From Henricia sp. BOLD:AAB3569 (Eukaryota; Echinodermata; Asteroidea; Spinulosida; Echinasteridae): a stretch of 64,000 nucleotides of DNA. Positions within the stretch are counted from its first letter, which is position 1. Each line of letters begins with the position of its first letter. Of this stretch, positions 1-64,000 are shown piece by piece. The stretch spans positions 124,001 to 188,000 of the forward strand of contig JBBELK010001259.1 in assembly GCA_037783545.1 (NCBI GenBank). The letters run 5' to 3'. The notes beneath the pieces are model-generated. The model did no database searches. It was not told the origin of the DNA and worked only from the letters and a program-made list of their open reading frames with translations. Made by a program: the position numbers and the translations under genes.

Positions 1-316
1 TTCTTCGTATAAACATAATGTACGATCAGTTACACTTGTTTAGCACGATGTCCTCTGTTTCTTAGATATTTCCTCTTACTGAATGAACTTCAACAGGAAA
101 TCCGAATTTTAAAATGCAAAACGTGTGTTGTGTGTCATGATAGGTTTTTAAAGTAATATAATGATTTTTATCTTCTTGGATACTTACTTCTTGGATATCA
201 CTTCTGTTATAAATAGAAGCAAGTTGGAACAAATATTTTTGTTGGCTATTGATTCAAAACCATCTTAAAGCCCCTACTCATTGGGAATCTCGAAAATCAG
301 AAATGTTCACAGATTA
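1..316. other. AT-rich unique flank
   Basis: This stretch lies before the first satellite A unit. It is AT-rich, with a short direct repeat of about 12 bases around 'cttcttggata' near 171-197. I see no open reading frame of note, no RNA gene and no transposon terminus. It may be the true edge of the satellite A array, because satellite homology starts abruptly near 'aagtagatcaaaac' at about 316. Confidence 0.5.
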
Positions 317-2054
317 AGTAGATCAAAACAAATTACACTCCTCACAACGACGGGAGTTGAACCCCAAAAGCCTGATCGGGAGTCCGAGTACACATCCACC
401 GTGCCACCTCAGTCGTCTCTGAAATATTTGTTCGGAACTTATATTTAACCTTAGATTGCAAAGAAACATCTCAAATTGAACCAAGTAGATCAACAAAAAA
501 TTACAATCCCTCACAACGACGGGAATTTTAACCCCAATCGCCTGATCGGGAGTCATAGTACACATCCACCGTGCCACCTCAATCGTCTCTGAAAATAAAT
601 GTGTTCGGAACTTATATTTAAACCTTAGGTTGCAATCAAACATCTCGAATTAAACCAAGTAGATCCAAACAAATGACACTGCTCTCAACGACGGGAGTTG
701 AACCCCAATCGCCTGATCGGGAGTCGGGGTACATATCCACCGTGCCACCTCAGTCGTCTATCAAAAATGTGTTCGGAACTTATATTTAAAACTTAGGTTG
801 CAATGAAACATCTCGAATTGAATCAAGTAGATCCAACAAAATTACACTCCTTACAACGACGGGGGTTGAACTCTAACTGCCTGATCGGGAGTCCGAGTAT
901 ACATCCACGGTGCCACCCCAGTCGTCTCTGAAAATTTGTGTTCGGAACTTATATTTAAACCTTAGGTTGCATATTAACATCTCGAATTGAACAAAGTAGA
1001 TCCAAACAAATTACAATCCCTCATAACGACGGGAATTGAACCCCAATCGCCTGATCGGGAGTCGGAGTACACATCCACCGTGCCACCTCAGTCGTCTCTG
1101 AAAAACGATTTGTTCGGAACTTATATTTAACCTTAGATTGCAATGAAACATCTCGAATTGAACCAAGTAGATCCCAAAAAATTACAGTCCCTCACAACGA
1201 CGGGAATTGAACCCCAAACACCTGATCGGGAGTCAGAGTACATATCCACCGTGCCACCTCAGTCGTATCTGATAACAAATGTGTTCGGAACTTATATTTA
1301 AACCTTAGGTTGCAATGAAACATCTCGAATTGAACCAAGTATATCAACAAAAATTACACTCCTCTCAACGACCTGAGTTGAACTCCAAACGCCTGATCGG
1401 GAGTCGGGGTACATATCCACCGTGCCACCTCAGTCGTCTCTTTAAAAATGTGTTCAGAACTTATATTTAAACGTTAGGTTGCAATAAAACATCTCGAATT
1501 GAACCAAGTAGATCCAAAAAAATTACACTCCTCTCAACGACCTGAGTTGAACTCCAAACGCCTGATCGGGAGTCAGAGTACACATCCACCGTGCCACCTC
1601 AGTCGTCTCTTTAAAAATGTGTTCAGAACTTATATTTAAACCTTAGGTTGCAATAAAACATCTCGAATTGAACCAAGTAGATCCAAAACAATTAGACTCC
1701 TCACAACGACGGGAGTTGAACCCCAATCGCCTGATCGGGAGTCAGAGTACACATCCACGGTGCCATCTCAGTCGTCTCAACAAAAAAAAATGTGTTCGGA
1801 ACTTATATTTAAACCTTAGGTTGCAATGAAACATCTCGAATTGAACCAAGTAGATCCAAAAAAATTACACTCCTCTCAACGACGGGAGTTGAACTCCAAA
1901 CGCCTGATCGGGAGTCAGAGTACACATCCACGGTGCCACCTCAGTCGTATCTGAAAACAAATGGGTTCGGAACTTATATTTAAACCTTAGGTTGCAATTT
2001 AACGTCTGGAATTGAACAAAGTAGATCCAAACAAATTACAATCCCTCACAACGA
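317..2054 (-). repeat. Satellite A array, part I (about 170-bp units)
   Basis: About ten tandem units. The anchor 'caacga' occurs at 345, 514, 686, 854, 1024, 1195, 1366, 1535, 1704, 1877 and 2049, giving periods of 168-173 bp. Units differ by substitutions and by the length of an A-run near 'tctgaaaaaa'. On the minus strand each unit contains a tRNA-like segment with A-box and B-box-like motifs (see 14479-14550 for a clean example). The rest of the unit is AT-rich ('cttatatttaaaccttagg'). The array stops at 2054, where the Penelope-like element begins. Short reading frames here are translations of the tRNA-like repeat and are not genes. Confidence 0.93.
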
Positions 2055-2340
2055 GTAAATAGGGGGTTGGTGGCGTTCTCCCATTCAGAGACACATGCGT
2101 TCCGGTTGACTTGTTTTGATTGTTTGAAATAAAATATATTATATAATATTTTTTTTTTTCACAGTTTTATTTGTATCCAGTTTGTACCGTTATACTGGGT
2201 TTTGTTTGTCATTGTTGGTATGGGAATGGGGTGTGGGTGGGTTTTTGCGAGTAAAAGAACGTTTTTCAGTTCCTTTGGATTAAGCAGGAGCTAGCTTTCT
2301 AGGCTTCCGTATGCCCTTCATCAGCTGCGGGTTGGATTCG
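2055..2340 (-). repeat. PLE pseudo-LTR P1 (3' copy)
   Basis: Matches P2-P5 along its length: 'ggttggtggcgttctcccat' near the end, the AT-rich 'aaataaaatatatta' segment, 'gaacgtttttcagttcct', and a hammerhead ribozyme motif. It is clearly more diverged from P2-P5 than those are from each other; for example it has a long T-run at 2150-2159 and other substitutions. It follows the RT stop codon in the sense direction and so is the element's 3' repeat. Confidence 0.8.
2284..2328 (-). ncRNA. Hammerhead ribozyme in P1
   Basis: Minus-strand 45-nt motif. Stem I is GCAG (2328-2325) with CUGC (2287-2284). The conserved core CUGAUGA is at 2324-2318. Stem II is GGGC/GCCU with one G-U pair and an A-A opposition next to the core. 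The GAA of the core follows, then stem III AGC-UA-GCU with a very short loop. The predicted cleavage triplet is CUC, placing the cut between 2288 and 2287. PLE pseudo-LTRs are known to encode hammerhead motifs with a minimal stem III. Compared with P4, stem I changes from GCAA/UUGC to GCAG/CUGC, a compensated pair change that supports the fold. Activity is inferred. Confidence 0.75.
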
Positions 2341-2395
2341 GGAGAAGCCGGGTGACTCGCTTTTTGTTTCCTTGAGCGGAAAGATCCAGCTTTAT

Positions 2396-4689
2396 TTATG
2401 AGGTTATTTGTTCTTCAAGCAGTGAGATAAGGATGTTTAAGGTTTCATCCGGTTCCTGGCTGTTTTCGGCGTAACCTGAATCTGATAGTGGTGGGGGGAG
2501 CCGTTTTCTGTTGTTGGGTAATTTGGCTCGGATCAGTTTTTGTTTTAGGTTTTCCGCTTTTTTGAAAGCAATGAGTGGTGGTTTAGGAAATATTTCCTTT
2601 AGTGGTTCAGAGCTTTCGATTAGGTGCCAGTGTTTGTTTATTGCTTTTTTCAGTTTGTAGTTGTTTATTGCTGGATTGTAGGTTGTGGAGAAAATGAGTG
2701 GGGTTTGCTTTGTTTCGTTTTCCCTTTGTTTGTTGATAAGGTTGGTCCTTCCGGTATGTTGTACCTTTGATGTTGCCGCTTGGATTTCTTCCTCTAGGAG
2801 TAAGTTTCTCTGAGAAATTTTGGACTTTGTTTAGGTAGTTGTTTTCGTTGTTTGTGTTCCTTGCGTATCCGAGGGTTTCTCCGTATATGAATGCTTTGAA
2901 CACGTGGGTTGGGTGGGATGATGTTTTGTTGAGATATTGGTATGTTTCCGTAGGTTTCGTATAGACTTTTGTGTCTAGGATGCCTGATTTACGGAAGCGT
3001 TCTCCTTTGAAGATGGTTAAGTCCAGGGGCCAATTTCATAGAGCTGCTTAAGCATGAAAAATTGCTTAAGCATGAAAAACTTTGCTTGATAAAATGAGGT
3101 TACCGGCAAAAATTTCATGAGATTGTCATGGTAATGAAACAGTCCTCTAACACTGGTCATATGCTACTTCTATCACATAAGGATTTCACTGGTAACGCTC
3201 TCTACTAGGCAAGTGTTTTCTGTGCTTAAGCAAATTGTTGTGCTTAAACACCTCTATGAAATTGGGCCCAGGTAGTTGATTGAGGTTTCTGAAGCCTCGT
3301 ATGTGAATTTGAGGGTTGGGTGCATTTGGTTCATTGTTTCGATGAGTTTTTGGAAATCGTTAATTTTTCCGTCATAGATAACGAGTATGTCATCTCTGTA
3401 GCGCCACCATGTTAGGATATTTTTGGCATCTTTTAGGATTGTTTTCTCCAGTTCATGTAGGGTTATGTCGCAGATTTCAGGGCTTGAAATGGAGCCCATT
3501 GCGCAACCGATTTTTTGGAGGTAGAATTTGTTCCCAAATTGGAAACAGTTTCGGACAAGGATTAATTCCAGAAGTCTCCGGATGTATGTGGTTGGTGGTT
3601 TGGTAACGGCATATTTGTGGTTGGATCGGTTCAAGGTATTGCAGACGCAGTTTATTGCTTCTGTTTGTCTGACGTTTGTGTACATAGATATCACGTCGAT
3701 ACTGGTTATGAGGATATTTTCTGAAAATTGTTTGCCTTCCAATTTACGCAAAATGTCTGCTGTGTCGCGGACATATGTTGGTTGCGTAGTTACGATTGGG
3801 AGAAGGAAATAGTCGATATATTCAGATATCCTGGTTGTGGGGCTTTTACAACCACTGATTATTGGTCTTCCAACAAAGGGTTCCTCCGCGGGTGGGGTTT
3901 TATGTATTTTCGGGAGGAAGTACATGGTTGGGCATTCGCAATTTTGTGGTAGTGGTTTTAGGTATTCGAGCGTGGGTTCGTCTATGTAATTGTTTCTCAT
4001 TTCCGTCAGTACGTTTTGAACCAGGGTTATTGTTTGGGGAGTTACGGTATGTCATGGTCCAATTTAGAGTAATGTATGGAGTCAAGGTGTTTGTTTCCCA
4101 CTTTTAGGTAGTCGGTTCGGTTCATAATGCAGATACCTCTTCCCTTGTCATAGGGTTTGATCACGATTTCTTCGTTTTTCTTAAGGTTCGTTATTGCGGC
4201 TAGTTCTGGTTTGGTCATGTTTGTTGACCGATTTTGTAGTCGGATATGGGCAGTTTCATACTTTGTGGTAGTAACTTTGTGGCTTCCAGATAGGATTCCA
4301 GCGTTGTGCTGGGGGTAGTTGTTATTGGTTGCCATTTTGATGGTGGTTTAAATGGGTGTGCTCGGGATTGTTTTTTGTGCATTAGAAATGACACTCTCAT
4401 TCTTCGGGTGAAAGTTTTGAAATCGCTCAGTATGGATTTTCGTGTTGGTTTAGCAGGTGTAGGTACGAAATTCAATCCTTTGCCCAATGCTATTTTTTCA
4501 ATTTCTGAAAGTTTGGTTTTGGACAGGTTGGTTATGAATTGTTCGCAATTTTCTGCTAAGGATCGTTTGTGTACCCCTTGGGCGTTTGTTTCTTTGGTTC
4601 TACATCCATATGAAAACCGTTTTGATTTTGATTGGGATAGTGATCTCTTTTGTTTTTTTTACATTTTTGTCTAATTTCCTTTTGGCCAT
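2396..4689 (-). pseudogene. PLE reverse transcriptase, frameshifted, no GIY-YIG domain
   Basis: Minus-strand RT of the Penelope-like type, with a likely ATG at 4689-4687 and stop TAA at 2398-2396. Signature motifs in order: an N-terminal GLNFVPTP block (about 4481-4458), IVIKPYDKG (about 4175-4149), FLPKIHK, RPIISGC, SIDVISMYTNV, AMGS..SP, the catalytic YRDD (3400-3389; YxDD in the family), then NYLD, TKVYTKPTETY, and a C-terminal FSTTYNP...LIRAKL block. Reading frame changes occur at a T-run near 4652-4660, between 4215 and 4260, near 4045, and near 2795-2808. A MITE interrupts NYLD. Repaired length would be about 680 codons. The protein ends about 40 residues after LIRAKL. No Cys-rich region or GIY-YIG endonuclease follows, although most animal PLEs carry one there. 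It is either an EN-lacking lineage or a truncation. Confidence 0.9.
3028..3267. mobile_element. 240-bp MITE nested in the PLE RT
   Basis: Terminal inverted repeats of about 28 bp: the left end begins 'ggccaatttcatagagctgc', and the complement of the right end begins 'gcccaatttcatagaggtgt'. The flanks carry a candidate 5-bp duplication CCAGG (3023-3027 and 3268-3272). Removing the element plus one CCAGG restores the NYLD codons of the RT, so the insertion is precise and younger than the PLE. Inside, 'ttgcttaagcatgaaaaa' is partly repeated. There is no coding capacity, so it is a non-autonomous DNA transposon. I cannot assign the superfamily with certainty. Confidence 0.85.
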
Positions 4690-4826
4690 GACCTTTGTTT
4701 TATTTGGTGACGTTATATTTCGGGTGGTAGTATAACGTTTTATTTATTTAGGTGTATAGGCATACAGAAATCTCTTTTTGGAAATTGTGGTGGTCCTGAA
4801 AAGGACCGTTGGTTTTGTTTTATTTG

Positions 4827-5468
4827 TTACTGATCACTGTGCTTTCTTTTTTTGCCTCTGGTTGGTCCACTCGTGAAGAAGGTGTAAAGCTGTTGTGCCG
4901 TTTTGTGGTCTGAGTCTGGGAAGTTGGCGATCGTTTCTTGAGCTGTTCGGTGTGCTGCGGTGACTTTGTCGTCGATATTCTCCAGTTGTTTTTGATATTC
5001 CCTGAGTGTTAGTTCTGCCAACCGGAGTGATGCTTTCCTCTGTAGGTTCTCGAAACGTTCTTTGTAGGTTTCTGAGAATATGAGGGGTTTTGGTTGTTTC
5101 GGTGGCTTTATTTTGATTGTCAGGTAGGGTGGTGCTTGTCCGTCTGATTTACCCTTTGAGAAGAATCTGATTTGTTTAGTGATATGTGTTTTGGCGGTTT
5201 TTATGTTGGATACGTCCTCCGCCAAAAATTTCACTAGTTTGAAACTCTCTTCTGATAGACGGTGTCGCGGTTGTGTGCTGGAGGTTGATGGGCCTGGAGA
5301 GTTGTCAGACTCGCAGGTTAGCTGGAGGAGATCCTCGTCGAAGATCGAGTCGTCCAGGTTTCCTTGCCCGCAGGGGATGCTTGAAACGGATGGCGTTGGG
5401 CTCGGTGGTGATGACGGCAGTTGTTCTTGCTTGGGCTTGCTTCTCTTGGTTTTGCTGAGTTTTGACAT
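4827..5468 (-). CDS. PLE ORF1, predicted coiled-coil basic protein
   Basis: An intact minus-strand ORF of 213 codons. I take the ATG at 5468-5466 because it lies 9 bp inside the end of pseudo-LTR P2; the frame stays open further upstream, but only through repeat sequence. The N-terminus is Lys-rich (MSKLSKTKRSKPKQEQ), then Ser/Pro-rich with an acidic patch (DDSIFDEDLLQL). Residues about 125-185 are charged and look helical or coiled-coil (YKERFENLQRKASLRLAEL, then EYQKQLENIDDKV). The C-terminus is basic (RGKKRKHSDQ), possibly a nuclear signal. The stop is about 138 bp before the RT ATG on the same strand. I recognise no enzyme domain. By position it resembles the accessory first ORF of some retroelements, perhaps an RNA-binding or assembly protein; that role is inference. 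It is intact although the RT is broken. Confidence 0.6.
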   Translation of the reverse strand: MSKLSKTKRSKPKQEQLPSSPPSPTPSVSSIPCGQGNLDDSIFDEDLLQLTCESDNSPGPSTSSTQPRHRLSEESFKLVKFLAEDVSNIKTAKTHITKQIRFFSKGKSDGQAPPYLTIKIKPPKQPKPLIFSETYKERFENLQRKASLRLAELTLREYQKQLENIDDKVTAAHRTAQETIANFPDSDHKTAQQLYTFFTSGPTRGKKRKHSDQ

Positions 5469-5476
5469 TTTGTCAA

Positions 5477-5700
5477 GTAAAGAGGGGGTTGGTGGCGTTC
5501 TCCCATTCAGAGACACATGCGTTCCGGTTGACTTGTTTTGATTGTTTGAAATAAAATATATTATTTTATTCCAAAGTTTATTTGTATCCAATTTGTACCG
5601 TTTTTGCTGGCTTTATTGTACATTGGTGGTGTGGGAGAGTTTCCCCGGTTTTTGGTTGTGCGAGTAAAATAACGTTTTTCAGTTCCTTTAGGTTTAGCAA
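5477..5700 (-). repeat. PLE pseudo-LTR P2 (truncated tandem copy)
   Basis: A 224-bp copy of the pseudo-LTR body from 'gtaaagaggggg' to 'aggtttagcaa'. In the sense direction it begins with TTGCTAAACC and lacks everything 5' of that, including the hammerhead. That start coincides with the base after the predicted ribozyme cleavage site in P4. It lies immediately upstream of ORF1 in the sense direction, so the promoter or leader should be in P2-P4. Confidence 0.85.
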
Positions 5701-5928
5701 TTAAAGAGCGGGTTGGTAGCGTTCTCCCATCCAGAGACACATGCGTTCCGGTTGACTTGTTTTGATTGTTTGAAATAAAATATATTATTTTATTCCAAAG
5801 TTTATTTGTATCCAATTTGTACCGTTTTTGCTGGCTTTATTGTACATTGGTGGTGTGGGAGAGTTTCCGGCCCCGGTTTTTGGTTGTGCGAGTAAAAGAA
5901 CGTTTTTCAGTTCCTTTAGGTTTAGCAA
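5701..5928 (-). repeat. PLE pseudo-LTR P3 (truncated tandem copy)
   Basis: A second tandem copy of 228 bp with the same sense-strand start (TTGCTAAACC) as P2. It is nearly identical to P2, with small differences ('gagcggg' for 'gaggggg', an added 'ggcc' at about 5869, 'ccatcc' for 'ccattc'). Its TTGC start is joined to the end of P4 by 'ctctttaa'. Confidence 0.85.
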
Positions 5929-6224
5929 TTAAAGAGGGGGTTGGTAGCGTTCTCCCATTCAGAGACACATGCGTTCCGGTTGACTTGTTTTGATTGTTTG
6001 AAATAAAATATATTATTTTATTCCAAAGTTTATTTGTATCCAATTTGTACCGTTTTTGCTGGGTTTATTGTACATTGGTGGTGTGGGAGAGTTTCCCCGG
6101 TTTTTGGTTGTGCGATTAAAAGAACGTTTTTCAGTTCCTTTAGGTTTAGCAAGAGCTAGCTTTCTGGGCTTCCGTCTGCCCTTCATCAGTTGCGGGTGGA
6201 TTCAAAATGAATCGGATTACCTCG
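5929..6224 (-). repeat. PLE pseudo-LTR P4 (full-length, with ribozyme)
   Basis: The most 5' of the three tandem repeats in the sense direction. It contains the same body as P2 and P3 plus a further 72 bp holding the hammerhead and 'gtggattcaaaatgaatcgg'. The whole of it is repeated in inverted orientation at 7387-7686 (P5). Confidence 0.85.
6149..6193 (-). ncRNA. Hammerhead ribozyme in P4
   Basis: Minus-strand 45-nt motif. Stem I is GCAA (6193-6190) with UUGC (6152-6149). The core CUGAUGA is at 6189-6183. Stem II is GGGC/GCCC around an 8-nt loop, flanked by an A-A opposition. The core GAA is followed by stem III AGC-UA-GCU and cleavage triplet CUC. The predicted cut lies between 6153 and 6152, leaving a 5' end UUGCUAAACC. 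That is the sequence with which P2 and P3 begin. All canonical core bases are present; catalysis is inferred. Confidence 0.8.
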
Positions 6225-7386
6225 AGTATTCCGGGTGTTTAGCACGAGAAATACCGAATCTTCAGGTTGCATCGTTCTCAGATCCGAGATACCCACGGGT
6301 TTCCACCACTGACTTGACCATCTCGTATCCACCCCATTGGAGTAAACGTGTACACAAAATCCCCAAAATATAAACTGTGGAAATAAAAAATAAACAAAAT
6401 AACACAACACATCGGTAAAACTCCAACTATAAAGGACCACAACACACTGCATTTTACTCGATTGTAACTGCAAATACCCGGAAAAGGTCTTTTTCCACAA
6501 AAAAGAAACACAATCCGATGATAAATTTCATCCTTTGGATCAGGATTTTCCTCGCTGCTGAACACGAACGCTCATTGAACAACGGAACCAACCCATGGGA
6601 GGTCAGGCAGAGCAGGATGCATCCACAACGCATAAAATAGCCCAACCAGGCCATTTAACTGCAACAATGACGTGATCAAAACGCACGGGGCGTATCAAGC
6701 CAGCAAAGTGTCTGAACTTAACTGTATACACAACAGACACATCACCAACTTGATATGACAGCCCTTATACCAACTAAAAGCAGAAAACGCGCAAAAGAAG
6801 CGCAAAAAATAGATCTTTAAATTTAAAACATGAAACAAACACCTTGACCAAAACTATACCCAATATATGTCAAGGCTAAACAAAACTCAAATAAACTAAG
6901 AGAGCACTAAACTTCGAAAAAAGCAATGGATGCGAACGCAAACTGAAAAACCCCAACGAGAAACAACCTGTGAACAACTACCAACCTATCCAAAGCAAAT
7001 CTTTCAGAAACTGAAAAATATACCGCTTTGGGTAAACTACTAAGTTTTTGTTCCGACAATTGCTAAAACATTGGGAAAATCTACGAGCGGTAGACAACTT
7101 TAAAACACCCAAAAATGAGAGTGGCCAATATGTTAAACACGCAAAAATATTTTCTAACACCAAACGGCGACAAAAAGAAAGCATGCCGGCACACGCCTAA
7201 ATAAGCCAACGGATATCAAAATAATGAAAGGACACTTTAAAATAACAAAACGCCACTCAGTGTTAATACCCAAACAATACCAGTAACAAACCAGAACTAT
7301 AAAAAGAGCAGTCACTGAACACAAAACAATCCTGATCTAACTAAACAAAAAAGCTGGTTCTATCGCTCTCAAGATTGACCCAAATG
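6225..7386. other. Spacer between inverted pseudo-LTRs
   Basis: About 1.16 kb of AT-rich, A-biased (plus strand) sequence flanked by the inverted copies P4 and P5. Only short, unconvincing reading frames are present. I recognise no transposon termini, RNA gene or protein motif. It could be non-coding 5' sequence of a second, oppositely oriented PLE copy, or captured host DNA. Confidence 0.45.
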
Positions 7387-7686
7387 CGAGGTAATCCGAT
7401 TCATTTTGAATCCACCCGCAACTGCATGATGAAGGGCAGACGGAAGCCCAGAAAGCTAGCTCTTGCTAAACCTAAAGGAACTGAAAAACGTTCTTTTACT
7501 CGCACAACCAAAAACCGGGGAAACTCTCCCACACCACCAATGTGCAATAACCCCAGCAAAAACGGTACAAATTGGATACAAATAAACTTTGGAATAAAAT
7601 AATATATTTTATTTCAAACAATCAAAACAAGTCAACCGGAACGCATGTGTCTCTGAATGGGAGAACGCCACCAACCCCCTCTTTAC
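7387..7686 (+). repeat. PLE pseudo-LTR P5 (inverted copy)
   Basis: Reverse complement of P4 over about 300 bp, forming the right end of the element. The ribozyme at 7418-7466 keeps stems I-III but has a 4-base insertion that breaks the CUGAUGA core ('actgcatgatgaa'). Its outer end 'ctctttac' adjoins satellite A at 7687. Confidence 0.85.
7418..7466 (+). pseudogene. Disrupted hammerhead ribozyme in P5
   Basis: Same stems as the P4 ribozyme (GCAA 7418-7421, UUGC 7463-7466, GGGC/GCCC, AGC/GCT). A 4-bp insertion splits the invariant core, reading CTGCATGATGA in place of CTGATGA. It is predicted to be inactive. Confidence 0.75.
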
Positions 7687-10600
7687 TGTCTCTTTAAAAA
7701 TGTGTTCAGAACTTATATTTAAACCTTAGGTTGCAATAAAAAAATATCGAATTAGATTAAGTAGATCCAACAAAATTACACTCCTCACAACGACGGGAGT
7801 TGCACCCCAATCGCCTGATCGGGAGTCAGAGTACACATCTACGGTGCCACCTCAGTCGTCTCTGAAAAAAATGATCGCCTGATCGGGAGTCAGGGTACAC
7901 ATCCACCGTGCCACCTCAGTCGTTTCTGAAACAAAATGTATTCGGAACTTATATTTAAATCTTAGGTTGCAATGAAACATCTCGAATTAAACCAAGTAGA
8001 TCCAAACAAATTAAATCCTCGCAACGACGGGATTTGAACCGCAATCGCCTGATCGGGAGTCAGGGTACACATCCACGGTGCCACCTCAGACGTCTCTGAA
8101 AAAAATGGGTTCGGAACTTATATTTAAACCTTAGGTTGCAATGAAACATCTGGAATTGAACCAAGTAGAACCAAAACAATTACACTCCTCACAACGACGG
8201 GAGTTGAACCCCAATTGCCTGATCTGGAGTCAGGGTACACATCCACGGTGCCACATCATTCGTCTCTGTAAAAAATGGGTTCGGAACTTATATTTAAACC
8301 TTAGGTTGCAATTAAACATCTCGAATTGAACCAAGTAGATCCAAAAAAATTACACTCCTCACAACGACGGGAGTTGAACTCCAAACGCCTGATCGGGAGT
8401 CAGAGTACACATCCACCGTGCCACCTCAGTCGTCTCTGAAAAAAAATGTATTCGGAACTTATATTTAAATCTTAGGTTGCAATGAAACATCTCGAATTGA
8501 ACCAAGTAGATCCCAAAAAAGTACACTCCTCACAACGACGGAAGTTGAACCCCAATCGCCTGATCGGGAGTCACAGTACTACACATCCACGGTGCTGCAC
8601 CTCAGTCGTCTCTGAAAACAAAATGTGTTCGGAACTTATTTTTTGCAATGAAACATCTCGAATTGAATCAAGTAGATCCAACAAAATTACACTCCTCACA
8701 ACGACGGGGGTTAAACTCCAAATGCCTGATCGGGAGTCAGAGTACACGCCCACGGTGCCACCTCAGTCGTCCCTGAAAATGTGTGTTTGGAACTTATATT
8801 TAAACCTTAGGTTGCAATAAAAAAATCTCGAATTGAACCAAGTAGATCAACAAAATTACACTGCTCTCAACGACGGGAGTTGAACCCCAATCGCCTGATC
8901 GGGAGTCAGAGTACACATCCAACGTGCCACCTCAATCGTCTCTGAAAAAAAATGGGTTCAGAACTTATATTTAAACCTTAGGTTGCAATAAAACATCTCG
9001 AATTGAACCAAGTATATCCATAACAAAAAAAATTACGCTCCTCACAACGACGGGGGTTGAACTCCAAATGCCTGATCGGGAGTCGGGGTACATATCCACC
9101 GTGCCGTCTATCAAAAAATGTGTTCGGAACTTATATTTAAAACTTAGGTTGCAATGAAACATCTCGAATTGAATCAAGTAGATCCCAAAAAATTACACTC
9201 CTCACAACGACGGGGGTTGAACTCTAACTGCCTGATCGGGAGTCAGAGTATACATCCACGGTGCCACCTCAGTCGTCTCTGAAAATTTGTGTTCGGAACT
9301 TATATTTAAACCTTGGGTTGCAATATAAAACAATCTCGAATTGAACCAAGTAGATCAAAAAAAATTACACTCCTCACAACTACGGGAGTTGAACCCCAAT
9401 CGCCTGATCTGGAGTCAGAGTACACATCCACCGTGCCAACTCAGTCGTCTCTGAAAAAAAATGTATTCGGAACTTATATTTAAATCTTAGGTTGCAATGA
9501 AACATCTCGATTTGAACCAAGTAGATCCAAACAAATTAAATCCTCGCAACGACGGGAATTGAACCGCAATCGCCTGATCGGGAGTCAGGGTACACATCCA
9601 CGGTGCCACCTCAGACGTCTCTGAAAAAAATGTGTTCGGAACTTATATTTAAACCTTAGGTTGCAATGAAACATCTGGAATTGAACCAAGTAGAACCAAA
9701 ACAATTACACTCCTCACAACGACGGGAGTTGAACCCCAATTGCCTGATCTGGAGTCAGGGTACACATCCACGGTGCCACATCATTCGTCTCTGTAAAAAA
9801 TGGGTTCGGAACTTATATTTAAACCTTAGGTTGCAATTAAACATCTCGAATTGAACCAAGTAGATCCAAAAAAATTACACTCCTCACAACGACGGGAGTT
9901 GAACTCCAAACGCCTGATCGGGAGTCAGAGTACACATCCACCGTGCCACCTCAGTCGTCTCTGAAAAAAAATGTATTCGGAACTTATATTTAAATCTTAG
10001 GTTGCAATGAAACATCTCGAATTGAACCAAGTAGATCCCAAAAAAAGTACACTCCTCACAACGACGGAAGTCACAGTACTACACATCCACGGTGCTGCAC
10101 CTCAGTCGTCTCTGAAAACAACATGTGTTCGGAACTTATATTTAAACCTTAGGTTGCAATGAAACATCTCGAATTGAATCAAGTAGATCCAACAAAATTA
10201 CACTCCTCACAACGACGGGGGTTAAACTCCAAATGCCTGATCGGGAGTCAGAGTACACGCCCACGGTGCCACCTCAGTCGTCCCTGAAAATGTGTGTTTG
10301 GAACTTATATTTAAACCTTAGGTTGCAATAAAAAAATCTCGAATTGAACCAAGTAGATCAACAAAATTACACTGCTCTCAACGACGGGAGTTGAACCCCA
10401 ATCGCCTGATCGGGAGTCAGAGTACACATCCAACGTGCCACCTCAATCGTCTCTGAAAAAAAATGGGTTCAGAACTTATATTTAAACCTTAGGTTGCAAT
10501 AAAACATCTCGAATTGAACCAAGTAGATCCCAAAAAATTACACTCCTCACAACGACGGGGGTTGAACTCTAACTGCCTGATCGGGAGTCAGAGTACACAT

Positions 10601-13600
10601 CCACGGTGCCACCTCAGTCGTCTCTGAAAATTTGTGTTCGGAACTTATATTTAAACCTTGGGTTGCAATATAAAAAAATCTCGAATTGAACCAAGTAGAT
10701 CAAAAAAAATTACACTCCTCACAACTACGGGAGTTGAACCCCAATCGCCTGATCTGGAGTCAGAGTACACATCCACCGTGCCACCTCAGTCGTCTCTGAA
10801 AAAAAATGTATTCGGAACTTATATTTAAATCTTAGGTTGCAATGAAACATCTCGATTTGAACCAAGTAGATCCAAACAAATTAAATCCTCGCAACGACGG
10901 GAATTGAACCGCAATCGCCTGATCGGGAGTCAGGGTACACATCCACGGTGCCACCTCAGACGTCTCTGAAAAAAATGTGTTCGGAACTTATATTTAAACC
11001 TTAGGTTGCAATGAAACATCTGGAATTGAACCAAGTAGAACCAAAACAATTACACTCCTCACAACGACGGGAGTTGAACCCCAATTGCCTGATCTGGAGT
11101 CAGGGTACACATCCACGGTGCCACATCATTCGTCTCTGTAAAAAATGGGTTCGGAACTTATATTTAAACCTTAGGTTGCAATTAAACATCTCGAATTGAA
11201 CCAAGTAGATCCAAAAAAATTACACTCCTCACAACGACGGGAGTTGAACTCCAAACGCCTGATCGGGAGTCAGAGTACACATCCACCGTGCCACCTCAGT
11301 CGTCTCTGAAAAAAAATGTATTCGGAACTTATATTTAAATCTTAGGTTGCAATGAAACATCTCGAATTGAACCAAGTAGATCCCAAAAAAAGTACACTCC
11401 TCACAACGACGGAAGTTGAACCCCAATCGCCTGATCGGGAGTCACAGTACTACACATCCACGGTGCTGCACCTCAGTCGTCTCTGAAAACAAAATGTGTT
11501 CGGAACTTATTTTTTGCAATGAAACATCTCGAATTGAATCAAGTAGATCCAACAAAATTACACTCCTCACAACGACGGGGGTTAAACTCCAAATGCCTGA
11601 TCGGGAGTCAGAGTACACGCCCACGGTGCCACCTCAGTCGTCCCTGAAAATGTGTGTTTGGAACTTATATTTAAACCTTAGGTTGCAATAAAAAAATCTC
11701 GAATTGAACCAAGTAGATCAACAAAATTACACTGCTCTCAACGACGGGAGTTGAACCCCAATCGCCTGATCGGGAGTCAGAGTACACATCCAACGTGCCA
11801 CCTCAATCGTCTCTGAAAAAAAATGGGTTCAGAACTTATATTTAAACCTTAGGTTGCAATAAAACATCTCGAATTGAACCAAGTAGATCCAAAACAAAAA
11901 AATTACGCTCCTCACAACGACGGGGGTTGAACTCCAAATGCCTGATCGGGAGTCGGGGTACATATCCACCGTGCCGTCTATCAAAAAATGTGTTCGGAAC
12001 TTATATTTAAAACTTAGGTTGCAATGAAACATCTCGAATTGAATCAAGTAGATCCCAAAAAATTACACTCCTCACAACGACGTGGGTTGAACTCCAACTG
12101 CCTGATCGGGAGTCAGAGTATACATCCACGGTGCCACCTCAGTCGTCTCTGGAAATTTGTGTGCGGAACTTATATTTAAACCTTAGGTTGTAATAAAAAA
12201 AATCTCGAATTGAATCAAGTAGATCAAACACAATTACACTCCTCACAACGACAGGGGTTGAACTCCAACTGCCTGATCGGGAGTCAGAGTATACATCCAC
12301 GGTGCCACCTCAGTCGTCTCTGGAAATTTGTGTTCGGAACTTATATTTAAACCTTAGGTTGTAATAAAAAAATCTCGAATTGAACCAAGTAGATCCCAAA
12401 AAATTACAATCCCTCACAACCCCAAACACCTGATCGGGAGTCAGAGTACACATCCACCGTGCCACCTCAGTCGTCTCTGAAACAAATGGGTTCGGACCTT
12501 ATATTTAAACCTAAGGTTGCAATAAAACATCTCGAATTAAACCAAGTAGATCCAAAAAAAATGACACTCCTCACAACGACGGGAGTTTAAACCCAATCGC
12601 CTGATCGGGAGTCAGAGTACACATCCACGGTGCCACCTCAGTCGTCTCTGAAAAAAAATGGGTTCGGAACTTATATTTAAACCTTAGGTTGCAATTAAAC
12701 ATCTCGAATTGAACAAAATAGATAAAAAAAAAACTACAATCCCTCACAACGACGGGAATTGAACCCCAATCGCCTGGTCGGGAGTCAGAGTACACAACCA
12801 TGCACGGTGCCACCTCAGTCGTCTCTGAAAAAAATAATGTGTTCGGAACTGAAATTTAAACCTTAGGTTGCAATGAAACATCTCGAATTGAACCAAGTAG
12901 ATCCAAAAAAATTACACTCTTCACAATGACGGGGGTTGAACTCCAAACGCCTGATCGGGAGTCAGAGTATACATCCACGGTGCCACCTCAGTCGTCTCTG
13001 GAAAAAAAATGTGTTCGGAACTGATATTTAAACCTTAGGTTGCAATGAAACATCTCGAATTGAACCAAGTAGATCCAAAAAAATTACACTCCTCTCAACG
13101 ACGGGAGTTGAACCCCAAACGCCTGATCGGGAGTCAGAGTACACATCCACCGTGCCACCTCAGTCGTCTCTGAAACAAAATGGGTTCGGACCATATATTT
13201 AAACCTTAGGTTGCAATAAAACATCTCGAATTGAACCAAGTAGATCCAAAAAAAATTACAATCCCTCACAACGACGGGGATTGAACCCCAATCGCCTGGT
13301 CGGGAGTCAGAGTACAAAACCATGCACGGTGCCACCTCAGTCGTCTCTGAAAAAAAAATGTGTTCGGAACTGAAATTTAAACCTTAGGTTGCAATGAAAC
13401 ATCTCGAATTGAACCAAGTAGATCCAAAAAAATTACACTCTTCACAATGACGGGGGTTGAACTCCAAACGCCTGATCGGGAGTCAGAGTATACATCCACG
13501 GTGCCACCTCAGTCGTCTCTGGAAAAAAAAATGTGTTCGGAACTGATATTTAAACCTTAGGTTGCAATGAAACATCTCGAATTGAACCAAGTAGATCCAA

Positions 13601-14907
13601 AAAAATTACACTCCTCTCAACGACGGGAGTTGAACCACAAACGCCTGATCGGGAGTCAGAGTACACATCCACCGTGCCACCTCAGTCGTCTCTGAAACAA
13701 AATGGGTTCGGACCATATATTTAAACCTTAGGTTGCAATAAAACATCTCGAATTGAACCAAGTAGATCCAAAAAAAATTACACTCCTCACAACGACGGGA
13801 GTTGAACCCCAATCGCCTGATCGGGAGTCAGAGTACACATCCACAGTGCCACCTCAGTCGTCTCTGAAAAAAGTGGGTTCGGAACTTATATTTAAACCTT
13901 AGGTTGCAATGAAACATCTGGAATTGAACCAAGTAGAACCAAAACAATAACACTCCTCACAAGGACGGGAGTTGAACCCCAATTTCCTGATCTGGAGTCA
14001 GGGTACACAACCATGCACGGTGCCACCTCAGTCGTCTCTGAAAAAGAAATGTGTTCCGAACTTATATTTAAACCTTAGGTTGCAATGAAACATCTCGAAT
14101 TGAACCAAGTAGATCCAAACAAATTACACTCTTCACAATGACGGGGGTTGAACTCCAAACGCCTGATCGGGAGTCAGAGTATACATCCACGGTGCCACCT
14201 CAGTCGTCTCTGAAAAACAAATGTGTTCGAAACTGATATTTAAACCTTAGGTTGCAATGAAACATCTCGAATTGAACCGAATAGATCCAAAACAATTACA
14301 CTCCTCTCAACGACGGGAGTTGAACCCCAAACGCCTGATCGGGAGTCAGAGTACACATCCACCGTGCCACCTCAGTCGTCTCTGAAAAAAATGGGTTCGG
14401 ACCTTTTATTTAAACCTTAGGTTGCAATAAAACATCTCGAATTGAACCAAGTAGATCCAAAAAAATTACACTCCTCACAACGACGGGAGTTGAACCCCAA
14501 TCGCCTGATCGGGAGTCAGAGTACACATCCACGGTGCCACCTCAGTCGTCTCTGAAAAAAATGTGTTCGGAACTTATATTTAAACCTTAGGTTGCAATGA
14601 AACATCTGGAATTGAACCAAGTAGAACCAAACAAATTACACTCCTCACAAGGACGGGAGTTGAACCCCAATTGCTTGATCTGGAGTCAGGGTACACAATC
14701 CACGGTGCCACCTCATTCGTCTCTGAAAAAATGGGTTCGGAACTTATATTTAAACCGTAGGTTGCAATTAAACATCTCGAATTGAACAAAGTAGATCCAA
14801 AAAAACTACAATCCCTCGCAACGACGGGAATTGAACCCCAATCGCCTGGTCGGGAGTCAGAGTACACATCCAACGTGCCACCTCAATCGTCTCTGAAAAA
14901 AAATGGG
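7687..14907 (-). repeat. Satellite A array, part II
   Basis: About 42 units of about 170 bp, homologous to 317-2054. Internal higher-order duplication is visible. A block starting near 8141 recurs near 9666 (1,525 bp on) and near 11011 (1,345 bp on). A motif pair around 'cttcacaatgacgggggt' recurs at about 12918, 13440 and 14131 (522 and 691 bp, i.e. three and four units). Some units have lost internal segments (for example near 10070, and at 8640 where 'tatatttaaacc' is missing). The array ends by fusing into satellite B at 14904-14907. Confidence 0.93.
14479..14550 (-). other. tRNA-like module of satellite A (representative)
   Basis: A 72-nt minus-strand module repeated in every satellite A unit. 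Ends pair as GACGAC/GTCGTT (6 bp with one wobble). An A-box-like TGGCACCGTGG lies at 14539-14529, with a D-arm GCAC/GTGT enclosing a loop that contains GG. The anticodon-like arm is TCTGA-CTCCCGA-TCAGG (5 bp, 7-nt loop, U at position 33, CCC as anticodon, as in tRNA-Gly). A perfect B box GGTTCAACTCC lies at 14496-14486. Deviations from a real tRNA: five extra bases before the D-arm, one extra before the anticodon arm, and a 3-bp T stem. It is therefore tRNA-derived, not a confident functional tRNA. Confidence 0.6.
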
Positions 14908-16040
14908 ACAGGAATTTGGTCAAAGTGTGGTCCAAACGTCGGCAAATTTGGAAGTCAAGAAATTTTCCGACGAACTTCAAATTTTGCATGCTCCAAACAG
15001 TCTATATTCCGCACTTGTCCTACAAAATTGACAGACTTTCGCCGGGAAATGGCCGAGAAATTTCAGAGTTTAGGGAAAACTGGGTTGGGGCTTCCTGACT
15101 GCCCCGCTAACCGTGGCTGTCTGTACTATCTTCTTTGGTGTACTCCTGACTCGTGCGCATGCTCAGGCCGTTGAACGGTCGTTGACACACCCCAGTTTGG
15201 GACAGGAATTTAGTCAAAGTGTGGTCCAAACGTCGGCAAATTTGGAAGTCAAGAAATTTTCCGACGAACTTCAAATTTTGCATGCTCCAAACAGTCTATA
15301 TTCCGCACTTGTCCTAAAAAATTGACAGACTTTCGCCGGGAAATGGCCGAGAAATTTCAGGGTTTAGGGAAAACTGGGTTGGGGCTTCCTGACTGCTCCG
15401 CTAACCGTGGCTGTCTGTACTATCTTCTTTGGTGTACTCCTGACTCGTGCGCATGCTCAGGCCGTTGAACGGTCGTTGACACACCCCAGTTTGGGACAGG
15501 AATTTGGTCAAAGTGTGGTCCAAACGTCGGCAAATTTGGAAGTCAAGACATTTTCCGACGAACTTCAAATTTTGCATGCTCCAAACAGTCTATATTCCGC
15601 ACTTGTCCTAAAAAATTGACAGACTTTCGCCGGGAAATGGCCGAGAAATTTCAGGGTTTAGGGAAAACTGGGTTGGGGCTTCCTGACTGCTCCGCTAACC
15701 GTGGCTGTCTGTACTATCTTCTTTGGTGTACTCCTGACTCGTGCGCATGCTCAGGCCGTTGAACGGTCGTTGACACACCCCAGTTTGGGACAGGAATTTG
15801 GTCAAAGGGTGGTCCAAACGTCGGCAAATTTGGAAGTCAAGACATTTTCCGACGAACTTCAAATTGTGCATGCTCCAAACAGTCTATATTCCGCACTTGT
15901 CCTAAAAAATTGACAGACTTTCGCCGGGAAATGGCCGAGAAATTTCAGAGTTTAGGGAAAACTGGGTTGAGGCTTCCTGACTGTTCCGCTAACCGTGGCT
16001 GTCTGTACTATCTTCTTTGGTGTACTCATGACTCGTGCGC

Positions 16041-16358
16041 ATGCTCAGGCCGGGGGGCGGTCGGGTTGGCGTACGGGTTCTTTCCTCGCCTTTCACCTCT
16101 GGGGTCCCGGGTTCGAATCCGGGGCGTGTATGTGGATTGGGTTTGCAGTCCCTACTTGACCGCGTGGGTTTTCCCCTGGGGCATTTCTCTGGGGGTTTTC
16201 CTCCCACTTCTAAAACTGCAACTCCTTCTTCGTCATCTCAAGTTGATAATATAGTACAGTTAAAGCTAAAACCGTATAGTTGATGGCATAAAGGTCCTTA
16301 GTTGCCGAAGATGCCATAAAATATACAACAACAACAACAACAACAACATGCTCAGGCC
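16041..16358 (+). mobile_element. tRNA-derived SINE, copy 1, with target duplications
   Basis: The SINE body is 16052-16347 (296 bp), flanked by a perfect 11-bp target duplication ATGCTCAGGCC (16041-16051 and 16348-16358); the preceding C also matches. The 5' part is tRNA-like, with an A box TGGCGTACGGG and a perfect B box GGTTCGAATCC. The central part contains 'gggttttcccctgggg...cctcccac' (16166-16207). This resembles the conserved central domain shared by many eumetazoan SINEs (Nin-DC type); that identification is from memory and tentative. The 3' end is a (CAA)n microsatellite tail, as in many SINEs mobilised by LINEs. It is inserted at the palindromic GCATGC of satellite B1. Confidence 0.9.
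16067..16120 (+). promoter_or_regulatory. Pol III internal promoter of SINE copy 1 (A and B boxes)
   Basis: A box TGGCGTACGGG at 16067-16077 (one mismatch to TRGYNNARNNG at the R position) and B box GGTTCGAATCC at 16110-16120 (perfect match to consensus). The spacing is typical of a tRNA gene. It would drive SINE transcription to the right. Confidence 0.75.
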
Positions 16359-17229
16359 GTTGAACGGTCGTTGACACACCCCAGTTTTGGACAGGAATTT
16401 GGTCAAAGTGTGGTCCAAACGTCGGCAAATTTGGAAGTCAAGACATTTTCCGACGAACTTCAAATTTTGCATGCTCCAAACAGTCTATATTCCGCACTTG
16501 TCCTAAAAAATTTACAGACTTTCGCCAGGAAATGGCCGAGAAATTTCAGAGTTTAGGGAAAACTGGGTTGGGGCTTCCTGACTGCTCCGCTAACCGTGGC
16601 TGTCTGTACTATCTTCTTTGGTGTACTCCTGACTCGTGCGCATGCTCAGGCCGTTGAATGGTCGTTGACACACCCCAGTTTGGGACAGGAATTTGGTCAA
16701 AGTGTGGTCCAAACGTCGGCAAATTTGGAAGTCAACACATTTTCCGAAGAACTTCAAATTTTGCATGCTCCAAACAGTCTATATTCCGCACTTGTCCTAA
16801 AAAATTGACAGACTTTCGCCGGGAAATGGCCGAGAAATTTCAGGGTTTAGGGAAAACTGGGTTGGGGCTTCCTGACTGCTCCGCTAACCGTGGCTGTCTG
16901 TACTATCTTCTTTGGTGTACTCCTGACTCGTGTGCATGCTCAGGCCGTTGAACGGTCGTTGACACACCCCAGTTTGGGACAGGAATTTGGTCAAAGTGTG
17001 GTCCAAACGTCGGCAAATTTGGAAGTCAAGACATTTTCCGACGAACTTCAAATTTTGCATGCTCCAAACAGTCTATATTCCGCACTTGTCCTAACAAATT
17101 GACAGACTTTCGCCGGGAAATGGCCGAGAAATTTCAGAGTTTAGGGAAAATTGAGTTGGGGCTTCCTGACTGCTCCGCTAACCGTGGCTGTCTGTACTAT
17201 CTTCTTTGGTGTACTCATGACTCGTGCGC

Positions 17230-17544
17230 ATGCTCAGGCCGGGGGGCGGTCGGGTTGGCGTACGGGTTCTTTCCTCGCCTTTCACCTCTGGGGTCCCGGG
17301 TTCGAATCCGGGGCGTGTATGTGGATTGGGTTTGCAGTCCCTACTTGACCGCGTGGGTTTTCCCCTGGGGCATTTCTCTGGGGGTTTTCCTCCCACTTCT
17401 AAAACTGCAACTCCTTCTTCGTCATCTCAAGTTGATAATATAGTACAGTTAAAGCTAAAACCGTATAGTTGATGGCATAAAGGTCCTTAGTTGCCGAAGA
17501 TGCCATAAAATATACAACAACAACAACAACAACATGCTCAGGCC
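17230..17544 (+). mobile_element. tRNA-derived SINE, copy 2 (duplicate of copy 1)
   Basis: The SINE body is 17241-17533 (293 bp) with the same 11-bp flanks ATGCTCAGGCC (17230-17240, 17534-17544) and the same insertion point in the satellite unit as copy 1. It differs from copy 1 mainly by one fewer CAA in the tail. The spacing of 1,189 bp equals three 294-bp units plus SINE plus one target duplication. This second copy therefore arose by tandem duplication of the satellite block, not by a new insertion. Confidence 0.9.
17256..17309 (+). promoter_or_regulatory. Pol III internal promoter of SINE copy 2
   Basis: Same A box (17256-17266) and B box (17299-17309) as copy 1, unchanged in sequence. 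Confidence 0.72.
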
Positions 17545-18409
17545 GTTGAACGGTCGTTGACACACCCCAGTTTTGGACAGGAATTTGGTCAAAGTGTGGT
17601 CCAAACGTCGGCAAATTTGGAAGTCAAGACATTTTCCGACGAACTTCAAATTTTGCATGCTCCAAACAGTCTATATTCCGCACTTGTCCTAAAAAATTGA
17701 CAGACTTTCGCCGGGAAATGGCCGAGAAATTTCAGAGTTTAGGGAAAACTGGGTTGGGGCTTCCTGACTGCTCCGCTAACCGTGGCTGTCTGTACTATCT
17801 TCTTTGGTGTACTCCTGACTCGTGCGCATGCTCAGGCCGTTGAACGGTCGTTGACACACCCCAGTTTGGGACAGGAATTTGGTCAAAGTGTGGTCCAAAC
17901 GTCGGCAAATTTGTAAGTCAAGAAATTTTCCGACGAACTTCAAATTTTGCATGCTCCAAACAGTCTATATTCCGCACTTGTCCTAACAAATTGACAGACT
18001 TTCGCCGGGAAATGGCCGAGAAATTTCAGGGTTTAGGGAAAACTGGGTTGGGGCTTCCTGACTGCTCCGCTAACCGTGGCTGTCTGTACTATCTTCTTTG
18101 GTGTACTCCTGACTCGTGCGCATGCTCAGGCCGTTGAACGGTCGTTGACACACCCCAGTTTGGGACAGGAATTTGGTCAAAGTGTGGTCCAAACGTCGGC
18201 AAATTTGGAAGTCAAGACATTTTCCGACGAACTTCAAATTTTGCATGCTCCAAACAGTCTATATTCCGCACTTGTCCTAACAAATTGACAGACTTTCGCC
18301 GGGAAATGGCCGAGAAATTTCAGAGTTTAGGGAAAATTGGGTTGGGGCTTCCTGACTGCTCCGCTAACCGTGGCTGTCTGTTCTATCTTCTTTGGTGTAC
18401 TCCTGACTC

Positions 18410-18425
18410 GTGCGTATGCAAAATT
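18410..18425. other. Orientation switch of satellite B
   Basis: The left unit reads 'gactcgtgcg' into 'tatgc', then continues as 'aaaatttgaa', which belongs to the opposite strand orientation. The two satellite orientations share only ATGC (18416-18419), the core of the GCATGC palindrome present twice per unit. All units to the left are B1 on the plus strand; all units to the right are B2 in reverse orientation. Confidence 0.9.
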
Positions 18426-18520
18426 TGAATTTCGTCGGAAAATTGTTCGACCTCCAAATTTGCCGACGTTTGAACCACACTTTGACCAAATTGCCGTGCC
18501 AAACTGGGGTGCGTCAACGA

Positions 18521-18535
18521 CAGTCCGAAGGACTG
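18521..18535. other. Satellite B2 hairpin (representative)
   Basis: CAGTCCGAAGGACTG is a perfect 6-bp stem with a GAA loop, located 4 bases before the GCATGC palindrome. It is present in nearly all B2 units. A few copies carry a change inside it: 'cagaccgaaggactg' near 37675, 38270 and 49142, and 'cagtctgaaggactg' near 39155 and 50031. Confidence 0.8.
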
Positions 18536-21500
18536 AGCATGCGCACGAGTCAGGAGTACACCAAAGAGGTGTGTACAGACAGCCACGGGTTGCGTGAGCA
18601 GTCAGGAAGCTCCAACCCAGTTTTCCCTAAACTTTGAAATTTCTCTGCCATTTCCCGGCGAAAGTCTGTCATTTTTTTAGAACAAGTGCGCAATATAGAG
18701 TGTTTGGAGCATGCAAAATTTGAAGTTCGTCGGAAAATTTTTCGACCTCCGAATTTGCCGACGTTTGAACCACACTTTGACCAAATTGCCGTGCCAAACT
18801 GGGGTGCGTCAACGACAGTCCGAAGGACTGAGCATGCGCACGAGTCAGGAGTACAACAAAGAGGTGTGTACAGACAGCCACGGGTTGCGTGAGCAGTCAG
18901 GAAGCTCCAACCCAGTTTTCCCTAAACTTTGAAATTTCTCTGCCATTTTCCGGCGAAAGTCTGTCATTTTTTTAGGACAAGTGCGCAATATAGAGTGTTT
19001 GGAGCATGCAAAATTTGAAGTTCGTCGGAAAATTTTTCGACCTCCGAATTTGCCGACGTTTGAACCACACTTTGACCAAATTGCCGTGCCAAACTGGGGT
19101 GCGTCAACAACAGTCCGAAGGACTGAGCATGCGCACGAGTCAGGAGTACACCAAAGAGGTGTGTACAGACAGCCACGGGTTGCGTGAGCAGTCAGGAAGC
19201 TCCAACCCAGTTTTCCCTAAACTTTGAAATTTCTCTGCCATTTCCCGGCGAAAGTCTGTCAATTTTTTAGGACTAGTGCGCAATATAGAGTGTTTGGAGC
19301 ATGCAAAATTTGAAGTTCGTCGGAAAATTTTTCGACCTCCAAATTTGCCGACGTTTGAACCACACTTTGACCAAATTGCCGTGCAAAACTGGGGTGCGTC
19401 AACGACAGTCCGAAGGACTGAGCATGCGCACGAGTCAGGAGTACACCAAAGAGGTGTGTACAGACAGCCACGGGTTGCGTGAGCAGTCAGGAAGCTCCAA
19501 CCCAGTTTTCCCTAAACTTTGAAATTTCTCTGCCATTTCCCGGCGAAAGTCTGTCAATTTTTTAGGACAAGTGCGCAATATAGAGTGTTTGGAGCATGCA
19601 AAATTTGAAGTTCGTCGGAAAATTTTTCGACCTCCAAATTTTCCGACGTTTGAACCACACTTTGACCAAAATGCCGTGCCAAACTGGGGTGCGTCAACGA
19701 CAGTCCGAAGGACTGAGCATGCGCACGAGTCAGGAGTACACCAAAGAGGTGTGTACAGACAGCCACGGGTTGCGTGAGCAGTCAGGAAGCTCCAACCCAG
19801 TTTTCCCTAAACTTTGAAATTTCTCTGCCATTTCCCGGCGAAAGTCTGTCAATTTTTTAGGACAAGTGCGCAATATAGAGTGTTTGGAGCATGCAAAATT
19901 TGAAGTTCGTCGGAAAATTTTTCGACCTCCAAATTTGCCGACGTTTGAACCACACTTTGACCAAATTGCCGTGCCAAACTGGGGTGCGTCAACGACAGTC
20001 CGAAGGACTGAGCAGCATGCGCACGAGTCAGGAGTACACCAAAGAGGTGTGTACAGACAGCCACGGGTTGCGTGAGCAGTCAGGAAGCTCCAACCCAGTT
20101 TTCCCTAAACTTTGAAATTTCTCTGCCATTTTCCGGCGAAAGTCTGTCATTTTTTTAGGACAAGTGCGCAATATAGAGTGTTTGGAGCATGCAAAATTTG
20201 AAGTTCGTCGGAAAATTTTTCGACCTCCGAATTTGCCGACGTTTGAACCACACTTTGACCAAATTGCCGTGCCAAACTGGGGTGCGTCAACGACAGTCCG
20301 AAGGACTGAGCATGCGCACGAGTCAGGAGTACACCAAAGAGGTGTGTACAGACAGCCACGGGTTGCGTGAGCAGTCAGGAAGCTCCAACCCAGTTTTCCC
20401 TAAACTTTGAAATTTCTCTGCCATTTCCCGGCGAAAGTCTGTCATTTTTTTAGGACAAGTGCGCAATATAGAGTGTTTGGAGCATGCAAAATTTGAAGTT
20501 CGTCGGAAAATTTTTCGACCTCCGAATTTGCCGACGTTTGAACCACACTTTGACCAAATTGCCGTGCCAAACTGGGGTGCGTCAACGACAGTCCGAAGGA
20601 CTGAGCATGCGCACGAGTCAGGAGTACACCAAAGAGGTGTGTACAGACAGCCACGGGTTGCGTGAACAGTCAGGAAGCTCCAACCCAGTTTTCCCTAAAC
20701 TTTGAAATTTCTCTGCCATTTCCCGGCGAAAGTCTGTCAATTTTTTAGGACTAGTGCGCAATATAGAGTGTTTGGAGCATGCAAAATTTGAAGTTCGTCG
20801 GAAAATTTTTCGACCTCCAAATTTGCCGACGTTTGAACCACACTTTGACCAAATTGCCGTGCAAAACTGGGGTGCGTCAACGACAGTCCGAAGGACTGAG
20901 CATACGCACGAGTCAGGAGTACACCAAAGAGTTGTGTACAGACAGCCACGGGTTGCGTGAGCAGTCAGGAAGCTTCAACCCAGTTTTCCCTAAACTTTGA
21001 AATTTCTCTGCCATTTCCCGGCGAATGTCTGTCAATTTTTTTAGGACAAGTGCGCAATATAGAGTGTTTGGAGCATGCAAAATTTTTCGACTTCCAAATT
21101 TGCCGACGTTTGAACCACACTTTGACCAAATTGCCGTGCCAAACTGGGGTGCGTCAACGACAGTCCGAAGGACTGAGCATGCGCACGAGTCAGGAGTACA
21201 CCAAAGAGGTGTGTACAGACAGCCACGGGTTGCGTGAGCAGTCAGGAAGCTCCAACCCAGTTTTCCCTAAACTTTGAAATTTCTCTGCCATTTCCCGGCG
21301 AAAGTCTGTCAATTTTTTAGGACAAGTGCGCAATATAGAGTGTTTGGAGCATGCAAAATTTGAAGTTCGTCGGGAAATTTTTCGACCTCCAAATTTGCCG
21401 ACGTTTGAACCACACTTTGACCAAATTGCCGTGCCAAACTGGGGTGCGTCAACGACAGTCCGAAGGACTGAGCATGCGCACGAGTCAGGAGTACACCAAA

Positions 21501-22489
21501 GAGGTGTGTACAGACAGCCACGGGTTGCGTGAGCAGTCAGGAAGCTCCAACCCAGTTTTCCCTAAACTTTGAAATTTCTCTGCCATTTCCCGGCGAAAGT
21601 CTGTCAATTTTTTAGGACAAGTGCGCAATATAGAGTGTTTGGAGCATGCAAAATTTGAAGTTCGTCGGAAAATTTGTCGACCTCCAAATTTGCCGACGTT
21701 TGAACCACACTTTGACCAAATTGCCGTGCCAAACTGGGGTGCGTCAACGACAGTCCGAAGGACTGAGCAGCATGCGCACGAGTCAGGAGTACACCAAAGA
21801 GGTGTGTACAGACAGCCACGGGTTGCGTGAGCAGTCAGGAAGCTCCAACCCAGTTTTCCCTAAACTTTGAAATTTCTCTGCCATTTTCCGGCGAAAGTCT
21901 GTCATGTTTTTTAGGACAAGTGCGCAATATAGAGTGTTTGGAGCATGCAACATTTGAAGTTCGTCGGAAAATTTTTCGACCTCCGAATTTGCCGACGTTT
22001 GAACCACACTTTGACCAAATTGCCGTGCCAAACTGGGCTGCGTCAACGACAGTCCGAAGGACTGAGCATGCGCACGAGTCAGGAGTACACCAAAGAGGTG
22101 TGTACAGACAGCCACGGGTTGCGTGAGCAGTCAGGAAGCTCCAACCCAGTTTTCCCTAAACTTTGAAATTTCTCTGCCATTTCCCGGCGAAAGTCTGTCA
22201 ATTTTTTAGGACTAGTGCGCAATATAGAGTGTTTGGAGCATGCAAAATTTGAAGTTCGTCGGAAAATTTTTCGACCTCCAAATTTGCCGACGTTTGAACC
22301 ACACTTTGACCAAATTGCCGTGCCAAACTGGGGTGCGTCAACGACAGTCCGAAGGACTGAGCATGCGCACGAGTCAGGAGTACACCAAAGAGGTGTGTAC
22401 AGACAGCCACGGGTTGCGTGAGCAGTCAGGAAACTCCAACCCAGTTTTCCCTAAACTTTGAAATTTCTCTGCCATTTCCCGGCGAAAGT

Positions 22490-25400
22490 CTGTCAATTTT
22501 TTAGGACTAGTGCGCAATATAGAGTGTTTGGAGCATGCAAAATTTGAAGTTCGTCGGAAAATTTTTCGACCTCCAAATTTGCCGACGTTTGAACCACACT
22601 TTGACCAAATTGCCGTGCAAAACTGGGGTGCGTCAACGACAGTCCGAAGGACTGAGCATGCGCACGAGTCAGGAGTACACCAAAGAGTTGTGTACAGACA
22701 GCCACGGGTTGCGTGAGCAGTCAGGAAGCTCCAACCCAGTTTTCCCTAAACTTTGAAATTTCTCTGCCATTTCCCGGCGAAAGTCTGTCAATTTTTTAGG
22801 ACTAGTGCGCAATATAGAGTGTTTGGAGCATGCAAAATTTGAAGTTCGTCGGAAAATTTTTCGACCTCCAAATTTGCCGACGTTTGAACCACACTTTGAC
22901 CAAATTGCCGTGCAAAACTGGGGTGCGTCAACGACAGTCCGAAGGACTGAGCATGCGCACGAGTCAGGAGTACACCAAAGAGTTGTGTACAGACAGCCAC
23001 GGGTTGCGTGAGCAGTCAGGAAGCTTCAACCCAGTTTTCCCTAAACTTTGAAATTTCTCTGCCATTTCCCGGCGAAAGTCTGTCAATTTTTTAGGACAAG
23101 TGCGCAATATAGAGTGTTTGGAGCATGCAAAATTTTTCGACTTCCAAATTTGCCGACGTTTGAACCACACTTTGACCAAATTGCCGTGCCAAACTGGGCT
23201 GCGTCAACGACAGTCCGAAGGACTGAGCATGCGCACGAGTCAGGAGTACACCAAAGAGGTGTGTACAGACAGCCACGGGTTGCGTGAGCAGTCAGGAAGC
23301 TCCAACCCAGTTTTCCCTAAACTTTGAAATTTCTCTGCCATTTCCCGGCGAAAGTCTGTCATTTTTTTAGGACAAGTGCGCAATATAGAGTGTTCGGAGC
23401 ATGCAAAATTTGAAGTTCGTCGGAAAATTTTTCGACCTCCGAATTTGCCGACGTTTGAACCACACTTTGACCAAATTGCCGTGCCAAACTGGGGTGCGTC
23501 AACGACAGTCCGAAGGACTGAGCATGCGCACGAGTCAGGAGTACAACAAAGAGGTGTGTACAGACAGCCACGGGTTGCGTGAGCAGTCAGGAAGCTCCAA
23601 CCCAGTTTTCCCTAAACTTTGAAATTTCTCTGCCATTTTCCGGCGAAAGTCTGTCATTTTTTTTAGCACAAGTGCGCAATATAGAGTGTTTGGAGCATGC
23701 AAAATTTGAAGTTCGTCGGAAAATTTTTCGACCTCCGAATTTGCCGACGTTTGAACCACACTTTGACCAAATTGCCGTGCCAAACTGGGGTGCGTCAACG
23801 ACAGTCCGAAGGACTGAGCATGCGCACGAGTCAGGAGTACACCAAAGAGGTGTGTACAGACAGCCACGGGTTGCGTGAGCAGTCAGGAAGCTCCAACCCA
23901 GTTTTCCCTAAACTTTGAAATTTCTCTGCCATTTCCCGGCGAAAGTCTGTCAATTTTTTAGGACAAGTGCGCAATATAGAGTGTTTGGAGCATGCAAAAT
24001 TTGAAGTTCGTCGGAAAATTTTTCGACCTCCAAATTTGCCGACGTTTGAACCACACTTTGACCAAATTGCCGTGCCAAACTGGGGTGCGTCAACGACAGT
24101 CCGAAGGACTGAGCAGCATGCGCACGAGTCAGGAGTACACCAAAGAGGTGTGTACAGACAGCCACGGGTTGCGTGAGCAGTCAGGAAGCTCCAACCCAGT
24201 TTTCCCTAAACTTTGAAATTTCTCTGCCATTTTCCGGCGAAAGTCTGTCATTTTTTTAGGACAAGTGCGCAATATAGAGTGTTTGGAGCATGCAAAATTT
24301 GAAGTTCGTCGGAAAATTTTTCGACCTCCGAATTTGCCGACGTTTGAACCACACTTTGACCAAATTGCCGTGCCAAACTGGGGTGCGTCAACGACAGTCC
24401 GAAGGACTGAGCATGCGCACGAGTCAGGAGTACACCAAAGAGGTGTGTACAGACAGCCACGGGTTGCGTGAGCAGTCAGGAAGCTCCAACCCAGTTTTCC
24501 CTAAACTTTGAAAATTCTCTGCCATTTCCCGGCGAAAGTCTGTCATTTTTTTAGGACAAGTGCGCAATATAGAGTGTTTGGAGCATGCAAAATTTGAAGT
24601 TCGTCGGAAAATTTTTCGACCTCCGAATTTGCCGACGTTTGAACCACACTTTGACCAAATTGCCGTGCCAAACTGGGGTGCGTCAACGACGGTCCGAAGG
24701 ACTGAGCATGCGCACGAGTCAGGAGTACAACAAAGAGGTGTGTACAGACAGCCACGGGTTGCGTGAGCAGTCAGGAAGCTCCAACCCAGTTTTCCCTAAA
24801 CTTTGAAATTTCTCTGCCATTTTCCGGCGAAAGTCTGTCATTTTTTTTAGCACAAGTGCGCAATATAGAGTGTTTGGAGCATGCAAAATTTGAAGTTCGT
24901 CGGAAATTTTTTCGACCTCCGAATTTGCCGACGTTTGAACCACACTTTGACCAAATTGCCGTGCCAAACTGGGGTGCGTCAACGACAGTCCGAAGGACTG
25001 AGCATGCGCACGAGTCAGGAGTACACCAAAGAGGTGTGTACAGACAGCCACGGGTTGCGTGAACAGTCAGGAAGCTCCAACCCAGTTTTCCCTAAACTTT
25101 GAAATTTCTCTGCCATTTCCCGGCGAAAGTCTGTCAATTTTTTAGGACTAGTGCGCAATATAGAGTGTTTGGAGCATGCAAAATTTGAAGTACGTCGGAA
25201 AATTTTTCGACCTCCAAATTTGCCGACGTTTGAACCACACTTTGACCAAATTGCCGTGCAAAACTGGGGTGCGTCAACGACAGTCCGAAGGACTGAGCAT
25301 ACGCACGAGTCAGGAGTACACCAAAGAGTTGTGTACAGACAGCCACGGGTTGCGTGAGCAGTCAGGAAGCTTCAACCCAGTTTTCCCTAAACTTTGAAAT

Positions 25401-28400
25401 TTCTCTGCCATTTCCCGGCGAATGTCTGTCAATTTTTTAGGACAAGTGCGCAATATAGAGTGTTTGGAGCATGCAAAATTTTTCGACTTCCAAATTTGCC
25501 GACGTTTGAACCACACTTTGACCAAATTGCCGTGCCAAACTGGGGTGCGTCAACGACAGTCCGAAGGACTGAGCATGCGCACGAGTCAGGAGTACACCAA
25601 AGAGGTGTGTACAGACAGCCACGGGTTGCGTGAGCAGTCAGGAAGCTCCAACCCAGTTTTCCCTAAACTTTGAAATTTCTCTGCCATTTCCCGGCGAAAG
25701 TCTGTCAATTTTTTAGGACAAGTGCGCAATATAGAGTGTTTGGAGCATGCAAAATTTGAAGTTCGTCGGGAAATTTTTCGACCTCCAAATTTGCCGACGT
25801 TTGAACCACACTTTGACCAAATTGCCGTGCCAAACTGGGGTGCGTCAACGACAGTCCGAAGGACTGAGCATGCGCACGAGTCAGGAGTACACCAAAGAGG
25901 TGTGTACAGACAGCCACGGGTTGCGTGAGCAGTCAGGAAGCTCCAACCCAGTTTTCCCTAAACTTTGAAATTTCTCTGCCATTTCCCGGCGAAAGTCTGT
26001 CAATTTTTTAGGACAAGTGCGCAATATAGAGTGTTTGGAGCATGCAAAATTTGAAGTTCGTCGGAAAATTTGTCGACCTCCAAATTTGCCGACGTTTGAA
26101 CCACACTTTGACCAAATTGCCGTGCCAAACTGGGGTGCGTCAACGACAGTCCGAAGGACTGAGCAGCATGCGCACGAGTCAGGAGTACACCAAAGAGGTG
26201 TGTACAGACAGCCACGGGTTGCGTGAGCAGTCAGGAAGCTCCAACCCAGTTTTCCCTAAACTTTGAAATTTCTCTGCCATTTTCCGGCGAAAGTCTGTCA
26301 TGTTTTTTAGGACAAGTGCGCAATATAGAGTGTTTGGAGCATGCAACATTTGAAGTTCGTCGGAAAAATTTTCGACCTCCGAATTTGCCGACGTTTGAAC
26401 CACACTTTGACCAAATTGCCGTGCCAAACTGGGCTGCGTCAACGACAGTCCGAAGGACTGAGCATGCGCACGAGTCAGGAGTACACCAAAGAGGTGTGTA
26501 CAGACAGCCACGGGTTGCGTGAGCAGTCAGGAAGCTCCAACCCAGTTTTCCCTAAACTTTGAAATTTCTCTGCCATTTTCCGGCGAAAGTCTGTCATTTT
26601 TTTTAGCACAAGTGCGCAATATAGAGTGTTTGGAGCATGCAAAATTTGAAGTTCGTCGGAAATTTTTTCGACCTCCGAATTTGCCGACGTTTGAACCACA
26701 CTTTGACCAAATTGCCGTGCCAAACTGGGGTGCGTCAACGACAGTCCGAAGGACTGAGCATGCGCACGAGTCAGGAGTACACCAAAGAGGTGTGTACAGA
26801 CAGCCACGGGTTGCGTGAACAGTCAGGAAGCTCCAACCCAGTTTTCCCTAAACTTTGAAATTTCTCTGCCATTTCCCGGCGAAAGTCTGTCAATTTTTTA
26901 GGACTAGTGCGCAATATAGAGTGTTTGGAGCATGCAAAATTTGAAGTACGTCGGAAAATTTTTCGACCTCCAAATTTGCCGACGTTTGAACCACACTTTG
27001 ACCAAATTGCCGTGCAAAACTGGGGTGCGTCAACGACAGTCCGAAGGACTGAGCATACGCACGAGTCAGGAGTACACCAAAGAGTTGTGTACAGACAGCC
27101 ACGGGTTGCGTGAGCAGTCAGGAAGCTTCAACCCAGTTTTCCCTAAACTTTGAAATTTCTCTGCCATTTCCCGGCGAATGTCTGTCAATTTTTTAGGACA
27201 AGTGCGCAATATAGAGTGTTTGGAGCATGCAAAATTTTTCGACTTCCAAATTTGCCGACGTTTGAACCACACTTTGACCAAATTGCCGTGCCAAACTGGG
27301 GTGCGTCAACGACAGTCCGAAGGACTGAGCATGCGCACGAGTCAGGAGTACACCAAAGAGGTGTGTACAGACAGCCACGGGTTGCGTGAGCAGTCAGGAA
27401 GCTCCAACCCAGTTTTCCCTAAACTTTGAAATTTCTCTGCCATTTCCCGGCGAAAGTCTGTCAATTTTTTAGGACAAGTGCGCAATATAGAGTGTTTGGA
27501 GCATGCAAAATTTGAAGTTCGTCGGGAAATTTTTCGACCTCCAAATTTGCCGACGTTTGAACCACACTTTGACCAAATTGCCGTGCCAAACTGGGGTGCG
27601 TCAACGACAGTCCGAAGGACTGAGCATGCGCACGAGTCAGGAGTACACCAAAGAGGTGTGTACAGACAGCCACGGGTTGCGTGAGCAGTCAGGAAGCTCC
27701 AACCCAGTTTTCCCTAAACTTTGAAATTTCTCTGCCATTTCCCGGCGAAAGTCTGTCAATTTTTTAGGACAAGTGCGCAATATAGAGTGTTTGGAGCATG
27801 CAAAATTTGAAGTTCGTCGGAAAATTTGTCGACCTCCAAATTTGCCGACGTTTGAACCACACTTTGACCAAATTGCCGTGCCAAACTGGGGTGCGTCAAC
27901 GACAGTCCGAAGGACTGAGCAGCATGCGCACGAGTCAGGAGTACACCAAAGAGGTGTGTACAGACAGCCACGGGTTGCGTGAGCAGTCAGGAAGCTCCAA
28001 CCCAGTTTTCCCTAAACTTTGAAATTTCTCTGCCATTTTCCGGCGAAAGTCTGTCATGTTTTTTAGGACAAGTGCGCAATATAGAGTGTTTGGAGCATGC
28101 AACATTTGAAGTTCGTCGGAAAAATTTTCGACCTCCGAATTTGCCGACGTTTGAACCACACTTTGACCAAATTGCCGTGCCAAACTGGGCTGCGTCAACG
28201 ACAGTCCGAAGGACTGAGCATGCGCACGAGTCAGGAGTACACCAAAGAGGTGTGTACAGACAGCCACGGGTTGCGTGAGCAGTCAGGAAGCTCCAACCCA
28301 GTTTTCCCTAAACTTTGAAATTTCTCTGCCATTTCCCGGCGAAAGTCTGTCAATTTTTTAGGACTAGTGCGCAATATAGAGTGTTTGGAGCATGCAAAAT

Positions 28401-31400
28401 TTGAAGTTCGTCGGAAAATTTTTCGACCTCCAAATTTGCCGACGTTTGAACCACACTTTGACCAAATTGCCGTGCAAAACTGGGGTGCGTCAACGACAGT
28501 CCGAAGGACTGAGCATGCGCACGAGTCAGAAGTACACCAAAGAGTTGTGTACAGACAGCCACGGGTTGCGTGAGCAGTCAGGAAGCTCCAACCCAGTTTT
28601 CCCTAAACTTTGAAATTTCTCTGCCATTTCCCGGCGAAAGTCTGTCATTTTTTTAGGACAAGTGCGCAATATAGAGTGTTTGGAGCATGCAAAATTTGAA
28701 GTTCGTCGGAAAATTTTTCGACCTCCGAATTTGCCGACGTTTGAACCACACTTTGACCAAATTGCCGTGCCAAACTGGGGTGCGTCAACGACAGTCCGAA
28801 GGACTGAGCATGCGCACGAGTCAGGAGTACACCAAAGAGGTGTGTACAGACAGCCACGGGTTGCGTGAGCAGTCAGGAAACTCCAACCCAGTTTTCCCTA
28901 AACTTTGAAATTTCTCTGCCATTTCCCGGCGAAAGTCTGTCAATTTTTTAGGACTAGTGCGCAATATAGAGTGTTTGGAGCATGCAAAATTTGAAGTTCG
29001 TCGGAAAATTTTTCGACCTCCAAATTTGCCGACGTTTGAACCACACTTTGACCAAATTGCCGTGCAAAACTGGGGTGCGTCAACGACAGTCCGAAGGACT
29101 GAGCATGCGCACGAGTCAGGAGTACACCAAAGAGTTGTGTACAGACAGCCACGGGTTGCGTGAGCAGTCAGGAAGCTCCAACCCAGTTTTCCCTAAACTT
29201 TGAAATTTCTCTGCCATTTCCCGGCGAAAGTCTGTCAATTTTTTAGGACTAGTGCGCAATATAGAGTGTTTGGAGCATGCAAAATTTGAAGTTCGTCGGA
29301 AAATTTTTCGACCTCCAAATTTGCCGACGTTTGAACCACACTTTGACCAAATTGCCGTGCGAAACTGGGGTGCGTCAACGACAGTCCGAAGGACTGAGCA
29401 TGCGCACGAGTCAGGAGTACACCAAAGAGTTGTGTACAGACAGCCACGGGTTGCGTGAGCAGTCAGGAAGCTTCAACCCAGTTTTCCCTAAACTTTGAAA
29501 TTTCTCTGCCATTTCCCGGCGAAAGTCTGTCAATTTTTTAGGACAAGTGCGCAATATAGAGTGTTTGGAGCATGCAAAATTTTTCGACTTCCAAATTTGC
29601 CGACGTTTGAACCACACTTTGACCAAATTGCCGTGCCAAACTGGGGTGCGTCAACGACAGTCCGAAGGACTGAGCATGCGCACGAGTCAGGAGTACACCA
29701 AAGAGGTGTGTACAGACAGCCACGGGTTGCGTGAGCAGTCAGGAAGCTCCAACCCAGTTTTCCCTAAACTTTGAAATTTCTCTGCCATTTCCCGGCGAAA
29801 GTCTGTCATTTTTTTAGGACAAGTGCGCAATATAGAGTGTTCGGAGCATGCAAAATTTGAAGTTCGTCGGAAAATTTTTCGACCTCCGAATTTGCCGACG
29901 TTTGAACCACACTTTGACCAAATTGCCGTGCCAAACTGGGGTGCGTCAACGACAGTCCGAAGGACTGAGCATGCGCACGAGTCAGGAGTACAACAAAGAG
30001 GTGTGTACAGACAGCCACGGGTTGCGTGAGCAGTCAGGAAGCTCCAACCCAGTTTTCCCTAAACTTTGAAATTTCTCTGCCATTTTCCGGCGAAAGTCTG
30101 TCATTTTTTTTAGCACAAGTGCGCAATATAGAGTGTTTGGAGCATGCAAAATTTGAAGTTCGTCGGAAAATTTTTCGACCTCCGAATTTGCCGACGTTTG
30201 AACCACACTTTGACCAAATTGCCGTGCCAAACTGGGGTGCGTCAACGACAGTCCGAAGGACTGAGCATGCGCACGAGTCAGGAGTACACCAAAGAGGTGT
30301 GTACAGACAGCCACGGGTTGCGTGAGCAGTCAGGAAGCTCCAACCCAGTTTTCCCTAAACTTTGAAATTTCTCTGCCATTTCCCGGCGAAAGTCTGTCAA
30401 TTTTTTAGGACAAGTGCGCAATATAGAGTGTTTGGAGCATGCAAAATTTGAAGTTCGTCGGAAAATTTTTCGACCTCCAAATTTGCCGACGTTTGAACCA
30501 CACTTTGACCAAATTGCCGTGCCAAACTGGGGTGCGTCAACGACAGTCCGAAGGACTGAGCAGCATGCGCACGAGTCAGGAGTACACCAAAGAGGTGTGT
30601 ACAGACAGCCACGGGTTGCGTGAGCAGTCAGGAAGCTCCAACCCAGTTTTCCCTAAACTTTGAAATTTCTCTGCCATTTTCCGGCGAAAGTCTGTCATTT
30701 TTTTAGGACAAGTGCGCAATATAGAGTGTTTGGAGCATGCAAAATTTGAAGTTCGTCGGAAAATTTTTCGACCTCCGAATTTGCCGACGTTTGAACCACA
30801 CTTTGACCAAATTGCCGTGCCAAACTGGGGTGCGTCAACGACAGTCCGAAGGACTGAGCATGCGCACGAGTCAGGAGTACACCAAAGAGGTGTGTACAGA
30901 CAGCCACGGGTTGCGTGAGCAGTCAGGAAGCTCCAACCCAGTTTTCCCTAAACTTTGAAAATTCTCTGCCATTTCCCGGCGAAAGTCTGTCATTTTTTTA
31001 GGACAAGTGCGCAATATAGAGTGTTTGGAGCATGCAAAATTTGAAGTTCGTCGGAAAATTTTTCGACCTCCGAATTTGCCGACGTTTGAACCACACTTTG
31101 ACCAAATTGCCTTGCCAAACTGGGGTGCGTCAACGACGGTCCGAAGGACTGAGCATGCGCACGAGTCAGGAGTACAACAAAGAGGTGTGTACAGACAGCC
31201 ACGGGTTGCGTGAGCAGTCAGGAAGCTCCAACCCAGTTTTCCCTAAACTTTGAAATTTCTCTGCCATTTTCCGGCGAAAGTCTGTCATTTTTTTTAGCAC
31301 AAGTGCGCAATATAGAGTGTTTGGAGCATGCAAAATTTGAAGTTCGTCGGAAATTTTTTCGACCTCCGAATTTGCCGACGTTTGAACCACACTTTGACCA

Positions 31401-31580
31401 AATTGCCGTGCCAAACTGGGGTGCGTCAACGACAGTCCGAAGGACTGAGCATGCGCACGAGTCAGGAGTACACCAAAGAGGTGTGTACAGACAGCCACGG
31501 GTTGCGTGAACAGTCAGGAAGCTCCAACCCAGTTTTCCCTAAACTTTGAAATTTCTCTGCCATTTCCCGGCGAAAGTCTG
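22490..31580. repeat. Higher-order duplication, 6,447-bp offset
   Basis: Diagnostic unit variants at about 22493-25130 recur in the same order 6,447 bp later (about 28940-31577). These include the 276-bp unit at 23052-23327 (recurring at 29499-29774), the 'gtgttcggagc' unit, the 298-bp unit and the 'cgacggtccgaag' unit. A few substitutions distinguish the copies, such as 'gccgtgcc' versus 'gccttgcc' near 24661/31109. Confidence 0.8.
24760..28290. repeat. Tandem duplication of a 1,756-bp six-unit block
   Basis: A block of six B2 units of 295, 276, 295, 298, 296 and 296 bp (total 1,756) occurs twice in tandem, for example 25134-26889 and 26890-28645. The match breaks down near both ends. Shared private variants include 'gaagtacgtcgg' (25187, 26943), 'aatttgtcgacc' (26068, 27824) and 'ggaaaaattttcg' (26361, 28117). 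Confidence 0.85.
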
Positions 31581-34500
31581 TCAATTTTTTAGGACTAGTG
31601 CGCAATATAGAGTGTTTGGAGCATGCAAAATTTGAAGTACGTCGGAAAATTTTTCGACCTCCAAATTTGCCGACGTTTGAACCACACTTTGACCAAATTG
31701 CCGTGCAAAACTGGGGTGCGTCAACGACAGTCCGAAGGACTGAGCATGCGCACGAGTCAGGAGTACACCAAAGAGTTGTGTACAGACAGCCACGGGTTGC
31801 GTGAGCAGTCAGGAAGCTTCAACCCAGTTTTCCCTAAACTTTGAAATTTCTCTGCCATTTCCCGGCGAATGTCTGTCAATTTTTAGGACAAGTGCGCAAT
31901 ATAGAGTGTTTGGAGCATGCACAATTTTTCGACTTCCAAATTTGCCGACGTTTGAACCACACTTTGACCAAATTGCCGTGCCAAACTGGGGTGCGTCAAC
32001 GACAGTCCGAAGGACTGAGCAGCATGCGCACGAGTCAGGAGTACACCAAAGAGGTGTGTACAGACAGCCACGGGTTGCGTGAGTAGTCAGGAAGCTCCAA
32101 CCCAGTTTTCCCTAAACTTTGAAATTTCTCTGCCATTTTCCGGCAAAAGTCTGTTATGTTTTTTAGGACAAGTGCGCAATATAGAGTGTTTGGAGCATGC
32201 AAAATTTGAAGTTCGTCGGAAAATTTTTCGACCTCCAAATTTGCCGACGTTTGAACCACACTTTGACCAAATTGCCGTGCAAAACTGGGGTGCGTCAACG
32301 ACAGTCCGAAGGACTGAGCATGCGCACGAGTCAGGAGTACACCAAAGAGTTGTGTACAGACAGCCACGGGTTGCGTGAGCAGTCAGGAAGCTCCAACCCA
32401 GTTTTCCCTAAACTTTGAAATTTCTCTGCCATTTCCCGGCGAAAGTCTGTCAATTTTTTAGGACAAGTGCGCAATATAGAGTGTTTGGAGCATGCAAAAT
32501 TTTTCGACTTCCAAATTTGCCGACGTTTGAACCACACTTTGACCAAATTGCCGTGCCAAACTGGGGTGCGTCAACGACAGTCCGAAGGACTGAGCATGCG
32601 CACGAGTCAGGAGTACACCAAAGAGGTGTGTACAGACAGCCACGGGTTGCGTGAGCAGTCAGGAAGCTCCAACCCAGTTTTCCCTAAACTTTGAAATTTC
32701 TCTGCCATTTCCCGGCGAAAGTCTGTCATTTTTTTAGGACAAGTGCGCAATATAGAGTGTTCGGAGCATGCAAAATTTGAAGTTCGTCGGAAAATTTTTC
32801 GACCTCCGAATTTGCCGACGTTTGAACCACACTTTGACCAAATTGCCGTGCCAAACTGGGGTGCGTCAACGACAGTCCGAAGGACTGAGCATGCGCACGA
32901 GTCAGGAGTACAACAAAGAGGTGTGTACAGACAGCCACGGGTTGCGTGAGCAGTCAGGAAGCTCCAACCCAGTTTTCCCTAAACTTTGAAATTTCTCTGC
33001 CATTTTCCGGCGAAAGTCTGTCATTTTTTTTAGCACAAGTGCGCAATATAGAGTGTTTGGAGCATGCAAAATTTGAAGTTCGTCGGAAAATTTTTCGACC
33101 TCCGAATTTGCCGACGTTTGAACCACACTTTGACCAAATTGCCGTGCCAAACTGGGGTGCGTCAACGACAGTCCGAAGGACTGAGCATGCGCACGAGTCA
33201 GGAGTACACCAAAGAGGTGTGTACAGACAGCCACGGGTTGCGTGAGCAGTCAGGAAGCTCCAACCCAGTTTTCCCTAAACTTTGAAATTTCTCTGCCATT
33301 TCCCGGCGAAAGTCTGTCAATTTTTTAGGACAAGTGCGCAATATAGAGTGTTTGGAGCATGCAAAATTTGACGACTTCCAAATTTGCCGACGTTTGAACC
33401 ACACTTTGACCAAATTGCCGTGCCAAACTGGGGTGCGTCAACGACAGTCCGAAGGACTGAGCATGCGCACGAGTCAGGAGTACACCAAAGAGGTGTGTAC
33501 AGACAGCCACGGGTTGCGTGAGCAGTCAGGAAGCTCCAACCCAGTTTTCCCTAAACTTTGAAATTTCTCTGCCATTTCCCGGCGAAAGTCTGTCATTTTT
33601 TTAGGACAAGTGCGCAATATAGAGTGTTCGGAGCATGCAAAATTTGAAGTTCGTCGGAAAATTTTTCGACCTCCGAATTTGCCGACGTTTGAACCACACT
33701 TTGACCAAATTGCCGTGCCAAACTGGGGTGCGTCAACGACAGTCCGAAGGACTGAGCATGCGCACGAGTCAGGAGTACAACAAAGAGGTGTGTACAGACA
33801 GCCACGGGTTGCGTGAGCAGTCAGGAAGCTCCAACCCAGTTTTCCCTAAACTTTGAAATTTCTCTGCCATTTTCCGGCGAAAGTCTGTCATTTTTTTTAG
33901 CACAAGTGCGCAATATAGAGTGTTTGGAGCATGCAAAATTTGAAGTTCGTCGGAAAATTTTTCGACCTCCGAATTTGCCGACGTTTGAACCACACTTTGA
34001 CCAAATTGCCGTGCCAAACTGGGGTGCGTCAACGACAGTCCGAAGGACTGAGCATGCGCACGAGTCAGGAGTACACCAAAGAGGTGTGTACAGACAGCCA
34101 CGGGTTGCGTGAGCAGTCAGGAAGCTCCAACCCAGTTTTCCCTAAACTTTGAAATTTCTCTGCCATTTCCCGGCGAAAGTCTGTCAATTTTTTAGGACAA
34201 GTGCGCAATATAGAGTGTTTGGAGCATGCAAAATTTGAAGTTCGTCGGAAAATTTTTCGACCTCCAAATTTGCCGACGTTTGAACCACACTTTGACCAAA
34301 TTGCCGTGCCAAACTGGGGTGCGTCAACGACAGTCCGAAGGACTGAGCAGCATGCGCACGAGTCAGGAGTACACCAAAGAGGTGTGTACAGACAGCCACG
34401 GGTTGCGTGAGCAGTCAGGAAGCTCCAACCCAGTTTTCCCTAAACTTTGAAATTTCTCTGCCATTTTCCGGCGAAAGTCTGTCATTTTTTTAGGACAAGT

Positions 34501-36200
34501 GCGCAATATAGAGTGTTTGGAGCATGCAAAATTTGAAGTTCGTCGGAAAATTTTTCGACCTCCGAATTTGCCGACGTTTGAACCACACTTTGACCAAATT
34601 GCCGTGCCAAACTGGGGTGCGTCAACGACAGTCCGAAGGACTGAGCATGCGCACGAGTCAGGAGTACACCAAAGAGGTGTGTACAGACAGCCACGGGTTG
34701 CGTGAGCAGTCAGGAAGCTCCAACCCAGTTTTCCCTAAACTTTGAAAATTCTCTGCCATTTCCCGGCGAAAGTCTGTCATTTTTTTAGGACAAGTGCGCA
34801 ATATAGAGTGTTTGGAGCATGCAAAATTTGAAGTTCGTCGGAAAATTTTTCGACCTCCGAATTTGCCGACGTTTGAACCACACTTTGACCAAATTGCCTT
34901 GCCAAACTGGGGTGCGTCAACGACGGTCCGAAGGACTGAGCATGCGCACGAGTCAGGAGTACAACAAAGAGGTGTGTACAGACAGCCACGGGTTGCGTGA
35001 GCAGTCAGGAAGCTCCAACCCAGTTTTCCCTAAACTTTGAAATTTCTCTGCCATTTTCCGGCTAAAGTCTGTCATTTTTTTTAGCACAAGTGCGCAATAT
35101 AGAGTGTTTGGAGCATGCAAAATTTGAAGTTCGTCGGAAATTTTTTCGACCTCCGAATTTGCCGACGTTTGAACCACACTTTGACCAAATTGCCGTGCCA
35201 AACTGGGGTGCGTCAACGACAGTCCGAAGGACTGAGCATGCGCACGAGTCAGGAGTACACCAAAGAGGTGTGTACAGACAGCCACGGGTTGCGTGAACAG
35301 TCAGGAAGCTCCAACCCAGTTTTCCCTAAACTTTGAAATTTCTCTGCCATTTCCCGGCGAAAGTCTGTCAATTTTTTAGGACTAGTGCGCAATATAGAGT
35401 GTTTGGAGCATGCAAAATTTGAAGTACGTCGGAAAATTTTTCGACCTCCAAATTTGCCGACGTTTGAACCACACTTTGACCAAATTGCCGTGCAAAACTG
35501 GGGTGCGTCAACGACAGTCCGAAGGACTGAGCATGCGCACGAGTCAGGAGTACACCAAAGAGTTGTGTACAGACAGCCACGGGTTGCGTGAGCAGTCAGG
35601 AAGCTTCAACCCAGTTTTCCCTAAACTTTGAAATTTCTCTGCCATTTCCCGGCGAATGTCTGTCAATTTTTAGGACAAGTGCGCAATATAGAGTGTTTGG
35701 AGCATGCACAATTTTTCGACTTCCAAATTTGCCGACGTTTGAACCACACTTTGACCAAATTGCCGTGCCAAACTGGGGTGCGTCAACGACAGTCCGAAGG
35801 ACTGAGCAGCATGCGCACGAGTCAGGAGTACACCAAAGAGGTGTGTACAGACAGCCACGGGTTGCGTGAGCAGTCAGGAAGCTCCAACCCAGTTTTCCCT
35901 AAACTTTGAAATTTCTCTGCCATTTTCCGGCAAAAGTCTGTTATGTTTTTTAGGACAAGTGCGCAATATAGAGTGTTTGGAGCATGCAAAATTTGAAGTT
36001 CGTCGGAAAATTTTTCGACCTCCAAATTTGCCGACGTTTGAACCACACTTTGACCAAATTGCCGTGCAAAACTGGGGTGCGTCAACGACAGTCCGAAGGA
36101 CTGAGCATGCGCACGAGTCAGGAGTACACCAAAGAGTTGTGTACAGACAGCCACGGGTTGCGTGAGCAGTCAGGAAGCTCCAACCCAGTTTTCCCTAAAC
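29900..36200. repeat. Higher-order duplication, 3,787-bp offset
   Basis: Variants at about 30000-32400 recur 3,787 bp later at about 33790-36190. These include the 298-bp unit near 30397/34184, 'gccttgccaaactgg' near 31109/34896, the 'gcacaatttttcgac' short unit near 31918/35705 and 'ggcaaaagtctgttatg' near 32143/35930. The 276-bp unit and its neighbour at about 32458-33200 are a further local duplicate of about 33325-34100 (867-bp offset). Confidence 0.8.
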
Positions 36201-36653
36201 TTTGAAATTTCTCTGCCATTTCCCGGCGAAAGTCTGTCATTTTTTTAGGACAAGTGCGCAATATAGAGTGTTTGGAGCATGCAAAATTGGAAGTTCGTCG
36301 GAAAATTTTTCGACCTCCGAATTTGCCGACGTTTGAACCACACTTTGACCAAATTGCCGTGCCAAACTGGGGTGCGTCAACGACAGTCCGAAGGACTGAG
36401 CATGCGCACGAGTCAGGAGTACACCAAAGAGGTGTGTACAGACAGCCATGGGTTGCGTGAGCAGTCAGGAAGCTCCAACCCAGTTTTCCCTAAACTTTGA
36501 AATTTCTCTGCCATTTCCCGGCGAAAGTCTGTCAATTTTTTAGGACTAGTGCGCAATATAGAGTGTTTGGAGCATGCAAAATTTGAAGTTCGTCGGAAAA
36601 TTTTTCGACCTCCAAATTTGCCGACGTTCGAACCACACTTTGACCAAATTGCC

Positions 36654-37356
36654 TTTTTCTAAAATGTTTTTTTCGTCCGAATAAAACACGCTAACCAGTC
36701 CAACGTTGTTACCGATAGAACCAGTGCTTCAGCCGTTGTCGTTGCCAGTCCAGGTCATTTATCCACTAAGCGTTCGCCGTTATTGCCAAATTTCCTCATT
36801 CGTAGTCGTTGCCAGTCCAGGTCATTTATCCACTAAGCGTTCGCCGTTATTGCCAAATTTCCTCATTCGTAGTCGTTGCCAGTCCAGGTCATTTATCCAA
36901 CAATTGTTCGCCGTTATTGCCAAATTTCCTCATTCGTTGTCGTTGCCAGTCCAGGTCATTTATCCACCAAATTTCCTCATTCGTTGTCGTTGCCAATCCA
37001 GGTCATTATCCGGCGAGTATTCTCCATCACAATCATCACCAATCTTGGTCGATCGTGTCCGAGTATCAGGTCATATCCTTCGAGAAGCACCACAGGTACA
37101 TCCTCATAAAACCACAATCGTCACCAGTCCAGGTCTGGAAGAATCAAGACCGCAGACTCGGATCCAATCGTGTTCCAAAATTGTATCGGCGTTCCCCGTG
37201 ACGTACGTACTGGTCACTCCATCATTGAGCAACGTTCCAGGACATCACGGGATTCCGCGAAAAACTCCTCCAAACTACCTATGTGCAAGGGTAGTCCTTT
37301 GGAAAGCGGTCATCACAGGCCAGCGAGGAAAGAACCCGTACGCCAACCCGACCGCC
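36654..37356 (-). mobile_element. Module C1 (type alpha), SINE-headed 703-bp insertion
   Basis: Interrupts a B2 unit between 'aaattgcc' and 'ccaaactgg', replacing 'gtg'. On the minus strand it starts with 36 bp (37356-37321) identical to the 5' head of the tRNA-derived SINE, including the A-box-like TGGCGTACGGG. It then diverges into unrelated sequence without the SINE B box, and ends in 'cattttagaaaaa'. It contains a 67-bp minisatellite. A 249-codon frame crosses it on the plus strand, but it runs on into satellite and all three frames are open because 67 is not a multiple of three. I do not call a gene. It may be a chimeric SINE or captured sequence. Confidence 0.75.
36739..37010 (+). repeat. 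67-bp minisatellite inside module C
   Basis: The motif beginning 'tcgttgccagtccaggtcat' recurs at 36739, 36806, 36873, 36940 and 36987. This is four units at 67-bp spacing, the last shortened to 47 bp. Equivalent arrays occur in C2 (from 39508), C3 (from 48206), C4 (from 50384) and C5 (from 62022). 'Tccaggtc' also appears singly downstream (about 37129), suggesting an older, wider repeat. Confidence 0.88.
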
Positions 37357-39422
37357 CCAAACTGGGGTGCGTCAACGACAGACGGAAGGACTGAGCATGC
37401 GCACGAGTCAGGAGTACACCAAAGAGGTGTGTACAGACAGCCACGGGTTGCGTGAGCAGTCAGGAAGCTCCAACCCAGTTTTCCCTAAACTTTGAAATTT
37501 CTCTGCCATTTCCCGGCGAAAGTCTGTCAATTTTTTAGGACAAGTGCGCAATATAGAGTGTTTGGAGCATGCAAAATTTGAAGTTCGTCGGAAAATTTTT
37601 CGACCTCCAAATTTGCCGACGTTTGAACCACACTTTGACCAAATTGCCGTGCCAAACTGGGGTGCGTCAACGACAGACCGAAGGACTGAGCATGCGCACG
37701 AGTCAGGAGTACACCAAAGAGGTGTGTACAGACAGCCACGGGTTGCGTGAGCAGTCAGGAAGCTCCAACCCAGTTTTCCCTAAACTTTGAAATTTCTCTG
37801 CCATTTCCCGGCGAAAGTCTGTCATTTTTTTTAGCACAAGTGCGCAATATAGAGTGTTTGGAGCATGCAAAATTTGAAGTTCGTCGGAAAATTTTTCGAC
37901 CTCCGAATTTGCCGACGTTTGAACCACACTTTGACCAAATTGCCGTGCCAAACTGGGGTGCGTCAACGACAGTCCGAAGGACTGAGCATGCGCACGAGTC
38001 AGGAGTACACCAAAGAGGTGTGTACAGACAGCCACGGGTTGCGTGAGCAGTCAGGAAGCTCCAACCCAGTTTTCCCTAAACTTTGAAATTTCTCTGCCAT
38101 TTCCCGGCGAAAGTCTGTCAATTTTTTAGGACAAGTGCGCAATATAGAGTGTTTGGAGCATGCAAAATTTGAAGTTCGTCGGAAAATTTTTCGACCTCCA
38201 AATTTGCCGACGTTTGAACCACACTTTGACCAAATTGCCGTGCCAAACTGGGGTGCGTCAACGACAGACCGAAGGACTGAGCATGCGCACGAGTCAGGAG
38301 TACACCAAAGAGGTGTGTACAGACAGCCACGGGTTGCGTGAGCAGTCAGGAAGCTCCAACCCAGTTTTCCCTAAACTTTGAAATTTCTCTGCCATTTCCC
38401 GGCGAAAGTCTGTCAATTTTTTAGGACAAGTGCGCAATATAGAGTGTTTGGAGCATGCAAAATTTGAAGTTCGTCGGAAAATTTTTCGACCTCCAAATTT
38501 GCCGACGTTTGAACCACACTTTGACCAAATTGCCGTGCCAAACTGGGGTGCGTCAACGACAGTCCGAAGGACTGAGCAGCATGCGCACGAGTCAGGAGTA
38601 CACCAAAGAGGTGTGTACAGACAGCCACGGGTTGCGTGAGCAGTCAGGAAGCTCCAACCCAGTTTTCCCTAAACTTTGAAATTTCTCTGCCATTTTCCGG
38701 CGAAAGTCTGTCATTTTTTTAGGACAAGTGCGCAATATAGAGTGTTTGGAGCATGCAAAATTTGAAGTTCGTCGGAAAATTTTTCGACCTCCGAATTTGC
38801 CGACGTTTGAACCACACTTTGACCAAATTGCCGTGCCAAACTGGGGTGCGTCAACGACAGTCCGAAGGACTGAGCATGCGCACGAGTCAGGAGTACACCA
38901 AAGAGGTGTGTACAGACAGCCACGGGTTGCGTGAGCAGTCAGGAAGCTCCAACCCAGTTTTCCCTAAACTTTGAAATTTCTCTGCCATTTCCCGGCGAAA
39001 GTCTGTCAATTTTTTAGGACTAGTGCGCAATATAGAGTGTTTGGAGCATGCAAAATTTGAAGTTCGTCGGAAAATTTTTCGACCTCCAAATTTGCCGACG
39101 TTTGAACCACACTTTGACCAAATTGCCGTGCCAAACTGGGGTGCGTCAACGACAGTCTGAAGGACTGAGCATGCGCACGAGTCAGGAGTACACCAAAGAG
39201 GTGTGTACAGACAGCCACGGGTTGCGTGAGCAGTCAGGAAGCTCCAACCCAGTTTTCCCTAAACTTTGAAATTTCTCTGCCATTTCCCGGCGAAAGTCTG
39301 TCAATTTTTTAGGACAAGTGCGCAATATAGAGTGTTTGGAGCATGCAAAATTTGAAGTTCGTCGGAAAATTTTTCGACCTCCAAATTTGCCGACGTTTGA
39401 ACCACACTTTGACCAAATTGCC
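37357..39422 (-). repeat. Satellite B2, block 2
   Basis: About seven units between modules C1 and C2. Several carry the private change 'gacagaccgaag' or 'gacagacggaag' in the hairpin. The corresponding block in the second higher-order repeat (48824-50298) has two fewer units. Confidence 0.93.
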
Positions 39423-40125
39423 TTTTTCTAAAATGTTTTATTCGTCCGAATAAAACACGCTAACCAGTCCAACGTTGTTACCGATAGAACCAGTGCTTCA
39501 GGCGTTGTCGTTGCCAGTCCAGGTCATTTATCCACTAAGCGTTCGCCGTTATTGCCAAATTTCCTCATTCGTAGTCGTTGCCAGTCCAGGTCATTTATCC
39601 ACTAAGCGTTCGCCGTTATTGCCAAATTTCCTCATTCGTAGTCGTTGCCAGTCCAGGTCATTTATCCACCAATTGTTCGCCGTTATTGCCAAATTTCCTC
39701 ATTCGTTGTCGTTGCCAGTCCAGGTCATTTATCCACCAAATTTCCTCATTCGTTGTCGTTGCCAATCCAGGTCATTATCCGGCGAGTATTCTCCATCACA
39801 ATCATCACCAATCTTGGTCGATCGTGTCCGAGTATCAGGTCATATCCTTCGAGAAGCACCACAGGTACATCCTCATAAAACCACAATCGTCACCAGTCCA
39901 GGTCTGGAAGAATCAAGACCGCAGACTCGGATCCAATCGTGTTCCAAAATTGCATCGGCGTTCCCCGTGACGTACGTACTGGTCACTCCATCATTGAGCA
40001 ACGTTCCAGGACATCACGGGATTCCGCGAAAAACTCCTCCAAACTACCTATGTGCAAGGGTAGTCCTTTGGAAAGCGGTCATCACAGGCCAGCAAGGAAA
40101 GAACCCGTACGCCAACCCGACCGCC
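39423..40125 (-). mobile_element. Module C2 (type beta)
   Basis: Same 703-bp module and insertion point as C1. Type beta differs by 'ttttattcg' for 'tttttttcg', 'caggcgttg' for 'cagccgttg', 'ccaccaattg' for 'ccaacaattg', 'tgcatcgg' for 'tgtatcgg' and 'cagcaagg' for 'cagcgagg'. At its right edge the satellite motif 'ccaaactgcggtgcgttaac' is duplicated (40126-40171), a local 28-bp tandem duplication absent from C1. Confidence 0.8.
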
Positions 40126-43100
40126 CCAAACTGCGGTGCGTTAACGACCGAGCCAAACTGCGGTGCGTTAACGACAGTCCGAAGGACTGAGCATGCGCAC
40201 GAGTCAGGAGTACACCAAAGAGGTGTGTACAGACAGCCACGGGTTGCGTGAGCAGTCAGGAAGCTCCAACCCAGTTTTCACTAAACTTTGAAATTTCTCT
40301 GCCATTTCCCGGCGAAAGTCTGTCAATTTTTTAGGACAAGTGCGCAATATAGAGTGTTTGGAGCATGCAAAATTTGAAGTTCGTCGGAAAATTTTTCGAC
40401 CTCCAAATTTGCCGACGTTTGAACCACACTTTGACCAAATTGCCGTGGCAAACTGGGGTGCGTCAACGACAGTCCGAAGGACTGAGCATGCGCACGAGTC
40501 AGGAGTACACCAAAGAGGTGTGTACAGACAGCCACGGGTTGCGTGAGCAGTCAGGAAGCTCCAACCCAGTTTTCCCTAAACTTTGAAATTTCTCTGCCAT
40601 TTCCCGGCGAAAGTCTGTCAATTTTTTAGGACTAGTGCGCAATATAGAGTGTTTGGAGCATGCAAAATTTGAAGTTCGTCGGAAAATTTTTCGACCTCCA
40701 AATTTGCCGACGTTTGAACCACACTTTGACCAAATTGCCGTGCCAAACTGGGGTGCGTCAACGACAGTCCGAAGGACTGAGCATGCGCACGAGTCAGGAG
40801 TACACCAAAGAGGTGTGTACAGACAGCCACGGGTTGCGTGAGCAGTCAGGAAGCTCCAACCCAGTTTTCCCTAAACTTTGAAATTTCTCTGCCATTTCCC
40901 GGCGAAAGTCTGTCAATTTTTTAGGACAAGTGCGCAATATAGAGTGTTTGGAGCATGCAAAATTTGAAGTTCGTCGGAAAATTTTTCGACCTCCAAATTT
41001 GCCGACGTTTGAACCACACTTTGACCAAATTGCCGTGCCAAACTGGGGTGCGTCAACGACAGTCCGAAGGACTGAGCATGCGCACGAGTCAGGAGTACAC
41101 CAAAGAGGTGTGTACAGACAGCCACGGGTTGCGTGAGCAGTCAGGAAGCTCCAACCCAGTTTTCCCTAAACTTTGAAATTTCTCTGCCATTTCCCGGCGA
41201 AAGTCTGTCAATTTTTTAGGACAAGTGCGCAATATAGAGTGTTTGGAGCATGCAAAATTTGAAGTTCGTCGGAAAATTTTTCGACCTTCAAATTTGCCGA
41301 CGTTTGAACCACACTTTGACCAAATTGCCGTGCCAAACTGGGGTGCGTCAACGACAGTCCGAAGGACTGAGCAGCATGCGCACGAGTCAGGAGTACACCA
41401 AAGAGGTGTGTACAGACAGCCACGGGTTGCGTGAGCAGTCAGGAAGCTCCAACCCAGTTTTCCCTAAACTTTGAAATTTCTCTGCCATTTTCCGGCGAAA
41501 GTCTGTCAATTATTTAGGACAAGTGCGCAATATAGAGTGTTTGGAGCATGCAAAATTTGAAGTTCGTCGGAAAATTTTTCGACCTCCAAATTTGCCGACG
41601 TTTGAACCACACTTTGACCAAATTGCCGTGCCAAACTGGGGTGCGTCAACGACAGTCCGAAGGACTGAGCAGCATGCGCACGAGTCAGGAGTACACCAAA
41701 GAGGTGTGTACAGACAGCCACGGGTTGCGTGAGCAGTCAGGAAGCTCCAACCCAGTTTTCCCTAAACTTTGAAATTTCTCTGCCATTTCCCGGCGAAAGT
41801 CTGTCAATTTTTTAGGACAAGTGCGCAATATAGAGTGTTTGGAGCATGCAAAATTTGAAGTTCGTCGGAAAATCTTTCGACCTCCGAATTTGCCGACGTT
41901 TGAACCACACTTTGACAAAATTGCCGTGCCAAACTGGGGTGCGTCAACGACAGTCCGAAGGACTGAGCAGCATGCGCACGAGTCAGGAGTACACCAAAGA
42001 GGTGTGTACAGACAGCCACGGGTTGCGTGAACAGTCAGGAAGCTCCAACCCAGTTTTCCCTAAACTTTGAAATTTCTCTGCCATTTTCCGGCGAAAGTCT
42101 GTCATTTTTTTAGGACAAGTGCGCAATATAGATTGTTTGGAGCATGCAAAATTTGAAGTTCGTCGGAAAATTTTTCGACCTCCGAATTTGCCGACGTTTG
42201 AACCACACTTTGACCAAATTTTCGTGCCAAACTGGGGTGCGTCAACGACAGTCCGAAGGACTGAGCATGCGCACGAGTCAGGAGTACACCAAAGAGGTGT
42301 GTACAGACAGCCACGGGTTGCGTGAGCAGTCAGGAAGCTCCAACCCAGTTTTCCCTAAACTTTGAAATTTCTCTGCCATTTCCCGGCGAAAGTCTGTCAA
42401 TTTTTTAGGACTAGTGCGCAATATAGAGTGTTTGGAGCATGCAAAATTTGAAGTTCGTCGGAAAATTTTTCGACCTCCAAATTTGCCGACGTTTGAACCA
42501 CACTTTGACCAAATTGCCGTGCCAAACTGGGGTGCGTCAACGACAGTCCGAAGGACTGAGCATGCGCACGAGTCAGGAGTACACCAAAGAGGTGTGTACA
42601 GACAGCCACGGGTTGCGTGAGCAGTCAGGAAGCTCCAATCCAGTTTTCCCTAAACTTTGAAATTTCTCTGCCATTTCCGGGCGAAAGTCTGTCAATTTTT
42701 TAGGACTAGTGCGCAATATAGAGTGTTTGGAGCATGCAAAATTTCAAGTTCGTCGGAAAATTTTTCGACCTCCGAATTTGCCGACGTTTGAACCACACTT
42801 TGACCAAATTGCCGTGCCAAACTGGGGTGCGTCAACGACAGTCCGAAGGACTGAGCATGCGCACGAGTCAGGAGTACACCAAAGAGGTGTGTACAGACAG
42901 CCACGGGTTGCGTGAGCAGTCAGGAAGCTCCAACCCAGTTTTCCCTAAACTTTGAAATTTCTCTGCCATTTCCCGGCGAAAGTCTGTCAATTTTTTAGGA
43001 CAGTGCGCAATATAGAGTGTTTGGAGCATGCAAAATTTGAAGTTCGTCGGAAAATTTTTCGACCTCCAAATTTGCCGACGTTTGAACCACACTTTGACCA

Positions 43101-46100
43101 AATTGCCGTGGCAAACTGGGGTGCGTCAACGACAGTCCGAAGGACTGAGCATGCGCACGAGTCAGGAGTACACCAAAGAGGTGTGTACAGACAGCCACGG
43201 GTTGCGTGAGCAGTCAGGAAGCTCCAACCCAGTTTTCCCTAAACTTTGAAATTTCTCTGCCATTTCCCGGCGAAAGTCTGTCATTTTTTTAGGACAAGTG
43301 CGCAATATAGAGTGTTTGGAGCATGCAAAATTTGAAGTTCGTCGGAAAATTTTTCAACCTCCGAATTTGCCGACGTTTGAACCACACTTTGACCAAATTG
43401 CCGTGCCAAACTGGGGTGCGTCAACGACAGTCCGAAGGACTGAGCAGCATGCGCACGAGTCAGGAGTACACCAAAGAGGTGTGTACAGACAGCCACGGGT
43501 TGCGTGAGCAGTCAGGAAGCTCCAACCCAGTTTTCCCTAAACTTTGAAATTTCTCTGCCATTTCCCGGCGAAAGTCTGTCAATTTTTTAGGACTAGTGCG
43601 CAATATAGAGTGTTTGGAGCATGCAAAATTTGAAGTTCGTCGGAAAATTTTTCGACCTCCAAATTTGCCGACGTTTGAACCACACTTTGACCAAATTGCC
43701 GTGCCAAACTGGGGTGCGTCAACGACAGTCCGAAGGACTGAGCATGCGCACGAGTCAGGAGTACACCAAAGAGGTGTGTACAGACAGCCACGGGTTGCGT
43801 GAGCAGTCAGGAAGCTCCAACCCAGTTTTCCCTAAACTTTGAAATTTCTCTGCCATTTCCCGGCGAAAGTCTGTCAATTTTTTAGGACAAGTGCGCAATA
43901 TAGAGTGTTTGGAGCATGCAAAATTTGAAGTTCGTCGGAAAATTTTTCGACCTCCAAATTTGCCGACGTTTGAACCACACTTTGACCAAATTGCCGTGCC
44001 AAACTGGGGTGCGTCAACGACAGTCCGAAGGACTGAGCATGCGCACGAGTCAGGAGTACACCAAAGAGGTGTGTACAGACAGCCACGGGTTGCGTGAGCA
44101 GTCAGGAAGCTCCAACCCAGTTTTCCCTAAACTTTGAAATTTCTCTGCCATTTCCCGGCGAAAGTCTGTCAATTTTTTAGGACAAGTGCGCAATATAGAG
44201 TGTTTGGAGCATGCAAAATTTGAAGTTCGTCGGAAAATTTTTCGACCTTCAAATTTGCCGACGTTTGAACCACACTTTGACCAAATTGCCGTGCCAAACT
44301 GGGGTGCGTCAACGACAGTCCGAAGGACTGAGCAGCATGCGCACGAGTCAGGAGTACACCAAAGAGGTGTGTACAGACAGCCACGGGTTGCGTGAGCAGT
44401 CAGGAAGCTCCAACCCAGTTTTCCCTAAACTTTGAAATTTCTCTGCCATTTTCCGGCGAAAGTCTGTCAATTATTTAGGACAAGTGCGCAATATAGAGTG
44501 TTTGGAGCATGCAAAATTTGAAGTTCGTCGGAAAATTTTTCGACCTCCAAATTTGCCGACGTTTGAACCACACTTTGACCAAATTGCCGTGCCAAACTGG
44601 GGTGCGTCAACGACAGTCCGAAGGACTGAGCAGCATGCGCACGAGTCAGGAGTACACCAAAGAGGTGTGTACAGACAGCCACGGGTTGCGTGAGCAGTCA
44701 GGAAGCTCCAACCCAGTTTTCCCTAAACTTTGAAATTTCTCTGCCATTTCCCGGCGAAAGTCTGTCAATTTTTTAGGACAAGTGCGCAATATAGAGTGTT
44801 TGGAGCATGCAAAATTTGAAGTTCGTCGGAAAATCTTTCGACCTCCGAATTTGCCGACGTTTGAACCACACTTTGACAAAATTGCCGTGCCAAACTGGGG
44901 TGCGTCAACGACAGTCCGAAGGACTGAGCAGCATGCGCACGAGTCAGGAGTACACCAAAGAGGTGTGTACAGACAGCCACGGGTTGCGTGAACAGTCAGG
45001 AAGCTCCAACCCAGTTTTCCCTAAACTTTGAAATTTCTCTGCCATTTTCCGGCGAAAGTCTGTCATTTTTTTAGGACAAGTGCGCAATATAGATTGTTTG
45101 GAGCATGCAAAATTTGAAGTTCGTCGGAAAATTTTTCGACCTCCGAATTTGCCGACGTTTGAACCACACTTTGACCAAATTTTCGTGCCAAACTGGGGTG
45201 CGTCAACGACAGTCCGAAGGACTGAGCATGCGCACGAGTCAGGAGTACACCAAAGAGGTGTGTACAGACAGCTACGGGTTGCGTGAGCAGTCAGGAAGCT
45301 CCAACCCAGTTTTCCCTAAACTTTGAAATTTCTCTGCCATTTCCCGGCGAAAGTCTGTCAATTTTGTAGGACTAGTGCGCAATATAGAGTGTTTGGAGCA
45401 TGCAAAATTTGAAGTTCGTCGGAAAATTTTTCGACCTCCAAATTTGCCGACGTTTGAACCACACTTTGACCAAATTGCCGTGCCAAACTGGGGTGCGTCA
45501 ACGACAGTCCGAAGGACTGAGCATGCGCACGAGTCAGGAGTACACCAAAGAGGTGTGTACAGACAGCCACGGGTTGCGTGAGCAGTCAGGAAGCTCCAAT
45601 CCAGTTTTCCCTAAACTTTGAAATTTCTCTGCCATTTCCGGGCGAAAGTCTGTCAATTTTTTAGGACTAGTGCGCAATATAGAGTGTTTGGAGCATGCAA
45701 AATTTCAAGTTCGTCGGAAAATTTTTCGACCTCCGAATTTGCCGACGTTTGAACCACACTTTGACCAAATTGCCGTGCCAAACTGGGGTGCGTCAACGAC
45801 AGTCCGAAGGACTGAGCATGCGCACGAGTCAGGAGTACACCAAAGAGGTGTGTACAGACAGCCACGGGTTGCGTGAGCAGTCAGGAAGCTCCAACCCAGT
45901 TTTCCCTAAACTTTGAAATTTCTCTGCCATTTCCCGGCGAAAGTCTGTCAATTTTTTAGGACAGTGCGCAATATAGAGTGTTTGGAGCATGCAAAATTTG
46001 AAGTTCGTCGGAAAATTTTTCGACCTCCAAATTTGCCGACGTTTGAACCACACTTTGACCAAATTGCCGTGGCAAACTGGGGTGCGTCAACGACAGTCCG

Positions 46101-48120
46101 AAGGACTGAGCATGCGCACGAGTCAGGAGTACACCAAAGAGGTGTGTACAGACAGCCACGGGTTGCGTGAGCAGTCAGGAAGCTCCAACCCAGTTTTCCC
46201 TAAACTTTGAAATTTCTCTGCCATTTCCCGGCGAAAGTCTGTCATTTTTTTAGGACAAGTGCGCAATATAGAGTGTTTGGAGCATGCAAAATTTGAAGTT
46301 CGTCGGAAAATTTTTCAACCTCCGAATTTGCCGACGTTTGAACCACACTTTGACCAAATTGCCGTGCCAAACTGGGGTGCGTCAACGACAGTCCGAAGGA
46401 CTGAGCAGCATGCGCACGAGTCAGGAGTACACCAAAGAGGTGTGTACAGACAGCCACGGGTTGCGTGAGCAGTCAGGAAGCTCCAACCCAGTTTTCCCTA
46501 AACTTTGAAATTTCTCTGCCATTTTCCGGCGAAAGTCTGTCATTTTTTTAGGACAAGTGCGCAATATAGATTGTTTGGAGCATGCAAAATTTGAAGTTCG
46601 TCGGAAAATTTTTCGACCTCCGAATTTGCCGACGTTTGAACCACACTTTGACCAAATTGCCGTGCCAAACTGGGGTGCGTCAACGACAGTCCGAAGGACT
46701 GAGCATGCGCACGAGTCAGGAGTACACCAAAGAGGTGTGTACAGACAGCCACGGGTTGCGTGAGCAGTCAGGAAGCTCCAACCCAGTTTTCCCTAAACTT
46801 TGAAATTTCTCTGCCATTTCCCGGCGAAAGTCTGTCAATGTTTTAGGACAAATGCGCAATATAGAGTGTTTGGAGCATGCAAAATTTTTCGACTTCCAAA
46901 TTTGCCGACGTTTGAACCACACTTTGACCAAATTGCCGTGCCAAACTGGGGTGCGTCAACGACAGTCCGAAGGACTGAGCATGCGCACGAGTCAGGTGTA
47001 CACCAAAGAGGTGTGTACAGACAGCCACGGGTTGCGTGAGCAGTCAGGAAGCTCCAACCCAGTTTTCCCTAAACTTTGAAATTTCTCTGCCATTTCCCAG
47101 CGAAAGTCTGTCATTTTTTTAGGACAAGTGCGCAATATAGAGTGTTTGGAGCATGCAAAATTTGAAGTTCGTCGGAAATTTTTTCGACCTCCAAATTTGC
47201 CGACGTTTGAACCATACTTTGACCAAATTGCCGTGCCAAACTGGGGTGCGTCAACGACAGTCCGAAGGACTGAGCAGCATGCGCACGAGTCAGGAGTACA
47301 CCAAAGAGGTGTGTACAGACAGCCACGGGTTGCGTGAGCAGTCAGGAAGCTCCAACCCAGTTTTCCCTAAACTTTGAAATTTCTCTGCCATTTTCCGGCG
47401 AAAGTCTGTCATTTTTTTAGGACAAGTGCGTAATATAGAGTGTTTGGAGCATGCAAAATTTGAAGTTCGTCGGAAAATTTTTCGACCTCCGAATTTGCCG
47501 ACGTTTGAACCACACTTTGACCAAATTGCCGTGCCAAACTGGGGTGCGTCAACGACAGTCCGAAGGACTGAGCATGCGCACGAGTCAGGAGTACACCAAA
47601 GAGGTGTGTACAGACAGCCACGGGTTGCGTGAGCAGTCAGGAAGCTCCAACCCAGTTTTCCCTAAACTTTGAAAATTCTCTGCCATTTTCCGGCGAAAGT
47701 CTGTCATTTTTTTAGGACAAGTGCGCAATATAGAGTGTTTGGAGCATGCAAAATTGGAAGTTCGTCGGAAAATTTTTCGACCTCCGAATTTGCCGACGTT
47801 TGAACCACACTTTGACCAAATTGCCGTGCCAAACTGGGGTGCGTCAACGACAGTCCGAAGGACTGAGCATGCGCACGAGTCAGGAGTACACCAAAGAGGT
47901 GTGTACAGACAGCCATGGGTTGCGTGAGCAGTCAGGAAGCTCCAACCCAGTTTTCCCTAAACTTTGAAATTTCTCTGCCATTTCCCGGCGAAAGTCTGTC
48001 AATTTTTTAGGACTAGTGCGCAATATAGAGTGTTTGGAGCATGCAAAATTTGAAGTTCGTCGGAAAATTTTTCGACCTCCAAATTTGCCGACGTTCGAAC
48101 CACACTTTGACCAAATTGCC
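40126..48120 (-). repeat. Satellite B2, block 3, with a 2,961-bp tandem duplication
   Basis: About 27 units. A ten-unit block of 2,961 bp is present twice in tandem (units at about 40618, 40913, 41208, 41506, 41804, 42397, 42692, 42995 and 43281 recur at 43579, 43874, 44169, 44467, 44765, 45358, 45653, 45956 and 46242). Shared variants include 'caattatttagg', 'aaaatctttcgacc', 'aaattttcgtgcc', 'ggacagtgcgc' and 'tttttcaacctcc'. The same duplication reappears in the second higher-order repeat. Confidence 0.93.
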
Positions 48121-48823
48121 TTTTTCTAAAATGTTTTTTTCGTCCGAATAAAACACGCTAACCAGTCCAACGTTGTTACCGATAGAACCAGTGCTTCAGC
48201 CGTTGTCGTTGCCAGTCCAGGTCATTTATCCACTAAGCGTTCGCCGTTATTGCCAAATTTCCTCATTCGTAGTCGTTGCCAGTCCAGGTCATTTATCCAC
48301 TAAGCGTTCGCCGTTATTGCCAAATTTCCTCATTCGTAGTCGTTGCCAGTCCAGGTCATTTATCCAACAATTGTTCGCCGTTATTGCCAAATTTCCTCAT
48401 TCGTTGTCGTTGCCAGTCCAGGTCATTTATCCACCAAATTTCCTCATTCGTTGTCGTTGCCAATCCAGGTCATTATCCGGCGAGTATTCTCCATCACAAT
48501 CATCACCAATCTTGGTCGATCGTGTCCGAGTATCAGGTCATATCCTTCGAGAAGCACCACAGGTACATCCTCATAAAACCACAATCGTCACCAGTCCAGG
48601 TCTGGAAGAATCAAGACCGCAGACTCGGATCCAATCGTGTTCCAAAATTGTATCGGCGTTCCCCGTGACGTACGTACTGGTCACTCCATCATTGAGCAAC
48701 GTTCCAGGACATCACGGGATTCCGCGAAAAACTCCTCCAAACTACCTATGTGCAAGGGTAGTCCTTTGGAAAGCGGTCATCACAGGCCAGCGAGGAAAGA
48801 ACCCGTACGCCAACCCGACCGCC
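48121..48823 (-). mobile_element. Module C3 (type alpha)
   Basis: Copy of C1 displaced by 11,467 bp. I see no difference from C1 in the lines compared. It is flanked by the same satellite variants ('gccatgggttgcg' upstream, 'gacagacggaag' downstream). It is therefore a duplicate of the whole higher-order unit and not an independent insertion. Confidence 0.8.
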
Positions 48824-50298
48824 CCAAACTGGGGTGCGTCAACGACAGACGGAAGGACTGAGCATGCGCACGAGTCAGGAGTACACCAAAGAGGTGTGTA
48901 CAGACAGCCACGGGTTGCGTGAGCAGTCAGGAAGCTCCAACCCAGTTTTCCCTAAACTTTGAAATTTCTCTGCCATTTCCCGGCGAAAGTCTGTCAATTT
49001 TTTAGGACAAGTGCGCAATATAGAGTGTTTGGAGCATGCAAAATTTGAAGTTCGTCGGAAAATTTTTCGACCTCCAAATTTGCCGACGTTTGAACCACAC
49101 TTTGACCAAATTGCCGTGCCAAACTGGGGTGCGTCAACGACAGACCGAAGGACTGAGCATGCGCACGAGTCAGGAGTACACCAAAGAGGTGTGTACAGAC
49201 AGCCACGGGTTGCGTGAGCAGTCAGGAAGCTCCAACCCAGTTTTCCCTAAACTTTGAAATTTCTCTGCCATTTCCCGGCGAAAGTCTGTCAATTTTTTAG
49301 GACAAGTGCGCAATATAGAGTGTTTGGAGCATGCAAAATTTGAAGTTCGTCGGAAAATTTTTCGACCTCCAAATTTGCCGACGTTTGAACCACACTTTGA
49401 CCAAATTGCCGTGCCAAACTGGGGTGCGTCAACGACAGTCCGAAGGACTGAGCAGCATGCGCACGAGTCAGGAGTACACCAAAGAGGTGTGTACAGACAG
49501 CCACGGGTTGCGTGAGCAGTCAGGAAGCTCCAACCCAGTTTTCCCTAAACTTTGAAATTTCTCTGCCATTTTCCGGCGAAAGTCTGTCATTTTTTTAGGA
49601 CAAGTGCGCAATATAGAGTGTTTGGAGCATGCAAAATTTGAAGTTCGTCGGAAAATTTTTCGACCTCCGAATTTGCCGACGTTTGAACCACACTTTGACC
49701 AAATTGCCGTGCCAAACTGGGGTGCGTCAACGACAGTCCGAAGGACTGAGCATGCGCACGAGTCAGGAGTACACCAAAGAGGTGTGTACAGACAGCCACG
49801 GGTTGCGTGAGCAGTCAGGAAGCTCCAACCCAGTTTTCCCTAAACTTTGAAATTTCTCTGCCATTTCCCGGCGAAAGTCTGTCAATTTTTTAGGACTAGT
49901 GCGCAATATAGAGTGTTTGGAGCATGCAAAATTTGAAGTTCGTCGGAAAATTTTTCGACCTCCAAATTTGCCGACGTTTGAACCACACTTTGACCAAATT
50001 GCCGTGCCAAACTGGGGTGCGTCAACGACAGTCTGAAGGACTGAGCATGCGCACGAGTCAGGAGTACACCAAAGAGGTGTGTACAGACAGCCACGGGTTG
50101 CGTGAGCAGTCAGGAAGCTCCAACCCAGTTTTCCCTAAACTTTGAAATTTCTCTGCCATTTCCCGGCGAAAGTCTGTCAATTTTTTAGGACAAGTGCGCA
50201 ATATAGAGTGTTTGGAGCATGCAAAATTTGAAGTTCGTCGGAAAATTTTTCGACCTCCAAATTTGCCGACGTTTGAACCACACTTTGACCAAATTGCC
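48824..50298 (-). repeat. Satellite B2, block 4
   Basis: About five units between modules C3 and C4. It corresponds to block 2 minus two units (591 bp). Confidence 0.93.
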
Positions 50299-51001
50299 TT
50301 TTTCTAAAATGTTTTATTCGTCCGAATAAAACACGCTAACCAGTCCAACGTTGTTACCGATAGAACCAGTGCTTCAGGCGTTGTCGTTGCCAGTCCAGGT
50401 CATTTATCCACTAAGCGTTCGCCGTTATTGCCAAATTTCCTCATTCGTAGTCGTTGCCAGTCCAGGTCATTTATCCACTAAGCGTTCGCCGTTATTGCCA
50501 AATTTCCTCATTCGTAGTCGTTGCCAGTCCAGGTCATTTATCCACCAATTGTTCGCCGTTATTGCCAAATTTCCTCATTCGTTGTCGTTGCCAGTCCAGG
50601 TCATTTATCCACCAAATTTCCTCATTCGTTGTCGTTGCCAATCCAGGTCATTATCCGGCGAGTATTCTCCATCACAATCATCACCAATCTTGGTCGATCG
50701 TGTCCGAGTATCAGGTCATATCCTTCGAGAAGCACCACAGGTACATCCTCATAAAACCACAATCGTCACCAGTCCAGGTCTGGAAGAATCAAGACCGCAG
50801 ACTCGGATCCAATCGTGTTCCAAAATTGCATCGGCGTTCCCCGTGACGTACGTACTGGTCACTCCATCATTGAGCAACGTTCCAGGACATCACGGGATTC
50901 CGCGAAAAACTCCTCCAAACTACCTATGTGCAAGGGTAGTCCTTTGGAAAGCGGTCATCACAGGCCAGCAAGGAAAGAACCCGTACGCCAACCCGACCGC
51001 C
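50299..51001 (-). mobile_element. Module C4 (type beta)
   Basis: Copy of C2 displaced by 10,876 bp, including the 28-bp local duplication at its right edge and the following 'ttttcactaaac' variant in the satellite. Confidence 0.8.
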
Positions 51002-54000
51002 CCAAACTGCGGTGCGTTAACGACCGAGCCAAACTGCGGTGCGTTAACGACAGTCCGAAGGACTGAGCATGCGCACGAGTCAGGAGTACACCAAAGAGGT
51101 GTGTACAGACAGCCACGGGTTGCGTGAGCAGTCAGGAAGCTCCAACCCAGTTTTCACTAAACTTTGAAATTTCTCTGCCATTTCCCGGCGAAAGTCTGTC
51201 AATTTTTTAGGACAAGTGCGCAATATAGAGTGTTTGGAGCATGCAAAATTTGAAGTTCGTCGGAAAATTTTTCGACCTCCAAATTTGCCGACGTTTGAAC
51301 CACACTTTGACCAAATTGCCGTGGCAAACTGGGGTGCGTCAACGACAGTCCGAAGGACTGAGCATGCGCACGAGTCAGGAGTACACCAAAGAGGTGTGTA
51401 CAGACAGCCACGGGTTGCGTGAGCAGTCAGGAAGCTCCAACCCAGTTTTCCCTAAACTTTGAAATTTCTCTGCCATTTCCCGGCGAAAGTCTGTCAATTT
51501 TTTAGGACTAGTGCGCAATATAGAGTGTTTGGAGCATGCAAAATTTGAAGTTCGTCGGAAAATTTTTCGACCTCCAAATTTGCCGACGTTTGAACCACAC
51601 TTTGACCAAATTGCCGTGCCAAACTGGGGTGCGTCAACGACAGTCCGAAGGACTGAGCATGCGCACGAGTCAGGAGTACACCAAAGAGGTGTGTACAGAC
51701 AGCCACGGGTTGCGTGAGCAGTCAGGAAGCTCCAACCCAGTTTTCCCTAAACTTTGAAATTTCTCTGCCATTTCCCGGCGAAAGTCTGTCAATTTTTTAG
51801 GACAAGTGCGCAATATAGAGTGTTTGGAGCATGCAAAATTTGAAGTTCGTCGGAAAATTTTTCGACCTCCAAATTTGCCGACGTTTGAACCACACTTTGA
51901 CCAAATTGCCGTGCCAAACTGGGGTGCGTCAACGACAGTCCGAAGGACTGAGCATGCGCACGAGTCAGGAGTACACCAAAGAGGTGTGTACAGACAGCCA
52001 CGGGTTGCGTGAGCAGTCAGGAAGCTCCAACCCAGTTTTCCCTAAACTTTGAAATTTCTCTGCCATTTCCCGGCGAAAGTCTGTCAATTTTTTAGGACAA
52101 GTGCGCAATATAGAGTGTTTGGAGCATGCAAAATTTGAAGTTCGTCGGAAAATTTTTCGACCTTCAAATTTGCCGACGTTTGAACCACACTTTGACCAAA
52201 TTGCCGTGCCAAACTGGGGTGCGTCAACGACAGTCCGAAGGACTGAGCAGCATGCGCACGAGTCAGGAGTACACCAAAGAGGTGTGTACAGACAGCCACG
52301 GGTTGCGTGAGCAGTCAGGAAGCTCCAACCCAGTTTTCCCTAAACTTTGAAATTTCTCTGCCATTTTCCGGCGAAAGTCTGTCAATTATTTAGGACAAGT
52401 GCGCAATATAGAGTGTTTGGAGCATGCAAAATTTGAAGTTCGTCGGAAAATTTTTCGACCTCCAAATTTGCCGACGTTTGAACCACACTTTGACCAAATT
52501 GCCGTGCCAAACTGGGGTGCGTCAACGACAGTCCGAAGGACTGAGCAGCATGCGCACGAGTCAGGAGTACACCAAAGAGGTGTGTACAGACAGCCACGGG
52601 TTGCGTGAGCAGTCAGGAAGCTCCAACCCAGTTTTCCCTAAACTTTGAAATTTCTCTGCCATTTCCCGGCGAAAGTCTGTCAATTTTTTAGGACAAGTGC
52701 GCAATATAGAGTGTTTGGAGCATGCAAAATTTGAAGTTCGTCGGAAAATCTTTCGACCTCCGAATTTGCCGACGTTTGAACCACACTTTGACAAAATTGC
52801 CGTGCCAAACTGGGGTGCGTCAACGACAGTCCGAAGGACTGAGCAGCATGCGCACGAGTCAGGAGTACACCAAAGAGGTGTGTACAGACAGCCACGGGTT
52901 GCGTGAACAGTCAGGAAGCTCCAACCCAGTTTTCCCTAAACTTTGAAATTTCTCTGCCATTTTCCGGCGAAAGTCTGTCATTTTTTTAGGACAAGTGCGC
53001 AATATAGATTGTTTGGAGCATGCAAAATTTGAAGTTCGTCGGAAAATTTTTCGACCTCCGAATTTGCCGACGTTTGAACCACACTTTGACCAAATTTTCG
53101 TGCCAAACTGGGGTGCGTCAACGACAGTCCGAAGGACTGAGCATGCGCACGAGTCAGGAGTACACCAAAGAGGTGTGTACAGACAGCCACGGGTTGCGTG
53201 AGCAGTCAGGAAGCTCCAACCCAGTTTTCCCTAAACTTTGAAATTTCTCTGCCATTTCCCGGCGAAAGTCTGTCAATTTTTTAGGACTAGTGCGCAATAT
53301 AGAGTGTTTGGAGCATGCAAAATTTGAAGTTCGTCGGAAAATTTTTCGACCTCCAAATTTGCCGACGTTTGAACCACACTTTGACCAAATTGCCGTGCCA
53401 AACTGGGGTGCGTCAACGACAGTCCGAAGGACTGAGCATGCGCACGAGTCAGGAGTACACCAAAGAGGTGTGTACAGACAGCCACGGGTTGCGTGAGCAG
53501 TCAGGAAGCTCCAATCCAGTTTTCCCTAAACTTTGAAATTTCTCTGCCATTTCCGGGCGAAAGTCTGTCAATTTTTTAGGACTAGTGCGCAATATAGAGT
53601 GTTTGGAGCATGCAAAATTTCAAGTTCGTCGGAAAATTTTTCGACCTCCGAATTTGCCGACGTTTGAACCACACTTTGACCAAATTGCCGTGCCAAACTG
53701 GGGTGCGTCAACGACAGTCCGAAGGACTGAGCATGCGCACGAGTCAGGAGTACACCAAAGAGGTGTGTACAGACAGCCACGGGTTGCGTGAGCAGTCAGG
53801 AAGCTCCAACCCAGTTTTCCCTAAACTTTGAAATTTCTCTGCCATTTCCCGGCGAAAGTCTGTCAATTTTTTAGGACAGTGCGCAATATAGAGTGTTTGG
53901 AGCATGCAAAATTTGAAGTTCGTCGGAAAATTTTTCGACCTCCAAATTTGCCGACGTTTGAACCACACTTTGACCAAATTGCCGTGGCAAACTGGGGTGC

Positions 54001-57000
54001 GTCAACGACAGTCCGAAGGACTGAGCATGCGCACGAGTCAGGAGTACACCAAAGAGGTGTGTACAGACAGCCACGGGTTGCGTGAGCAGTCAGGAAGCTC
54101 CAACCCAGTTTTCCCTAAACTTTGAAATTTCTCTGCCATTTCCCGGCGAAAGTCTGTCATTTTTTTAGGACAAGTGCGCAATATAGAGTGTTTGGAGCAT
54201 GCAAAATTTGAAGTTCGTCGGAAAATTTTTCAACCTCCGAATTTGCCGACGTTTGAACCACACTTTGACCAAATTGCCGTGCCAAACTGGGGTGCGTCAA
54301 CGACAGTCCGAAGGACTGAGCAGCATGCGCACGAGTCAGGAGTACACCAAAGAGGTGTGTACAGACAGCCACGGGTTGCGTGAGCAGTCAGGAAGCTCCA
54401 ACCCAGTTTTCCCTAAACTTTGAAATTTCTCTGCCATTTCCCGGCGAAAGTCTGTCAATTTTTTAGGACTAGTGCGCAATATAGAGTGTTTGGAGCATGC
54501 AAAATTTGAAGTTCGTCGGAAAATTTTTCGACCTCCAAATTTGCCGACGTTTGAACCACACTTTGACCAAATTGCCGTGCCAAACTGGGGTGCGTCAACG
54601 ACAGTCCGAAGGACTGAGCATGCGCACGAGTCAGGAGTACACCAAAGAGGTGTGTACAGACAGCCACGGGTTGCGTGAGCAGTCAGGAAGCTCCAACCCA
54701 GTTTTCCCTAAACTTTGAAATTTCTCTGCCATTTCCCGGCGAAAGTCTGTCAATTTTTTAGGACAAGTGCGCAATATAGAGTGTTTGGAGCATGCAAAAT
54801 TTGAAGTTCGTCGGAAAATTTTTCGACCTCCAAATTTGCCGACGTTTGAACCACACTTTGACCAAATTGCCGTGCCAAACTGGGGTGCGTCAACGACAGT
54901 CCGAAGGACTGAGCATGCGCACGAGTCAGGAGTACACCAAAGAGGTGTGTACAGACAGCCACGGGTTGCGTGAGCAGTCAGGAAGCTCCAACCCAGTTTT
55001 CCCTAAACTTTGAAATTTCTCTGCCATTTCCCGGCGAAAGTCTGTCAATTTTTTAGGACAAGTGCGCAATATAGAGTGTTTGGAGCATGCAAAATTTGAA
55101 GTTCGTCGGAAAATTTTTCGACCTTCAAATTTGCCGACGTTTGAACCACACTTTGACCAAATTGCCGTGCCAAACTGGGGTGCGTCAACGACAGTCCGAA
55201 GGACTGAGCAGCATGCGCACGAGTCAGGAGTACACCAAAGAGGTGTGTACAGACAGCCACGGGTTGCGTGAGCAGTCAGGAAGCTCCAACCCAGTTTTCC
55301 CTAAACTTTGAAATTTCTCTGCCATTTTCCGGCGAAAGTCTGTCAATTATTTAGGACAAGTGCGCAATATAGAGTGTTTGGAGCATGCAAAATTTGAAGT
55401 TCGTCGGAAAATTTTTCGACCTCCAAATTTGCCGACGTTTGAACCACACTTTGACCAAATTGCCGTGCCAAACTGGGGTGCGTCAACGACAGTCCGAAGG
55501 ACTGAGCAGCATGCGCACGAGTCAGGAGTACACCAAAGAGGTGTGTACAGACAGCCACGGGTTGCGTGAGCAGTCAGGAAGCTCCAACCCAGTTTTCCCT
55601 AAACTTTGAAATTTCTCTGCCATTTCCCGGCGAAAGTCTGTCAATTTTTTAGGACAAGTGCGCAATATAGAGTGTTTGGAGCATGCAAAATTTGAAGTTC
55701 GTCGGAAAATCTTTCGACCTCCGAATTTGCCGACGTTTGAACCACACTTTGACAAAATTGCCGTGCCAAACTGGGGTGCGTCAACGACAGTCCGAAGGAC
55801 TGAGCAGCATGCGCACGAGTCAGGAGTACACCAAAGAGGTGTGTACAGACAGCCACGGGTTGCGTGAACAGTCAGGAAGCTCCAACCCAGTTTTCCCTAA
55901 ACTTTGAAATTTCTCTGCCATTTTCCGGCGAAAGTCTGTCATTTTTTTAGGACAAGTGCGCAATATAGATTGTTTGGAGCATGCAAAATTTGAAGTTCGT
56001 CGGAAAATTTTTCGACCTCCGAATTTGCCGACGTTTGAACCACACTTTGACCAAATTTTCGTGCCAAACTGGGGTGCGTCAACGACAGTCCGAAGGACTG
56101 AGCATGCGCACGAGTCAGGAGTACACCAAAGAGGTGTGTACAGACAGCTACGGGTTGCGTGAGCAGTCAGGAAGCTCCAACCCAGTTTTCCCTAAACTTT
56201 GAAATTTCTCTGCCATTTCCCGGCGAAAGTCTGTCAATTTTGTAGGACTAGTGCGCAATATAGAGTGTTTGGAGCATGCAAAATTTGAAGTTCGTCGGAA
56301 AATTTTTCGACCTCCAAATTTGCCGACGTTTGAACCACACTTTGACCAAATTGCCGTGCCAAACTGGGGTGCGTCAACGACAGTCCGAAGGACTGAGCAT
56401 GCGCACGAGTCAGGAGTACACCAAAGAGGTGTGTACAGACAGCCACGGGTTGCGTGAGCAGTCAGGAAGCTCCAATCCAGTTTTCCCTAAACTTTGAAAT
56501 TTCTCTGCCATTTCCGGGCGAAAGTCTGTCAATTTTTTAGGACTAGTGCGCAATATAGAGTGTTTGGAGCATGCAAAATTTCAAGTTCGTCGGAAAATTT
56601 TTCGACCTCCGAATTTGCCGACGTTTGAACCACACTTTGACCAAATTGCCGTGCCAAACTGGGGTGCGTCAACGACAGTCCGAAGGACTGAGCATGCGCA
56701 CGAGTCAGGAGTACACCAAAGAGGTGTGTACAGACAGCCACGGGTTGCGTGAGCAGTCAGGAAGCTCCAACCCAGTTTTCCCTAAACTTTGAAATTTCTC
56801 TGCCATTTCCCGGCGAAAGTCTGTCAATTTTTTAGGACAGTGCGCAATATAGAGTGTTTGGAGCATGCAAAATTTGAAGTTCGTCGGAAAATTTTTCGAC
56901 CTCCAAATTTGCCGACGTTTGAACCACACTTTGACCAAATTGCCGTGGCAAACTGGGGTGCGTCAACGACAGTCCGAAGGACTGAGCATGCGCACGAGTC

Positions 57001-60000
57001 AGGAGTACACCAAAGAGGTGTGTACAGACAGCCACGGGTTGCGTGAGCAGTCAGGAAGCTCCAACCCAGTTTTCCCTAAACTTTGAAATTTCTCTGCCAT
57101 TTCCCGGCGAAAGTCTGTCATTTTTTTAGGACAAGTGCGCAATATAGAGTGTTTGGAGCATGCAAAATTTGAAGTTCGTCGGAAAATTTTTCAACCTCCG
57201 AATTTGCCGACGTTTGAACCACACTTTGACCAAATTGCCGTGCCAAACTGGGGTGCGTCAACGACAGTCCGAAGGACTGAGCAGCATGCGCACGAGTCAG
57301 GAGTACACCAAAGAGGTGTGTACAGACAGCCACGGGTTGCGTGAGCAGTCAGGAAGCTCCAACCCAGTTTTCCCTAAACTTTGAAATTTCTCTGCCATTT
57401 TCCGGCGAAAGTCTGTCATTTTTTTAGGACAAGTGCGCAATATAGATTGTTTGGAGCATGCAAAATTTGAAGTTCGTCGGAAAATTTTTCGACCTCCGAA
57501 TTTGCCGACGTTTGAACCACACTTTGACCAAATTGCCGTGCCAAACTGGGGTGCGTCAACGACAGTCCGAAGGACTGAGCATGCGCACGAGTCAGGAGTA
57601 CACCAAAGAGGTGTGTACAGACAGCCACGGGTTGCGTGAGCAGTCAGGAAGCTCCAACCCAGTTTTCCCTAAACTTTGAAATTTCTCTGCCATTTCCCGG
57701 CGAAAGTCTGTCAATGTTTTAGGACAAATGCGCAATATAGAGTGTTTGGAGCATGCAAAATTTTTCGACTTCCAAATTTGCCGACGTTTGAACCACACTT
57801 TGACCAAATTGCCGTGCCAAACTGGGGTGCGTCAACGACAGTCCGAAGGACTGAGCATGCGCACGAGTCAGGTGTACACCAAAGAGGTGTGTACAGACAG
57901 CCACGGGTTGCGTGAGCAGTCAGGAAGCTCCAACCCAGTTTTCCCTAAACTTTGAAATTTCTCTGCCATTTCCCAGCGAAAGTCTGTCATTTTTTTAGGA
58001 CAAGTGCGCAATATAGAGTGTTTGGAGCATGCAAAATTTGAAGTTCGTCGGAAATTTTTTCGACCTCCAAATTTGCCGACGTTTGAACCATACTTTGACC
58101 AAATTGCCGTGCCAAACTGGGGTGCGTCAACGACAGTCCGAAGGACTGAGCAGCATGCGCACGAGTCAGGAGTACACCAAAGAGGTGTGTACAGACAGCC
58201 ACGGGTTGCGTGAGCAGTCAGGAAGCTCCAACCCAGTTTTCCCTAAACTTTGAAATTTCTCTGCCATTTTCCGGCGAAAGTCTGTCATTTTTTTAGGACA
58301 AGTGCGTAATATAGAGTGTTTGGAGCATGCAAAATTTGAAGTTCGTCGGAAAATTTTTCGACCTCCGAATTTGCCGACGTTTGAACCACACTTTGACCAA
58401 ATTGCCGTGCCAAACTGGGGTGCGTCAACGACAGTCCGAAGGACTGAGCATGCGCACGAGTCAGGAGTACACCAAAGAGGTGTGTACAGACAGCCACGGG
58501 TTGCGTGAGCAGTCAGGAAGCTCCAACCCAGTTTTCCCTAAACTTTGAAAATTCTCTGCCATTTTCCGGCGAAAGTCTGTCAATTTTTTAGGACTAGTGC
58601 GCAATATAGAGTGTTTGGAGCATGCAAAATTTGAAGTTCGTCGGAAAATTTTTCGACCTCCAAATTTGCCGACGTTTGAACCACACTTTGACCAAATTGC
58701 CGTGCCAAACTGGGGTGCGTCAACGACAGTCCGAAGGACTGAGCATGCGCACGAGTCAGGAGTACACCAAAGAGGTGTGTACAGACAGCCACGGGTTGCG
58801 TGAGCAGTCAGGAAGCTCCAACCCAGTTTTCCCTAAACTTTGAAATTTCTCTGCCATTTCCCGGCGAAAGTCTGTCAATTTTTTAGGACAAGTGCGCAAT
58901 ATAGAGTGTTTGGAGCATGCAAAATTTGAAGTTCGTCGGAAAATCTTTCGACCTCCGAATTTGCCGACGTTTGAACCACACTTTGACAAAATTGCCGTGC
59001 CAAACTGGGGTGCGTCAACGACAGTCCGAAGGACTGAGCAGCATGCGCACGAGTCAGGAGTACACCAAAGAGGTGTGTACAGACAGCCACGGGTTGTGTG
59101 AACAGTCAGGAAGCTCCAACCCAGTTTTCCCTAAACTTTGAAATTTCTCTGCCATTTTCCGGCGAAAGTCTGTCATTTTTTTAGGACAAGTGCGCAATAT
59201 AGATTGTTTGGAGCATGCAAAATTTGAAGTTCGTCGGAAAATTTTTCGACCTCCGAATTTGCCGACGTTTGAACCACACTTTGACCAAATTTTCGTGCCA
59301 AACTGGGGTGCGTCAACGACAGTCCGAAGGACTGAGCATGCGCACGAGTCAGGAGTACACCAAAGAGGTGTGTACAGACAGCCACGGGTTGCGTGAGCAG
59401 TCAGGAAGCTCCAACCCAGTTTTCCCTAAACTTTGAAATTTCTCTGCCATTTCCCGGCGAAAGTCTGTCAATTTTTTAGGACTAGTGCGCAATATAGAGT
59501 GTTTGGAGCATGCAAAATTTGAAGTTCGTCGGAAAATTTTTCGACCTCCAAATTTGCCGACGTTTGAACCACACTTTGACCAAATTGCCGTGCCAAACTG
59601 GGGTGCGTCAACGACAGTCCGAAGGACTGAGCATGCGCACGAGTCAGGAGTACACCAAAGAGGTGTGTACAGACAGCCACGGGTTGCGTGAGCAGTCAGG
59701 AAGCTCCAATCCAGTTTTCCCTAAACTTTGAAATTTCTCTGCCATTTCCGGGCGAAAGTCTGTCAATTTTTTAGGACTAGTGCGCAATATAGAGTGTTTG
59801 GAGCATGCAAAATTTCAAGTTCGTCGGAAAATTTTTCGACCTCCGAATTTGCCGACGTTTGAACCACACTTTGACCAAATTGCCGTGCCAAACTGGGGTG
59901 CGTCAACGACAGTCCGAAGGACTGAGCATGCGCACGAGTCAGGAGTACACCAAAGAGGTGTGTACAGACAGCCACGGGTTGCGTGAGCAGTCAGGAAGCT

Positions 60001-61936
60001 CCAACCCAGTTTTCCCTAAACTTTGAAATTTCTCTGCCATTTCCCGGCGAAAGTCTGTCATTTTTTTAGGACAAGTGCGCAATATAGAGTGTTTGGAGCA
60101 TGCAAAATTTGAAGTTCGTCGGAAAATTTTTCAACCTCCGAATTTGCCGACGTTTGAACCACACTTTGACCAAATTGCCGTGCCAAACTGGGGTGCGTCA
60201 ACGACAGTCCGAAGGACTGAGCAGCATGCGCACGAGTCAGGAGTACACCAAAGAGGTGTGTACAGACAGCCACGGGTTGCGTGAGCAGTCAGGAAGCTCC
60301 AACCCAGTTTTCCCTAAACTTTGAAATTTCTCTGCCATTTTCCGGCGAAAGTCTGTCATTTTTTTAGGACAAGTGCGCAATATAGATTGTTTGGAGCATG
60401 CAAAATTTGAAGTTCGTCGGAAAATTTTTCGACCTCCGAATTTGCCGACGTTTGAACCACACTTTGACCAAATTGCCGTGCCAAACTGGGGTGCGTCAAC
60501 GACAGTCCGAAGGACTGAGCATGCGCACGAGTCAGGAGTACACCAAAGAGGTGTGTACAGACAGCCACGGGTTGCGTGAGCAGTCAGGAAGCTCCAACCC
60601 AGTTTTCCCTAAACTTTGAAATTTCTCTGCCATTTCCCGGCGAAAGTCTGTCAATGTTTTAGGACAAATGCGCAATATAGAGTGTTTGGAGCATGCAAAA
60701 TTTTTCGACTTCCAAATTTGCCGACGTTTGAACCACACTTTGACCAAATTGCCGTGCCAAACTGGGGTGCGTCAACGACAGTCCGAAGGACTGAGCATGC
60801 GCACGAGTCAGGTGTACACCAAAGAGGTGTGTACAGACAGCCACGGGTTGCGTGAGCAGTCAGGAAGCTCCAACCCAGTTTTCCCTAAACTTTGAAATTT
60901 CTCTGCCATTTCCCAGCGAAAGTCTGTCATTTTTTTAGGACAAGTGCGCAATATAGAGTGTTTGGAGCATGCAAAATTTGAAGTTCGTCGGAAATTTTTT
61001 CGACCTCCAAATTTGCCGACGTTTGAACCATACTTTGACCAAATTGCCGTGCCAAACTGGGGTGCGTCAACGACAGTCCGAAGGACTGAGCAGCATGCGC
61101 ACGAGTCAGGAGTACACCAAAGAGGTGTGTACAGACAGCCACGGGTTGCGTGAGCAGTCAGGAAGCTCCAACCCAGTTTTCCCTAAACTTTGAAATTTCT
61201 CTGCCATTTTCCGGCGAAAGTCTGTCATTTTTTTAGGACAAGTGCGTAATATAGAGTGTTTGGAGCATGCAAAATTTGAAGTTCGTCGGAAAATTTTTCG
61301 ACCTCCGAATTTGCCGACGTTTGAACCACACTTTGACCAAATTGCCGTGCCAAACTGGGGTGCGTCAACGACAGTCCGAAGGACTGAGCATGCGCACGAG
61401 TCAGGAGTACACCAAAGAGGTGTGTACAGACAGCCACGGGTTGCGTGAGCAGTCAGGAAGCTCCAACCCAGTTTTCCCTAAACTTTGAAAATTCTCTGCC
61501 ATTTTCCGGCGAAAGTCTGTCAATTTTTTAGGACTAGTGCGCAATATAGAGTGTTTGGAGCATGCAAAATTTGAAGTTCGTCGGAAAATTTTTCGACCTC
61601 CAAATTTGCCGACGTTTGAACCACACTTTGACCAAATTGCCGTGCCAAACTGGGGTGCGTCAACGACAGTCCGAAGGACTGAGCATGCGCACGAGTCAGG
61701 AGTACACCAAAGAGGTGTGTACAGACAGCCACGGGTTGCGTGAGCAGTCAGGAAGCTCCAACCCAGTTTTCCCTAAACTTTGAAATTTCTCTGCCATTTC
61801 CCGGCGAAAGTCAGTCAATTTTTTAGGACAAGTGCGCAATATAGAGTGTTTGGAGCATGCAAAATTTGAAGTTCGTCGGAAAATTTTTCGACCTCCAAAT
61901 TTGCCGACGTTTGAACCACACTTTGACCAAATTGCC
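51002..61936 (-). repeat. Satellite B2, block 5, with 2,961- and 3,234-bp tandem duplications
   Basis: About 37 units. The 2,961-bp duplication of block 3 is repeated here (about 51494-54454 and 54455-57415). In addition an eleven-unit block of 3,234 bp (about 55641-58874) is copied at 58875-61814 with one 294-bp unit missing: offsets are 3,234 before and 2,940 after the lost unit. The lost unit is the one carrying 'ggacagtgcgc' (56832 in the first copy). This extra duplication explains why no type alpha module C appears before C5. Confidence 0.92.
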
Positions 61937-62639
61937 TTTTTCTAAAATGTTTTATTCGTCCGAATAAAACACGCTAACCAGTCCAACGTTGTTACCGATA
62001 GAACCAGTGCTTCAGGCGTTGTCGTTGCCAGTCCAGGTCATTTATCCACTAAGCGTTCGCCGTTATTGCCAAATTTCCTCATTCGTAGTCGTTGCCAGTC
62101 CAGGTCATTTATCCACTAAGCGTTCGCCGTTATTGCCAAATTTCCTCATTCGTAGTCGTTGCCAGTCCAGGTCATTTATCCACCAATTGTTCGCCGTTAT
62201 TGCCAAATTTCCTCATTCGTTGTCGTTGCCAGTCCAGGTCATTTATCCACCAAATTTCCTCATTCGTTGTCGTTGCCAATCCAGGTCATTATCCGGCGAG
62301 TATTCTCCATCACAATCATCACCAATCTTGGTCGATCGTGTCCGAGTATCAGGTCATATCCTTCGAGAAGCACCACAGGTACATCCTCATAAAACCACAA
62401 TCGTCACCAGTCCAGGTCTGGAAGAATCAAGACCGCAGACTCGGATCCAATCGTGTTCCAAAATTGCATCGGCGTTCCCCGTGACGTACGTACTGGTCAC
62501 TCCATCATTGAGCAACGTTCCAGGACATCACGGGATTCCGCGAAAAACTCCTCCAAACTACCTATGTGCAAGGGTAGTCCTTTGGAAAGCGGTCATCACA
62601 GGCCAGCAAGGAAAGAACCCGTACGCCAACCCGACCGCC
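61937..62639 (-). mobile_element. Module C5 (type beta)
   Basis: Copy of C4 displaced by 11,638 bp, with the same beta diagnostic bases and the same 28-bp edge duplication. The unit just before it has a private change, 'aaagtcagtcaatt' at about 61808. Confidence 0.8.
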
Positions 62640-64000
62640 CCAAACTGCGGTGCGTTAACGACCGAGCCAAACTGCGGTGCGTTAACGACAGTCCGAAGGA
62701 CTGAGCATGCGCACGAGTCAGGAGTACACCAAAGAGGTGTGTACAGACAGCCACGGGTTGCGTGAGCAGTCAGGAAGCTCCAACCCAGTTTTCACTAAAC
62801 TTTGAAATTTCTCTGCCATTTCCCGGCGAAAGTCTGTCAATTTTTTAGGACAAGTGCGCAATATAGAGTGTTTGGAGCATGCAAAATTTGAAGTTCGTCG
62901 GAAAATTTTTCGACCTCCAAATTTGCCGACGTTTGAACCACACTTTGACCAAATTGCCGTGGCAAACTGGGGTGCGTCAACGACAGTCCGAAGGACTGAG
63001 CATGCGCACGAGTCAGGAGTACACCAAAGAGGTGTGTACAGACAGCCACGGGTTGCGTGAGCAGTCAGGAAGCTCCAACCCAGTTTTCCCTAAACTTTGA
63101 AATTTCTCTGCCATTTCCCGGCGAAAGTCTGTCAATTTTTTAGGACTAGTGCGCAATATAGAGTGTTTGGAGCATGCAAAATTTGAAGTTCGTCGGAAAA
63201 TTTTTCGACCTCCAAATTTGCCGACGTTTGAACCACACTTTGACCAAATTGCCGTGCCAAACTGGGGTGCGTCAACGACAGTCCGAAGGACTGAGCATGC
63301 GCACGAGTCAGGAGTACACCAAAGAGGTGTGTACAGACAGCCACGGGTTGCGTGAGCAGTCAGGAAGCTCCAACCCAGTTTTCCCTAAACTTTGAAATTT
63401 CTCTGCCATTTCCCGGCGAAAGTCTGTCAATTTTTTAGGACAAGTGCGCAATATAGAGTGTTTGGAGCATGCAAAATTTGAAGTTCGTCGGAAAATTTTT
63501 CGACCTCCAAATTTGCCGACGTTTGAACCACACTTTGACCAAATTGCCGTGCCAAACTGGGGTGCGTCAACGACAGTCCGAAGGACTGAGCATGCGCACG
63601 AGTCAGGAGTACACCAAAGAGGTGTGTACAGACAGCCACGGGTTGCGTGAGCAGTCAGGAAGCTCCAACCCAGTTTTCCCTAAACTTTGAAATTTCTCTG
63701 CCATTTCCCGGCGAAAGTCTGTCAATTTTTTAGGACAAGTGCGCAATATAGAGTGTTTGGAGCATGCAAAATTTGAAGTTCGTCGGAAAATTTTTCGACC
63801 TTCAAATTTGCCGACGTTTGAACCACACTTTGACCAAATTGCCGTGCCAAACTGGGGTGCGTCAACGACAGTCCGAAGGACTGAGCAGCATGCGCACGAG
63901 TCAGGAGTACACCAAAGAGGTGTGTACAGACAGCCACGGGTTGCGTGAGCAGTCAGGAAGCTCCAACCCAGTTTTCCCTAAACTTTGAAATTTCTCTGCC
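62640..64000 (-). repeat. Satellite B2, block 6 (runs off the window)
   Basis: About four and a half units following C5, matching the start of blocks 3 and 5 unit for unit ('ttttcactaaac', then 'gccgtggcaaac', then the unit with 'cgaccttcaaatttg'). The array continues past the end of the window. Confidence 0.93.

Follow-up and report, generated by a model that had tools for sequence, protein, structure and literature searches.

Minimal type I hammerhead ribozymes (HHRs) occur in the pseudo-LTRs (pLTRs) of Penelope-like elements (PLEs) (Cervera and de la Pena 2014; Lunse 2017, as cited in the accessible part of PMC7761336). The same part of that review describes PLE HHRs as minimal and possibly dimer-acting, and calls their role in these elements unknown. 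In Poseidon PAc of Anolis, insertion in vitro is unaffected by mutations of the HHR, and none of the RNA-seq reads has an end at the HHR site, observations that weigh against a required role for the ribozyme (PMC11167929). The PAc study also indicates that reverse transcription in PLEs can be initiated at an internal position of the RNA (PMC11167929). Metazoan and plant retrozymes consist of HHR-defined tandem units of a few hundred bases, which carry the HHR and pass through circular RNA (accessible parts of PMC7229834 and PMC7761336). Bdelloid Penelope elements form partial tandems with direct and inverted pLTRs, 5'-truncated copies, microhomology joints and a palindrome at the pLTR 5' end; in the accessible part of that account no link to an HHR is discussed and the word "hammerhead" occurs 0 times (PMC3846280).

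The element described here resembles the PLE-HHR elements in having a reverse transcriptase (RT), tandem pLTRs plus an inverted pLTR, and a minimal HHR whose helix III is nearly absent and which may cleave as a dimer. It differs from those in the accessible part of PMC7761336 in that its HHR lies at the upstream edge of the pLTR and its tandem pLTRs P2 and P3 lack an HHR and start at the predicted cut. Like Poseidon PAc it is a pLTR-HHR PLE, but in PAc the cut of the HHR falls within the ORF, 26 bp from its edge, and the internal start of reverse transcription is an observation on PAc (PMC11167929). The likeness to retrozymes lies in putatively HHR-defined tandem units of a few hundred bases; unlike retrozyme units as given in the accessible parts of PMC7229834 and PMC7761336, which each carry an HHR, P2 and P3 carry none. 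With the bdelloid elements (PMC3846280, accessible part) the locus shares the mixed pLTR orientation, 5'-truncated copies, microhomology at joints and the palindrome. Recurrence of a pLTR joint at the predicted cut would link the ribozyme with transposition in vivo. A literature search, with the key 2014 and 2017 work outside its reach, returned no report of pLTR joints at an HHR site, and priority is not established.

Layout of the element

The genome searched comprises 740.7 Mb in 2104 contigs, and the window, the whole 64-kb stretch of DNA analysed, is C1259:124001-188000. Positions 2054-7687 form an insertion in a ~170-bp satellite. The tandem pLTRs P4-P3-P2 of the insertion are confirmed, and by its motifs and its architecture the insertion is taken to be a PLE. 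The minus-strand order is P4, P3, P2, ORF1, a histone-type stem-loop, a broken ORF2 with RT, and P1. The features are as follows.

2054..2332, minus strand: 3' pLTR P1, ~83% identity to P2-P5
2284..2328, minus strand: HHR motif of P1, 41/45 identical to the P4 motif, with GCAG/CUGC as stem I and a predicted cut at 2288/2287
3023..3272, no strand assigned: insert within ORF2 with 58-nt inverted ends
3254..4000, minus strand: reverse transcriptase part of the broken ORF2, RVT_1 E 1.3e-9
4766..4812, minus strand: histone 3' UTR stem-loop RF00032, 39.7 bits against a gathering score of 34
4827..5468, minus strand: ORF1, without a Pfam family that passes its cut-off score
5478..5700, minus strand: pLTR P2, starting at cleavage +1 and continuing into the ORF1 leader as TTTACTTGACAAAATG
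5701..5928 (unit ~5702-5928), minus strand: pLTR P3, starting at cleavage +1 and probably chimeric through crossover between P2 and P4
5929..6224, minus strand: pLTR P4, with 72 nt ahead of the cleavage site and the ending TTTA-A
6149..6193, minus strand: HHR motif of P4, 45 nt, predicted cleavage between 6153 and 6152
6225..7386, plus strand: degenerate, inverted, 5'-truncated relative running into P5
7387..7687, plus strand: inverted pLTR P5, its HHR disrupted by a 4-nt insertion

P1 to P4 are direct and P5 is inverted, the direct-plus-inverted layout described for Penelope-like elements (accessible part of PMC3846280). Two scanned stretches gave no match to the GIY-YIG endonuclease of canonical PLEs, the broken, stop-bearing C-terminal part lying outside them. 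No relatives were found in collections of viral and genome contigs.

The RF00032 stem-loop lies 14 nt past the ORF1 stop (4812-4766, minus strand), with a purine-rich stretch downstream, and may let the ORF1 mRNA end as histone mRNAs do, without poly(A). No RF00032 match occurs in the inverted relative or in eight related loci of unchecked ORF content, and a literature search returned no paper combining a PLE with a histone stem-loop. Along the pLTR, P1 and P4 are identical at 85/87 positions (7 gap columns) over the last ~87 nt (P1 2054-2147) and at only 63/94 in the middle, a comparison that suggests a constrained or recombining 3' end. The satellite (1-2053 and 7688 onward) resembles a tRNA-derived SINE, with a B-box-like GGTTCAACTCC found by eye on the minus strand.

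The hammerhead motif

A sequence-only reading of the window had described an intact 45-nt HHR motif at 6193-6149 and treated P4 as the full-length copy. The motif stands, as the whole core is present and matches a structural descriptor. P4 is not unique in carrying it, as P1 (2328-2284) and, broken by 4 nt, P5 carry it too. Around the predicted cut (6153/6152) the minus strand of P4 reads AGAAAGCTAGCTC followed directly by TTGCTAAACC. Both the P4 and P1 motifs hold the complete HHR core, C3UGANGA...GAAA...UH, plus three stems, and a three-stem structural descriptor matches only these two sites in the 64 kb; 150 first-order Markov windows gave 0 matches. Stem I contains a compensatory pair, GCAA/UUGC in P4 and GCAG/CUGC in P1 (A-U to G-C). 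The two copies agree at 41/45 positions within the HHR and at 16/31 in the 31 nt just upstream.

The motif also recurs across the genome. The initial 30-nt stretch of the pLTR has 456 matches with at most three mismatches; among the 100 of these that were listed, 30/30 extracted loci with the exact 30-mer have an HHR-like sequence upstream at the matched site, with an internal deletion in L049 and alterations in L032 and L033. This retention of the upstream HHR counts against the ribozyme-based reading of the joints. In 49 distinct genomic contexts, chosen by similarity to the motif itself, C17 is kept in 46/49, G12 in 48/49, and A.A at 10.1/11.1 in 49/49. HHRs usually have G-C at 10.1/11.1, and the uniform A.A therefore counts against an HHR-based reading. 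Moreover, the covariance-model check proposed for the motif gave no significant match. Rfam reported no HHR at gathering score in the whole window or in eight loci, and a search narrowed to 101 nt likewise gave none for P4. Its best result for P1 was HH9 at 11.3 bits (E 2.4) against a gathering score of 52, and no Rfam membership is claimed.

Folding of the HHR as a single strand is uninformative (z 0.05 to 0.58), and the monomer minimum is a different fold, not a hammerhead. Helix III is the palindrome AGCUAGCU, so that two copies would form an 8-bp helix III common to two cores. When dimers are folded, the double hammerhead is the minimum for P1 (-26.8 kcal/mol) and ties with the minimum for P4 (-27.8 kcal/mol). 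As modeled, the motif can form the dimeric (double) hammerhead that has been described for PLEs.

Tandem joints and copy ends

P2 and P3 had been said to begin at the bases that follow the cut, without any upstream sequence, and both coordinates and letters hold. Each begins TTGCTAAACC (TTGC...), the base after the predicted cleavage site at 6153/6152; P4 carries GCTAGCTC directly before TTGCTAAACC, and P2 runs on as TTTACTTGACAAAATG into ORF1. The junctions, originally read as "ctctttaa" plus "TTGC", are confirmed as CTCTTTA-A-TTGCTAAACC, with the same extra A in each. The junction acceptor is cleavage +1, and the donor end is no more than 1-2 nt away from the point at which P1 and P5 have their outer 3' ends (TTTACT). 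Neither parent contains the extra A; both have C. A templated source for it (CTCTTAATTGC) was sought and rejected: the sequence occurs at three places, two in a diverged relative and one by chance, and not in a parent.

P2 and P3 probably go back to one event and not to two separate truncations. P3 has G in common with P2 at alignment column 94 and T in common with P4 at column 222, and these are the only 2:2 sites among P2-P5. Judged by these two bases, P3 is probably an unequal-crossover chimera of P2 and P4 that arose from a P4-P2 dimer, and if it is chimeric the two window junctions count as one.

Similar joints occur elsewhere in the genome. A pattern running from pLTR end to pLTR start, CTCTTTA-N(0-30)-ACTGAAAAACGTT with gaps of 0-30 allowed, matches eight places (seven loci), all with gaps of 14-20, and a control pattern matches 0. 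Match lengths of 40, 40, 34, 36, 34, 38, 38 and 38 correspond to gaps of 20, 20, 14, 16, 14, 18, 18 and 18. A gap of 18 results when TTTA and one further base are followed by a start at 0, and the pattern could show starts from ~-12 to +18. The exact start is seen in 2/7 loci, the window and C937; the remaining gaps imply starts at -2, +2 and +4. Besides these two loci, joints lie at C107, C146, C181, C797 and C937b. If C107 and C146 are treated as one locus, and the window likewise, six loci lie within 7 of the 31 gap values, a probability of (7/31)^6 = 1.3e-4 that was calculated by hand for a gap range set after seeing the data. The joint loci may share ancestry, so the independent events may be fewer than seven.

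The C937 joint reads TTTAC/TTGC exactly and is a true tandem. Used as a query, it matches across the joint at no fewer than the same eight places found by the gapped pattern, that is, at least 8, with 40/674 candidates scored. The pattern CTTTAMTTGCTAAACC occurs at four places: the window twice, C937, and C168 by chance. The gapped pattern is blind to joints with other ends or starts, such as the L003 tandem, which starts at +145, and the L039/L048 tandem, which starts at +5 and has a different 3' end. A search for exact starts in which base -1 is not C returned five places, two of them in the window; at the other three the HHR is present with C17 altered, and in two of these A9 is altered as well, so that the window alone is left by that pattern. 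L090 is a chance match.

Insertion 5' ends give a separate view of the same site. From BLAST ends (L001-L070), 48 were compiled by hand, with duplicates merged by eye, and four beside a TIR transposon were dropped. The 44 retained are accurate to a few nt, and L055/L059 and L060 among the loci may be subfamily borders; L074 and L075 yielded no further independent 5' end. In the interval 0 to +10, picked post hoc, lie 5/44, where 0.26 is expected if ends are uniform (P 8.4e-6) or 0.38 from the local rate (P 4.6e-5). These five are the window at 0, L061 (a full-length 1.84-kb copy) at +2 to +4, L067 at +4, the L039/L048 tandem at +5, and L064 at +7 to +10. Widening to +-10 gives 6/44 (P 1.4e-5 uniform, 7.8e-5 local), and leaving out tandem starts gives 3/41 at 0 to +10 (P 0.002). 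Exactly at 0 there is 1/44, the window (P 0.024). The truncation points proposed as a check on the reading thus cluster near the cut, but they are also scattered, with 38/44 beyond +-10. The L069 insertion has its 5' end at -7, upstream of the cleavage site; such a start is impossible from cleaved RNA and argues against an HHR-defined end there. A start-at-+4 pattern matched seven places, and the four examined were three TIR transposon insertions and one altered, uninterrupted HHR copy, none of them a true start.

At the other side, the outer 3' ends of insertions read TTTAC in P1, P5, L062, L065 and L069, and TTTAA in L064. Two patterns for candidate 3' ends at the cleavage site itself (a changed base at +1 or +3) led in 9/10 cases to mutated copies continuing into the pLTR. 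A single copy, L064/L006, ends 3' at the site, as GCTAGCTC followed by TTATTATT, i.e. by TT(ATT)n, in which TT may be target.

Origin of the joints

Both the 5' ends and the tandem joints are concentrated around the predicted cleavage site, although not exactly to the base. The best reading, to which a probability of about 0.5 is given, combines HHR-defined RNA 5' ends with template-jump re-initiation at the TTTAC boundary. The HHR just upstream of the pLTR would cut as a dimer formed by two copies, whether these belong to a single transcript or to two, leaving a downstream RNA that begins UUGC. Reverse transcription would begin at or just beyond the pLTR 3' boundary (UUUAC/U), copy the pLTR to that 5' end, and then jump back to the same boundary on the same or another RNA. 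Copying the pLTR again would give tandems of the form TTTAC/TTGC, with a few bases gained or lost at the jump, and UUG on both sides could aid re-annealing of the cDNA end. In the window, one joint would later have been doubled by unequal crossing-over to P4-P3-P2. An RNA 5' end made by cleavage, together with re-initiation at TTTAC, would explain the donor side, the acceptor side and the pLTR-only units, and the pattern suggests that the ribozyme helps set the start of new copies.

The original proposal, that ribozyme-made 5' ends were copied and joined, is therefore retained in part. In its favor, joints recur at seven loci within ~4 nt, 5' ends are enriched just downstream, the donor is the common TTTAC 3' end, and a dimer fold is possible; against it, the exact start is found in 2/7 loci, and a CTTG microhomology links donor and acceptor. 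Scattered truncations and the lack of a model match, two outcomes named in advance as contrary to the proposal, mean that the strict claim of an exact start fails, and the weaker claim of clustering holds.

The microhomology could by itself generate joints if the pLTR/ORF boundary (TTTA[CTTG]A) and the HHR (CT[CTTG]C) recombined or switched template at CTTG, making cleavage unnecessary. CTTG is present in both parents, the C937 joint is exactly its product, and a microhomology 5' joint also fits L061. A single gap of 18 would be expected, however, and 5/7 loci differ (14, 14, 16, 20, 20), the window joint having A where both parents have C. The 5' ends at +4 and +7 beside unrelated DNA and the L064 3' end would also be left unexplained, and microhomology alone is considered unlikely.

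RNA 5' ends might instead scatter without ribozyme cleavage if Pol II started near the pLTR edge. This would suit 5' ends that range near the site from -7 to about +7 and not at one base, but it accounts neither for the L064 3' end at the site nor for the conservation and covariation of the HHR, and seems rather improbable. Quite unlikely, too, is the spread of one ancestral tandem, by transposition or by amplification of DNA, to several loci that later acquired small indels: the joint gaps take four values, and the C181 tandem lies (by positions only, among the matches listed) at the 3' side of its array, whereas the window tandem lies before ORF1. These differences have to be set against joints that are 95-99% alike to the C937 query, equal gaps in C107 and C146, the commonness of 1.84-kb tandem units in the genome, and the crossover suggested by P3. 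A telomerase-like addition of pLTR repeats by the PLE enzyme, a telomerase relative, in which the cut would set the template 5' boundary at UUGC and the cDNA end GCAA would re-anneal to UUG past the UUUAC start site so that the same template is copied again, is very unlikely.

Other repeats accompany these copies in the genome. A TIR transposon (TGCTACGTTTACACCATGTCC...) adjoining TA/TAA is found in several PLE copies (L085, L087, L088; L021, L022), also at the pLTR start. A 1.84-kb non-autonomous unit, made up of a pLTR, ~1.5 kb and an HHR, forms tandem and head-to-head arrays (L051-L070, C541, C396, C142, C231), and to judge by match positions there may be another family of arrays that repeats every ~2.8 kb (C758, C181, C93).
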